Source: a virus
Virus record (IMG/VR): IMGVR_UViG_3300046170_000020
Location: 1 to 31,154 of that record
Direction: 5' to 3' (one strand)
DNA: 31,154 nucleotides
Of this stretch, positions 1 to 31,154 are shown in pieces. A program made the translations under genes and the position numbers. The notes under the pieces are model-generated. The model did not search any database. It had not been told where the DNA came from and was given only the letters and a program-made list of their open reading frames with translations. Numbering within the stretch: the first letter of the stretch is position 1; every line of letters begins with the position of its first letter.

Positions 1-16
1 CTACCACCCACTGCAT
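1..16 (-). CDS. 5' end of a further gene, cut by window edge
   Basis: An ATG at 16-14 follows an AAGGA-like ribosome binding site near bases 26-30 and reads MQWVV before the window ends. It would be the next gene after the 86-residue protein. Too short to identify. Confidence 0.3.
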
Positions 17-38
17 ATATTTCTTATCCTTAATTATT

Positions 39-299
39 TTAGAATGGCGGTTTGTCAGTTTTTTCTACCTTTACTTCACCTTCATTAATTAAGAATGTAT
101 TAGCTTCAATTTTAATTGAAACCATATCAGTAGGCTTCCCATTATTAGTTTGGTCTTTCTTCCATAAAGCTACTTCGTATGGAATACCTGCTGTTAAAGT
201 GACATCACTATCAAATACAACTTTTGCATTTTTATATAGTGGTTGATTATCACCTTCTGTCTTTCTATCGTTCTTAAATAAATTTAACCAGTTTGCCAT
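39..299 (-). CDS. hypothetical protein, 86 aa
   Basis: I do not recognise the family. The start is well supported: AAAGGAGG lies 8 bases upstream of the ATG. The protein is soluble-looking, mixed charge, with no signal peptide or membrane segment; the middle (about residues 24-70) alternates hydrophobic and polar residues as in a beta-rich fold (KVVFDSDVTLTAG, YEVALWKKD, MVSIKIE). It is the last complete gene of the small-gene cassette and follows the broken gene at 337-747. Confidence 0.75.
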   Translation of the reverse strand: MANWLNLFKNDRKTEGDNQPLYKNAKVVFDSDVTLTAGIPYEVALWKKDQTNNGKPTDMVSIKIEANTFLINEGEVKVEKTDKPPF

Positions 300-336
300 T
301 TATAAACCTCCTTTGGTTTGTGTTGTTGGTTGTTGT

Positions 337-747
337 TTAACATTTGATGCTATGTTCCTCATCATCATCAAAATCTGCTTCTAAGTTCAGCATTGATTGA
401 ATGTGATATCTTCTAGAAGTAAGTGATAGCCAGACCACATCTGTTGGGGTGTGACTTTGAATTCTATCCAGTATAGCTGATTTAGAGTTTATTATGATTC
501 ATCAGTATCAATATCAGCGTTCATTGTTGTTGTTAAATACTGCATGCTTATCTTCAAAAGTTTAGAGTGTAATGCAATAGATAATTTATGTTTTGTAGAA
601 GTGCATCCTTACAAGATTTAAAACTATCTTCCTATGTAGAATAAGTATGTACACCATTTTGTGTTTTAAACAATTCTTCTTTCCACTTTTTTCTAAAGTA
701 TTGAAGTTTTGTTTGGCGTTCTCTAACGCCTCTAGTAGTTTTGACAT
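337..747 (-). pseudogene. broken unknown gene, about 137 codons, several frame disruptions
   Basis: A strong AGGAGGT site precedes the ATG at 747, and translation begins MSKLLEALENAKQNFNTLEK. After an A6 run (bases 687-692) the natural-looking protein continues in the -1 frame (KWKEELFKTQNGVHTYST), meets TAG at 632-634, resumes as EDSFKSCKDALLQNINYLLH, then changes frame near 556 (LLKISMQYLTTTMNADIDTD) and again near 490 (SHTPTDVVWLSLTSRRYHIQ), ending with an acidic tail and TAA at 337-339. Four frame segments plus an internal stop look like one ancestral gene. I do not recognise the family. Either the gene has decayed or this end of the sequence has several errors. Confidence 0.6.
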
Positions 748-762
748 ATTAGACCTCCTGTC

Positions 763-1059
763 TTAGTCATCTGATAATATACTATGACCCCTATTAGTCA
801 TGCATTTATTTACCATTCGTTTATAGTCGTATTCCCACTTATCTGGAAACCAAAGAAGTGAGGGTCGCACATACCAGTTATAGACAGCTTTACTAGCCTC
901 AATAACATTTGATGTATTTTCTTTAGCGATTGCTCGGCAAGTTTGCAAATCATCATTAAAGCGATAAGCAACTTTCTCACCTTGATTACCCCTGCTATCA
1001 TTTATCGGAGTGTAAGTGCAAGATACTATTAGCAACATACTCACTAATAACTTTAACAT
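763..1059 (-). CDS. small lipoprotein, possible outer-membrane spanin-like protein
   Basis: The 98-residue protein starts with a short lysine-bearing hydrophobic leader and an ideal lipobox (LLIVSC, Cys14), so it should be lipidated and sorted to the outer membrane. Two further cysteines (in DLQTCRAI and VNKCMTNRGHS) could form a disulfide. A strong AGGAGG lies 7 bases before the ATG. The lysis module lies nearby (2.3-3.5 kb), so a role as an outer-membrane spanin or lysis accessory is possible; a surface-exclusion lipoprotein is an alternative. Family not identified with certainty. Confidence 0.75.
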   Translation of the reverse strand: MLKLLVSMLLIVSCTYTPINDSRGNQGEKVAYRFNDDLQTCRAIAKENTSNVIEASKAVYNWYVRPSLLWFPDKWEYDYKRMVNKCMTNRGHSILSDD

Positions 1060-1162
1060 CTATTTCCTCCTGTTTAAATCTGCATAAGGGATAATTCTTA
1101 TATCCATAATTAATATACAACTTAGCTATTAATGGGATAAAGGGTTTTAGTTCTGGTTTCAT
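998..1162 (-). CDS. hypothetical protein, 54 aa, overlapping the lipoprotein start
   Basis: ATG at 1162 has a very good AGGAGG site 9 bases upstream, which is the main support. The first 35 residues (MKPELKPFIPLIAKLYINYG...) look protein-like; the rest overlaps the lipoprotein gene in another frame by 62 bases. It also overlaps the end of the zinc-ribbon gene. No recognised domain. The tail may be an extension past an original stop. Confidence 0.45.
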   Translation of the reverse strand: MKPELKPFIPLIAKLYINYGYKNYPLCRFKQEEIDVKVISEYVANSILHLHSDK

Positions 1163-1286
1163 TGGGTATATCCTCCTGTTCGTCTACATATCCTTGAATT
1201 ACACATTCAGGACATTGATTAACATGATTATCTTCGTCAATGTAATAATCATTTCCTAAACATATTTTACATACATCTTCTTTCAT
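1122..1286 (-). CDS. small zinc-ribbon protein, 54 aa
   Basis: Begins MKEDVCKICLGNDYYIDEDN and carries CxxC (residues 6-9) and a second CxxC (QCPEC), the pattern of a four-cysteine zinc ribbon. Its ATG overlaps the stop of the preceding gene as TAATG, indicating translational coupling. Such phage proteins often bind nucleic acid or host transcription components, but no partner is visible here. Confidence 0.7.
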   Translation of the reverse strand: MKEDVCKICLGNDYYIDEDNHVNQCPECVIQGYVDEQEDIPNETRTKTLYPINS

Positions 1287-1474
1287 TACTTACCTCCAAA
1301 TGTATTGTTTACTGCGAATGTAAAAGCATCTGTTAATGTCATAGACAAACCCATTTGTTTTAAAGTTTCTCTAATCTTAACAACATCTTTTTTTCTTACT
1401 TTAATGGTCGTAAACATTTCTGTAGTTGTTTGTTTACCACCAAACTTTAGTATTCTAGCTTTGATGTCATTCAT
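1286..1474 (-). CDS. possible ribbon-helix-helix DNA-binding protein, 62 aa
   Basis: I chose the ATG at 1474 (AAAGGAGG 6 bases upstream, TAATG overlap with the previous gene) over a longer start at 1519. The segment FTTIKVRKKDVVKIRETLKQ followed by MTLTDAFTFAVNN fits a short beta strand and two helices, as in ribbon-helix-helix repressors. The similarity is by eye only. If correct, it may regulate the promoter at 1790-1818 that precedes this cassette. Confidence 0.6.
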   Translation of the reverse strand: MNDIKARILKFGGKQTTTEMFTTIKVRKKDVVKIRETLKQMGLSMTLTDAFTFAVNNTFGGK

Positions 1475-1575
1475 TATTTCCTCCTTTCCCATATTAAATA
1501 AAACTCGTGTATTAACCATAAGAACCCTGCAATCATTCCTATGTGTGCAAATGTAGTTATTACTAAGTTAATCAT
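1474..1575 (-). CDS. 33-residue membrane protein
   Basis: MINLVITTFAHIGMIAGFLW followed by LIHEFYLIWERRK: one membrane segment (about residues 2-25) and a basic C-terminus, so N-out/C-in is likely. AGGAGG sits 8 bases before the ATG, directly after a hairpin (1594-1614). The stop overlaps the next ATG. A small holin-like or membrane-regulatory peptide is possible; function unknown. Confidence 0.7.
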   Translation of the reverse strand: MINLVITTFAHIGMIAGFLWLIHEFYLIWERRK

Positions 1576-1593
1576 TATCTGTACCTCCTGTGA

Positions 1594-1614
1594 GGAACTG
1601 CCCTTAGGCAGTCC
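1594..1614 (-). promoter_or_regulatory. intercistronic RNA hairpin with stop codon in its UAAG loop
   Basis: On the transcript, ACTGCC and GGCAGT form a 6-bp stem, extended by two G-C pairs past one bulge, closing a UAAG tetraloop. The TAA stop of the upstream 50-aa gene lies exactly in the loop, and the AGGAGG for the next gene begins 4 bases after the structure. It looks like a translation-coupling or RNA-processing element rather than a terminator, because no U run follows. Confidence 0.6.
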
Positions 1615-1756
1615 CCTTTTCAAAATCTTTTACCCAAACATCAACAATAGTATTTTTTAGTTCAAGCATAAATTTTAACTGTTCTTTGTCTTGAAATAAT
1701 TCTGGTTTGTGTGTTGCTAATGCGATTAAATCAACAATGTTTAGTTCGTTTTTCAT
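1604..1756 (-). CDS. hypothetical protein, 50 aa
   Basis: Begins MKNELNIVDLIALATHKPEL and is mostly helical by eye, ending VKDFEKGTA. An ACAGGA site lies upstream of ATG 1756. A second in-frame ATG at about 1783 gives a version with a lysine-rich leader, as also seen at the 28381/28354 gene. It is the first gene after the promoter at 1790-1818. Unknown function. Confidence 0.65.
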   Translation of the reverse strand: MKNELNIVDLIALATHKPELFQDKEQLKFMLELKNTIVDVWVKDFEKGTA

Positions 1757-1789
1757 TTTTGTTTTTCCTGTGTTTTTGTTCATATCTAT

Positions 1790-1818
1790 TTTATAATTTA
1801 ATTATAACTATTTGTCAA
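1790..1818 (-). promoter_or_regulatory. sigma70-like promoter before the small-gene cassette
   Basis: TTGACA at 1813-1818 and TATAAA at 1790-1795, with a 17-base spacer, are close to consensus. TTATAA boxes occur inside and just upstream, at roughly 1791-1840. It points at the 50-aa gene and the downstream cassette of small genes. Confidence 0.65.
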
Positions 1819-1933
1819 ATCTTTTTATAACTTTTTTTATAATTATTTGGTGATTGAATTTTTAAGAGAAAGTATTAGATTTTAGCTAGTGTTTTTAGTT
1901 TAAAACATTTTCTTTTAACACTATTCCTCCTGT

Positions 1934-1960
1934 GTGGGGTGATTTTAACAGTCACCCCAC
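1934..1960 (-). promoter_or_regulatory. 9-bp perfect hairpin upstream of a strong Shine-Dalgarno
   Basis: GTGGGGTGA and TCACCCCAC pair perfectly around a 9-base loop. It lies 27 bases after the stop of the 98-aa gene and 3 bases before AGGAGG at 1926-1931. No U run follows, so a simple intrinsic terminator is unlikely. The only frame served by that ribosome site is an 8-codon GTG start peptide (1895-1921). Confidence 0.6.
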
Positions 1961-1986
1961 TATAACCTCACAAAAAGATTAAAAGC

Positions 1987-2283
1987 CTACTGTAAGTGCC
2001 TTAAAAAGGGTTTTTTGGGTATAATTATGGGTACTTCCCACCTTAGTTCTCGTTCAATAGTGGACTTAATGATAGAATGCCCAGAACCTGCACAATCTTG
2101 ACCCCACATGGTCGTAAGGGAATAAGCTATTTCATTTTCTTCTAGGAGTTTGCCTACTACTTTCATGATGTTATTTTCTGGGTTTAGGTCAGATAAGATT
2201 TCTTTGTATTCTTGCCAAGAGTTGGTGGATGATGAATGGTCGTAAAATTCTAAGTAGAGTATTGTTTCAGTTTTTTTTTTCAC
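1987..2283 (-). CDS. hypothetical protein, 98 aa
   Basis: The start is GTG at 2283, with TTAGGA 8 bases upstream. The protein has a central acidic region and a basic C-terminus (PIIIPKKPFLRHLQ), with one Cys in a Gly-rich turn (WGQDCAGSGHS). No signal peptide or membrane segment. I do not recognise the family. It is separated from the lysis genes by the hairpin at 2329-2357 and has its own inverted repeat in the leader. Confidence 0.7.
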   Translation of the reverse strand: MKKKTETILYLEFYDHSSSTNSWQEYKEILSDLNPENNIMKVVGKLLEENEIAYSLTTMWGQDCAGSGHSIIKSTIERELRWEVPIIIPKKPFLRHLQ

Positions 2284-2296
2284 TATAATAATCCTA

Positions 2297-2318
2297 ACAA
2301 ACGAAAGGAAAAGTTTGT
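2297..2318 (-). repeat. inverted repeat ACAAAC-N10-GTTTGT in the leader of the 98-aa gene
   Basis: Two 6-base arms flank 10 bases; the structure ends directly before the AGGA ribosome site at 2292-2295. It could be an operator or a translation-control hairpin. Confidence 0.4.
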
Positions 2319-2328
2319 GTATATAATT

Positions 2329-2357
2329 AAAGGCAAGGTGTTAATCATCTTGCCTTT
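2329..2357 (-). terminator. terminator-like hairpin after the lysis module
   Basis: AAAGGCAAG pairs with CTTGCCTTT (9 bp), then one mismatch and two more pairs around a 5-base loop. On the minus strand it is followed by AATTATATA. Read on the plus strand it is followed by T6, so it may be bidirectional. The TGA of the 48-aa gene lies at the top of the stem-loop. Confidence 0.65.
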
Positions 2358-2491
2358 TTTAATTTACCTATTCTCAACTTGGGTTTCTTAATGGGTATTT
2401 TACCAAAAGTTAATTTTTTAAATGTTCTACCTTTACTACCGATTATTCTAGGTTTGATTAAAACTGATAGGGTGGCGGTGGTGGTAATCAT
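2345..2491 (-). CDS. small basic protein, 48 aa
   Basis: Begins MITTTATLSVLIKPRIIGSK and becomes Lys/Arg-rich to its end (KKPKLRIGKLKKAR), with no acidic residues that I can see. The start overlaps the previous stop as TAATG. It ends inside the terminator stem. Unknown function; a basic protein closing the lysis operon is unusual. Confidence 0.6.
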   Translation of the reverse strand: MITTTATLSVLIKPRIIGSKGRTFKKLTFGKIPIKKPKLRIGKLKKAR

Positions 2492-2622
2492 TAATGCATT
2501 AAGTTATGTCCACAATAGACAACTACTAACACAACAATTAACTTCCATAGATTAGACCAAGTCCAATAAGGGTCTGCCCAATCAAGGAATGCTTCTATAG
2601 GTTTCCAAATAAGTTTTTTCAT
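2491..2622 (-). CDS. small membrane protein, 43 aa
   Basis: The sequence begins MKKLIWKPIEAFLDWADPYW and ends in one strong membrane segment (LWKLIVVLVVVYC, about residues 25-38). The ATG overlaps the holin stop (ATGA). Placed in the lysis module, it may be a holin partner, an antiholin or an inner-membrane spanin-like protein. It is too short for a canonical i-spanin. Confidence 0.65.
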   Translation of the reverse strand: MKKLIWKPIEAFLDWADPYWTWSNLWKLIVVLVVVYCGHNLMH

Positions 2623-3032
2623 TTGCTTATACCTTTCTGTTTCTCATACGTTCTGAGTGTAGCCATGCCTAAAAGGCTCATGACCAATGGCATTAAAACA
2701 CCCATATCTAAAGTTGGCAATGGTAAAGTTTCAACTTCAAATACTGCAAGGAAAAACATAATAAATTGTTTTAAAACAAATTCCCAAAAGATTGCTAAGG
2801 CACAACTGAATCCTATGAGGGGTCGCCAAATTCTTTGTAATAGTCCACCTAAACCTGTTGCAGTAGATTTAGCATCAGCAAGGTTTATATCTGTCTGTGC
2901 TTTGTTTAATGCGTTATCTAATTCTTTAAGTTTTATTTTTGCTTGTGCTTTTTCTTCTTCTGAAGTGTGAAGTTCATCAACTATCTTTCCAACACTATCT
3001 ACTAATCCACCACCTAATAATTTACTAAGCAT
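2619..3032 (-). CDS. 3TM-type holin (GTA holin family-like)
   Basis: 137 residues. An amphipathic, charged N-terminal half (residues 12-60) is followed by hydrophobic segments at about 71-98 and 109-125 with the motif RIWRPLIG and a C-terminal LLGMATLRTYEKQKG, which I recognise from the gene-transfer-agent 3TM holin family. It would open the inner membrane for the lysozyme encoded just upstream (8-base overlap). The family assignment is from memory of the motif. Confidence 0.8.
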   Translation of the reverse strand: MLSKLLGGGLVDSVGKIVDELHTSEEEKAQAKIKLKELDNALNKAQTDINLADAKSTATGLGGLLQRIWRPLIGFSCALAIFWEFVLKQFIMFFLAVFEVETLPLPTLDMGVLMPLVMSLLGMATLRTYEKQKGISK

Positions 3033-3471
3033 TTATCTCACCCATCTTATCTGATAAATTTTTTGCTCTTGCAGGAACTTGTCTTGCCCACTTACTATCA
3101 AGCATTTCAGATTTCGCTAATGAGAAATTATTTTCTTTTAAAGCGGCTTGGAACTTTCTAAAACCTGATAATCTTGGATAGCCTAATTGAAATGAAAGTT
3201 CTACGACTATTTCAAATGCTTCTTCTGGAATACTATCTTCATCAATAAATTTTTTTGCATCTTTAATAGCTACTTCAAGGTCACTATCTAATATTTTCAT
3301 AACCTCATCCATAGTAAGTTCTTTTTCTAGTAGATATTCTTCTTCAGGTAGTTTTATCAAATGTCCTACCGCAGTGGTCATGGCGGAAGCACCTAAAATG
3401 GGGTCGGCATAGGCTTTGTAGCGGATGCCTTCATGAGCAATAACGCTCTCTCTTAATCTATTAATATCCAT
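3025..3471 (-). CDS. phage lysozyme (GH24, T4-type endolysin)
   Basis: 148 residues. The N-terminal HEGIRYKAY with Glu14, the Asp23 in YADP and Thr32/33 in MTTAVGHL match the E-D-T catalytic triad of T4-type muramidases. No signal peptide, so release depends on the holin. It cleaves peptidoglycan glycan strands at the end of infection. The length is close to the usual 150-165 residues. It overlaps the holin and the upstream 59-aa gene. Confidence 0.9.
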   Translation of the reverse strand: MDINRLRESVIAHEGIRYKAYADPILGASAMTTAVGHLIKLPEEEYLLEKELTMDEVMKILDSDLEVAIKDAKKFIDEDSIPEEAFEIVVELSFQLGYPRLSGFRKFQAALKENNFSLAKSEMLDSKWARQVPARAKNLSDKMGEINA

Positions 3472-3640
3472 TCTTCTTTTTAACCTTTGGTAGTAATTCT
3501 GTCAAAATCTTACTGATGTCTTGTTGTAAGACGTTCAAATAACCTATGTGCATATCTATGCTATTTCTTTCTGTTATTTCGTCTTTTTCTTCATTCGTCA
3601 TTGTTAGTCGTATTTCTTTTCCTACTTTAATTATTCTCAT
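3461..3640 (-). CDS. small charged protein, 59 aa
   Basis: Begins MRIIKVGKEIRLTMTNEEKD and looks like a short strand pair followed by a long helix. AGGAGG is 4 bases upstream of ATG 3640. The end overlaps the lysozyme start by 11 bases, so it is coupled to the lysis module. Function unknown. Confidence 0.65.
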   Translation of the reverse strand: MRIIKVGKEIRLTMTNEEKDEITERNSIDMHIGYLNVLQQDISKILTELLPKVKKKNGY

Positions 3641-3649
3641 TCTGCCTCC

Positions 3650-3991
3650 TTAATCTAATACTTCATTGAGAATGGTTGTTATTATATTATCACCTTCATA
3701 ACTAATCAATTCACACATCTTATTTTCATAAACATATAACAAATTGACATTAAGGCGTTTTTGTTCGTCTGATAATACCCTGCGGATAGTAGAACCCATC
3801 CTAGCACCGCTCATTCTAATACTAGCGGTTTTCACATCTACTAAAAGAACTTCACCTGTATCTGGTTTGATGGCTACTAAGTCTACTGCGGATTGAACTG
3901 ATTTTTTGGTATAAACAAAATATCCTGCTTTGGTTAAATAATATTCAGCAATAAGTTCGGATGCTACACCTTTTTGCTGTTTCTCATCCAT
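3650..3991 (-). CDS. PD-(D/E)XK endonuclease-like protein
   Basis: 113 residues. KGVASELIAEYYLTKAGYFV is the usual first helix with a conserved Glu; SAVDLVAI gives the catalytic Asp and VLLVDVKTA the D-x-K motif. This is the core of Holliday-junction-resolvase/VSR-like nucleases (PDDEXK group). It could resolve branched DNA during packaging or repair. Its position beside lysis genes is unusual. Specificity cannot be read from sequence. Confidence 0.75.
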   Translation of the reverse strand: MDEKQQKGVASELIAEYYLTKAGYFVYTKKSVQSAVDLVAIKPDTGEVLLVDVKTASIRMSGARMGSTIRRVLSDEQKRLNVNLLYVYENKMCELISYEGDNIITTILNEVLD

Positions 3992-4001
3992 TTAAAATTT
4001 T

Positions 4002-4187
4002 CTAATAAGTAGTTGGAGTAATATCAATACAGGATAAAAAATATTTACGAATATTTTGTTCATCTAACATTGACTTTAGTTGTATTCCTTGATTTTTGCA
4101 ATCCTCTACAGATTGGTGTTGTTCGTTTACACTGACACATTCACCATTAAGACAAAACCACCCTAATAGGAATATAATTTTAGACAT
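4002..4187 (-). CDS. small exported Cys-containing protein, 61 aa
   Basis: A short hydrophobic start (MSKIIFLLGWFCLNGECVSV) may be an export signal or the anchored end; four cysteines (12, 17, 30 and 53) suggest disulfides in the periplasm. The start overlaps the previous stop as TAATG. Family unknown. It ends a run of six envelope-directed genes. Confidence 0.65.
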   Translation of the reverse strand: MSKIIFLLGWFCLNGECVSVNEQHQSVEDCKNQGIQLKSMLDEQNIRKYFLSCIDITPTTY

Positions 4188-4381
4188 TAAAGAAGTAAGT
4201 CTTTAACAAGCATAAATAATTGACTAAAAACACCTACAGCAACAGTATAACCAACAATTTTTATATTACGGATATCAGCTTCAATATGCTTGAGGTGGTT
4301 TGTTTTGATAACTTGGATATCCTTTTGTATTAAGGCTATCTCTTTATCAAGTTTATTTATTTTATCCGTTTGTGATGCCAT
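4187..4381 (-). CDS. XhlA-like coiled coil plus membrane segment, 64 aa
   Basis: A helical heptad region (IALIQKDIQVIKTNHLKHIE) precedes one C-terminal membrane segment (about residues 42-61). This resembles the XhlA/hemolysin-like accessory holin family by layout and by IKTNHLKHIEADI. It could be a membrane partner in lysis, although it lies about 700 bases before the lysozyme. Confidence 0.65.
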   Translation of the reverse strand: MASQTDKINKLDKEIALIQKDIQVIKTNHLKHIEADIRNIKIVGYTVAVGVFSQLFMLVKDLLL

Positions 4382-4673
4382 TTAAATTACTGTTTAACTT
4401 TACCTGAGCCTGTTTGTCAAATGTTTCTGCTATCTCAATATCTTTAGCATATTTTTCTTTATATTCAGCTTTTGCTCTTTGTTTTCTAGCAACATCATCC
4501 ATAGTCATTCCAGATATTTCTCTGTGTAAAGCTTGATTTTTTTCTGCCCAATTATCTAATCGTTCAAGATAGAGTTGTTCCCTAATCTTAGCTTCTTTTA
4601 CTTCTTCTCTTGCTTCTCTTAATTCTTTTTTTGCTTTCTTTAGTTGTTCTTGTAGTTCATTTTGTGTTGCCAT
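4362..4673 (-). CDS. coiled-coil protein, 103 aa
   Basis: Almost entirely charged helix, e.g. ELQEQLKKAKKELREAREEV (residues 6-25), with no membrane segment. It overlaps the next gene by 20 bases and starts one base before the end of the upstream gene. A structural or scaffolding partner for the neighbouring membrane coiled-coil proteins is plausible; not recognised. Confidence 0.7.
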   Translation of the reverse strand: MATQNELQEQLKKAKKELREAREEVKEAKIREQLYLERLDNWAEKNQALHREISGMTMDDVARKQRAKAEYKEKYAKDIEIAETFDKQAQVKLNSNLNGITNG

Positions 4674-5120
4674 TTATTTTACTCCTGATAATGGGTTGTT
4701 TAATGCTTTTCTTATCTTATCATCTATTTCTTTTTCTAAAATCTTAAAATCAGTAGATATTTCTCTTTCATTCGCCTTTACTCTATCTTCAATATCATTA
4801 ACTACTTTATCTATGGCTCTTATATCGGTTTTCATAGTCTTAATATCATCTCGTAAATCATTCTTTAATGAAGTGGCTACATCATTAACCAAACTAACTT
4901 CTTCTAATACCATTGAAACTTCTGATTTAAGAACTGCAATCTGTTCATCAATATGGCTTAAATCTGGTGCAGTATATCCTTCTATCTTGGCTTTCATATC
5001 TAAGTAGTCATCATAGAATTTGTATCCTGTCCAACCGCCACCAATAATTGCACCTATTAAAGATAAGATGATAAAGAACTTACCACCTTTAAATTTCATT
5101 CCTTGATATTCTACTTCCAT
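4674..5120 (-). CDS. membrane-anchored coiled-coil protein, 148 aa
   Basis: A short basic N-terminus, a membrane segment at about residues 15-33 (FFIILSLIGAIIGGGWTGYKF) and a long heptad-rich tail (about 55-140). The tail probably lies in the periplasm or cytoplasm as a trimer or dimer. It overlaps the 454-aa gene. No known family; the layout recalls phage proteins that sit in the envelope during infection. Confidence 0.7.
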   Translation of the reverse strand: MEVEYQGMKFKGGKFFIILSLIGAIIGGGWTGYKFYDDYLDMKAKIEGYTAPDLSHIDEQIAVLKSEVSMVLEEVSLVNDVATSLKNDLRDDIKTMKTDIRAIDKVVNDIEDRVKANEREISTDFKILEKEIDDKIRKALNNPLSGVK

Positions 5121-6475
5121 TGTAAATCCACTAATTCATTGTGTCCTAAATCATTATTCATAAACAAATTATACATCAAAATATTATTATCAATTATTTC
5201 AGCATCTGGCAAAGTTCTATTGTCAAAAAATCCTTGTATCTGTGGTAGCTGAGGTTGGTCAAAGAAACTCTTACTATTAGCTAATACCTGCATAACTATT
5301 AAAGTCTTTGTTTGATTGTTGGCATCATATTTACCTTTATCACCCATTTTCTTGACTATCTTGTTGGCTTTTTCTTGTTTGGTTTCTTTTACTTCTTCTT
5401 TTGATTCTTCTTTTGTTTCTTCAACAGGCTCATCTACAGGCTCGTCAACTTTTGCAACTTCAACTTCTTCTACAGTTTCTTCTACAATTTCTTCTACGAC
5501 TTCTTCCATTTCAACTTCTATGATTTCTTCCATAGGTGCTTCTTCTATTTTTATTTCTTCAATAACAGGTGCTTCTATTTCTGCTTCAACAGTTTCATAA
5601 GATATTTCCATTGGCTCAGCTTCTATAGGCTCAAACATAATAAAATCATCTTGTTTAGATACATCATTGAATTTAAATACATCTTCAGCGACATCAATTA
5701 ATTCTGGTTGGTCTAGGTTTAAAGCAATAAAAGTTTCTATCTTTGTAATTTCTTGCGTAATGATTGTTTCAATAACATTATATAAAACATTAATACTTAC
5801 ATCATCAAATAGAACTCCCACCGCTAGATTAATATCTCTACCCCCTACTTCAATAATGAGATTAGTTATCTTTCCTGAGAAATCAAAATTACCTTGATAT
5901 TGTTGATATCCACTATTAACACCTGAAGCTGATAAAACATCAGTACCATTAAAGACTTCCGTATTTCCATTTCTACCAATGACTTTCATATAGACGCTAT
6001 CTTGTTCATCTTGTTTATCTACTTTGATTGTATATTCAGTAGTACCACCATAATTAATATCTAGTTCTGAAATATCTACTTGCTGATAAAAGGTGGTTAA
6101 ATTACTGTCTGTAATCTCAGCACATTTATCTGTTCCTAATTCATTACAATAACTACCAGAAGGCATTGAGGCACTACCCTGCCCACCCCAATCAATATCC
6201 ATATCACCCTCTTTTGATGTAGAAACAAATCCATTACTGCCATCTAATATATCTCCGCTATCTTCATTTGTGACTGTGGTTGTTGTTGTAGTGGTTGTAG
6301 TAGTTTCGGTTATATAGATTCCTGTGCTATCAATTTCTTCTTCAATGACTTTTTCTTCAGTAATTATATCTGTCACTAAGGGAGTACATAAACCTATAGT
6401 GTCAGTAGAGCAATCTTCAGCTTTAGAATATGAGAAGCAAACCAAGAGCCATAAGACCAAAATTTTTAAGACCAT
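5111..6475 (-). CDS. exported protein with Thr run, beta domain and acidic repeats, 454 aa
   Basis: Signal peptide at residues 1-19 (cleavage after SKA). Then a run of ten threonines (58-67), a probable jelly-roll-like beta domain (about 124-232, DINYGGTTEYTIKVDK ... FDDVSINV), an extreme acidic region rich in EEI/VEE repeats (281-370), and a conserved-looking C-terminus with KSFFDQPQLPQIQGFFD. I do not know its function. Its size, export signal and position next to fibres suggest an envelope or virion-surface protein. The acidic and Thr runs are low complexity and may vary in length. Confidence 0.75.
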   Translation of the reverse strand: MVLKILVLWLLVCFSYSKAEDCSTDTIGLCTPLVTDIITEEKVIEEEIDSTGIYITETTTTTTTTTTVTNEDSGDILDGSNGFVSTSKEGDMDIDWGGQGSASMPSGSYCNELGTDKCAEITDSNLTTFYQQVDISELDINYGGTTEYTIKVDKQDEQDSVYMKVIGRNGNTEVFNGTDVLSASGVNSGYQQYQGNFDFSGKITNLIIEVGGRDINLAVGVLFDDVSINVLYNVIETIITQEITKIETFIALNLDQPELIDVAEDVFKFNDVSKQDDFIMFEPIEAEPMEISYETVEAEIEAPVIEEIKIEEAPMEEIIEVEMEEVVEEIVEETVEEVEVAKVDEPVDEPVEETKEESKEEVKETKQEKANKIVKKMGDKGKYDANNQTKTLIVMQVLANSKSFFDQPQLPQIQGFFDNRTLPDAEIIDNNILMYNLFMNNDLGHNELVDLQWK

Positions 6476-6953
6476 CTATATCTCCTTCTTGCGTTTCTTG
6501 TTTAATTGGTTTTGGTTTAATTAAAGCAGTACTACCTTGAGGAACTTTATCAGGATTTTGTTCCCATTGTTTTAAGGCATCTTCACCTATATCAGACATG
6601 TATGGGCAAGGTGTTCCAGACATAATCATAGCATCAAAAACTCTTGCGTCTTGGCATAGAATAGAAACACCTGCAACCTTCATTCCCATTGAGTAAAGAC
6701 TTCGTGCTAGTTTAATTCTTTCGCAGTTCATATCTGTAATGGTGACACCTGTACTAAATCCAATCACATTTGATTGAATAGCACCAGATACACCAGATTT
6801 ACAAATATCACTATTAACTATATTGATTGCAGGTGAATTAGCAGTGGGGGGTGTATTATTAACGACAGTAGAACTAACAGTATTTTCAGCTTTGACATCT
6901 GTAAAAATTGCAACTGAAACAAAGACAAACAAAATTGATGTTAATAGTTTCAT
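6423..6953 (-). CDS. exported protein with C-terminal membrane segment, 176 aa
   Basis: Signal peptide at residues 1-22 (cleavage after VKA), a mature domain with four cysteines (in SDICKSG, MNCER, SILCQDARV and TPCPY) and a C-terminal hydrophobic stretch (LMALGLLLIF). It likely sits in the inner membrane facing the periplasm. Its start overlaps the adhesin stop by one base and its end overlaps the 454-aa gene by 53 bases, so the two exported proteins are coupled. Function unknown. Confidence 0.75.
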   Translation of the reverse strand: MKLLTSILFVFVSVAIFTDVKAENTVSSTVVNNTPPTANSPAINIVNSDICKSGVSGAIQSNVIGFSTGVTITDMNCERIKLARSLYSMGMKVAGVSILCQDARVFDAMIMSGTPCPYMSDIGEDALKQWEQNPDKVPQGSTALIKPKPIKQETQEGDIDGLKNFGLMALGLLLIF

Positions 6954-9376
6954 TATCTCGCAGTAACAGGAACTCCAGAACTAGAAACAAATGGGTTTTC
7001 AGCAAATGCCATGTAGATTATTGTGCCACCAGATGCGTTATAAGTTCCTGCACTTTGTCTTAATTTAAATCCATTACTTACAAAATCAAAAGATGTTTCA
7101 TCAAATTCTGCGCTGTTATCATTAGGTAATAATATATTTTCCATAACATTAAATGTGTCTCTTTTATTATCACAAATAACCCAATTATCGCCAGACGCAT
7201 CAGTCCTTTTTATCATAACAAAAGCAGGTTTAAATCCTGTATGCACAAATGTACCATCTGTACTTCCATTTCCTGTATAAGTGCCAATTTTAGAGTAGCC
7301 TTCTACTGAATGAAAAAAATAAACTACATATTGGTCACTATTATCATCAGCACCTGAAGTTGTTGCAGTAAAATTAGCTAAACTACTACTACTTTTTGCA
7401 TCAGTTGTATTTAATTTTAAATAATCCATACCACCATCAAATATATTAGTGTGAACAAACCAATCTCCTGTAGTATTTCGTTTTTTTCGTATACTTAAAA
7501 CAGGAGCTTGACTTAACCCATGTCCAATTGTTTGACCGCCACCATTTCCTGTATAAGTCACAATACTAAATCCTGCTGTAGTGTTAGCTTGAACTGTTGA
7601 GGTAATACTTCCAGATGTGTTAGATGAAGTAGTACCTGCGTTTGCTTTCCAGTTCCATGCTACATAAGTTCTACTAGAGCCATTTGTTCCATTAAATCCA
7701 TCTGCAGTAAAACCATCAGATGTAAAACTTTGTAAATTTCCTGCTTCAATCACCTCAGCACCATCAAAATTTGAAAACATGGCTCTTGTTGCACCTCTTA
7801 CGCTATCATACAAATTATGATAATGTGTATTTGACCTTGATTTTAACCAAACAAAATCAGGTTGAAATCCTACACCTGTCATAGATTGTGTAGAGCCTGT
7901 GCCTGAATACAAAATAGTATTAAAATATTCACTACCATCATCAATCGTAGGGGATAATTCAGTTGCTAGGTTTTGAGTACATAGTGCAAGATAGCCAGAG
8001 GGTGGTGCGTATTCAAAGTTTCCATATCCGTTATCATCACTGTTGCCAGATGTGATTGAGAATGAGGGATTGCCAAAGTTTGATGACCAAATTGGAGTTG
8101 CATAAAAATAACTTTCACCAACAAACATAAAATATTTTCTATCAGTATTAGTAATAGATATACCACCTGTTCCACTAGAGCCACTTGTAGGTACTCCACT
8201 ATTCATAAAAGTGCCATTTTTTCCAAAATAGACATATCCATTATCCATATCTAAAGCAATTTGAAGTATATCGTTTTCTGTAAAAGAACTCCCCCAAGAT
8301 GCATTTTCAGTACCATATCTATACATATTAGAATTATCTTTTAGACCAATAGCATTTGATGTAGATGTTTGAAAATTATTTCCAACATCAAAAAAATCTG
8401 ATTGTTCATCACAAATTCCAAAACCTGCATTTGTAGTACCACTAATTTCTCCATCTGCTGTTAATTCAAACTCTGCATACCATTTCCCTGTGTTTACACC
8501 CATAGTGGAAATTGAATTATCACTCGGACCACTTCCGTCACCTGTAGATTTTAAATTACCTTCTGATAGTGTTCCACTTTTTGTAATTAAAGAATTAAAT
8601 GTTGAGAAGTTATTAGTAGGTGTATCTGTTGTTTGGTCTGTAGATGCTAAATTAGTTGCAGTGAAGTCATTACCATTACCAGAACTATCAGCACCGAGAC
8701 TACCGCTATTTGAGAAGTCAAGTTTAAACCCATTCGTGCCATAGTTTCCTGTGTAAGAAATTGGTTTCCATATACCACTATCTTCATCAAATTCACCAAA
8801 GTCTGTAGGTGCTTTTGCAGTTCCGTCTATGAAATGAACTTCTGCCATATATCCGTCAAAATGATAACCGCCATAAGAAATAGAGCCTACTGCGTGTCTT
8901 GCATTATCGTTAATAGCACCTTGATAATTTTGACTTGGATTTGTTCTTGAACTAAATGAAGTAACTTGTTCACCATTTACATAGAGTTGTACTCTATCGT
9001 CTGCAGTTGAATCAGTAGTATCTATCCTAAATAATATATGAAACCAAGCACTAGTGTCACGAAAAACTTGATTAGTTGTTAAACGAAAATTAATTCCGCC
9101 ACTATAATTGATAATATCTAAAGTTTCATTAGCTGTAAAAGCAATACCACAAGATGGATTTGCATTTCCTCCTTGTCTAGAATCAAATATAATACGTTCT
9201 GCTCCTGTTAGATTAGAACGCTTTAACCAAGCACTCCAAGTCCAAGTTCTTCTATCACCTTCACTTGAAAAGTCTTTTGTTAAATTAGAACTATCACCAT
9301 CTTCAAATCTTAGGGAATTATCAATGCTAAAAGCACCTGCGACTGCACCATTCCCACCTAGAATAGGAAATGTCAT
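6953..9376 (-). CDS. receptor-binding adhesin with LamG, SPRY-like and repeated beta domains, 807 aa
   Basis: An N-terminal concanavalin/LamG-like domain (about residues 15-220; RTWTWSAWLKRS, WFHILFRIDTT, VQLYVNGEQV, GYMAEVHFIDG), a SPRY/B30.2-like domain (about 290-445; KWYAEFEL, GYVYFGKNGTF), then three copies of a module with the pattern YTGNG ... GF.PdFV.iK ... D..R (about 485-800). This is the layout of a cell-surface-binding tail fibre or spike. It is the last gene of the tail module and the largest exposed protein, so it is the best candidate for host recognition. No signal peptide, as expected for a virion protein. Confidence 0.8.
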   Translation of the reverse strand: MTFPILGGNGAVAGAFSIDNSLRFEDGDSSNLTKDFSSEGDRRTWTWSAWLKRSNLTGAERIIFDSRQGGNANPSCGIAFTANETLDIINYSGGINFRLTTNQVFRDTSAWFHILFRIDTTDSTADDRVQLYVNGEQVTSFSSRTNPSQNYQGAINDNARHAVGSISYGGYHFDGYMAEVHFIDGTAKAPTDFGEFDEDSGIWKPISYTGNYGTNGFKLDFSNSGSLGADSSGNGNDFTATNLASTDQTTDTPTNNFSTFNSLITKSGTLSEGNLKSTGDGSGPSDNSISTMGVNTGKWYAEFELTADGEISGTTNAGFGICDEQSDFFDVGNNFQTSTSNAIGLKDNSNMYRYGTENASWGSSFTENDILQIALDMDNGYVYFGKNGTFMNSGVPTSGSSGTGGISITNTDRKYFMFVGESYFYATPIWSSNFGNPSFSITSGNSDDNGYGNFEYAPPSGYLALCTQNLATELSPTIDDGSEYFNTILYSGTGSTQSMTGVGFQPDFVWLKSRSNTHYHNLYDSVRGATRAMFSNFDGAEVIEAGNLQSFTSDGFTADGFNGTNGSSRTYVAWNWKANAGTTSSNTSGSITSTVQANTTAGFSIVTYTGNGGGQTIGHGLSQAPVLSIRKKRNTTGDWFVHTNIFDGGMDYLKLNTTDAKSSSSLANFTATTSGADDNSDQYVVYFFHSVEGYSKIGTYTGNGSTDGTFVHTGFKPAFVMIKRTDASGDNWVICDNKRDTFNVMENILLPNDNSAEFDETSFDFVSNGFKLRQSAGTYNASGGTIIYMAFAENPFVSSSGVPVTAR

Positions 9377-9991
9377 TTATATCTCCTCTGGGAAACTAGC
9401 TAAAGGTCTTGAGGTTGTATTTGTATCTTCATCATACACCCAAGTGAATAAAGTTTTTAAAGCATCAACATCAGAACAAGCATTTATTTGTGTTTCCATT
9501 TCATTTGATTTTGCTCTTACATTTGTTCTGTAAGTTGCAACATCACTAGGAACAGTATAATCAGATACTTCAGTTGCTTTGACTACATGCCAATCAGTAG
9601 AAGATAGAAGACCACCTGCTTGTTGTTTGATTTTTTCAATCTCTAATGATTTTAGTCCTTTGACTTTTACATCACCAACAGAAACATCACTAGGTCTGTC
9701 ATCATCATCATCTGCCCATAGAATATCTGCTAAAGGTTTTGCAGTTGCAGTGCCATAGCTTCCTGTGACAGTACCACTAGAATAGGCATAACTAACATCA
9801 GTATTGATATAGTAAGCTTCATCTTTTTGATTAGTTGCGTCCATGACGACTTCATATATGCCAATCGCTTCCCTCTCAGCGTTTGACCATAATGAAAAAA
9901 TTGTTTTAGGATATTGATTATCACCAATGGTTATTCCTTTATTAGAATTAACTATCCTAACAAAAGCATTATCTTCTACTAGTGCAAACAT
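9377..9991 (-). CDS. tail fibre-associated / assembly-like protein, 204 aa
   Basis: N-terminal small beta domain (FALVEDNAFVRIVNSNKGIT) and a C-terminal segment QQAGGLLSSTDWHVVKATEV ... YRTNVRAKSNEMETQI, a pattern shared with DUF4376/tail-fibre-assembly-like proteins that lie beside fibre genes. It is packed without a gap between the fibre and the adhesin. It likely helps assemble the adhesin or is a minor fibre part. Confidence 0.65.
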   Translation of the reverse strand: MFALVEDNAFVRIVNSNKGITIGDNQYPKTIFSLWSNAEREAIGIYEVVMDATNQKDEAYYINTDVSYAYSSGTVTGSYGTATAKPLADILWADDDDDRPSDVSVGDVKVKGLKSLEIEKIKQQAGGLLSSTDWHVVKATEVSDYTVPSDVATYRTNVRAKSNEMETQINACSDVDALKTLFTWVYDEDTNTTSRPLASFPEEI

Positions 9992-10701
9992 TATGTAAGA
10001 TTCAAACTCCTTCCAGTTTCATATAAATTTGTTCCGTTTGATTGAAAAACTATAATATCTCTAGCATTTGCAGTTGTAGTTAATGTAGGTGCGGTTGCAG
10101 ATGCAAACTTAAATACAGAGTTAAATGTAGCAGTTCTTGAGCCTGTGCCATCTTGAATAATTATTAAAGCATAAAATCCACCATCAATTAAATTTGTCGG
10201 TGCTGAAAAAGTTCTATTACCACCCAAAGTCACTTGAGCCACTTGGATAGCTGATGTATCCCAAGCTATGGTTGCACCATCTGTTAGCGTTCCTGTAGGT
10301 GAGTAAGCTACATTATCAAATAATATTTTACCTGTTCCGTTAGGTGTAAACTGTATATTGCCATTTGAAGCAGATACAAACTGATTACCATTAACATCTA
10401 AATCACCGCCTAGTTGTGGTGAGGTGTCGTTTACTAAATCAGCAACAACAGAACTGTCTAACCAATTAACTGTGTTAGCTGAATAGTCAATAGTGGCTAG
10501 TGATATATTATCTGAGCCATCATAAAATTTTAAAGTTGGGTTTGTTGCATTAGTTGTATCTAGCCAAATAGTACCTGCTACTGCTCCACTAGGTGTAGAA
10601 CTGCCTGAATGTGTTGAATTGATTGCTGATAATGCGTTGTTTATATCGCTTCTAGTCGCAGGGAAACCCTGATTGGCGATATTCATATCGTGTTGTGCCA
10701 T
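9991..10701 (-). CDS. tail fibre protein, 236 aa
   Basis: The N-terminus (MAQHDMNIANQGFPATRSDI) and GTIWLDTTNATNPTLKFYDG are typical of short phage fibres that attach to the tail tip; PQLGGDLDVNGN and a repetitive beta-rich stalk follow. It probably forms a trimeric stalk bearing the adhesin encoded downstream. A weak AAAGAAG site precedes the ATG. Confidence 0.75.
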   Translation of the reverse strand: MAQHDMNIANQGFPATRSDINNALSAINSTHSGSSTPSGAVAGTIWLDTTNATNPTLKFYDGSDNISLATIDYSANTVNWLDSSVVADLVNDTSPQLGGDLDVNGNQFVSASNGNIQFTPNGTGKILFDNVAYSPTGTLTDGATIAWDTSAIQVAQVTLGGNRTFSAPTNLIDGGFYALIIIQDGTGSRTATFNSVFKFASATAPTLTTTANARDIIVFQSNGTNLYETGRSLNLT

Positions 10702-10710
10702 AACTTCTTT

Positions 10711-12741
10711 TTAATGCCCTTTCGCTATATAGTCAAATGTTTTACTTATTGCAGTGCCACCACTGTTTTTAAATGTTATATCATAGCCTGATACTGATTT
10801 GTTAGTTATTTCATAAAAATCACCTGTTGCCAATCCTTGTGCTGATACACCAATAGCAGGTGTAGAAATAAACACAGGTGAGAATGTAATAGATTTAGTT
10901 CCTGCACCTGATGCTACATCATTTTCAGAAACCAATCTTTCTTGCATATCTGCATCTACAGATAGTGCTGATACCACAGGAGTTGCGGAGTTATCTAAAC
11001 TCTGCATTATTAATCTAAATTTAAAATATCTTGCAGAGTAATCACCCACATTGAAATTTCTAAATGATGTGTAAGTGATATTATCAGTAGATGTAGCAAT
11101 CTCTAAATGACTAGAGGCGTTCACAGATGCGTCACCATCAAAATTGGAAGCTTGTGAATCAAATAATCCTGCTACGTTATCAAACAATCTATCTCTATCA
11201 TCTGTAGTTTGGGTAATATTTCCTGTTAATCTAGTTGTTTGCGTACTGCCTAAGTCTATAATATTAGCAAATTCATAAGTTCCAATAGATGGAACATTGT
11301 CATTAGTTGTACCACCATCAAAGTTTCTTGTGGTTATATCGTCAAAGTTATCTGAGGTGTTATCATCAAAGTTTTCAATACTATCTAACTCTAAAGCATT
11401 ATCTACTGCAACGCAGTCTGTTTTAGTTCCTGTAAAGTTTGGATTTTCTGTAGCAGTATTGGCATTAGTAAAGTCTCCAATAGCAGTAATATTAGTAGTA
11501 ATAATAGTTTCATTAGATGAGAAGTTGCCTAGTTTATCTACTGCCTTAATTAAATAACTACCTGTTCTAGCAGGTACAGTCACAGAAGTTGCAGGTCTTG
11601 ATACTCTGTTAATTAAAGTAAAGCTATTCTGCCATTCTGGATTAACTGTTTCTGTAGTGAAGTTAACAACATAATAATTGAGGTCTGCGTCTGGTATGCT
11701 TTCCCAACTAAGATGAGCATCACTACCTACAATATTAATTGCAAAATCTTGCACGTCACTCGGTGGGTCAATCTCACCAATTATATCTCTTGTAGCAGTG
11801 ACGTTTGTACTTTCAACACCTAATGAATTTATAGCTTTAACTCTTACTGTGTAATTATCACCTGAGATAACATTCAATACTCTATGAAATAAATCTACTG
11901 TACCTCTACTATGTACAATAAAATTACTATCAGCAGTTCTTTTATATTCTACTTGATATTCTCTAACAAATTGGTCTGGTGATGCACCAATAGTTATATT
12001 CATGGCAACAATAACTGTTCCATCATTATAAGATATTAGTTCATCAGCAAGGGTGACTGAAGAAGGGGGTTGTACTGTGAAAGGATTAGGGAATGTAGTA
12101 TCTGGAACTGTAGCAACTTCTGTCTTTTCTGAAAATGTGTACCAAGCATCTTGATGTTCTATTAATGATAATGAAACTTCAAAAGAAGGATTGATTGCCA
12201 TGCCTACAACTCTAAAAGGTTTAGCGGACATACCTGTAATAGATGAAGTGACTGCCACAATATCACCAATAGCTAAATTCATAGCAGTATAGTTAGCAGT
12301 TAATTGTAGTCCTATATTATTCCTACTTCTTTGAAGAACAATCTCACCAAACTCTAAAGCTTGGTATGGATTAGTGATTGTAGGTAAATCAATGACACCT
12401 TCTTGCAAGAAACCACCATCAGCAGTTTTTAAAGTTGCATGGTCTGTATCATAAACAATAGTATCTGATTGATAATTTTTTTCTGGATTGACAAAGTTTA
12501 CTTGAACACGATTATATTTTTCATTTTTTCTTTCACTTGATACTTTAATTCCACCTATGATATTATCTTCGTTTAGTGTTAAGACACTTGAGCCTGTTGT
12601 TTCAATAATCAGTTTATATTTACCTTGTGTATAAGGTAAAAAACCTCTCATTCCTTTAAGAAGCGTTCTTGTGTTATCTATTAACTTTTGTCCAGTATCA
12701 ATCACTGCATTACAGTCAAATAAATTAATATCACTTCCCAC
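10711..12741 (-). CDS. J-like tail tip protein, C-terminal fragment (frameshifted)
   Basis: This frame, listed from an in-frame GTG at 12741, continues the protein of 12731-13495. It contains a phage-tail-tip region (KYNRVQVNFVNPEKNY, GDIVAVTSSITG), then two fibronectin-III-like domains (about residues 225-320 and 325-420 of the fragment; YTVRVKAINSLG, YLIKAVDKLGN) and a long C-terminal beta region. The joined protein would be 927 aa, a usual size for lambda J/GTA tip attachment proteins. I think the GTG is an artefact of the frameshift, not the true start. Confidence 0.8.
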   Translation of the reverse strand: MGSDINLFDCNAVIDTGQKLIDNTRTLLKGMRGFLPYTQGKYKLIIETTGSSVLTLNEDNIIGGIKVSSERKNEKYNRVQVNFVNPEKNYQSDTIVYDTDHATLKTADGGFLQEGVIDLPTITNPYQALEFGEIVLQRSRNNIGLQLTANYTAMNLAIGDIVAVTSSITGMSAKPFRVVGMAINPSFEVSLSLIEHQDAWYTFSEKTEVATVPDTTFPNPFTVQPPSSVTLADELISYNDGTVIVAMNITIGASPDQFVREYQVEYKRTADSNFIVHSRGTVDLFHRVLNVISGDNYTVRVKAINSLGVESTNVTATRDIIGEIDPPSDVQDFAINIVGSDAHLSWESIPDADLNYYVVNFTTETVNPEWQNSFTLINRVSRPATSVTVPARTGSYLIKAVDKLGNFSSNETIITTNITAIGDFTNANTATENPNFTGTKTDCVAVDNALELDSIENFDDNTSDNFDDITTRNFDGGTTNDNVPSIGTYEFANIIDLGSTQTTRLTGNITQTTDDRDRLFDNVAGLFDSQASNFDGDASVNASSHLEIATSTDNITYTSFRNFNVGDYSARYFKFRLIMQSLDNSATPVVSALSVDADMQERLVSENDVASGAGTKSITFSPVFISTPAIGVSAQGLATGDFYEITNKSVSGYDITFKNSGGTAISKTFDYIAKGH

Positions 12742-13495
12742 CAGAATAAGGTGTCACTTGTGTTATGGCAGTTTGACTAGCTGAGTAAAAACTAGGAATA
12801 TCAATATCACCAATATCAATACCTTTCCCATATCTAGTATTGGTTAAATAATCCAATAAGCACCAAGCAGGATTGGTAGAGAAAGCCGCAGTTTGTGCTA
12901 CAGAACTTGAATTATAACTAACAACTTTTTTTCCTTGAATAACTGCTTGAATAGTTGGAATACCTAAATATTTATCTGCATCCCATTCTATTCTAAATGC
13001 AAGATAGCAAATGCCAGATAGTTTATGATTACTCCCCCATGACGATAATGTTGTTAGTAGTGATGAAGCTGATTGTCCATCAGTTCCAAAGAATGGTTGT
13101 ACTTGTATGGTAGTTCCATATTTACTATCATTAGATGTAATTGTAGTTCCGTCAGTTATTGAACCACTAAAGGTGACCGCACTATCATCAACAATGATTG
13201 AGGTAATATTATTTATTTCACCTTCTGCTAATACAATAGCACCATAAAGATATTGATTATCTGTTCCTGATGTTTCTAAAAATACTCTCGTTCCGCCTAC
13301 TTGTCTTGTTCCATAGATAACAGGGATATTAGCATTATTAGATTGCTTATTGACCAATACCCCTTGTGCTTCTGCATCTTGTTGAAATTCAGGTATTTCA
13401 GGCTTTGGTGCTAACCAAGATATTGCTTTAGATATAGCAAAACCAGTAATAACACTCTTTGCTATTGCAGTTAGTATTGGAATAAAGAAACCCAT
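12731..13495 (-). CDS. J-like tail tip protein, N-terminal fragment (frameshifted)
   Basis: 254 residues to a premature TGA. NIPVIYGTRQVGGTRVFLET and CYLAFRIEWDADK are typical of the N-terminal part of J-like tip proteins, and AWCLLDYLTNTRYGKGIDIG is the usual conserved segment before the frame break. Removing one G from the GGG at 12737-12739 joins PYSGG directly to SDINLFDCNAVID of the next fragment. The protein would form the tail tip hub that contacts the host envelope. Confidence 0.85.
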   Translation of the reverse strand: MGFFIPILTAIAKSVITGFAISKAISWLAPKPEIPEFQQDAEAQGVLVNKQSNNANIPVIYGTRQVGGTRVFLETSGTDNQYLYGAIVLAEGEINNITSIIVDDSAVTFSGSITDGTTITSNDSKYGTTIQVQPFFGTDGQSASSLLTTLSSWGSNHKLSGICYLAFRIEWDADKYLGIPTIQAVIQGKKVVSYNSSSVAQTAAFSTNPAWCLLDYLTNTRYGKGIDIGDIDIPSFYSASQTAITQVTPYSGGK

Positions 13496-14040
13496 TATTT
13501 TCTACCCCATAAAATATCTTGAACTGTTAATGCCGCAAACTCCATTCCCTTATCAGATGAAAAGAAAACTTGTTGGCTACCTTCATTTGTTTTTCTACCT
13601 GCTACTCTACTAAAATCTGCAAAGTGAGAAGTACAACTTAAAATTAATCTTCCTGTATTTGTATCAATAGAAAAACTTTCTATAAATCCTGTATCATAAT
13701 TGAATGTATCTATTAAGGCATCTGCACTATCTAATAACCCAATATCAATAGTGACCTCATCATTACTAACATTGTTGTTTAAAACAATAGATACAAACGC
13801 ACTATCCACTGCTGATAATTCTATTTGAAAATTACCTACATCTAATTCTGATTTTTCTGCTTTACCACCTATAGATAATAGATGTCCACTAGATGTATAA
13901 GTGTTTGAATTATGAGTTATATCTTTGTAATGATTAGTTATTCTTTGAGGTGTTGGGAATAGTATTTCTATTAAGACAATAGGTTTAATATTCTGATTGG
14001 CTAATTCAGTTGTAAGATTACTAGATAATCCTCTAGTCAT
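13495..14040 (-). CDS. tail tip assembly protein (DUF2163-like), 181 aa
   Basis: Beta-rich protein with LSIGGKAEKSELDVGNFQIE, VTIDIGLLDS and a C-terminal GMEFAALTVQDILWGRK, the pattern of tail proteins that lie between distal tail protein and J in GTA/lambda-like phages. It is joined by one-base overlaps to both neighbours. It probably forms part of the baseplate hub. The exact family is uncertain. Confidence 0.7.
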   Translation of the reverse strand: MTRGLSSNLTTELANQNIKPIVLIEILFPTPQRITNHYKDITHNSNTYTSSGHLLSIGGKAEKSELDVGNFQIELSAVDSAFVSIVLNNNVSNDEVTIDIGLLDSADALIDTFNYDTGFIESFSIDTNTGRLILSCTSHFADFSRVAGRKTNEGSQQVFFSSDKGMEFAALTVQDILWGRK

Positions 14041-14639
14041 TACAGAGCCTCTATAAAATCTACTTCAAATTTATATAAATCTATATTGTCTGTATTAAAT
14101 TGGTGTACGTCATTTATAAGCCTTACAGTGAATGGAACATTGTCATAAGTTATTGTTGCATCATCAGCTAGGTTTTCTCGTAATGGTGGCTCTATTGTTA
14201 GAGTAGATGCGTTCCCTGATGGAGTGACATCTTCAACAATCATATAGACTTTGCTATGACTACCAAACTTAATCAAATCACCTGCCAAAAATGCACCTGC
14301 TGAATTATTATGGTGTCCGTCTACTGCTATGGTTGTATCACCTGCGGTATGTACTCCATTAACTGCAACATTATTTACTTCATGTCCTCTAGCACTAGAT
14401 ATAACTGGGGGTACTATTTGGAATGTTTCTTTTTGACTTCTTTGTTTAATTATAAATGCATAAACAGGAGCAAATTTAGTTCTTCCCATAGGTGCATATG
14501 AAGCTGAGAATTTCCATCTTTGACCATCTACTTGAACGCTAAACATCTTACCACTGTCAGTAGTAGATGTGATTGTTTTTTGTTCTGATGTAAAACCTAA
14601 TGCCCTAAACACAGGTGATGTTGGATAAGTACCACTCAT
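14040..14639 (-). CDS. distal tail-like protein, 199 aa
   Basis: The first half (GQRWKFSASYAPMGRTKFAP) and second half (AGDLIKFGSHSKVYMIVEDV, STLTIEPPLRE) match tail-tip proteins that follow the tape measure in marine and GTA-like siphophages. It likely caps the distal end of the tail tube. Overlaps the tape measure stop by one base. Confidence 0.7.
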   Translation of the reverse strand: MSGTYPTSPVFRALGFTSEQKTITSTTDSGKMFSVQVDGQRWKFSASYAPMGRTKFAPVYAFIIKQRSQKETFQIVPPVISSARGHEVNNVAVNGVHTAGDTTIAVDGHHNNSAGAFLAGDLIKFGSHSKVYMIVEDVTPSGNASTLTIEPPLRENLADDATITYDNVPFTVRLINDVHQFNTDNIDLYKFEVDFIEAL

Positions 14640-16570
14640 TAAACTAATGCTTCCTTCCCTTGTCTATTTAACGCATCATTAATAACATTAATAATAGTGC
14701 TTCGTCTATTTGTAATCAAATCATCAACACCTTGTGCATCTACTGTATTGATAGTGAAGTTTATATTTGTTGAGCCACCTGCTTGATTGTTTGGTATTAT
14801 AGTTCCTGATGATTGGGGTACAAAAATTTCTTTTCCTGCCTCGCCAACTGTCACTGGCATACCTGCATTTACTCTACCACCTGATGACCTCGCAGGTAAT
14901 AAACCGCCAATATTAAATCCAAATAAACTTCCACCAAATAAACCAGATATTTTTTGAATGGCAATTAGTGCTTGTTGTCTTGCAATTATTCTAGCTATAT
15001 CTGCTATTACCGACCTTGCAAAATCTTTAAATGCAAACTTACCTGTCATAATACTGTCAGCTAAAGTATCTGTAAAACTATTAAAGGTATTAGTAAATAA
15101 ATTATCTAATTGAAGTGTTGTATTTCCTGCATCTTCTAAGGCTTGTTTAAATCTAGGAAATTTGTCTTCTGTAATTGTATCAACCCCTTCACCCATACTC
15201 TCTAATGCTTTTTGAAATTGCTCACCAACCATTCCACCTATGACAACCATTTTATTAGTTGTTCTTGTCATTTCTTTTAATTGTTCGTTTGAATTTTTTG
15301 CTTGAACGTCAATCTTTCCTAGTGCATTTGCAAATTGTGAACCTACTTTAGTACCATGTTCAATAGCTAAATTATTATTATTAATTTGATTTCTTAATTC
15401 CTTTAATAATTCATTTTGCTCTTTATATTGAGTATTTGTTTCAATAATTTTTGCCTTAGTTTTAATTAATTTTGGCTCTGTGAAGCTAATAAGTTCGTTT
15501 ATATCTTCTAATGATTTGACACTTTCTAATAATTCATCATTAGGTAATTTTAATAATTCTTCTAAATTTTTTTCATTTTTAACTTTATCAATAAAGTCAG
15601 TAATTTTATCAAAAAAGAAAGATACACCTGCTAATGCCACTGCACCTTTTTTACCAAATAATAAAGCACCTACTAAACCAACATTTTGAACAAATGGAGG
15701 TAATGAAGAAAAACCTTGAATTGTACTTCCTAAAGCATTTGAAATAGTTTTAACCGCAGGAGCAACCCCTTTTATAGTTTCTGATGTTCTTGTTAAAGCA
15801 CCTGCAAAATTCTCACCAATAGCAGTTGCTATATCTTTTATTTGTTGTTCATTTTGTTCTAAGAATACATTTAAATCACCAAACTCACCTTTGAGTTCAT
15901 CAAAGAAACCTGCTGCTACATCTTTTTGAAATTTAAAATACTTATCCCCTATCATGGATAGAGTTCCTTCAAGAGTTGTTGCTAAATCTTTTGTAGCACT
16001 AGCAAACTGTCCATCACCTGCAAATAATTCTTCAAACCTTGCTATTGTTTCCTCAGCAGTGACTTTTGCACCTGCTTGGAAACCTAATAAGGCTCTAACA
16101 CCTCTTTCTCTAAATAAATCTGCCGCACCAATACCACCTGAAAATGCTCTTTGAATTTGGCTTGATGTAGTTTCAAAGTCTAATCCTGTGACTGCGGCTA
16201 CATTACCAGTAATTTCTAAAACTCTATTTAAATCTTGTGCATCTTTGGCTACAACCGCTAAATTACCTGATGCTCTTGATATTTCCTCTAATGAAAAGGG
16301 AACTCTACCTGCAAAATCTGTAAGACTATTAAATGCAACTGCACCTTCTTCTATTGAACCAAATAAAAATTTAAAACGAACTTGTAAGCTTTCAACTTCC
16401 TTACCTACATCAACAAAGGATTTAACAATCGCACCTGCACCAAGACCAACTAATGCACCTTTTAAACTAAAAACGGAGTTTTTTACATTTGAAAGATTTT
16501 TTTGAACACCACTTAATGCCTGTTTGGTCTTATCTTTAGCGATAATGTCAATCAGTAATTTTTTAGTCAT
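14639..16570 (-). CDS. tail tape measure protein, 643 aa
   Basis: Long helical protein starting TKKLLIDIIAKDKTKQALSG, with hydrophobic stretches (about 295-325, VGLVGALLFGKKGAVALAGV), coiled coil after about 340, and the typical C-terminal GGRVNAGMPVTVGEAGKEIF. It sets tail length: by the usual 0.15 nm per residue this implies a tail of about 95 nm. Its ATG overlaps the stop of the frameshifted chaperone extension (TAATG), which is the standard lambda-like order. Confidence 0.9.
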   Translation of the reverse strand: MTKKLLIDIIAKDKTKQALSGVQKNLSNVKNSVFSLKGALVGLGAGAIVKSFVDVGKEVESLQVRFKFLFGSIEEGAVAFNSLTDFAGRVPFSLEEISRASGNLAVVAKDAQDLNRVLEITGNVAAVTGLDFETTSSQIQRAFSGGIGAADLFRERGVRALLGFQAGAKVTAEETIARFEELFAGDGQFASATKDLATTLEGTLSMIGDKYFKFQKDVAAGFFDELKGEFGDLNVFLEQNEQQIKDIATAIGENFAGALTRTSETIKGVAPAVKTISNALGSTIQGFSSLPPFVQNVGLVGALLFGKKGAVALAGVSFFFDKITDFIDKVKNEKNLEELLKLPNDELLESVKSLEDINELISFTEPKLIKTKAKIIETNTQYKEQNELLKELRNQINNNNLAIEHGTKVGSQFANALGKIDVQAKNSNEQLKEMTRTTNKMVVIGGMVGEQFQKALESMGEGVDTITEDKFPRFKQALEDAGNTTLQLDNLFTNTFNSFTDTLADSIMTGKFAFKDFARSVIADIARIIARQQALIAIQKISGLFGGSLFGFNIGGLLPARSSGGRVNAGMPVTVGEAGKEIFVPQSSGTIIPNNQAGGSTNINFTINTVDAQGVDDLITNRRSTIINVINDALNRQGKEALV

Positions 16571-17096
16571 TATCTTCTTTTACCTTGCATCTTCTGTTTA
16601 TTCAATGCTTTTTGTTCTTCTTCATGTTTGAGATTATAATAAGCTACCCACATATTATATTCATCTACTGGGATTTGTAAAATTTCCCCAATAGTTTTAT
16701 GTAGCTTTTCTGCTAAGAAAAAATGAAATCTAAAATCTGAATCAGAATTTAGTTTTTTTTTAGGGTTTTAGTATCATCAGTTGAAGGATTTAATATTTCA
16801 CTAGACACTCTAGCTATAATATCTGGGTCAACAAACTTCTTCATCCTAATCTTACTTTCTAAATCAAACATTAACTCACCATCTTTTGTTTGTGCCTTTT
16901 TTACAATGACATCAATTAAGACAGTTAAGTCATTATCATTAGAGCCTTTAAAGATTTCTGCTTTTTCTAAAAGTGTAAATGGTTTAACGTAAATGGCATC
17001 TTCGCCTGTTAATCCCCATTCTTCTACTTCAATAATTTTAATCTCTTGGTGCTTAAAATGATTTATAGCACCCTCAAGATAATCTTTCTTGGGCAT
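16570..17096 (-). CDS. tail assembly chaperone with programmed -1 frameshift (G / G-T)
   Basis: The zero frame encodes a 115-residue G-like protein (MPKKDYLEGAINHFKHQEIK ... TKTLKKN) ending at TAA 16749-16751. The last codons are CTA AAA AAA AAC TAA: an A9 run (16753-16761) followed by C gives the slippery heptamer A-AAA-AAC. A -1 slip adds 60 residues (LNSDSDFRFHFFLAEKLHKT, then IPVDEYNMWVAYYNLKHEEE), giving 175 aa and ending at 16570-16572, where TAA overlaps the tape measure ATG. G and G-T proteins coat the tape measure during tail assembly in lambda-like phages. The position between tail tube and tape measure supports this strongly. Confidence 0.88.
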
Positions 17097-17101
17097 ATAG
17101 A

Positions 17102-17491
17102 TTAGACTGTTGTATGTGTGACGCCACCAGTAAATTGAACATTAAATGTTCTACTGATTACACCATCCATTGTCACTGCTACTGATGCACCTGTCACTAA
17201 AGCAGTGCCAGTATAATAAGCATCACCGCTATCTGCACCTTCAGGATAAAGATTTAATGTGACAGAAGCACCGACATCAAGGCTTTCTTGACCTGATGAA
17301 TCTGTTTCATCCCAATGGCATTCAATAGTACCAGTGGCATCTTTTCTTAGTGCAATATAGGTTTTTGCAGTATCAGTTAATGATGTATCTTCAACAGTAT
17401 CGTTAGTTTCGTCAATGTTAAAACCTATTACTTCAGCTACAGTTGCTGATGCAATTTTGACTACTCCTGCAGTTCCGACGTGTGTTGCCAT
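17102..17491 (-). CDS. major tail (tube) protein, 129 aa
   Basis: Beta-rich protein with GTAGVVKIASATVAEVIGF, DTSLTDTAKTYIAL, GTIECHWDETD and a C-terminal TMDGVISRTFNVQFTGGV; this is the compact tail-tube fold of siphophages such as GTA-like phages. It lies directly before the tail chaperone. Its codons use more G/C than the neighbours, as often seen for highly expressed virion genes. It overlaps the end of the 62-aa gene by 31 bases. Confidence 0.85.
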   Translation of the reverse strand: MATHVGTAGVVKIASATVAEVIGFNIDETNDTVEDTSLTDTAKTYIALRKDATGTIECHWDETDSSGQESLDVGASVTLNLYPEGADSGDAYYTGTALVTGASVAVTMDGVISRTFNVQFTGGVTHTTV

Positions 17492-17649
17492 TCGTTATCT
17501 CCTTCGTTATTTGTTTCTACCTTTTTTTTAGATTTGGTAGGTTTTTTTTCTGCTTCTAGTTTATAACCATTAGCAAGAAACTTGTCTATATTATTATCCC
17601 ATACTTCTATGGAATTACCATCTTTGTATAGCTTTACTCTTTTAGCCAT
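17461..17649 (-). CDS. small lysine-rich protein, 62 aa
   Basis: RVKLYKDGNSIEVWDNNIDK followed by a lysine-rich stretch (KKPTKSKKKVE). Its stop lies inside the tail tube gene. The first 35 residues look like a small beta domain found between tail terminator and tube genes in related phages. Function unknown. Confidence 0.6.
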   Translation of the reverse strand: MAKRVKLYKDGNSIEVWDNNIDKFLANGYKLEAEKKPTKSKKKVETNNEGDNEWQHTSELQE

Positions 17650-18092
17650 TATGCTGTACCTCGTACAAATTCATAAAATACTCTTACCACAATTCTTATT
17701 CCACCCAAAGGATATAATGTGCCTTCATCTGAACTAACTTCTACTATTTGGCTATTAAGAGAATTACCACCTCTAGTTCTATCTACATCAAGTGTTTCTT
17801 CTATAACCTCAATTAATTGATTGCGTTTTGTATCTAAATTAGTTTCTGTGCCTTTGACATAACCCACTAAAACATAATCTATTGTACCACTTCTTTTTCC
17901 TGCCGCAGTATCACCAAGAGTATAATCCTCTCGTACCTCGTCACCTGTAGAAATATAAATAGCAGGAAATTGGGGGTCAGCTAATTGTTCAGGTTCAAAA
18001 GGTTCTCTAGTAATTTTTTTTAATTCAATAGGCGAACTTACTGCATCTAATACAGTAATAATATTTGCCGCTATATCTTCTCTAATACTCAT
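17649..18092 (-). CDS. tail terminator / tail completion protein, 147 aa
   Basis: MSIREDIAANIITVLDAVSS and later FPAIYISTGDEVRED and GGIRIVVRVFYEFVRG fit the mixed alpha/beta fold of minor tail protein U-like terminators, which cap the tail tube where it joins the head. Its position between the virion morphogenesis protein and the tail tube is the expected one. It overlaps its upstream neighbour by 4 bases. Confidence 0.7.
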   Translation of the reverse strand: MSIREDIAANIITVLDAVSSPIELKKITREPFEPEQLADPQFPAIYISTGDEVREDYTLGDTAAGKRSGTIDYVLVGYVKGTETNLDTKRNQLIEVIEETLDVDRTRGGNSLNSQIVEVSSDEGTLYPLGGIRIVVRVFYEFVRGTA

Positions 18093-18316
18093 AATCTCAG
18101 TTCTCTTTCTAACACATTAAAGAATATCTTTTCAATATTTGTTTCTTCTTTTTTGCTTATACTAAAAAAGGGTCGGATAACTTTACTTTTACCAACACCT
18201 GCAACATCATGGAAAAATGCTTTTTTATTAGCTGATGCTTGTCTAAAAAATAATTGACCTTTACTAGGGGTGACTTTGCTTGTTAGTGAACTAAACATTT
18301 GTCCAGTATCAGTCAA
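18089..18316 (-). CDS. virion morphogenesis protein, C-terminal fragment (frameshifted)
   Basis: Frame continuing from 18357-18554; its real open part reaches back to about 18361. TDTGQMFSSLTSKVTPSKGQ, a Gly-poor middle and RPFFSISKKEETNIEKIF are typical of the Mu gpG/virion morphogenesis family, which completes the neck. The ATG at 18316 is not expected to be the true start. Joined length 154 aa. Confidence 0.75.
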   Translation of the reverse strand: MTDTGQMFSSLTSKVTPSKGQLFFRQASANKKAFFHDVAGVGKSKVIRPFFSISKKEETNIEKIFFNVLERELRL

Positions 18317-18356
18317 ATCAACAACACCAGATTCTTTAACTAATCTTCTTTTATAT

Positions 18357-18554
18357 TTAGGATGAATAAGGTTTAAATGCCCTCCCTCTAAAGTCTACGC
18401 CTTTGCTTTGGGTACGTTCTTTAATAGAAGAAATCTCAAAAGCTGTTGCATTAGCTAAGGCTCTTTTAATTGCTCTTTGTACTTGTTTAGAAACTTTTTG
18501 AACTGATTTGCTTACTTGAACAGAATTGTCCTTAATGCGAACATTCGCAACCAT
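18357..18554 (-). CDS. virion morphogenesis protein, N-terminal fragment (frameshifted)
   Basis: Basic N-terminal part (KSVQKVSKQVQRAIKRALAN) ending GRAFKPYSS before TAA at 18357-18359. Dropping one base near 18362-18365 gives FKPYSPKYKRRLVKESGVVD, the conserved segment of this family, and connects to the C-terminal fragment. It starts at ATG 18554, overlapping the connector stop by one base. Confidence 0.75.
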   Translation of the reverse strand: MVANVRIKDNSVQVSKSVQKVSKQVQRAIKRALANATAFEISSIKERTQSKGVDFRGRAFKPYSS

Positions 18555-19042
18555 TAACGAACTAATCTTAATGTATGTATGGGTTCTTTTTCACTAGCGG
18601 TGACTGTATCATCACCATCTTCATTATATTCTACGCCATCACGCAATACGGCTTGGAACTCCTCTGAATATTTTGTTCTGTAATGTGCCATTTGTACTTG
18701 GAAAGCATCTTGTCCGTCACCACCTTGTGGGTCTTTCCATTTAGTCAAGATAGGATAAATATATTCTGCTAGTGCTTTATAAACTACACTTCTAGTCCAT
18801 TGTGCATTTGTTAATTTAGAACTATCTAATTCTAGTGTAGTGACTTTAGTAATATCTTTGTATCTAACTGTATGGCGGTATCTTTCCCACCATTCTTCTC
18901 TAATCTGTCTAATAACATCATTCTCAGCTTGTTGTAAGGGTGCATCAAAATCATTATTGCTATCTAGTAATCCATAGTCCTCTATATCTGGAACATAATT
19001 TTTAATATCTGTTATCGCTACTGAAAATTCTGTGGTTGCCAT
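18554..19042 (-). CDS. head-tail connector (adaptor) protein, 162 aa
   Basis: Helical protein with VAITDIKNYVPDIEDYGLLD, AENDVIRQIREEWWERYRHT and a C-terminal helix (FQVQMAHYRTKYSEEFQAVL), the pattern of gp6/gp15-like adaptors that bind below the portal. It lies after the capsid gene and before the neck and tail completion genes. The start overlaps the stop of the 53-aa gene (TAATG). Confidence 0.7.
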   Translation of the reverse strand: MATTEFSVAITDIKNYVPDIEDYGLLDSNNDFDAPLQQAENDVIRQIREEWWERYRHTVRYKDITKVTTLELDSSKLTNAQWTRSVVYKALAEYIYPILTKWKDPQGGDGQDAFQVQMAHYRTKYSEEFQAVLRDGVEYNEDGDDTVTASEKEPIHTLRLVR

Positions 19043-19203
19043 TAATCTTCTTTCTTCTTCCTAGTTCTTTTTGGTTTTTCTTCAGCAGGTTTATTATCTA
19101 CTAAATCAAATCCTCTTAATTTCCAATGGATTAAATTTTTTTCCCAATCAAATTTGGTTCTTGTAATTATTTTATCGCCTTTTTTTAATTTAACTGTTTG
19201 CAT
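19042..19203 (-). CDS. small basic protein, 53 aa
   Basis: Begins MQTVKLKKGDKIITRTKFDW and ends in a Lys/Arg tail (KPKRTRKKKED). AGGAG lies 7 bases before ATG 19203, just after the capsid-distal hairpin. It is probably a small head or neck accessory; similar lysine-tailed proteins occur elsewhere in this module. Not recognised. Confidence 0.65.
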   Translation of the reverse strand: MQTVKLKKGDKIITRTKFDWEKNLIHWKLRGFDLVDNKPAEEKPKRTRKKKED

Positions 19204-19221
19204 TATAAACTCCTAATAGCA

Positions 19222-19240
19222 GGTGGGGATAAACCCCACC
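19222..19240 (-). promoter_or_regulatory. hairpin directly after the major capsid gene
   Basis: GGTGGGG and CCCCACC form a 7-bp G/C-rich stem with a 5-base loop, 13 bases after the capsid stop and 5 bases before the AGGAG region of the next gene. No U run follows. It may protect the capsid mRNA 3' end or reduce read-through, raising capsid expression relative to downstream genes. Confidence 0.6.
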
Positions 19241-19253
19241 CACAAAGCATATA

Positions 19254-20099
19254 CTACTGGATTGATGAATCAAAGTGCATTTCTACACCATATGAATCAT
19301 GTAATTCGCCTACACCATAAACAGCAGTAGCAACAATCTCGTCTGCTCTTAGAGAAGCATCTCTTTGAGTTTCAATCTTGATGTCCTGCATCATAGCTAA
19401 GGCTAATGCATCCTTATGGAATACTGCACCTTTGTAATCACCTGCATTACCTGTATTAGCCATATTTGAAGTTTCAAATACTGTAATACCTGCAATCTGA
19501 CCTACATAACCTGAGCGTAGTGCTTCGTTCTGTAAATCACCTGCATTTGGATTTGCAAATGTGTTTGTTAAGTTTGCTTTTAAGTCATAAGCAATCTTTG
19601 GGTGTAATACTGCATAACACTCATTTGTTGGCAGTCCTGCCGCTCTTAGAGTTGATGCCGCATTGAAGATAGAAGAAGCCGCAATCGCTCCAGTTCCGTC
19701 ACCTAAAGTGACTGAGAAACCATCAAATAATGCGATTAAGTCTTCGTCCATTTTCTTTGCAATACCTTCACCAAATAATCTACCGATATCAGCCGCTACG
19801 TTTCTTGGTGCGGAGTTTCTCGCTAAATCAGTTAGTGTTGTCATTACGCCAACCTCAGATGCAGTGATTGTCACTGAACTTGGGTTTACTGCTGTGTTTG
19901 ATAAATCAGTTGCTTCTGCTACACCTGCCGCCGCAATAGCTGAATAAATCGGTACTTCTACGGATTTACCACCACCTGCGATTGTGTAGTTCTTAACTAA
20001 GTTCTTCATTATAGATTGCTCTTGAATTACGAACTCAGCTTCAGCAACGATTTCTGTATATAGTTCACTTAAAGTTGAACTTGTGCTTTCGTTTGCCAT
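19254..20099 (-). CDS. major capsid protein, 281 aa
   Basis: ANESTSSTLSELYTEIVAEA, SIMKNLVKNYTIAGGGKSVE, EVGVMTTLTDLARN and the C-terminal DAYGV-like LHDSYGVEMHFDSS fit an HK97-fold coat protein of a small family known from marine phages. It follows the scaffold gene and precedes the connector. G/C-richer codon use than its neighbours agrees with high expression. No N-terminal protease-cleavable delta domain is apparent; the separate scaffold supports this. Confidence 0.85.
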   Translation of the reverse strand: MANESTSSTLSELYTEIVAEAEFVIQEQSIMKNLVKNYTIAGGGKSVEVPIYSAIAAAGVAEATDLSNTAVNPSSVTITASEVGVMTTLTDLARNSAPRNVAADIGRLFGEGIAKKMDEDLIALFDGFSVTLGDGTGAIAASSIFNAASTLRAAGLPTNECYAVLHPKIAYDLKANLTNTFANPNAGDLQNEALRSGYVGQIAGITVFETSNMANTGNAGDYKGAVFHKDALALAMMQDIKIETQRDASLRADEIVATAVYGVGELHDSYGVEMHFDSSIQ

Positions 20100-20116
20100 T
20101 GTTATTTACCTTTCGT

Positions 20117-20827
20117 TTATTTTTTTAAGTTAATATGAGTGACACTGTCTCTAGATTTACGATACTCTGCGTATGCTTTTCTATCAGCAGGATTACTCAT
20201 GTCTAAGTCCGAAATATTTAAAGTCTTATTCGTATTTGACTGACCCACATTAGCTACACTTCCGCTCCCAGAAGGAGTTGCGCTTTGAAAGTGTGCGTTA
20301 TGCGTTAAAAACTCTTGTACAGCCTCATCAACTGTCAATAAGTCACCATCCTTGTTATATCTTGGAGTTCCAGAATTATCAACAACTTCTACTTTGCCAT
20401 CTTTATTAAGATGAACGCTATTCTTTAGTAGAGATTTGATTTGTTCTGGATTGATGGCTTTATGCTTTGAAGCGGCATTGATTAATTGCTTATCAACTCT
20501 TTCATCTCTAAGTTCTGCTTCTAACTTATTTAGCTTATCATTATATTCTTGAGTTTTCTTTTTGATAACTTCATCAAACTTACCTCGCTCAAGTTGTTTT
20601 TCTTCTTCAGCTTTTCTTCTTTCATCAATAGCTGATTTTACATCATCTAATGAACCTACTCCTAGTTCATTAAGGATTTTCTGTTCTTGACGATAAAGTC
20701 TGTCTTTGACTACTTTGTCAATATCAACTTGTTTTGGTTGAGGTTGTTCTACTGGTTGTTCTTGTTTTACTTCTACATTTTCTGTTGTTGTTGCTTCCAC
20801 CTGTTCCGTTTTATTCTCGTCAGACAT
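20117..20827 (-). CDS. capsid scaffolding protein, 236 aa
   Basis: Acidic and Gln/Glu/Pro-rich N-terminus (residues 1-35), a central coiled coil (about 60-115, EERKAEEEKQ-like charged helix) and a basic C-terminus, directly before the capsid gene. This is the usual layout of siphophage scaffolds of the DUF4355 kind. It should be absent from mature virions. AAGGAGT lies upstream of the ATG. Confidence 0.8.
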   Translation of the reverse strand: MSDENKTEQVEATTTENVEVKQEQPVEQPQPKQVDIDKVVKDRLYRQEQKILNELGVGSLDDVKSAIDERRKAEEEKQLERGKFDEVIKKKTQEYNDKLNKLEAELRDERVDKQLINAASKHKAINPEQIKSLLKNSVHLNKDGKVEVVDNSGTPRYNKDGDLLTVDEAVQEFLTHNAHFQSATPSGSGSVANVGQSNTNKTLNISDLDMSNPADRKAYAEYRKSRDSVTHINLKK

Positions 20828-20877
20828 AATTATAACTCCTTTATTAGTTATTTATTTAAGAGATATATAAAAAAATA

Positions 20878-21807
20878 CTATTCTTCAATCAAATTTTCCC
20901 ATTCAGGGTCGTATGGGATAAAGGAATGACGACATCTATAGCCACCTCTATTGATAAATGGGTCTGTTCCTGACTTTCCTGCCCATCTAGTAGAACCCCA
21001 AGTATCTATCGCTTCTTGCTCAGTAAAGACTTTATTAAGGTTGGCTCTACAAAAGGGTCTAGTGGTAATAATATTTGTGCCTGTGTATTTGTAAGATGTA
21101 ATCCCTGCTTCATTAGCTTTGTACTTAGTAAACTGTCCGTCAAACTGCATTAAACTATCATGTGCCATTTGACTTGCGTATCTACGCATATTGTTTCCAT
21201 AAACATCAGAACCATATTTAGATTGTAGTGTTTCTTTAGCAGTAGTGACTTGTGCTTTGATACTTGGGTTGTTGGAGTATCTATTCTTATCTATAAAATC
21301 TACTAGGTTGTTTATTTCTGTTTCATCACTTCTCTGGTAAACGCCATTTATCTTTGCTCTAATATTTTTAACCATTTGATTAAAGTCTTTGCCTACAATA
21401 GCTGACTGATAAACCTCATTGGCTAATGTGTCTAGGTAGGTGTTTGCAATATCCTCAAACCCACTAAAAGATAAAAACTTTAGTTGGTTAATGACTTCTA
21501 GATTAGGTTTCGTTAATGACTTAAATCTTACAGGGATAGGTAGTGGTTTAATAAACTTTTGATATTCTTTTATAACTTCATCATATTCACTACGGATAAT
21601 ATTATCTACTTCCGATAAATAGTTTTCTTCAATTAATCTTTTAAGGTTGGGTCTTAGTTGAATGGCTAGTTGGGTGGTTAGCTTTTCACCACCTGCGGTT
21701 GACTTAGTTAAGTCAGCAATAATATCATCTTCAAGTTTTTTAAGTACGCCAATAACTCTTTCTTCGTGAGTATCAATTAATCTGTTGAGGATATCCTGCT
21801 TTGCCAT
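20878..21807 (-). CDS. MuF/SPP1 gp7-like minor head protein, 309 aa
   Basis: A helical N-terminal two-thirds and a C-terminal MuF-type domain: TTRPFCRANLNKVFTEQEAI and NRGGYRCRHSFIP with two conserved cysteines and a histidine. These minor head proteins bind the portal interior and affect DNA delivery. Order here is portal, basic cassette, MuF, scaffold, capsid. The ribosome site is weak; a structured element (21832-21872) lies upstream. Confidence 0.85.
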   Translation of the reverse strand: MAKQDILNRLIDTHEERVIGVLKKLEDDIIADLTKSTAGGEKLTTQLAIQLRPNLKRLIEENYLSEVDNIIRSEYDEVIKEYQKFIKPLPIPVRFKSLTKPNLEVINQLKFLSFSGFEDIANTYLDTLANEVYQSAIVGKDFNQMVKNIRAKINGVYQRSDETEINNLVDFIDKNRYSNNPSIKAQVTTAKETLQSKYGSDVYGNNMRRYASQMAHDSLMQFDGQFTKYKANEAGITSYKYTGTNIITTRPFCRANLNKVFTEQEAIDTWGSTRWAGKSGTDPFINRGGYRCRHSFIPYDPEWENLIEE

Positions 21808-21831
21808 TCATCTGTTTATATATCGGAAATC

Positions 21832-21872
21832 TAGCAGGTGCAAGAAGTGTGCCTAAGCACACTCCCCTGCTA
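21832..21872 (-). promoter_or_regulatory. nested inverted repeat with stop codon in its UUAG loop
   Basis: Inner arms AGTGTGC/GCACACT (7 bp) close a TTAG loop that contains the TAG stop of the upstream orphan frame; outer arms TAGCAGG/CCTGCTA (7 bp) enclose it, with 2 and 7 unpaired bases between. It ends 25 bases before the MuF start. No U run, so RNA processing or translational control is more likely than termination. Confidence 0.6.
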
Positions 21873-22053
21873 ATTCTACAAAGTTATTCCAACTTGGTGA
21901 TTTTACGGAATTTCCAGATTTTTTCATATTATGAAATCTAGTTGGAAATTTTAAGAAAAATGTTCCTCTACTACTAAAGTGTGTTTCTACTGTTGTAGAA
22001 ATTTCTGCTTCTGCGTTAGAAGAAGTTTTTACTTTAATAACAGTTTCTGGATA
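21853..22053 (-). CDS. orphan frame without a normal start, 66 aa
   Basis: After a TGA at 22054-22056 the frame reads YPETVIKVKTSSNAEAEIST, then TVETHFSSRGTFFLKFPTRF, and ends VELAGECA. The ETHF-x-GRGTFFL-like pattern looks like a conserved small phage protein. There is no ATG/GTG/TTG near its start; the first ATG is at 21927, deep in the protein. Either it is a truncated or frameshifted gene fused to the 99-aa gene, or it uses an unusual start. It overlaps that gene by 25 bases. Confidence 0.5.
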   Translation of the reverse strand, partial: YPETVIKVKTSSNAEAEISTTVETHFSSRGTFFLKFPTRFHNMKKSGNSVKSPSWNNFVELAGECA

Positions 22054-22328
22054 TCACCTTTTTTAAATTTTCTACCATTTTTTTCAAAGTCATTAGTCAC
22101 GATAAAACAAAATACACCCCTATTTATAACCTTGATGTATTTCTTACCTTTATTAACTTCAAAATTATTTTTAAATGCTTCAACTTGGCTATCAAGTTTA
22201 GTGTTATCATGGGCTAATTTATAATTAATATTTCTAGACCAATTCATATAATCTAATGAGGCAGAATCTATTAAATTAGTAATTCCTTGTTCTAGGTTTT
22301 CGGCTTTGTTTTCTACTTTGATTGTCAT
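22029..22328 (-). CDS. conserved-looking small phage protein, 99 aa
   Basis: Has ASLDYMNWSRNINYKLAHDN, KKYIKVINRGVFCFIV and GRKFKKGDIQ, a pattern I associate with small accessory proteins of marine phages, usually outside the head module. It has its own promoter-like sequence (22357-22383) and a strong CAGGAG site before the ATG. The C-terminus (KLLLK) may be altered, since the downstream frame looks protein-like. Function unknown. Confidence 0.7.
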   Translation of the reverse strand: MTIKVENKAENLEQGITNLIDSASLDYMNWSRNINYKLAHDNTKLDSQVEAFKNNFEVNKGKKYIKVINRGVFCFIVTNDFEKNGRKFKKGDIQKLLLK

Positions 22329-22356
22329 TTTATTTCTCCTGTTTAATTATAAATAA

Positions 22357-22383
22357 ATTATAATAATTTTATAAGAATGTCAA
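22357..22383 (-). promoter_or_regulatory. sigma70-like promoter inside the head module
   Basis: TTGACA at 22378-22383 and TATAAT at 22357-22362 match consensus exactly but with a short 15-base spacer. TTATAA boxes follow. It starts right after the stop of the 92-aa basic gene and serves the 99-aa gene and probably MuF and later head genes. Confidence 0.6.
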
Positions 22384-22662
22384 CTATATTTTAAAACCTT
22401 TTTTCCAAGATTGTACTGCCCAATAAGCAGGTGATAGGTTCTTTTGACCTTTTACTTTGGCTAATATGGGTCTAAATCTAGCCATGAAACTTCTTTGTCT
22501 AGCAGGGATATTTTTCTTTATAGATAGGTTAGGGTCGCCAAATCTAACAACTTTAACATTGCCAGTTGCTTTATTCTTTACATAAACACCAAACTTCTTT
22601 GATTTGCTTGGGGTTCTGAATGGCTTATTCAGCTTTACTTGACGACCTCTATAAGTAGCCAT
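22384..22662 (-). CDS. basic head-associated protein with FGDPN motif, 92 aa
   Basis: KKFGVYVKNKATGNVKVVRF, GDPNLSIKKNIPARQRSFMA and a C-terminal AYWAVQSWKKG. From memory this resembles the FGDPNMxIKRDDPxRRKSFRARH segment found in prohead core or head-related proteins of marine phages, but the Cys residues of that segment are absent. One acidic residue only, so strongly basic. Start overlaps the previous stop (TAATG). Likely a virion-internal or capsid-assembly protein. Confidence 0.75.
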   Translation of the reverse strand: MATYRGRQVKLNKPFRTPSKSKKFGVYVKNKATGNVKVVRFGDPNLSIKKNIPARQRSFMARFRPILAKVKGQKNLSPAYWAVQSWKKGFKI

Positions 22663-22748
22663 TATTTCTTTTTCTTTTTCTTCTTCATAGTAGACTTCTT
22701 TGGCGGTCTACCTCTTTTACTTCCGTATGTTCCTTTTCCTTGTGGCAT
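22662..22748 (-). CDS. 28-residue polycationic peptide
   Basis: Reads MPQGKGTYGSKRGRPPKK then STM and seven lysines. 13 of 28 residues are Lys/Arg and none is acidic. The RGRP core is like an AT-hook, which binds the minor groove of A+T-rich DNA. It starts one base after the previous stop and its own stop overlaps the next ATG, so it is translated in a coupled series. I regard it as a real gene too short for ordinary gene callers. Confidence 0.65.
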   Translation of the reverse strand: MPQGKGTYGSKRGRPPKKSTMKKKKKKK

Positions 22749-22992
22749 TTTACTTTCCTTTCTTTTTCTTTTTTTTCATAATAGCTTTTTGTAAAGCCAT
22801 TGGTAGTTTCTTTTGTTTCTTGGTTAGTGCCATTGCTTATCCTTTCTTCATAATGTTTAAAACACAATAGTTCTAACATACCATATCTATAATTAAAACC
22901 TATACAGGCAAATTTACCACAAAAGCATTTCTTTTGACCATGTTGTTGATGTGTCCAGTTATAGAAATCATTAACTGAAACAGTCTTGCCTT
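22688..22992 (-). other. hidden Cys-rich frame reachable by -1 slip from the 79-aa gene
   Basis: In the -1 frame relative to the 79-aa gene an open frame crosses its stop and encodes VSVNDFYNWTHQQHGQKKCF, then CGKFACIGFNYRYGMLELL and CFKHYEERIS: a CxCx3C and Cx2H pattern fitting a zinc-binding fold. No start codon precedes it, but the 79-aa gene ends CGC AAA AAG AAA AAG TAA, with two AAA-AAG slip sites. Downstream of 22833 the frame runs through the two Lys-rich peptide genes and is probably meaningless there. Confidence 0.4.
22750..22833 (-). CDS. 27-residue polycationic peptide
   Basis: Reads MALTKKQKKLPMALQKAIM then a lysine run and GK. 12 of 27 residues are lysine and none is acidic; LPMALQKAIM could form a short helix. 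AAAGGA lies 5 bases before ATG 22833. It is coupled to the 28-residue peptide and forms part of the basic cassette between portal and MuF. Confidence 0.6.
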   Translation of the reverse strand: MALTKKQKKLPMALQKAIMKKKKKKGK

Positions 22993-23232
22993 TTACTTTT
23001 TCTTTTTGCGTAAGTCTAAGTCGTGTTTCCGACTACCTCTTAGAAAGGAGTTCACTCTACCCATAGACCAAGCCGCCATAGGAACTCTGCGACTACCTGC
23101 TGATAAAAATGCACCCTGTCCTCTGCGGTACACTTTAGCTAGTGTTCCATATGTATATCTTTTAGATGCCTTTGCTTTTCTTTGTAAGGTGGCTTTAACT
23201 GTAGCTGATAATGGTTTTCTTCTTACTGCCAT
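22993..23232 (-). CDS. basic protein with YRRGQGAF motif, 79 aa
   Basis: KRYTYGTLAKVYRRGQGAFL, SAGSRRVPMAAWSMGRVNSF and LRGSRKHDLDLRKKKK. I know this pattern from small domains of marine phages and some large DNA viruses (DUF5824-like, from memory). Two Asp, no Glu, about 24 Lys/Arg. Its ATG overlaps the previous stop. Probably binds DNA or a capsid surface; its 3' end carries a possible frameshift site. Confidence 0.7.
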   Translation of the reverse strand: MAVRRKPLSATVKATLQRKAKASKRYTYGTLAKVYRRGQGAFLSAGSRRVPMAAWSMGRVNSFLRGSRKHDLDLRKKKK

Positions 23233-23408
23233 TATGCTTTAGTCCTTGAACGCAATAATGACATTGGGATGCGTTTCCCTGCTTTATATAATGCTGATAC
23301 TCTTTTGATTAGTGATGCACGTTTTTGTCTTTTAGCACCTTTAAGACCTGATAGATATTTCTTAGGTACTTTCGTTTTTTTATCTTTAGGAACTTTACGC
23401 TTCTTCAA
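23232..23408 (-). CDS. basic protein with KKYLSGLKGAKR motif, about 58 aa
   Basis: KVPKKYLSGLKGAKRQKRAS and LIKRVSALYKAGKRIPMSLL. Very basic, with one acidic residue. The start is uncertain: TTG at 23408 has GAGGG 8 bases upstream and avoids most of the overlap with the portal; GTG at 23417 and ATG at 23465 are in frame but have poor sites. It is the first of five consecutive basic proteins after the portal. Function unknown. Confidence 0.65.
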   Translation of the reverse strand: MKKRKVPKDKKTKVPKKYLSGLKGAKRQKRASLIKRVSALYKAGKRIPMSLLRSRTKA

Positions 23409-24504
23409 CTTCTTCACCCTCAATAGTTGGAGTTGAGAATTGACCAATAGTGATTGCCTTAGCATCTATTTCACTATCTATTGTATTAATCTTTTCATCA
23501 TCATCTACAACCGCTCTAGCAATCTGTTTGTCTACTTCTTTTAAGAAGCTATCTGATTGAACACCACTAGCTTTTGCTTGTTGTAGGAATTGTAAGTCAC
23601 TAGCATAATCTCTAAGGTTGAAACTATCAGGATAAATAATTTCACCATCAAATGTTTGGTTCTGCCATTCAGCAAATAGTTTCCAGATTTGTTCTTCAGC
23701 ATTTTGTAAGTAATCAGCTTTCTCCGATAATCTAGCGTTTAATAATTGAAACTCTGTTTGTAGTGCTATTCCAGATTGTATTCTATCTTGGGTTGCTCTG
23801 ACTGCTCCCATATGTGTAATTCTGTTAATAGCTTCTACCTTCATGTTAATATTATTCATGATACCATCTAATGACTGGGAACTAGGTTGGATAAGATAAG
23901 GTTTTAAATTAGGCTCTAAATCTTCTGGCATTTCAATAATAGAACCTGCACCTGCACTAGCCTCTACATTAGGTGTCTTAACTAAACTTGGGTGGTTAGA
24001 TAATCTTACTAATTGTTCAATCTCGGAGTAATCATTATAGATAGCTTTTTGTAATTCAGCTACGTCATTAAGGTCAGACATACCAATGCCTCGTCTTTGT
24101 GACTTTTGATTGTAAAGAATAACCGCAGGAACTTTTCCTAATTGGTTTGGCATCTCATCAACAAGCATAGGCTTAGCAGTTGAATACCCTTTGTTAAAAT
24201 CTTTTACTCTGTATGTAGAAATATCTTCCATTGTCCAAACTCTAATAGTTGCTACATCTTCAAATAAATCTTCTAGTAGTGTTAATGATGTTAAAACATA
24301 TCTTCCGTTCATACTACGTTCAAAATTCCAATTTAAGACATTCTCAGGAGTGTAAAGACTGATGTAGGGTCTGATGTCTAACTGTATTTCTTCTGCTCTA
24401 GTTTGAGTTTGTACCGCAGGTTTATCTAGGATTGCCCAACAAGTACCATAGATAGATGCATTGACCTTGCATTTCTCTAATGACGTTATTGAAAGACCTT
24501 CCGT
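23395..24504 (-). CDS. portal protein, C-terminal fragment (frameshifted)
   Basis: This frame opens after a TAG at 24505-24507 and reads VNASIYGTCWAILDKPAVQT, IRPYISLYTPENVLNWNFER, then MNGRYVLTSLTLLEDLFEDV to the acidic end EGEEVEEA. It holds the wing and clip/crown parts of a portal (LYNQKSQRRGIGMSDLNDV; GAVRATQDRIQSGIALQTEF). Joined to the N-terminal fragment it gives about 473 aa, the usual size. An ATG at 24312 would make a 305-residue product but is internal. Confidence 0.85.
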   Translation of the reverse strand, partial: TEGLSITSLEKCKVNASIYGTCWAILDKPAVQTQTRAEEIQLDIRPYISLYTPENVLNWNFERSMNGRYVLTSLTLLEDLFEDVATIRVWTMEDISTYRVKDFNKGYSTAKPMLVDEMPNQLGKVPAVILYNQKSQRRGIGMSDLNDVAELQKAIYNDYSEIEQLVRLSNHPSLVKTPNVEASAGAGSIIEMPEDLEPNLKPYLIQPSSQSLDGIMNNINMKVEAINRITHMGAVRATQDRIQSGIALQTEFQLLNARLSEKADYLQNAEEQIWKLFAEWQNQTFDGEIIYPDSFNLRDYASDLQFLQQAKASGVQSDSFLKEVDKQIARAVVDDDEKINTIDSEIDAKAITIGQFSTPTIEGEEVEEA

Positions 24505-24817
24505 CTAAATCAGCATCATCAATAAAGCTTTGTAATTGTGCGTCACCAGTTAATGAACCATAATCTCTTGTTGGTGGTACTCGGAATAGGAAAGACGAAT
24601 AGATTTGCACCACATTCTTACAATGATTATCAATAGGGGTATTTTCTGCTCTTTTAAGATACTCCTCATCAGTTTCTAGGATGTATCTATTTAGCTGATA
24701 GCCATCTTGATAGTCCTGTCCACCGAGATATGACATTAAATGAAAATGCCAATCCTTAAACTTTTCTTCGTAGTGTTTATGTCTTTCTGTTAAAAATTCT
24801 CTACTGTATAATGCCAT
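24422..24817 (-). CDS. portal protein, N-terminal fragment (frameshifted)
   Basis: Starts at ATG 24817 (AGGTGGAG upstream; TAATG overlap with terL), preferred to GTG 24826. YSREFLTERHKHYEEKFKDW, TPIDNHCKNVVQIYSSFLFR and SFNNVIRE are portal-like. After VIRE the frame degrades (QCIYLWYLLGNPR) and stops, while the next frame carries the expected sequence. One extra base between 24469 and 24505 explains it. The portal is the dodecameric DNA channel, so an intact version is needed for a viable phage. Confidence 0.85.
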   Translation of the reverse strand: MALYSREFLTERHKHYEEKFKDWHFHLMSYLGGQDYQDGYQLNRYILETDEEYLKRAENTPIDNHCKNVVQIYSSFLFRVPPTRDYGSLTGDAQLQSFIDDADLDGRSFNNVIREMQGQCIYLWYLLGNPR

Positions 24818-26037
24818 TAACTCCACCTCTTGGGTTTGCTTGGTGTAAACTGTCTTTTGACTGGGTATAAATATTCCACTAAATATCCTAATGCATCATT
24901 CATATGGTCATAATTGTTGTCCTTGTCAGGCACAGTTGTTCCTTCTTTATAAATTTGTCTTTCAATGCTTTTTAACATAGTTTTACAATTTTTGGCAACA
25001 AATAATGTTCGTTCACCTATTCCGTTCTTCAATTTAGTATTCACTGCATTTATTCTATCTCTAATCAGTGGATGATTGTTTCTTACTCGTAAATGAAATC
25101 CTGCATTTTTTAAGATAGCCAAATCAGTGACACCACCTGCTGATGTTTTTCTTTGCTTTGACGCAGGGTCAGGATAAATAAATATATGCTTATCCTTAAA
25201 TCTATTTTTGATTTCTTGTACCATTTCGTCAGTATTAGAACTATAGATAACAATTTCTTCATAGAGATAAATATTATTGCCTTTTAACTCACATATAACT
25301 GCGGACATTGGGTCTATATTGAAGTCCATGCCAATATGTATTTCATTAGTGTCAGGTACATAATTATCCATGACATTCTCTTTTCTATCAAAGTTGTAAT
25401 AAATCTGTCCTGCATAATTAACAAATGAACCCATGTATTCTTGTTGGAATGTTCGTTCATCTAGGTCTGCTTTAGCTTGTTCTATTTCTTGTGGTGATAC
25501 CCTTCCACCATCTAAGGTAGTAAATTGAAATGATGCCCAATTATCTGGGTCCTCATCAGCTTTGGTAAATAAGTTATAACTCCAGTTTCCATATCCTCTA
25601 GGTGTACCACAAAATAATGCTGAACCATTTCTATCAGATAAAGTTGGTCTAAGTATTTCGTACCAAGTATTTTCTCTAATATCTGCGAACTCATCCATAA
25701 TTAAAAAATCTAATCCTACACCTCTAAGGCTGTTCTCATTATCAGCACCCCTTAATGATATAGTTGAGCCATTTCTTAATGTGATAGTTAAGTCAGAGTT
25801 ATTGACGGATTTAACCCATTTATGTGCGGTTAGTTTTTCTATTAAGTCAGTCCAAACAATCGTCTTAGCCATTCTATATGTGGGTGCTACATACCAGACT
25901 TTACGTTTTGGATATCGGCTAAACTTAGCTATCTCTGTGACGGATAAAAAAGTCTTACCCCATCTTCTTCCTGCTATGATTGTTCTAAATCTTTTATCAC
26001 ATTCAAGAACTTGTTTTTGAGGGGTACTTAAAGGCAC
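24817..26037 (-). CDS. terL: terminase large subunit, 406 aa
   Basis: ATPase: Walker A AGRRWGKT (22-29), Walker B FLIMDE (111-116) and the GTPRG coupling motif (144-148). Nuclease: GMDFNIDP with Asp238, YPDPA with Asp290 and YDHMNDAL with Asp377/381. It packages DNA into the prohead through the portal and cuts the concatemer. Complete and of normal length. It overlaps terS by one base and the portal by TAATG. Confidence 0.95.
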   Translation of the reverse strand: MPLSTPQKQVLECDKRFRTIIAGRRWGKTFLSVTEIAKFSRYPKRKVWYVAPTYRMAKTIVWTDLIEKLTAHKWVKSVNNSDLTITLRNGSTISLRGADNENSLRGVGLDFLIMDEFADIRENTWYEILRPTLSDRNGSALFCGTPRGYGNWSYNLFTKADEDPDNWASFQFTTLDGGRVSPQEIEQAKADLDERTFQQEYMGSFVNYAGQIYYNFDRKENVMDNYVPDTNEIHIGMDFNIDPMSAVICELKGNNIYLYEEIVIYSSNTDEMVQEIKNRFKDKHIFIYPDPASKQRKTSAGGVTDLAILKNAGFHLRVRNNHPLIRDRINAVNTKLKNGIGERTLFVAKNCKTMLKSIERQIYKEGTTVPDKDNNYDHMNDALGYLVEYLYPVKRQFTPSKPKRWS

Positions 26038-26339
26038 TAATCTACACTAAATGGTAATGGTTCATTCTCATCAGATACCATTCCGCCATCTGATTGACCC
26101 AATTCATTCTTGCCTAGCCATATAGCCATAGTTGCATTCCCATTCTCAGCTATCTTCCATTGTATCTGTCTTAGACGTAGTTTTTTCAAACTTCTGCCTT
26201 TTGTAAGATATTCGGAATAACTCTTTCTAATAGTCGCTTCATTACAATTAAAGAAATCTGCAATCTCAACATTAGTACAACCAAATGAAGCTAATTTTTG
26301 AACTTCCTCCCCATTGATGTTTAGTTTCGGTCTTGCCAT
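26037..26339 (-). CDS. terS: terminase small subunit, 100 aa
   Basis: N-terminal helix-turn-helix (about residues 11-45; VQKLASFGCTNVEIADFFNC, NEATIRKSYSEYL) and a C-terminal AIWLGKNELGQ segment common to TerS proteins next to this TerL type. It recognises the packaging site and loads the large subunit. AGAGGA lies upstream of the ATG; the two inverted repeats at 26356-26402 directly precede it and are possible binding sites. Confidence 0.85.
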   Translation of the reverse strand: MARPKLNINGEEVQKLASFGCTNVEIADFFNCNEATIRKSYSEYLTKGRSLKKLRLRQIQWKIAENGNATMAIWLGKNELGQSDGGMVSDENEPLPFSVD

Positions 26340-26355
26340 TTTGTCCTCTTTTCAT

Positions 26356-26402
26356 GCGTAGAGTGTACGCTAATTGCTTTATATCAATAATAGACACTAT
26401 TA
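26356..26402. repeat. two inverted repeats upstream of terS
   Basis: GCGTA-GAGTG-TACGC at 26356-26370 and TAATAG-ACA-CTATTA at 26388-26402, both perfect in their arms, in the 64-base gap between the methyltransferase and terS. They may be an operator, a TerS/pac site or small hairpins. The first contains CG-rich arms that stand out in this A+T-rich context. Confidence 0.5.
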
Positions 26403-26403
26403 A

Positions 26404-27594
26404 TCAATTTATTTTTTCTGCCTTTTGTCCTGTATATTGTTCCCAACGCTTTACTATTCTATCTATATACTTTGGGTCTAACTCCATCATATAACATTTA
26501 CGATTAGTTTTTTCACAGGCTATTAAAGTAGAACCACTACCGCCAAAACAATCAATAACTATATCACCAGATTTGCTAGAATTTTTTATAGCTTTTTCAA
26601 TTAGCTGAACAGGTTTCTGGGTAGGGTGAACATATTTAGAAGTATCTCCCCTAGATAATTCCCAAACATCTGATTGAGATTTATCCCCATACCATTGTTC
26701 ACCGCAGTAAAATATAAATTCATGTTGAGGTCTATAATGACTATTACCTAAACCAATAGATTTTTTATTCCACACTATACAGTTTTTAACTTTTAAACCT
26801 GCCTTAACTAAAGCATCCTCAAATTCAGCATAAGTACGCCAAGTAAAACAAATATAAGATGAAGCACCAGATTTTGTCTTTAAGTAGGTAGTAGTTAAAG
26901 CATCTCTAACTAAATTTATTAAATCATTTCCTTTTAAGTCATCACCTTTTATCATTCCATGTGCCTTAACTTTATCACCTTTTTTAGAGGAACCTTCTGC
27001 TCTACCTCCGCCATATTCCATTCCATATGGTGGGTCGGTAAAAATCATATCAGCCTGTTCTGAACACAATTTATCAAAGTCAGTAATACTTGTGCTATCA
27101 CCACACATTAATCGGTGTTCGCCTAATTTATATACATCACCTAATTTAGAAATAGGTTCTTCTGTTGTTTCTGGAACTGCATCTTCATCTGTTAGTCCTT
27201 CTTTTTCACCTACAATTATTTTTTCTAATTCATCAGGGTCAAATCCTGTTAGTTCTAAATCATAATTATTATCTAGTAAGTCAGTAAATTCTTGAATTAA
27301 TAAACCCATATCCCAATCAGAATATTCATTAGTTTTATTATCAGCTATTCTATATGCCTTAGCTTTTTCTGGTGGTAAGTCAGCAATAGTGACAGGAATG
27401 GTTTTTAGGTTTAAAGACTTAGCGGCTTCATACCTACCATGTCCAACTATAATAACTCCTGCTCTATCTACGACTATGGGTTGTTGAAATCCAAATTCTT
27501 TAATTGATTGTGCAACTTTGTTTATATCATATTTGTGTCTAGGGTTTTTCTGATAAGGCTTAATATCGCTTATCGCTTTATCTTGAACTATCAT
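26404..27594 (-). CDS. ParB-like nuclease domain fused to DNA methyltransferase, 396 aa
   Basis: Residues 1-90 form a ParB/sulfiredoxin-like domain with VGHGRYEAA (GHGR at 51-54). The rest is an N6-adenine/N4-cytosine methylase of the beta order: catalytic DPPY at 187-190 before the AdoMet motif FGGSGST at 350-356, with the target recognition region between. It probably methylates phage DNA against host restriction, or marks DNA near packaging; specificity cannot be read. It sits directly before terS. Start overlaps the previous stop (TAATG). Confidence 0.9.
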   Translation of the reverse strand: MIVQDKAISDIKPYQKNPRHKYDINKVAQSIKEFGFQQPIVVDRAGVIIVGHGRYEAAKSLNLKTIPVTIADLPPEKAKAYRIADNKTNEYSDWDMGLLIQEFTDLLDNNYDLELTGFDPDELEKIIVGEKEGLTDEDAVPETTEEPISKLGDVYKLGEHRLMCGDSTSITDFDKLCSEQADMIFTDPPYGMEYGGGRAEGSSKKGDKVKAHGMIKGDDLKGNDLINLVRDALTTTYLKTKSGASSYICFTWRTYAEFEDALVKAGLKVKNCIVWNKKSIGLGNSHYRPQHEFIFYCGEQWYGDKSQSDVWELSRGDTSKYVHPTQKPVQLIEKAIKNSSKSGDIVIDCFGGSGSTLIACEKTNRKCYMMELDPKYIDRIVKRWEQYTGQKAEKIN

Positions 27595-27848
27595 TATTTA
27601 TCTATACATAATCCATTATCTAAAACAATCTTTTCCTCTGTTTCAATCCATACCCTAGCACCGCAGGGTAGTGGCTTTTTAGGTGAATAAACAACCTTTG
27701 CAACAGTATTATTATCTTTGTCTTTAATCTCTACATTATGAGCATAATCATTTGATTTATAAGTTTTGCAGGTAATCACAGGCTCTAGATTATCTTTTTT
27801 TATATTTGATTTAATCTTATGTTGATTGATGTGAATTATTTTTTTCAT
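27594..27848 (-). CDS. hypothetical protein, 84 aa
   Basis: Basic N-terminus (MKKIIHINQHKIKSNIKKDN), then a small beta-rich domain (CKTYKSNDYAHNVEIKDK, VAKVVYSPKKPLPCGARVWI) with three cysteines. Overlaps the upstream gene by 32 bases and is coupled to the methyltransferase. Family unknown. No strong ribosome site, so expression probably depends on coupling. Confidence 0.65.
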   Translation of the reverse strand: MKKIIHINQHKIKSNIKKDNLEPVITCKTYKSNDYAHNVEIKDKDNNTVAKVVYSPKKPLPCGARVWIETEEKIVLDNGLCIDK

Positions 27849-28107
27849 TGTAATAATTTTGATTTTTTCTTTTTAATAAATCAAATTCTCTAACAAAGTA
27901 TGTTTTTTCTTTATTTGCAAATGGATATGATACTTCGTATTCAAATATATTAAAATCAGTTCTATATGATATACCAACAATTTTAGCAGTTCCCTCTAAT
28001 TGTTGCTTTTTAAAATCTTCAATAAACTGATATCTAAATCTACGTTCATTTCTTCTAAGACCTGTATATCTTACAAAGTCGTTTAGTTTATACTTAGGTT
28101 TTAACAT
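27817..28107 (-). CDS. small beta-barrel-like protein, 96 aa
   Basis: I use ATG 28107 with GGGGGAG upstream rather than the longer in-frame start at 28152. YKLNDFVRYTGL, GTAKIVGISYRTDFNIFEYE and KTYFVREFDLLKRK look like an SH3/KOW-type small beta barrel, which often binds nucleic acid or protein. The last 25 residues are Asn-rich and overlap the next gene. Function unknown. Confidence 0.65.
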   Translation of the reverse strand: MLKPKYKLNDFVRYTGLRRNERRFRYQFIEDFKKQQLEGTAKIVGISYRTDFNIFEYEVSYPFANKEKTYFVREFDLLKRKNQNYYNEKNNSHQST

Positions 28108-28108
28108 T

Positions 28109-28354
28109 TTAATCTCTCCCCCAGTTTTCATGTTGCAATAATTCACCATCATCAGTTAGTTCCCAAGTCTTAGAAGGTGCAGGTCGTCTTAAAACTGATT
28201 TAAGTAAAGCAACACCATCTCTAACTAAAGTATAAGTATTAGTTGGATAAACTTTACCCCAATAATCTTGTCTAATGTAAAGATGTTCACCAGTTTTTGT
28301 GTTAGTCATGATGTGAGTCCAGTGCCAGTCTAAAGGTTTTTTTGTGTTTTCCAT
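28109..28354 (-). CDS. hypothetical protein, 81 aa
   Basis: First gene after the promoter at 28391-28417. ATG 28354 is preferred (AGGAG 6 bases upstream); the in-frame ATG at 28381 would add MNKQTQENK, which lies over the ribosome site. It contains DWHWTHIMTNTKTGEHLYIR, a Trp/His-rich start, and PSKTWELTDDGELLQHENW. No signal or membrane segment. Family unknown. Confidence 0.65.
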   Translation of the reverse strand: MENTKKPLDWHWTHIMTNTKTGEHLYIRQDYWGKVYPTNTYTLVRDGVALLKSVLRRPAPSKTWELTDDGELLQHENWGRD

Positions 28355-28390
28355 TTTGTTCTCCTGTGTTTGTTTATTCATTATAATAAA

Positions 28391-28417
28391 ATTATAATAT
28401 ATTTATAACAAATGCAA
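28391..28417 (-). promoter_or_regulatory. promoter before the packaging and head operon
   Basis: TTGCAT at 28412-28417 and TATAAT at 28391-28396 with a 15-base spacer, in the same arrangement as the promoter at 22357-22383, including TTATAA boxes at the same distance. It follows a terminator-like structure and precedes the first gene of the late operon. Confidence 0.55.
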
Positions 28418-28455
28418 CCTTATTTATGTCTAAAATAAAAAAAAAATTACACATA

Positions 28456-28481
28456 AAAAACCTTTATTTTTAGCGGTTTTT
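28456..28481 (-). terminator. weak AT-rich terminator after the replication module
   Basis: On the minus strand AAAAACC and GGTTTTT (7 bp) flank a 12-base loop and continue into a T6 run. It overlaps the stop of the 54-aa gene. The stem is weak but such stems are common in very A+T-rich genomes. Confidence 0.5.
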
Positions 28482-28644
28482 AGTGATAAGTGACCTGTGG
28501 TTGTAATTTAAAACCCATCATGTCCATAACATATTGCAAACTTTGTTCTGCATCTTCTTTGGTTTCAAATACTCCGTAATTCACAAAGGCGGAATATGTG
28601 CCATCATCATTATTTACTATGATGTAATTCTGTGGTTTTTGCAT
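28480..28644 (-). CDS. hypothetical protein, 54 aa
   Basis: MQKPQNYIIVNNDDGTYSAF, then VNYGVFETKEDAEQSLQYVM and DMMGFKLQPQVTYH: a strand-strand-helix pattern typical of a small intact domain. The ATG at 28644 lies inside the end of the upstream ORF, and no strong ribosome site is seen. It is the last gene before the terminator. Not recognised. Confidence 0.65.
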   Translation of the reverse strand: MQKPQNYIIVNNDDGTYSAFVNYGVFETKEDAEQSLQYVMDMMGFKLQPQVTYH

Positions 28645-28871
28645 ATCTGATTTTCCATATTGGTAATTCTAAAATAGTTTTTCATTCTTATATTGCAACA
28701 ATGAATGTATATGGCATTACTAATAAATCTATTCAGTTTTTTCTTAATCTGTTCAGGTTTAATTTTATTATTAAAAACACTAACAAATCTATAAGTTCTA
28801 AATATAGAACAAATATTCAATTTAAAGAACAAAATAGAGAATGGGCTAAAATCCATTTTATGTCTCGCCAT
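28617..28871 (-). CDS. doubtful ORF in an AT-rich stretch, about 84 aa
   Basis: From ATG 28871 (overlapping the DUF1376-like gene by 14 bases) it reads MARHKMDFSPFSILFFKLNI and later KIKPEQIKKKLNRFISNAIY. It has no clear ribosome site. The plus strand of the same stretch is also open (28632-28880, GTG start). Either could be real, or the region may be non-coding or decayed. I list the minus version because all neighbours run that way. Confidence 0.35.
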   Translation of the reverse strand: MARHKMDFSPFSILFFKLNICSIFRTYRFVSVFNNKIKPEQIKKKLNRFISNAIYIHCCNIRMKNYFRITNMENQICKNHRITS

Positions 28872-29658
28872 TCGCAATAGCTTTATCTAGTTCTTCAATA
28901 TAACTCACTGACCAAGATAAAGGCTTAATTCCTTTTTTACGCATATCTATATCACCTTTTAACTTCCATTCTCGCATTTCCTCATCTGATTTTTCTTTAA
29001 CAGGTGTCACTTCAAGATATATCTTTTTCCTCAAGAACCGCTCTAGTGCCTTGTAATAGTCACCTTTTTGGTTTCTATAGGTGACGTACTTATCCCCTAC
29101 TGATTGTTTTTGTGTATCATCTAGTTTTTTCCATTGTTGAAAGCTATCCCACTTTACTGACCTAGTATCTTTATAATCTAAAACATACTTTCGCCAGAAA
29201 GTATCAAATTCCTGCGTATATATATTTGATTTATGATTAATGGTTGGTGTGTTAGTGTGTTCGTGTGTTAGTGTGTTAGCATTGCGTTCGGATATGCGTT
29301 CGTTATGCGTTCGCATTGCGTTTGCATCACCCCATCTAGCTTCTGCTGACTTAACTGCTTTTTGATGTTTTTCTTTCGCTTTTTCTATCTCTAAGTCACA
29401 TCTCTTGTTGCGAATTTTGCCATCATCTATATAGATTTTATCTTTGTTGATTAGTTCAGCTTTGATTTTAGCTATATCTTCATAGAAGGGTCTAGTCACT
29501 TGTTCCCAAGTCACTTCATCATCAAATAACTTATTATCCTGAACGTAAATTAAATCGCAAATTCTGCGATAGGCTAGTTCAGCTTTACCTGTAAGTGTAG
29601 AACAACCTGTCCACATGTCGTTTGGACAATATTGCACGAATATCATTTTCTTTGTCAT
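28858..29658 (-). CDS. DUF1376-like replication (helicase-loader-type) protein, 266 aa
   Basis: ATG 29658 has GGAGG 5 bases upstream, better than the longer start at 29697. Residues 1-115: DMWTGCSTLTGKAELAYRRI, CDLIYV, IRNKRCDLEIEKAKEK and AVKSAEARWGDANA match DUF1376, a winged-helix domain of phage replication organisers. Then a repetitive Asn/Thr/His linker and a C-terminal helical domain (FDTFWRKYVLDYKD, YYKALERFLRKKIYLEV) like DnaT/DnaD-type loaders. It probably opens the origin or loads helicase. The linker DNA is built from short repeats. Confidence 0.8.
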   Translation of the reverse strand: MTKKMIFVQYCPNDMWTGCSTLTGKAELAYRRICDLIYVQDNKLFDDEVTWEQVTRPFYEDIAKIKAELINKDKIYIDDGKIRNKRCDLEIEKAKEKHQKAVKSAEARWGDANAMRTHNERISERNANTLTHEHTNTPTINHKSNIYTQEFDTFWRKYVLDYKDTRSVKWDSFQQWKKLDDTQKQSVGDKYVTYRNQKGDYYKALERFLRKKIYLEVTPVKEKSDEEMREWKLKGDIDMRKKGIKPLSWSVSYIEELDKAIANGET

Positions 29659-29797
29659 AATTACCTCCGTTATAACATCTAATACATTTATGCTCATTTG
29701 TGTACTGTGAAATCTTTATAGACATGAATTTAGTATATTTACGACTACAGTCTATACACTTCACAGATTCTTTTTGGCTTTTTGTAATTTTAGTCAC
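29585..29797 (-). CDS. small zinc-ribbon protein, 70 aa
   Basis: GTG start overlapping the previous stop (TAGTG). Two CxxC pairs (KCIDCSRKYTKFMSIKISQY ... KCIRC, about 30 residues apart) form a probable zinc ribbon. Its last 24 codons overlap the DUF1376-like gene and its ribosome site, so the tail after CIRCYNGGN may be dispensable. Function unknown. Confidence 0.6.
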   Translation of the reverse strand: MTKITKSQKESVKCIDCSRKYTKFMSIKISQYTNEHKCIRCYNGGNYDKENDIRAILSKRHVDRLFYTYR

Positions 29798-30156
29798 TAT
29801 TTTACTAAATCAGCTATAGGCACTAAAACCATATCGGAATTTTCACCACCATTGACTATATTGCCTTGTTGATAGTGATATTTAGCAACAACTATTAATT
29901 TAGCGATAGGAACTATTAATATTCCTTCTGTAAATCCATTGGCATCTAAAATAAATGCCCAGTATTCAGATTTAGTTGTGGCTATGCCTGATGGCTTACC
30001 TCTTGATTTATATTCAATAGCTAAATTACCTGTTTTTTTCCATTTACAGTCAGTTTTAACTTCAATGGGTTGATTAACTAAAATGTTAGCTAATTCTTCT
30101 TCTTTCATTTGACCAAATTTTAAATCGTGTGTGAAAGTATTATTTTGTTCATACAT
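29797..30156 (-). CDS. PD-(D/E)XK nuclease-like protein, 119 aa
   Basis: ATG 30156 (GGGGG site 7 bases upstream, overlap with exonuclease end) is preferred to a longer frame. It has PIEVKTDCKWKKTGNLAIEY followed by KSRGKPSGIATTKSEYWAFI, the E-x-K catalytic core and the SRGKPSGI-W pattern seen in phage resolvase-like nucleases. Likely recombination or junction processing with the exonuclease upstream. Substrate inferred, not shown. Confidence 0.75.
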   Translation of the reverse strand: MYEQNNTFTHDLKFGQMKEEELANILVNQPIEVKTDCKWKKTGNLAIEYKSRGKPSGIATTKSEYWAFILDANGFTEGILIVPIAKLIVVAKYHYQQGNIVNGGENSDMVLVPIADLVK

Positions 30157-30157
30157 A

Positions 30158-30826
30158 TTAAATCCCCCAAATCTCTTTTCTAGCTTTATATAAATGTTTA
30201 CTACGCCAAATAAAGTCATCCATTTTAGGTTGGTAGATATAAGCAAAGTCTTTGGGTGTATTACATAATTCTAGAACTTTGTTCATACTTTTTAATCCAT
30301 TGTTAATCTCAATCTCATATTCCTCAGTAAATTCTATAGGTTCAAGATGTGATTTAGCAGGAGTGACGATAAACAAATAACATTCAACTTCCATTTGGTA
30401 AGTCTCAAATAATGCCTTTCTATAAAACCATTGTTGTAATTTATCATAATGGTTGATAGCCATTCTGCCTTTAGTCTTTAGGTCATACATAAAAAGTTTG
30501 TCATCTTTCTTGTAAACAAAATCACTAAATCCCCTAAAAGGTATTCCAAGAACTTCTGTAAATAGTTCTTCTTGATAAGAATGTAATTCTTTATCAGCTA
30601 CTATTTCTTTAAAAGCTTTAGTTTGTTCAAACATCTTAGGTATTAAATCAACATATTTTTCTACATCATCTCTATTAGGATAATCTAAAGTTTCTTTTTT
30701 AAATTTAGTTAAGTATTCAGCTTGATTAACTTCCTTACCATTTAGGTAGTCCATTAACATAGGCTCAACAGTATTACCTGCCATAGCAGGTGGTGATGAT
30801 GTACCTAATCTTTTATAGATTTTTTT
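30158..30826 (-). CDS. Cas4/RecB-like exonuclease, C-terminal fragment (frameshifted)
   Basis: The frame opens inside an A7 run (30820-30826), directly after TAG. IYKRLGTSSPPAMAGNTVEP, then RGFSDFVYKKD (catalytic Asp), FMYDLKTKGRMAI (D-x-K motif) and HYDKLQQWFYRKALFE (QxxxY motif) match the PDDEXK_1 exonuclease family. An ATG at 30784 is internal. With the 5' fragment the full protein would be 253 aa. Role: DNA end processing in phage recombination or replication. Confidence 0.85.
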   Translation of the reverse strand, partial: KKIYKRLGTSSPPAMAGNTVEPMLMDYLNGKEVNQAEYLTKFKKETLDYPNRDDVEKYVDLIPKMFEQTKAFKEIVADKELHSYQEELFTEVLGIPFRGFSDFVYKKDDKLFMYDLKTKGRMAINHYDKLQQWFYRKALFETYQMEVECYLFIVTPAKSHLEPIEFTEEYEIEINNGLKSMNKVLELCNTPKDFAYIYQPKMDDFIWRSKHLYKARKEIWGI

Positions 30827-30920
30827 CTATAATAAATTGACAAGTATAGTTTCTATATCCATTTAACTTGCTTGGTGACATAGGGAGTAAATCCCATTTC
30901 TTAAAGTTTTCTAGTTTCAT
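30813..30920 (-). CDS. Cas4/RecB-like exonuclease, N-terminal fragment (frameshifted)
   Basis: MKLENFKKWDLLPMSPSKLN followed by GYRNYTCQFIIEKNL and TAA. SPSKLNGYRNCPxQF-like sequence is the standard start of this exonuclease family. GGAGGAG lies 5 bases before ATG 30920, which itself lies inside the end of the HNH-like gene. One A too many in the A7 run separates it from the rest. Confidence 0.8.
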   Translation of the reverse strand: MKLENFKKWDLLPMSPSKLNGYRNYTCQFIIEKNL

Positions 30921-31154
30921 TATACTCCTCCCAGAGTTCATCTGCATAGACTTTTGGGTCTATATTTATTTCTTCCCAATATACTCTTTCACCTCTTTTA
31001 TGAAAGATAGAATGACAAGTAAAACATAATGGTATTCCTACACTGTCATCTCTAATCATAGCACCTACTCGGTACTTACCTTGCAAGTGATGAAATTGTA
31101 ATTGAGAATAATTTAATCTTCCTTCTAAATTACAAATATAGCAGGGGTGATTTT
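30901..31154 (-). CDS. HNH/Ref-like endonuclease, 5' end missing
   Basis: The frame is open to the window edge and reads NHPCYICNLEGRLNYSQLQF, HHLQGKYRVGAMIRDDSVGI, PLCFTCHSIFHKRGERVYW. CxxC, HH, CxxCH and a later H are a zinc-bound beta-beta-alpha HNH fold, closest by eye to Ref/DUF968-type nucleases. It precedes the exonuclease and probably acts in recombination or DNA processing. The N-terminus lies outside the window; an ATG at 31086 is internal. Confidence 0.75.
   Translation of the reverse strand, partial: NHPCYICNLEGRLNYSQLQFHHLQGKYRVGAMIRDDSVGIPLCFTCHSIFHKRGERVYWEEINIDPKVYADELWEEYNETRKL

Follow-up and report, generated by a model that had tools for sequence, protein, structure and literature searches.

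Hairpins at gene borders and hairpins that are sensitive to ribosomes are known kinds of element. Phage morons consist of a promoter, a gene and a terminator inserted between two phage genes, and both the palindromic elements of Rickettsia and the attC sites of integrons are palindromes that sit at or within the ends of genes and supply coding residues or a stop. Pelagiphages, the group concerned here, have as hosts the commonest bacteria of the ocean. Several systems described in the literature resemble the element reported below: overlap (UAAUG) and RNA-unfolding coupling, as presented in the accessible text of PMC12548453, likewise involves a two-gene junction at which the ribosome of the upstream stop meets a structure; a rho-independent terminator at a stop codon is likewise a gene-end stem-loop, the folding of which would be blocked by the terminating ribosome (excerpts of PMC4824070); and the bypass of T4 gene 60 brings a stem-loop, a tetraloop and a stop codon together (excerpts of PMC3014915). 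For another pelagiphage group, the available part of PMC10504331 reports sigma-70 promoters and no terminators.

The DNA analysed here (31,154 bases, hereafter the window) is that of an uncultured pelagiphage-like virus, its nearest named relatives being the Pelagibacter phages HTVC202P, HTVC111P and HTVC026P (76-80% identity over 2-4% of the query). Its long open reading frames (ORFs) lie on the minus strand, no Rfam family matches the window at gathering score, and the minus strand of the whole window holds only four strong hairpins at a strict threshold, among them the two discussed here (Table 1). Behind the terminase, at 23395-24826, lie ORFs of 134 and 305 aa, where relatives have a single portal gene (about 470 aa); this gene may be split in the window.

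Table 1. Positions of the features making up the two hairpin loci of the window
Feature	Position	Strand	Basis
Putative sigma-70-like promoter: TTGACA 1818-1813, 17-nt spacer, TATAAA 1795-1790	1790..1818	-	sequence
Short leader with SD-like ACAGGAAA (ACAGGAGAAAC in relatives)	1757..1783	-	sequence
Gene 1, 50-aa ORF ending ..FEKGTA-stop	1604..1756	-	six homologous loci
Stop-in-loop hairpin 1, stop UAA 1606-1604	1593..1616	-	folding, covariation, family patterns
Shine-Dalgarno (SD) sequence AGGAGG of gene 2, 3 nt past the stem	1584..1589	-	sequence
Gene 2, 33-aa hydrophobic ORF (MINLVITTFAHIG..), AUG 1575-1573	1474..1575	-	start 31 nt past gene-1 stop
Stop-in-loop hairpin 2, GGGGAGTGTGC-ttag-GCACACTTCTT, stop UAG 21855-21853	21842..21867	-	folding, family patterns
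Accessory gene of slot B, split: 99-aa ORF 22029-22328 and 24-aa ORF 21853-21927	21853..22328	-	L023 comparison
309-aa gene following hairpin 2; weak match to phrog_595, head maturation protease	20878..21807	-	

The initial annotation had described a hairpin with a stop codon in a UAAG tetraloop followed by AGGAGG, and this is borne out by folding. Hairpin 1 (GGGGACTGCC-taag-GGCAGTTCCT) has a 10-bp stem with the UAA of gene 1 within its four-base loop, and a 66-nt stretch of RNA containing it folds at -19.2 kcal/mol (z = -3.18, with one of 200 shuffles as good). A recurrence of the same design had been claimed at 21846-21863, and here the agreement is partial: hairpin 2 does hold the UAG inside a UUAG loop and folds well (z = -4.16, none of 200 shuffles as good), but no AGGAGG lies directly behind it. 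In the window only a short frame (24 aa, 66 open codons) ends in hairpin 2, owing to a split in the gene: the accessory gene of the same slot in L023 is an intact ORF of 218 aa.

Gene 1 has no match in Pfam or PHROG, nor in the phage collection or the bacterial genome contigs searched, and its homologues occupy six loci, five of them diverged (66-68% identical). The L005 copy is identical to that of the window in both protein and hairpin. In the five diverged loci both sides of the stem are altered, giving GGAGCAGGC-GUAA-GCCUGUUCC, with the UAA still within a four-base loop. Relatives of the 50-aa gene are also preceded by a putative promoter and a leader resembling those of the window, and the gene after the hairpin in the five diverged loci is different from gene 2 of the window. 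Genes like the 33-aa gene 2, in turn, are found behind a hairpin in L148, L163 and L168 and behind an overlapping stop in L014 and L017. Regulation specific to the 33-aa gene is ruled out, since downstream genes vary and one gene 2 follows both types of junction. Elsewhere in the window, at 1934-1960, there is a nine-bp GC-rich hairpin with ACAGGAGG directly after it and without a clear gene behind, its CUGU loop being complementary to ACAG.

Both window hairpins are members of a family with the consensus AAGGAGNNNNC-NUAA-GNNNNCUUCUU. The hairpin survey covered 102 sequences (761 kb), namely the window, L002-L004 and a further 98 loci retrieved through protein similarity. This gave 240 distinct strong hairpins, 91 of which lie within 45 nt of a stop; the stop is at the centre of the loop in 26 of these 91 and 3-12 nt off in none, with a second group of hairpins about 24-27 nt past the stop. 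Placement of the stop in the loop is not due to chance. The ORFs ended by stop-in-loop hairpins are unrelated and finish with K-E-x-A. When IMG/VR was scanned with three patterns, 11, 45 and 5 contigs were recovered. Arms were paired in six of the 11 contigs matching the first pattern, all six having the stop of an ORF (17 to 127 aa) in the loop, and none of the five with unpaired arms ended an ORF. The other two patterns carried no ORF condition, and in all 41 of their distinct matches the in-loop stop belonged to a long open frame (15-241 open codons, as against 4-81 in the other frames).

A covariance model built from 27 sequences found 89 sense-strand places among 154 sources (the window and related IMG/VR contigs), reduced to 62 distinct places by merging repeated contexts, near-identical relatives remaining within the 62. 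At 60 of these 62 the in-loop stop closes a frame, a count that includes L172, where the contig end cuts the frame at 15 codons, and that comes from a model which, like several of the patterns, includes a stop-like loop and could miss copies with other loops. The expected conservation of the stop position thus holds in a family far larger than the two window cases. The two exceptions are L094:3938 (a second L094 copy) and L028, in which a leader-bearing 127-aa ORF stops upstream of the stem. Gene-1 proteins, comparable by length at 57 of the 62 places, fall into 21 unrelated families, the hairpin copies themselves sharing ancestry rather than being independent inventions; none of ten gene-1 proteins tested matched Pfam above the curated cut-off. 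Among 15 records searched singly, eight had at least one model match, usually at one or two places.

The model had no match in HTVC111P, HTVC202P, HTVC026P, HTVC112P or DSL-LC06, and a 51-nt blastn query gave weak matches only, none counted as Pelagibacter. Concerning a host origin, a pattern scan of bacterial genome contigs gave 27 matches, none titled Pelagibacter. In L124, L125, L130 and L133 (Clostridia, Saccharofermentans, Ruminococcaceae) a hairpin of like shape has an in-loop stop that ends ORFs of 105-1056 codons; with a T-run behind them, these look like ordinary terminators. The pelagiphages also carry strong hairpins of other kinds. Those after the capsid gene (window 19219-19243; L002:15538-15561; L003:15219-15246; L004:15038-15065), which belong to the second group of the survey above, are unlike in sequence, have no U-tract and begin 8-14 nt past the stop, with GNRA-type loops in L002-L004. 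At L003:4008-4040 and L002:4012-4045 (HTVC111P and HTVC202P) an early rightward gene has a hairpin of 12-13 bp immediately ahead of its SD, AGAGAGA, to which the hairpin loops (CUCUCUCU and UUCUCUC) are complementary; a pseudoknot that could shut the gene is possible there.

Compensatory changes and enrichment over shuffled sequence had been proposed as checks on the structure, and it was not refuted by either. In the 27-row alignment 92.0% of cells are paired, 7 of 11 pairs are changed on both sides, and none of 500 shuffles reached any of five pairing measures; slid partners, used as a control, were 42-55% paired. Twenty distinct hairpins anchored on the loop give the same picture, the outermost two pairs often failing (5 and 9 of 20 unpaired). 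Of 25 rows, 23 retain one G.U pair that would give an A.C mismatch on the opposite strand, which marks the sense-strand RNA. The lysine codon at position -4 is AAG in 38 cases and AAA in none (background AAG 25%) and the glutamate codon at -3 is GAG in 45 cases and GAA in none (background GAG 24%), counts that are inflated by shared ancestry; such exclusive use of AAG and GAG argues for selection on the RNA and not on the peptide. The alignments support the view that the hairpin is under selection as an RNA structure, a change in one arm being compensated in the other.

A peptide signal in the C-terminal K-E-x-A is ruled out, as codon choice and the third residue track the stem and L223 ends in RSGQ. 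Gene 1 of L223 runs into the stem in a different frame, the loop being AATA rather than ATAA with a UAG at its edge, and an eight-A run nearby makes a sequencing slip possible. A role as DNA palindrome or antisense element is disfavoured by the G.U wobble and by the lower scores of opposite-strand model matches at the same places. Another reading sees nothing but a recombination joint, DNA shared at gene borders that would serve the swapping of gene 1 with no role in RNA. Although this would suit the way in which one hairpin and SD block join many combinations of first and second genes, two-sided changes and a strand-specific G.U are unexpected from plain homology and an in-loop stop is not needed, and we regard it as highly improbable.

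Nearly all genes ending in the hairpin lie behind a putative promoter (TTGACA-like, a spacer of about 17 nt, TATAAT-like) and a leader that ends in ACAGGAGAAACTAAAATG or close to it. The relation of the hairpin to its gene can be seen where members of one gene family occupy either position. L153 ends ..YIHTKKVILKEWA (..VILKEWA) with the hairpin, as against ..YIHTKKVILEVK (..VILEVK) without it in L075, at 96% identity; L048 ends ..YEVELKECA with it and L156 ..YEV without; L183 ends ..NSKQHKQYLQNRGTA with it and L144 ..NSKQLSK without; and L111 (with) and L094 (without) form a further pair. In these pairs the relative in second position has another C-terminus and lacks the hairpin. The hairpin, being present when a gene family stands first and absent when it stands second, therefore belongs to the junction and not to the gene. 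In L006-L010 the second gene carries a second hairpin, ahead of a third gene. An alternative 3' end of the cassette, TAATCCTGTATTTACTAA, is seen in L033, L210, L102 and others, some of which can form a weak AU-rich hairpin (GTAAAT / ATTTAC) with the stop again in the loop.

Slot B, the position before the protease-like gene, is empty in L024-L027, L036-L039 and others, leaving a UAAUGAAUG-type border. Cassettes in this slot consist of a promoter-like sequence, a gene, the hairpin and a spacer of about 33 nt at the UAAUGAAUG-type border, with about 48-65 nt from stop to start.

To compare junctions, first genes were picked by their leader alone, the hairpin not being required. Leader matches were dropped if they lacked a TATA-like sequence and TTG upstream, had a GC content above 40% or an ORF shorter than 35 aa, or lay 80 nt or less from a contig end; 67 were classed among the matches listed, and 20 of these, with no recognised next gene (6 with the hairpin, 14 without), were left out. 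Among the leader matches listed, the hairpin is present in 24 of 24 junctions whose next start is more than 20 nt off and in 0 of 23 whose next start is 20 nt off or less, or overlapping. Without loci fetched by hairpin patterns, the figures among the listed matches are 9 of 9 gapped and 0 of 19 close junctions; seven of these 19 are one family (..GHSILS), probably not a slot gene, without which the latter becomes 0 of 12. This stricter test supersedes an earlier one with a looser leader expression, in which 26 of 52 first genes had the hairpin. One SD block, CAGGAGGTANAATAATG, is shared by the two designs. In the overlap design it lies within the reading frame of gene 1 (..QEVK-stop, UAAUG); in the hairpin design gene 1 stops short of it. 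Second genes of the 33-aa MINLALTT type and of the MEQYIFEI type are common to both.

From stop to next AUG, hairpin junctions mostly measure 24-31 nt, and the SD of the next gene begins just past the stem in most copies; it lies outside, so that nothing would be unmasked by opening of the stem. The L006-L010 type differs, with 16-18 nt. At L007:5482-5520, L006:2179-2220 and L010:918-951 the sole SD is the AAGGAG of the 5' arm, which would come close to the AUG once the hairpin is folded. A next AUG at 16-18 nt without an SD of its own is found in L112 and L236 as well, and judging from their layout the L006-L010, L112 and L236 junctions look coupled.

These distances bear on the coupled re-initiation that the initial annotation had suggested. 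A ribosome ending at the loop would open the stem, be held by the AAGGAG of the 5' arm and restart at the next start. That part of the claim which places the terminating ribosome on the stem stands, since it would have to sit there. The SD-like AAGGAG is conserved six bases before the stop (variants GGAG, GGGG and GAGG, with codons there never GAA), the spacing to the next AUG is tight in most copies, and the L006-L010 type offers no other SD; the AAGGAG could hold a terminating ribosome and favour re-initiation, which would be the opposite of insulation. Against this, a strong SD lying free of the stem precedes most gene-2 starts, and the hairpin keeps to gapped junctions (24 of 24, and 0 of 23 close ones), never accompanying the overlap form that already gives coupling. 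In a screen cited by the review PMC12548453 (accessible text), moreover, structure just past the upstream stop correlated with weaker coupling. Coupled re-initiation is in our view unlikely.

The compact, GC-rich stem (mean -15.8 kcal/mol) could also act on transcription, as an attenuator: a weak intrinsic terminator or pause after the first gene, melted by a ribosome at the in-loop stop so that polymerase passes only if gene 1 is translated. The hairpin does come after the first gene behind a promoter-like sequence, 12 of the 27 bacterial matches to the same pattern have paired arms, about half of the 12 being followed by a terminator-like T-run, and termination at tR2 fell from about 90% to less than 10% when a stop was shifted to a site 5 bp ahead of that terminator (excerpts of PMC4824070). 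A canonical rho-independent terminator is ruled out, however, for although the stem is GC-rich and at least 5 bp long, the U-tract is absent (a weak attenuator being possible): the 8 nt past the stem contain 1.26 U on average as against 2.37 in the background, with five or more U in one of 46 distinct hairpins, and neither window hairpin is called terminator-like on its own strand. With the next gene and its SD within about 20 nt, transcripts must read through, and second-position genes lack the hairpin in the slot-2 examples. An attenuator strikes us as not very likely.

The hairpin might instead protect the gene-1 message from 3' exonucleases, as a cap left once the gap has been cleaved. Such an mRNA end or processing element would fit a stem that is stable and closes a promoter-proximal gene at its 3' end, and in the window, HTVC111P, HTVC202P and HTVC026P the capsid gene has a similar hairpin behind it, likewise without U-tract; the stop of the capsid gene, however, lies ahead of the stem, and the need for a stop in the loop is left unexplained. 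We consider this quite improbable.

As regards anatomy, it is very probable from the data above that the element is a modular RNA structure with the stop in its loop and that it alternates with another junction design. The fuller statement, that it is the standard 3' adapter of an accessory-gene slot acting as an insulating or translation-sensitive linker, has in our judgement an even chance of being correct; it is favoured because the hairpin is found at junctions that lack the coupled overlap, and the element more likely replaces overlap coupling, on the evidence of the junctions compared. The transcription unit would comprise the sigma-70-like promoter, a fixed leader with an SD and an exchangeable gene 1. 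The last four codons of gene 1 supply the 5' arm of the hairpin (9-11 bp) and its stop lies in the loop, the SD and start of gene 2 coming directly behind. Whatever gene stands first, the hairpin would close its translation within a self-contained structure and would keep both the gene-1 sequence and the terminating ribosome off the fixed SD behind. Gene 2 would then start independently of gene 1, in contrast to the overlap design, which would make it dependent. With its stop in the loop, the hairpin could fold only while the end of gene 1 is free of ribosomes, and it may therefore report gene-1 translation, either through a delay of RNA polymerase or by shielding the gene-1 mRNA at its 3' end.

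More tentatively, pelagiphages may run a plug-and-play slot, in which a fixed promoter and leader are followed either by a UAAUG fusion or by a hairpin freeing expression of the next gene, incoming genes losing their own C-terminus and gaining the K-E-x-A-stop hairpin; we hold this general picture to be possible rather than probable. If it is true, the two designs offer a natural means of switching a gene pair between the coupled and the uncoupled state, and the hairpin is a compact linker of natural origin, closing one gene and preparing the next, with the stop placed by structure, in at least 21 unrelated small phage genes. The interaction of a terminating ribosome with a hairpin beneath it could be tested directly, the hairpin would be a searchable signature for swappable pelagiphage accessory genes, and it has potential use as a bicistronic insulator part.

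We found no published description of a stop-in-loop element in open-licence PMC text, and within the open-licence PMC literature searched a stop-in-loop adapter common to many unrelated genes appears to be new. Unlike the overlap and unfolding coupling of PMC12548453, so far as its accessible text describes them, the hairpin junction mostly has 24-31 nt between stop and start, an SD outside the stem and a stop in the loop: stop and start neither overlap nor nearly do so, and in most copies no structure covers the downstream ribosome site. Compared with the terminator at a stop codon in the excerpts of PMC4824070, the pelagiphage hairpin has no U-tract and is followed by the next gene within about 20 nt. 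In contrast to T4 gene 60 as excerpted from PMC3014915, the frames show no sign of joining and gene 2 has its own SD and start. Relative to Rickettsia palindromic elements and attC sites, the pelagiphage element is small (about 26 nt), pairs at the RNA level, with a G.U wobble, and is not known to go with an integrase. The cassette is moron-like in having its own promoter-like sequence at a tight gene border that is empty in relatives; it differs from morons in that a standard leader and stop-hairpin are common to many unrelated genes, and in that the hairpin, no canonical terminator, stands between gene 1 and gene 2 and not only at the end.
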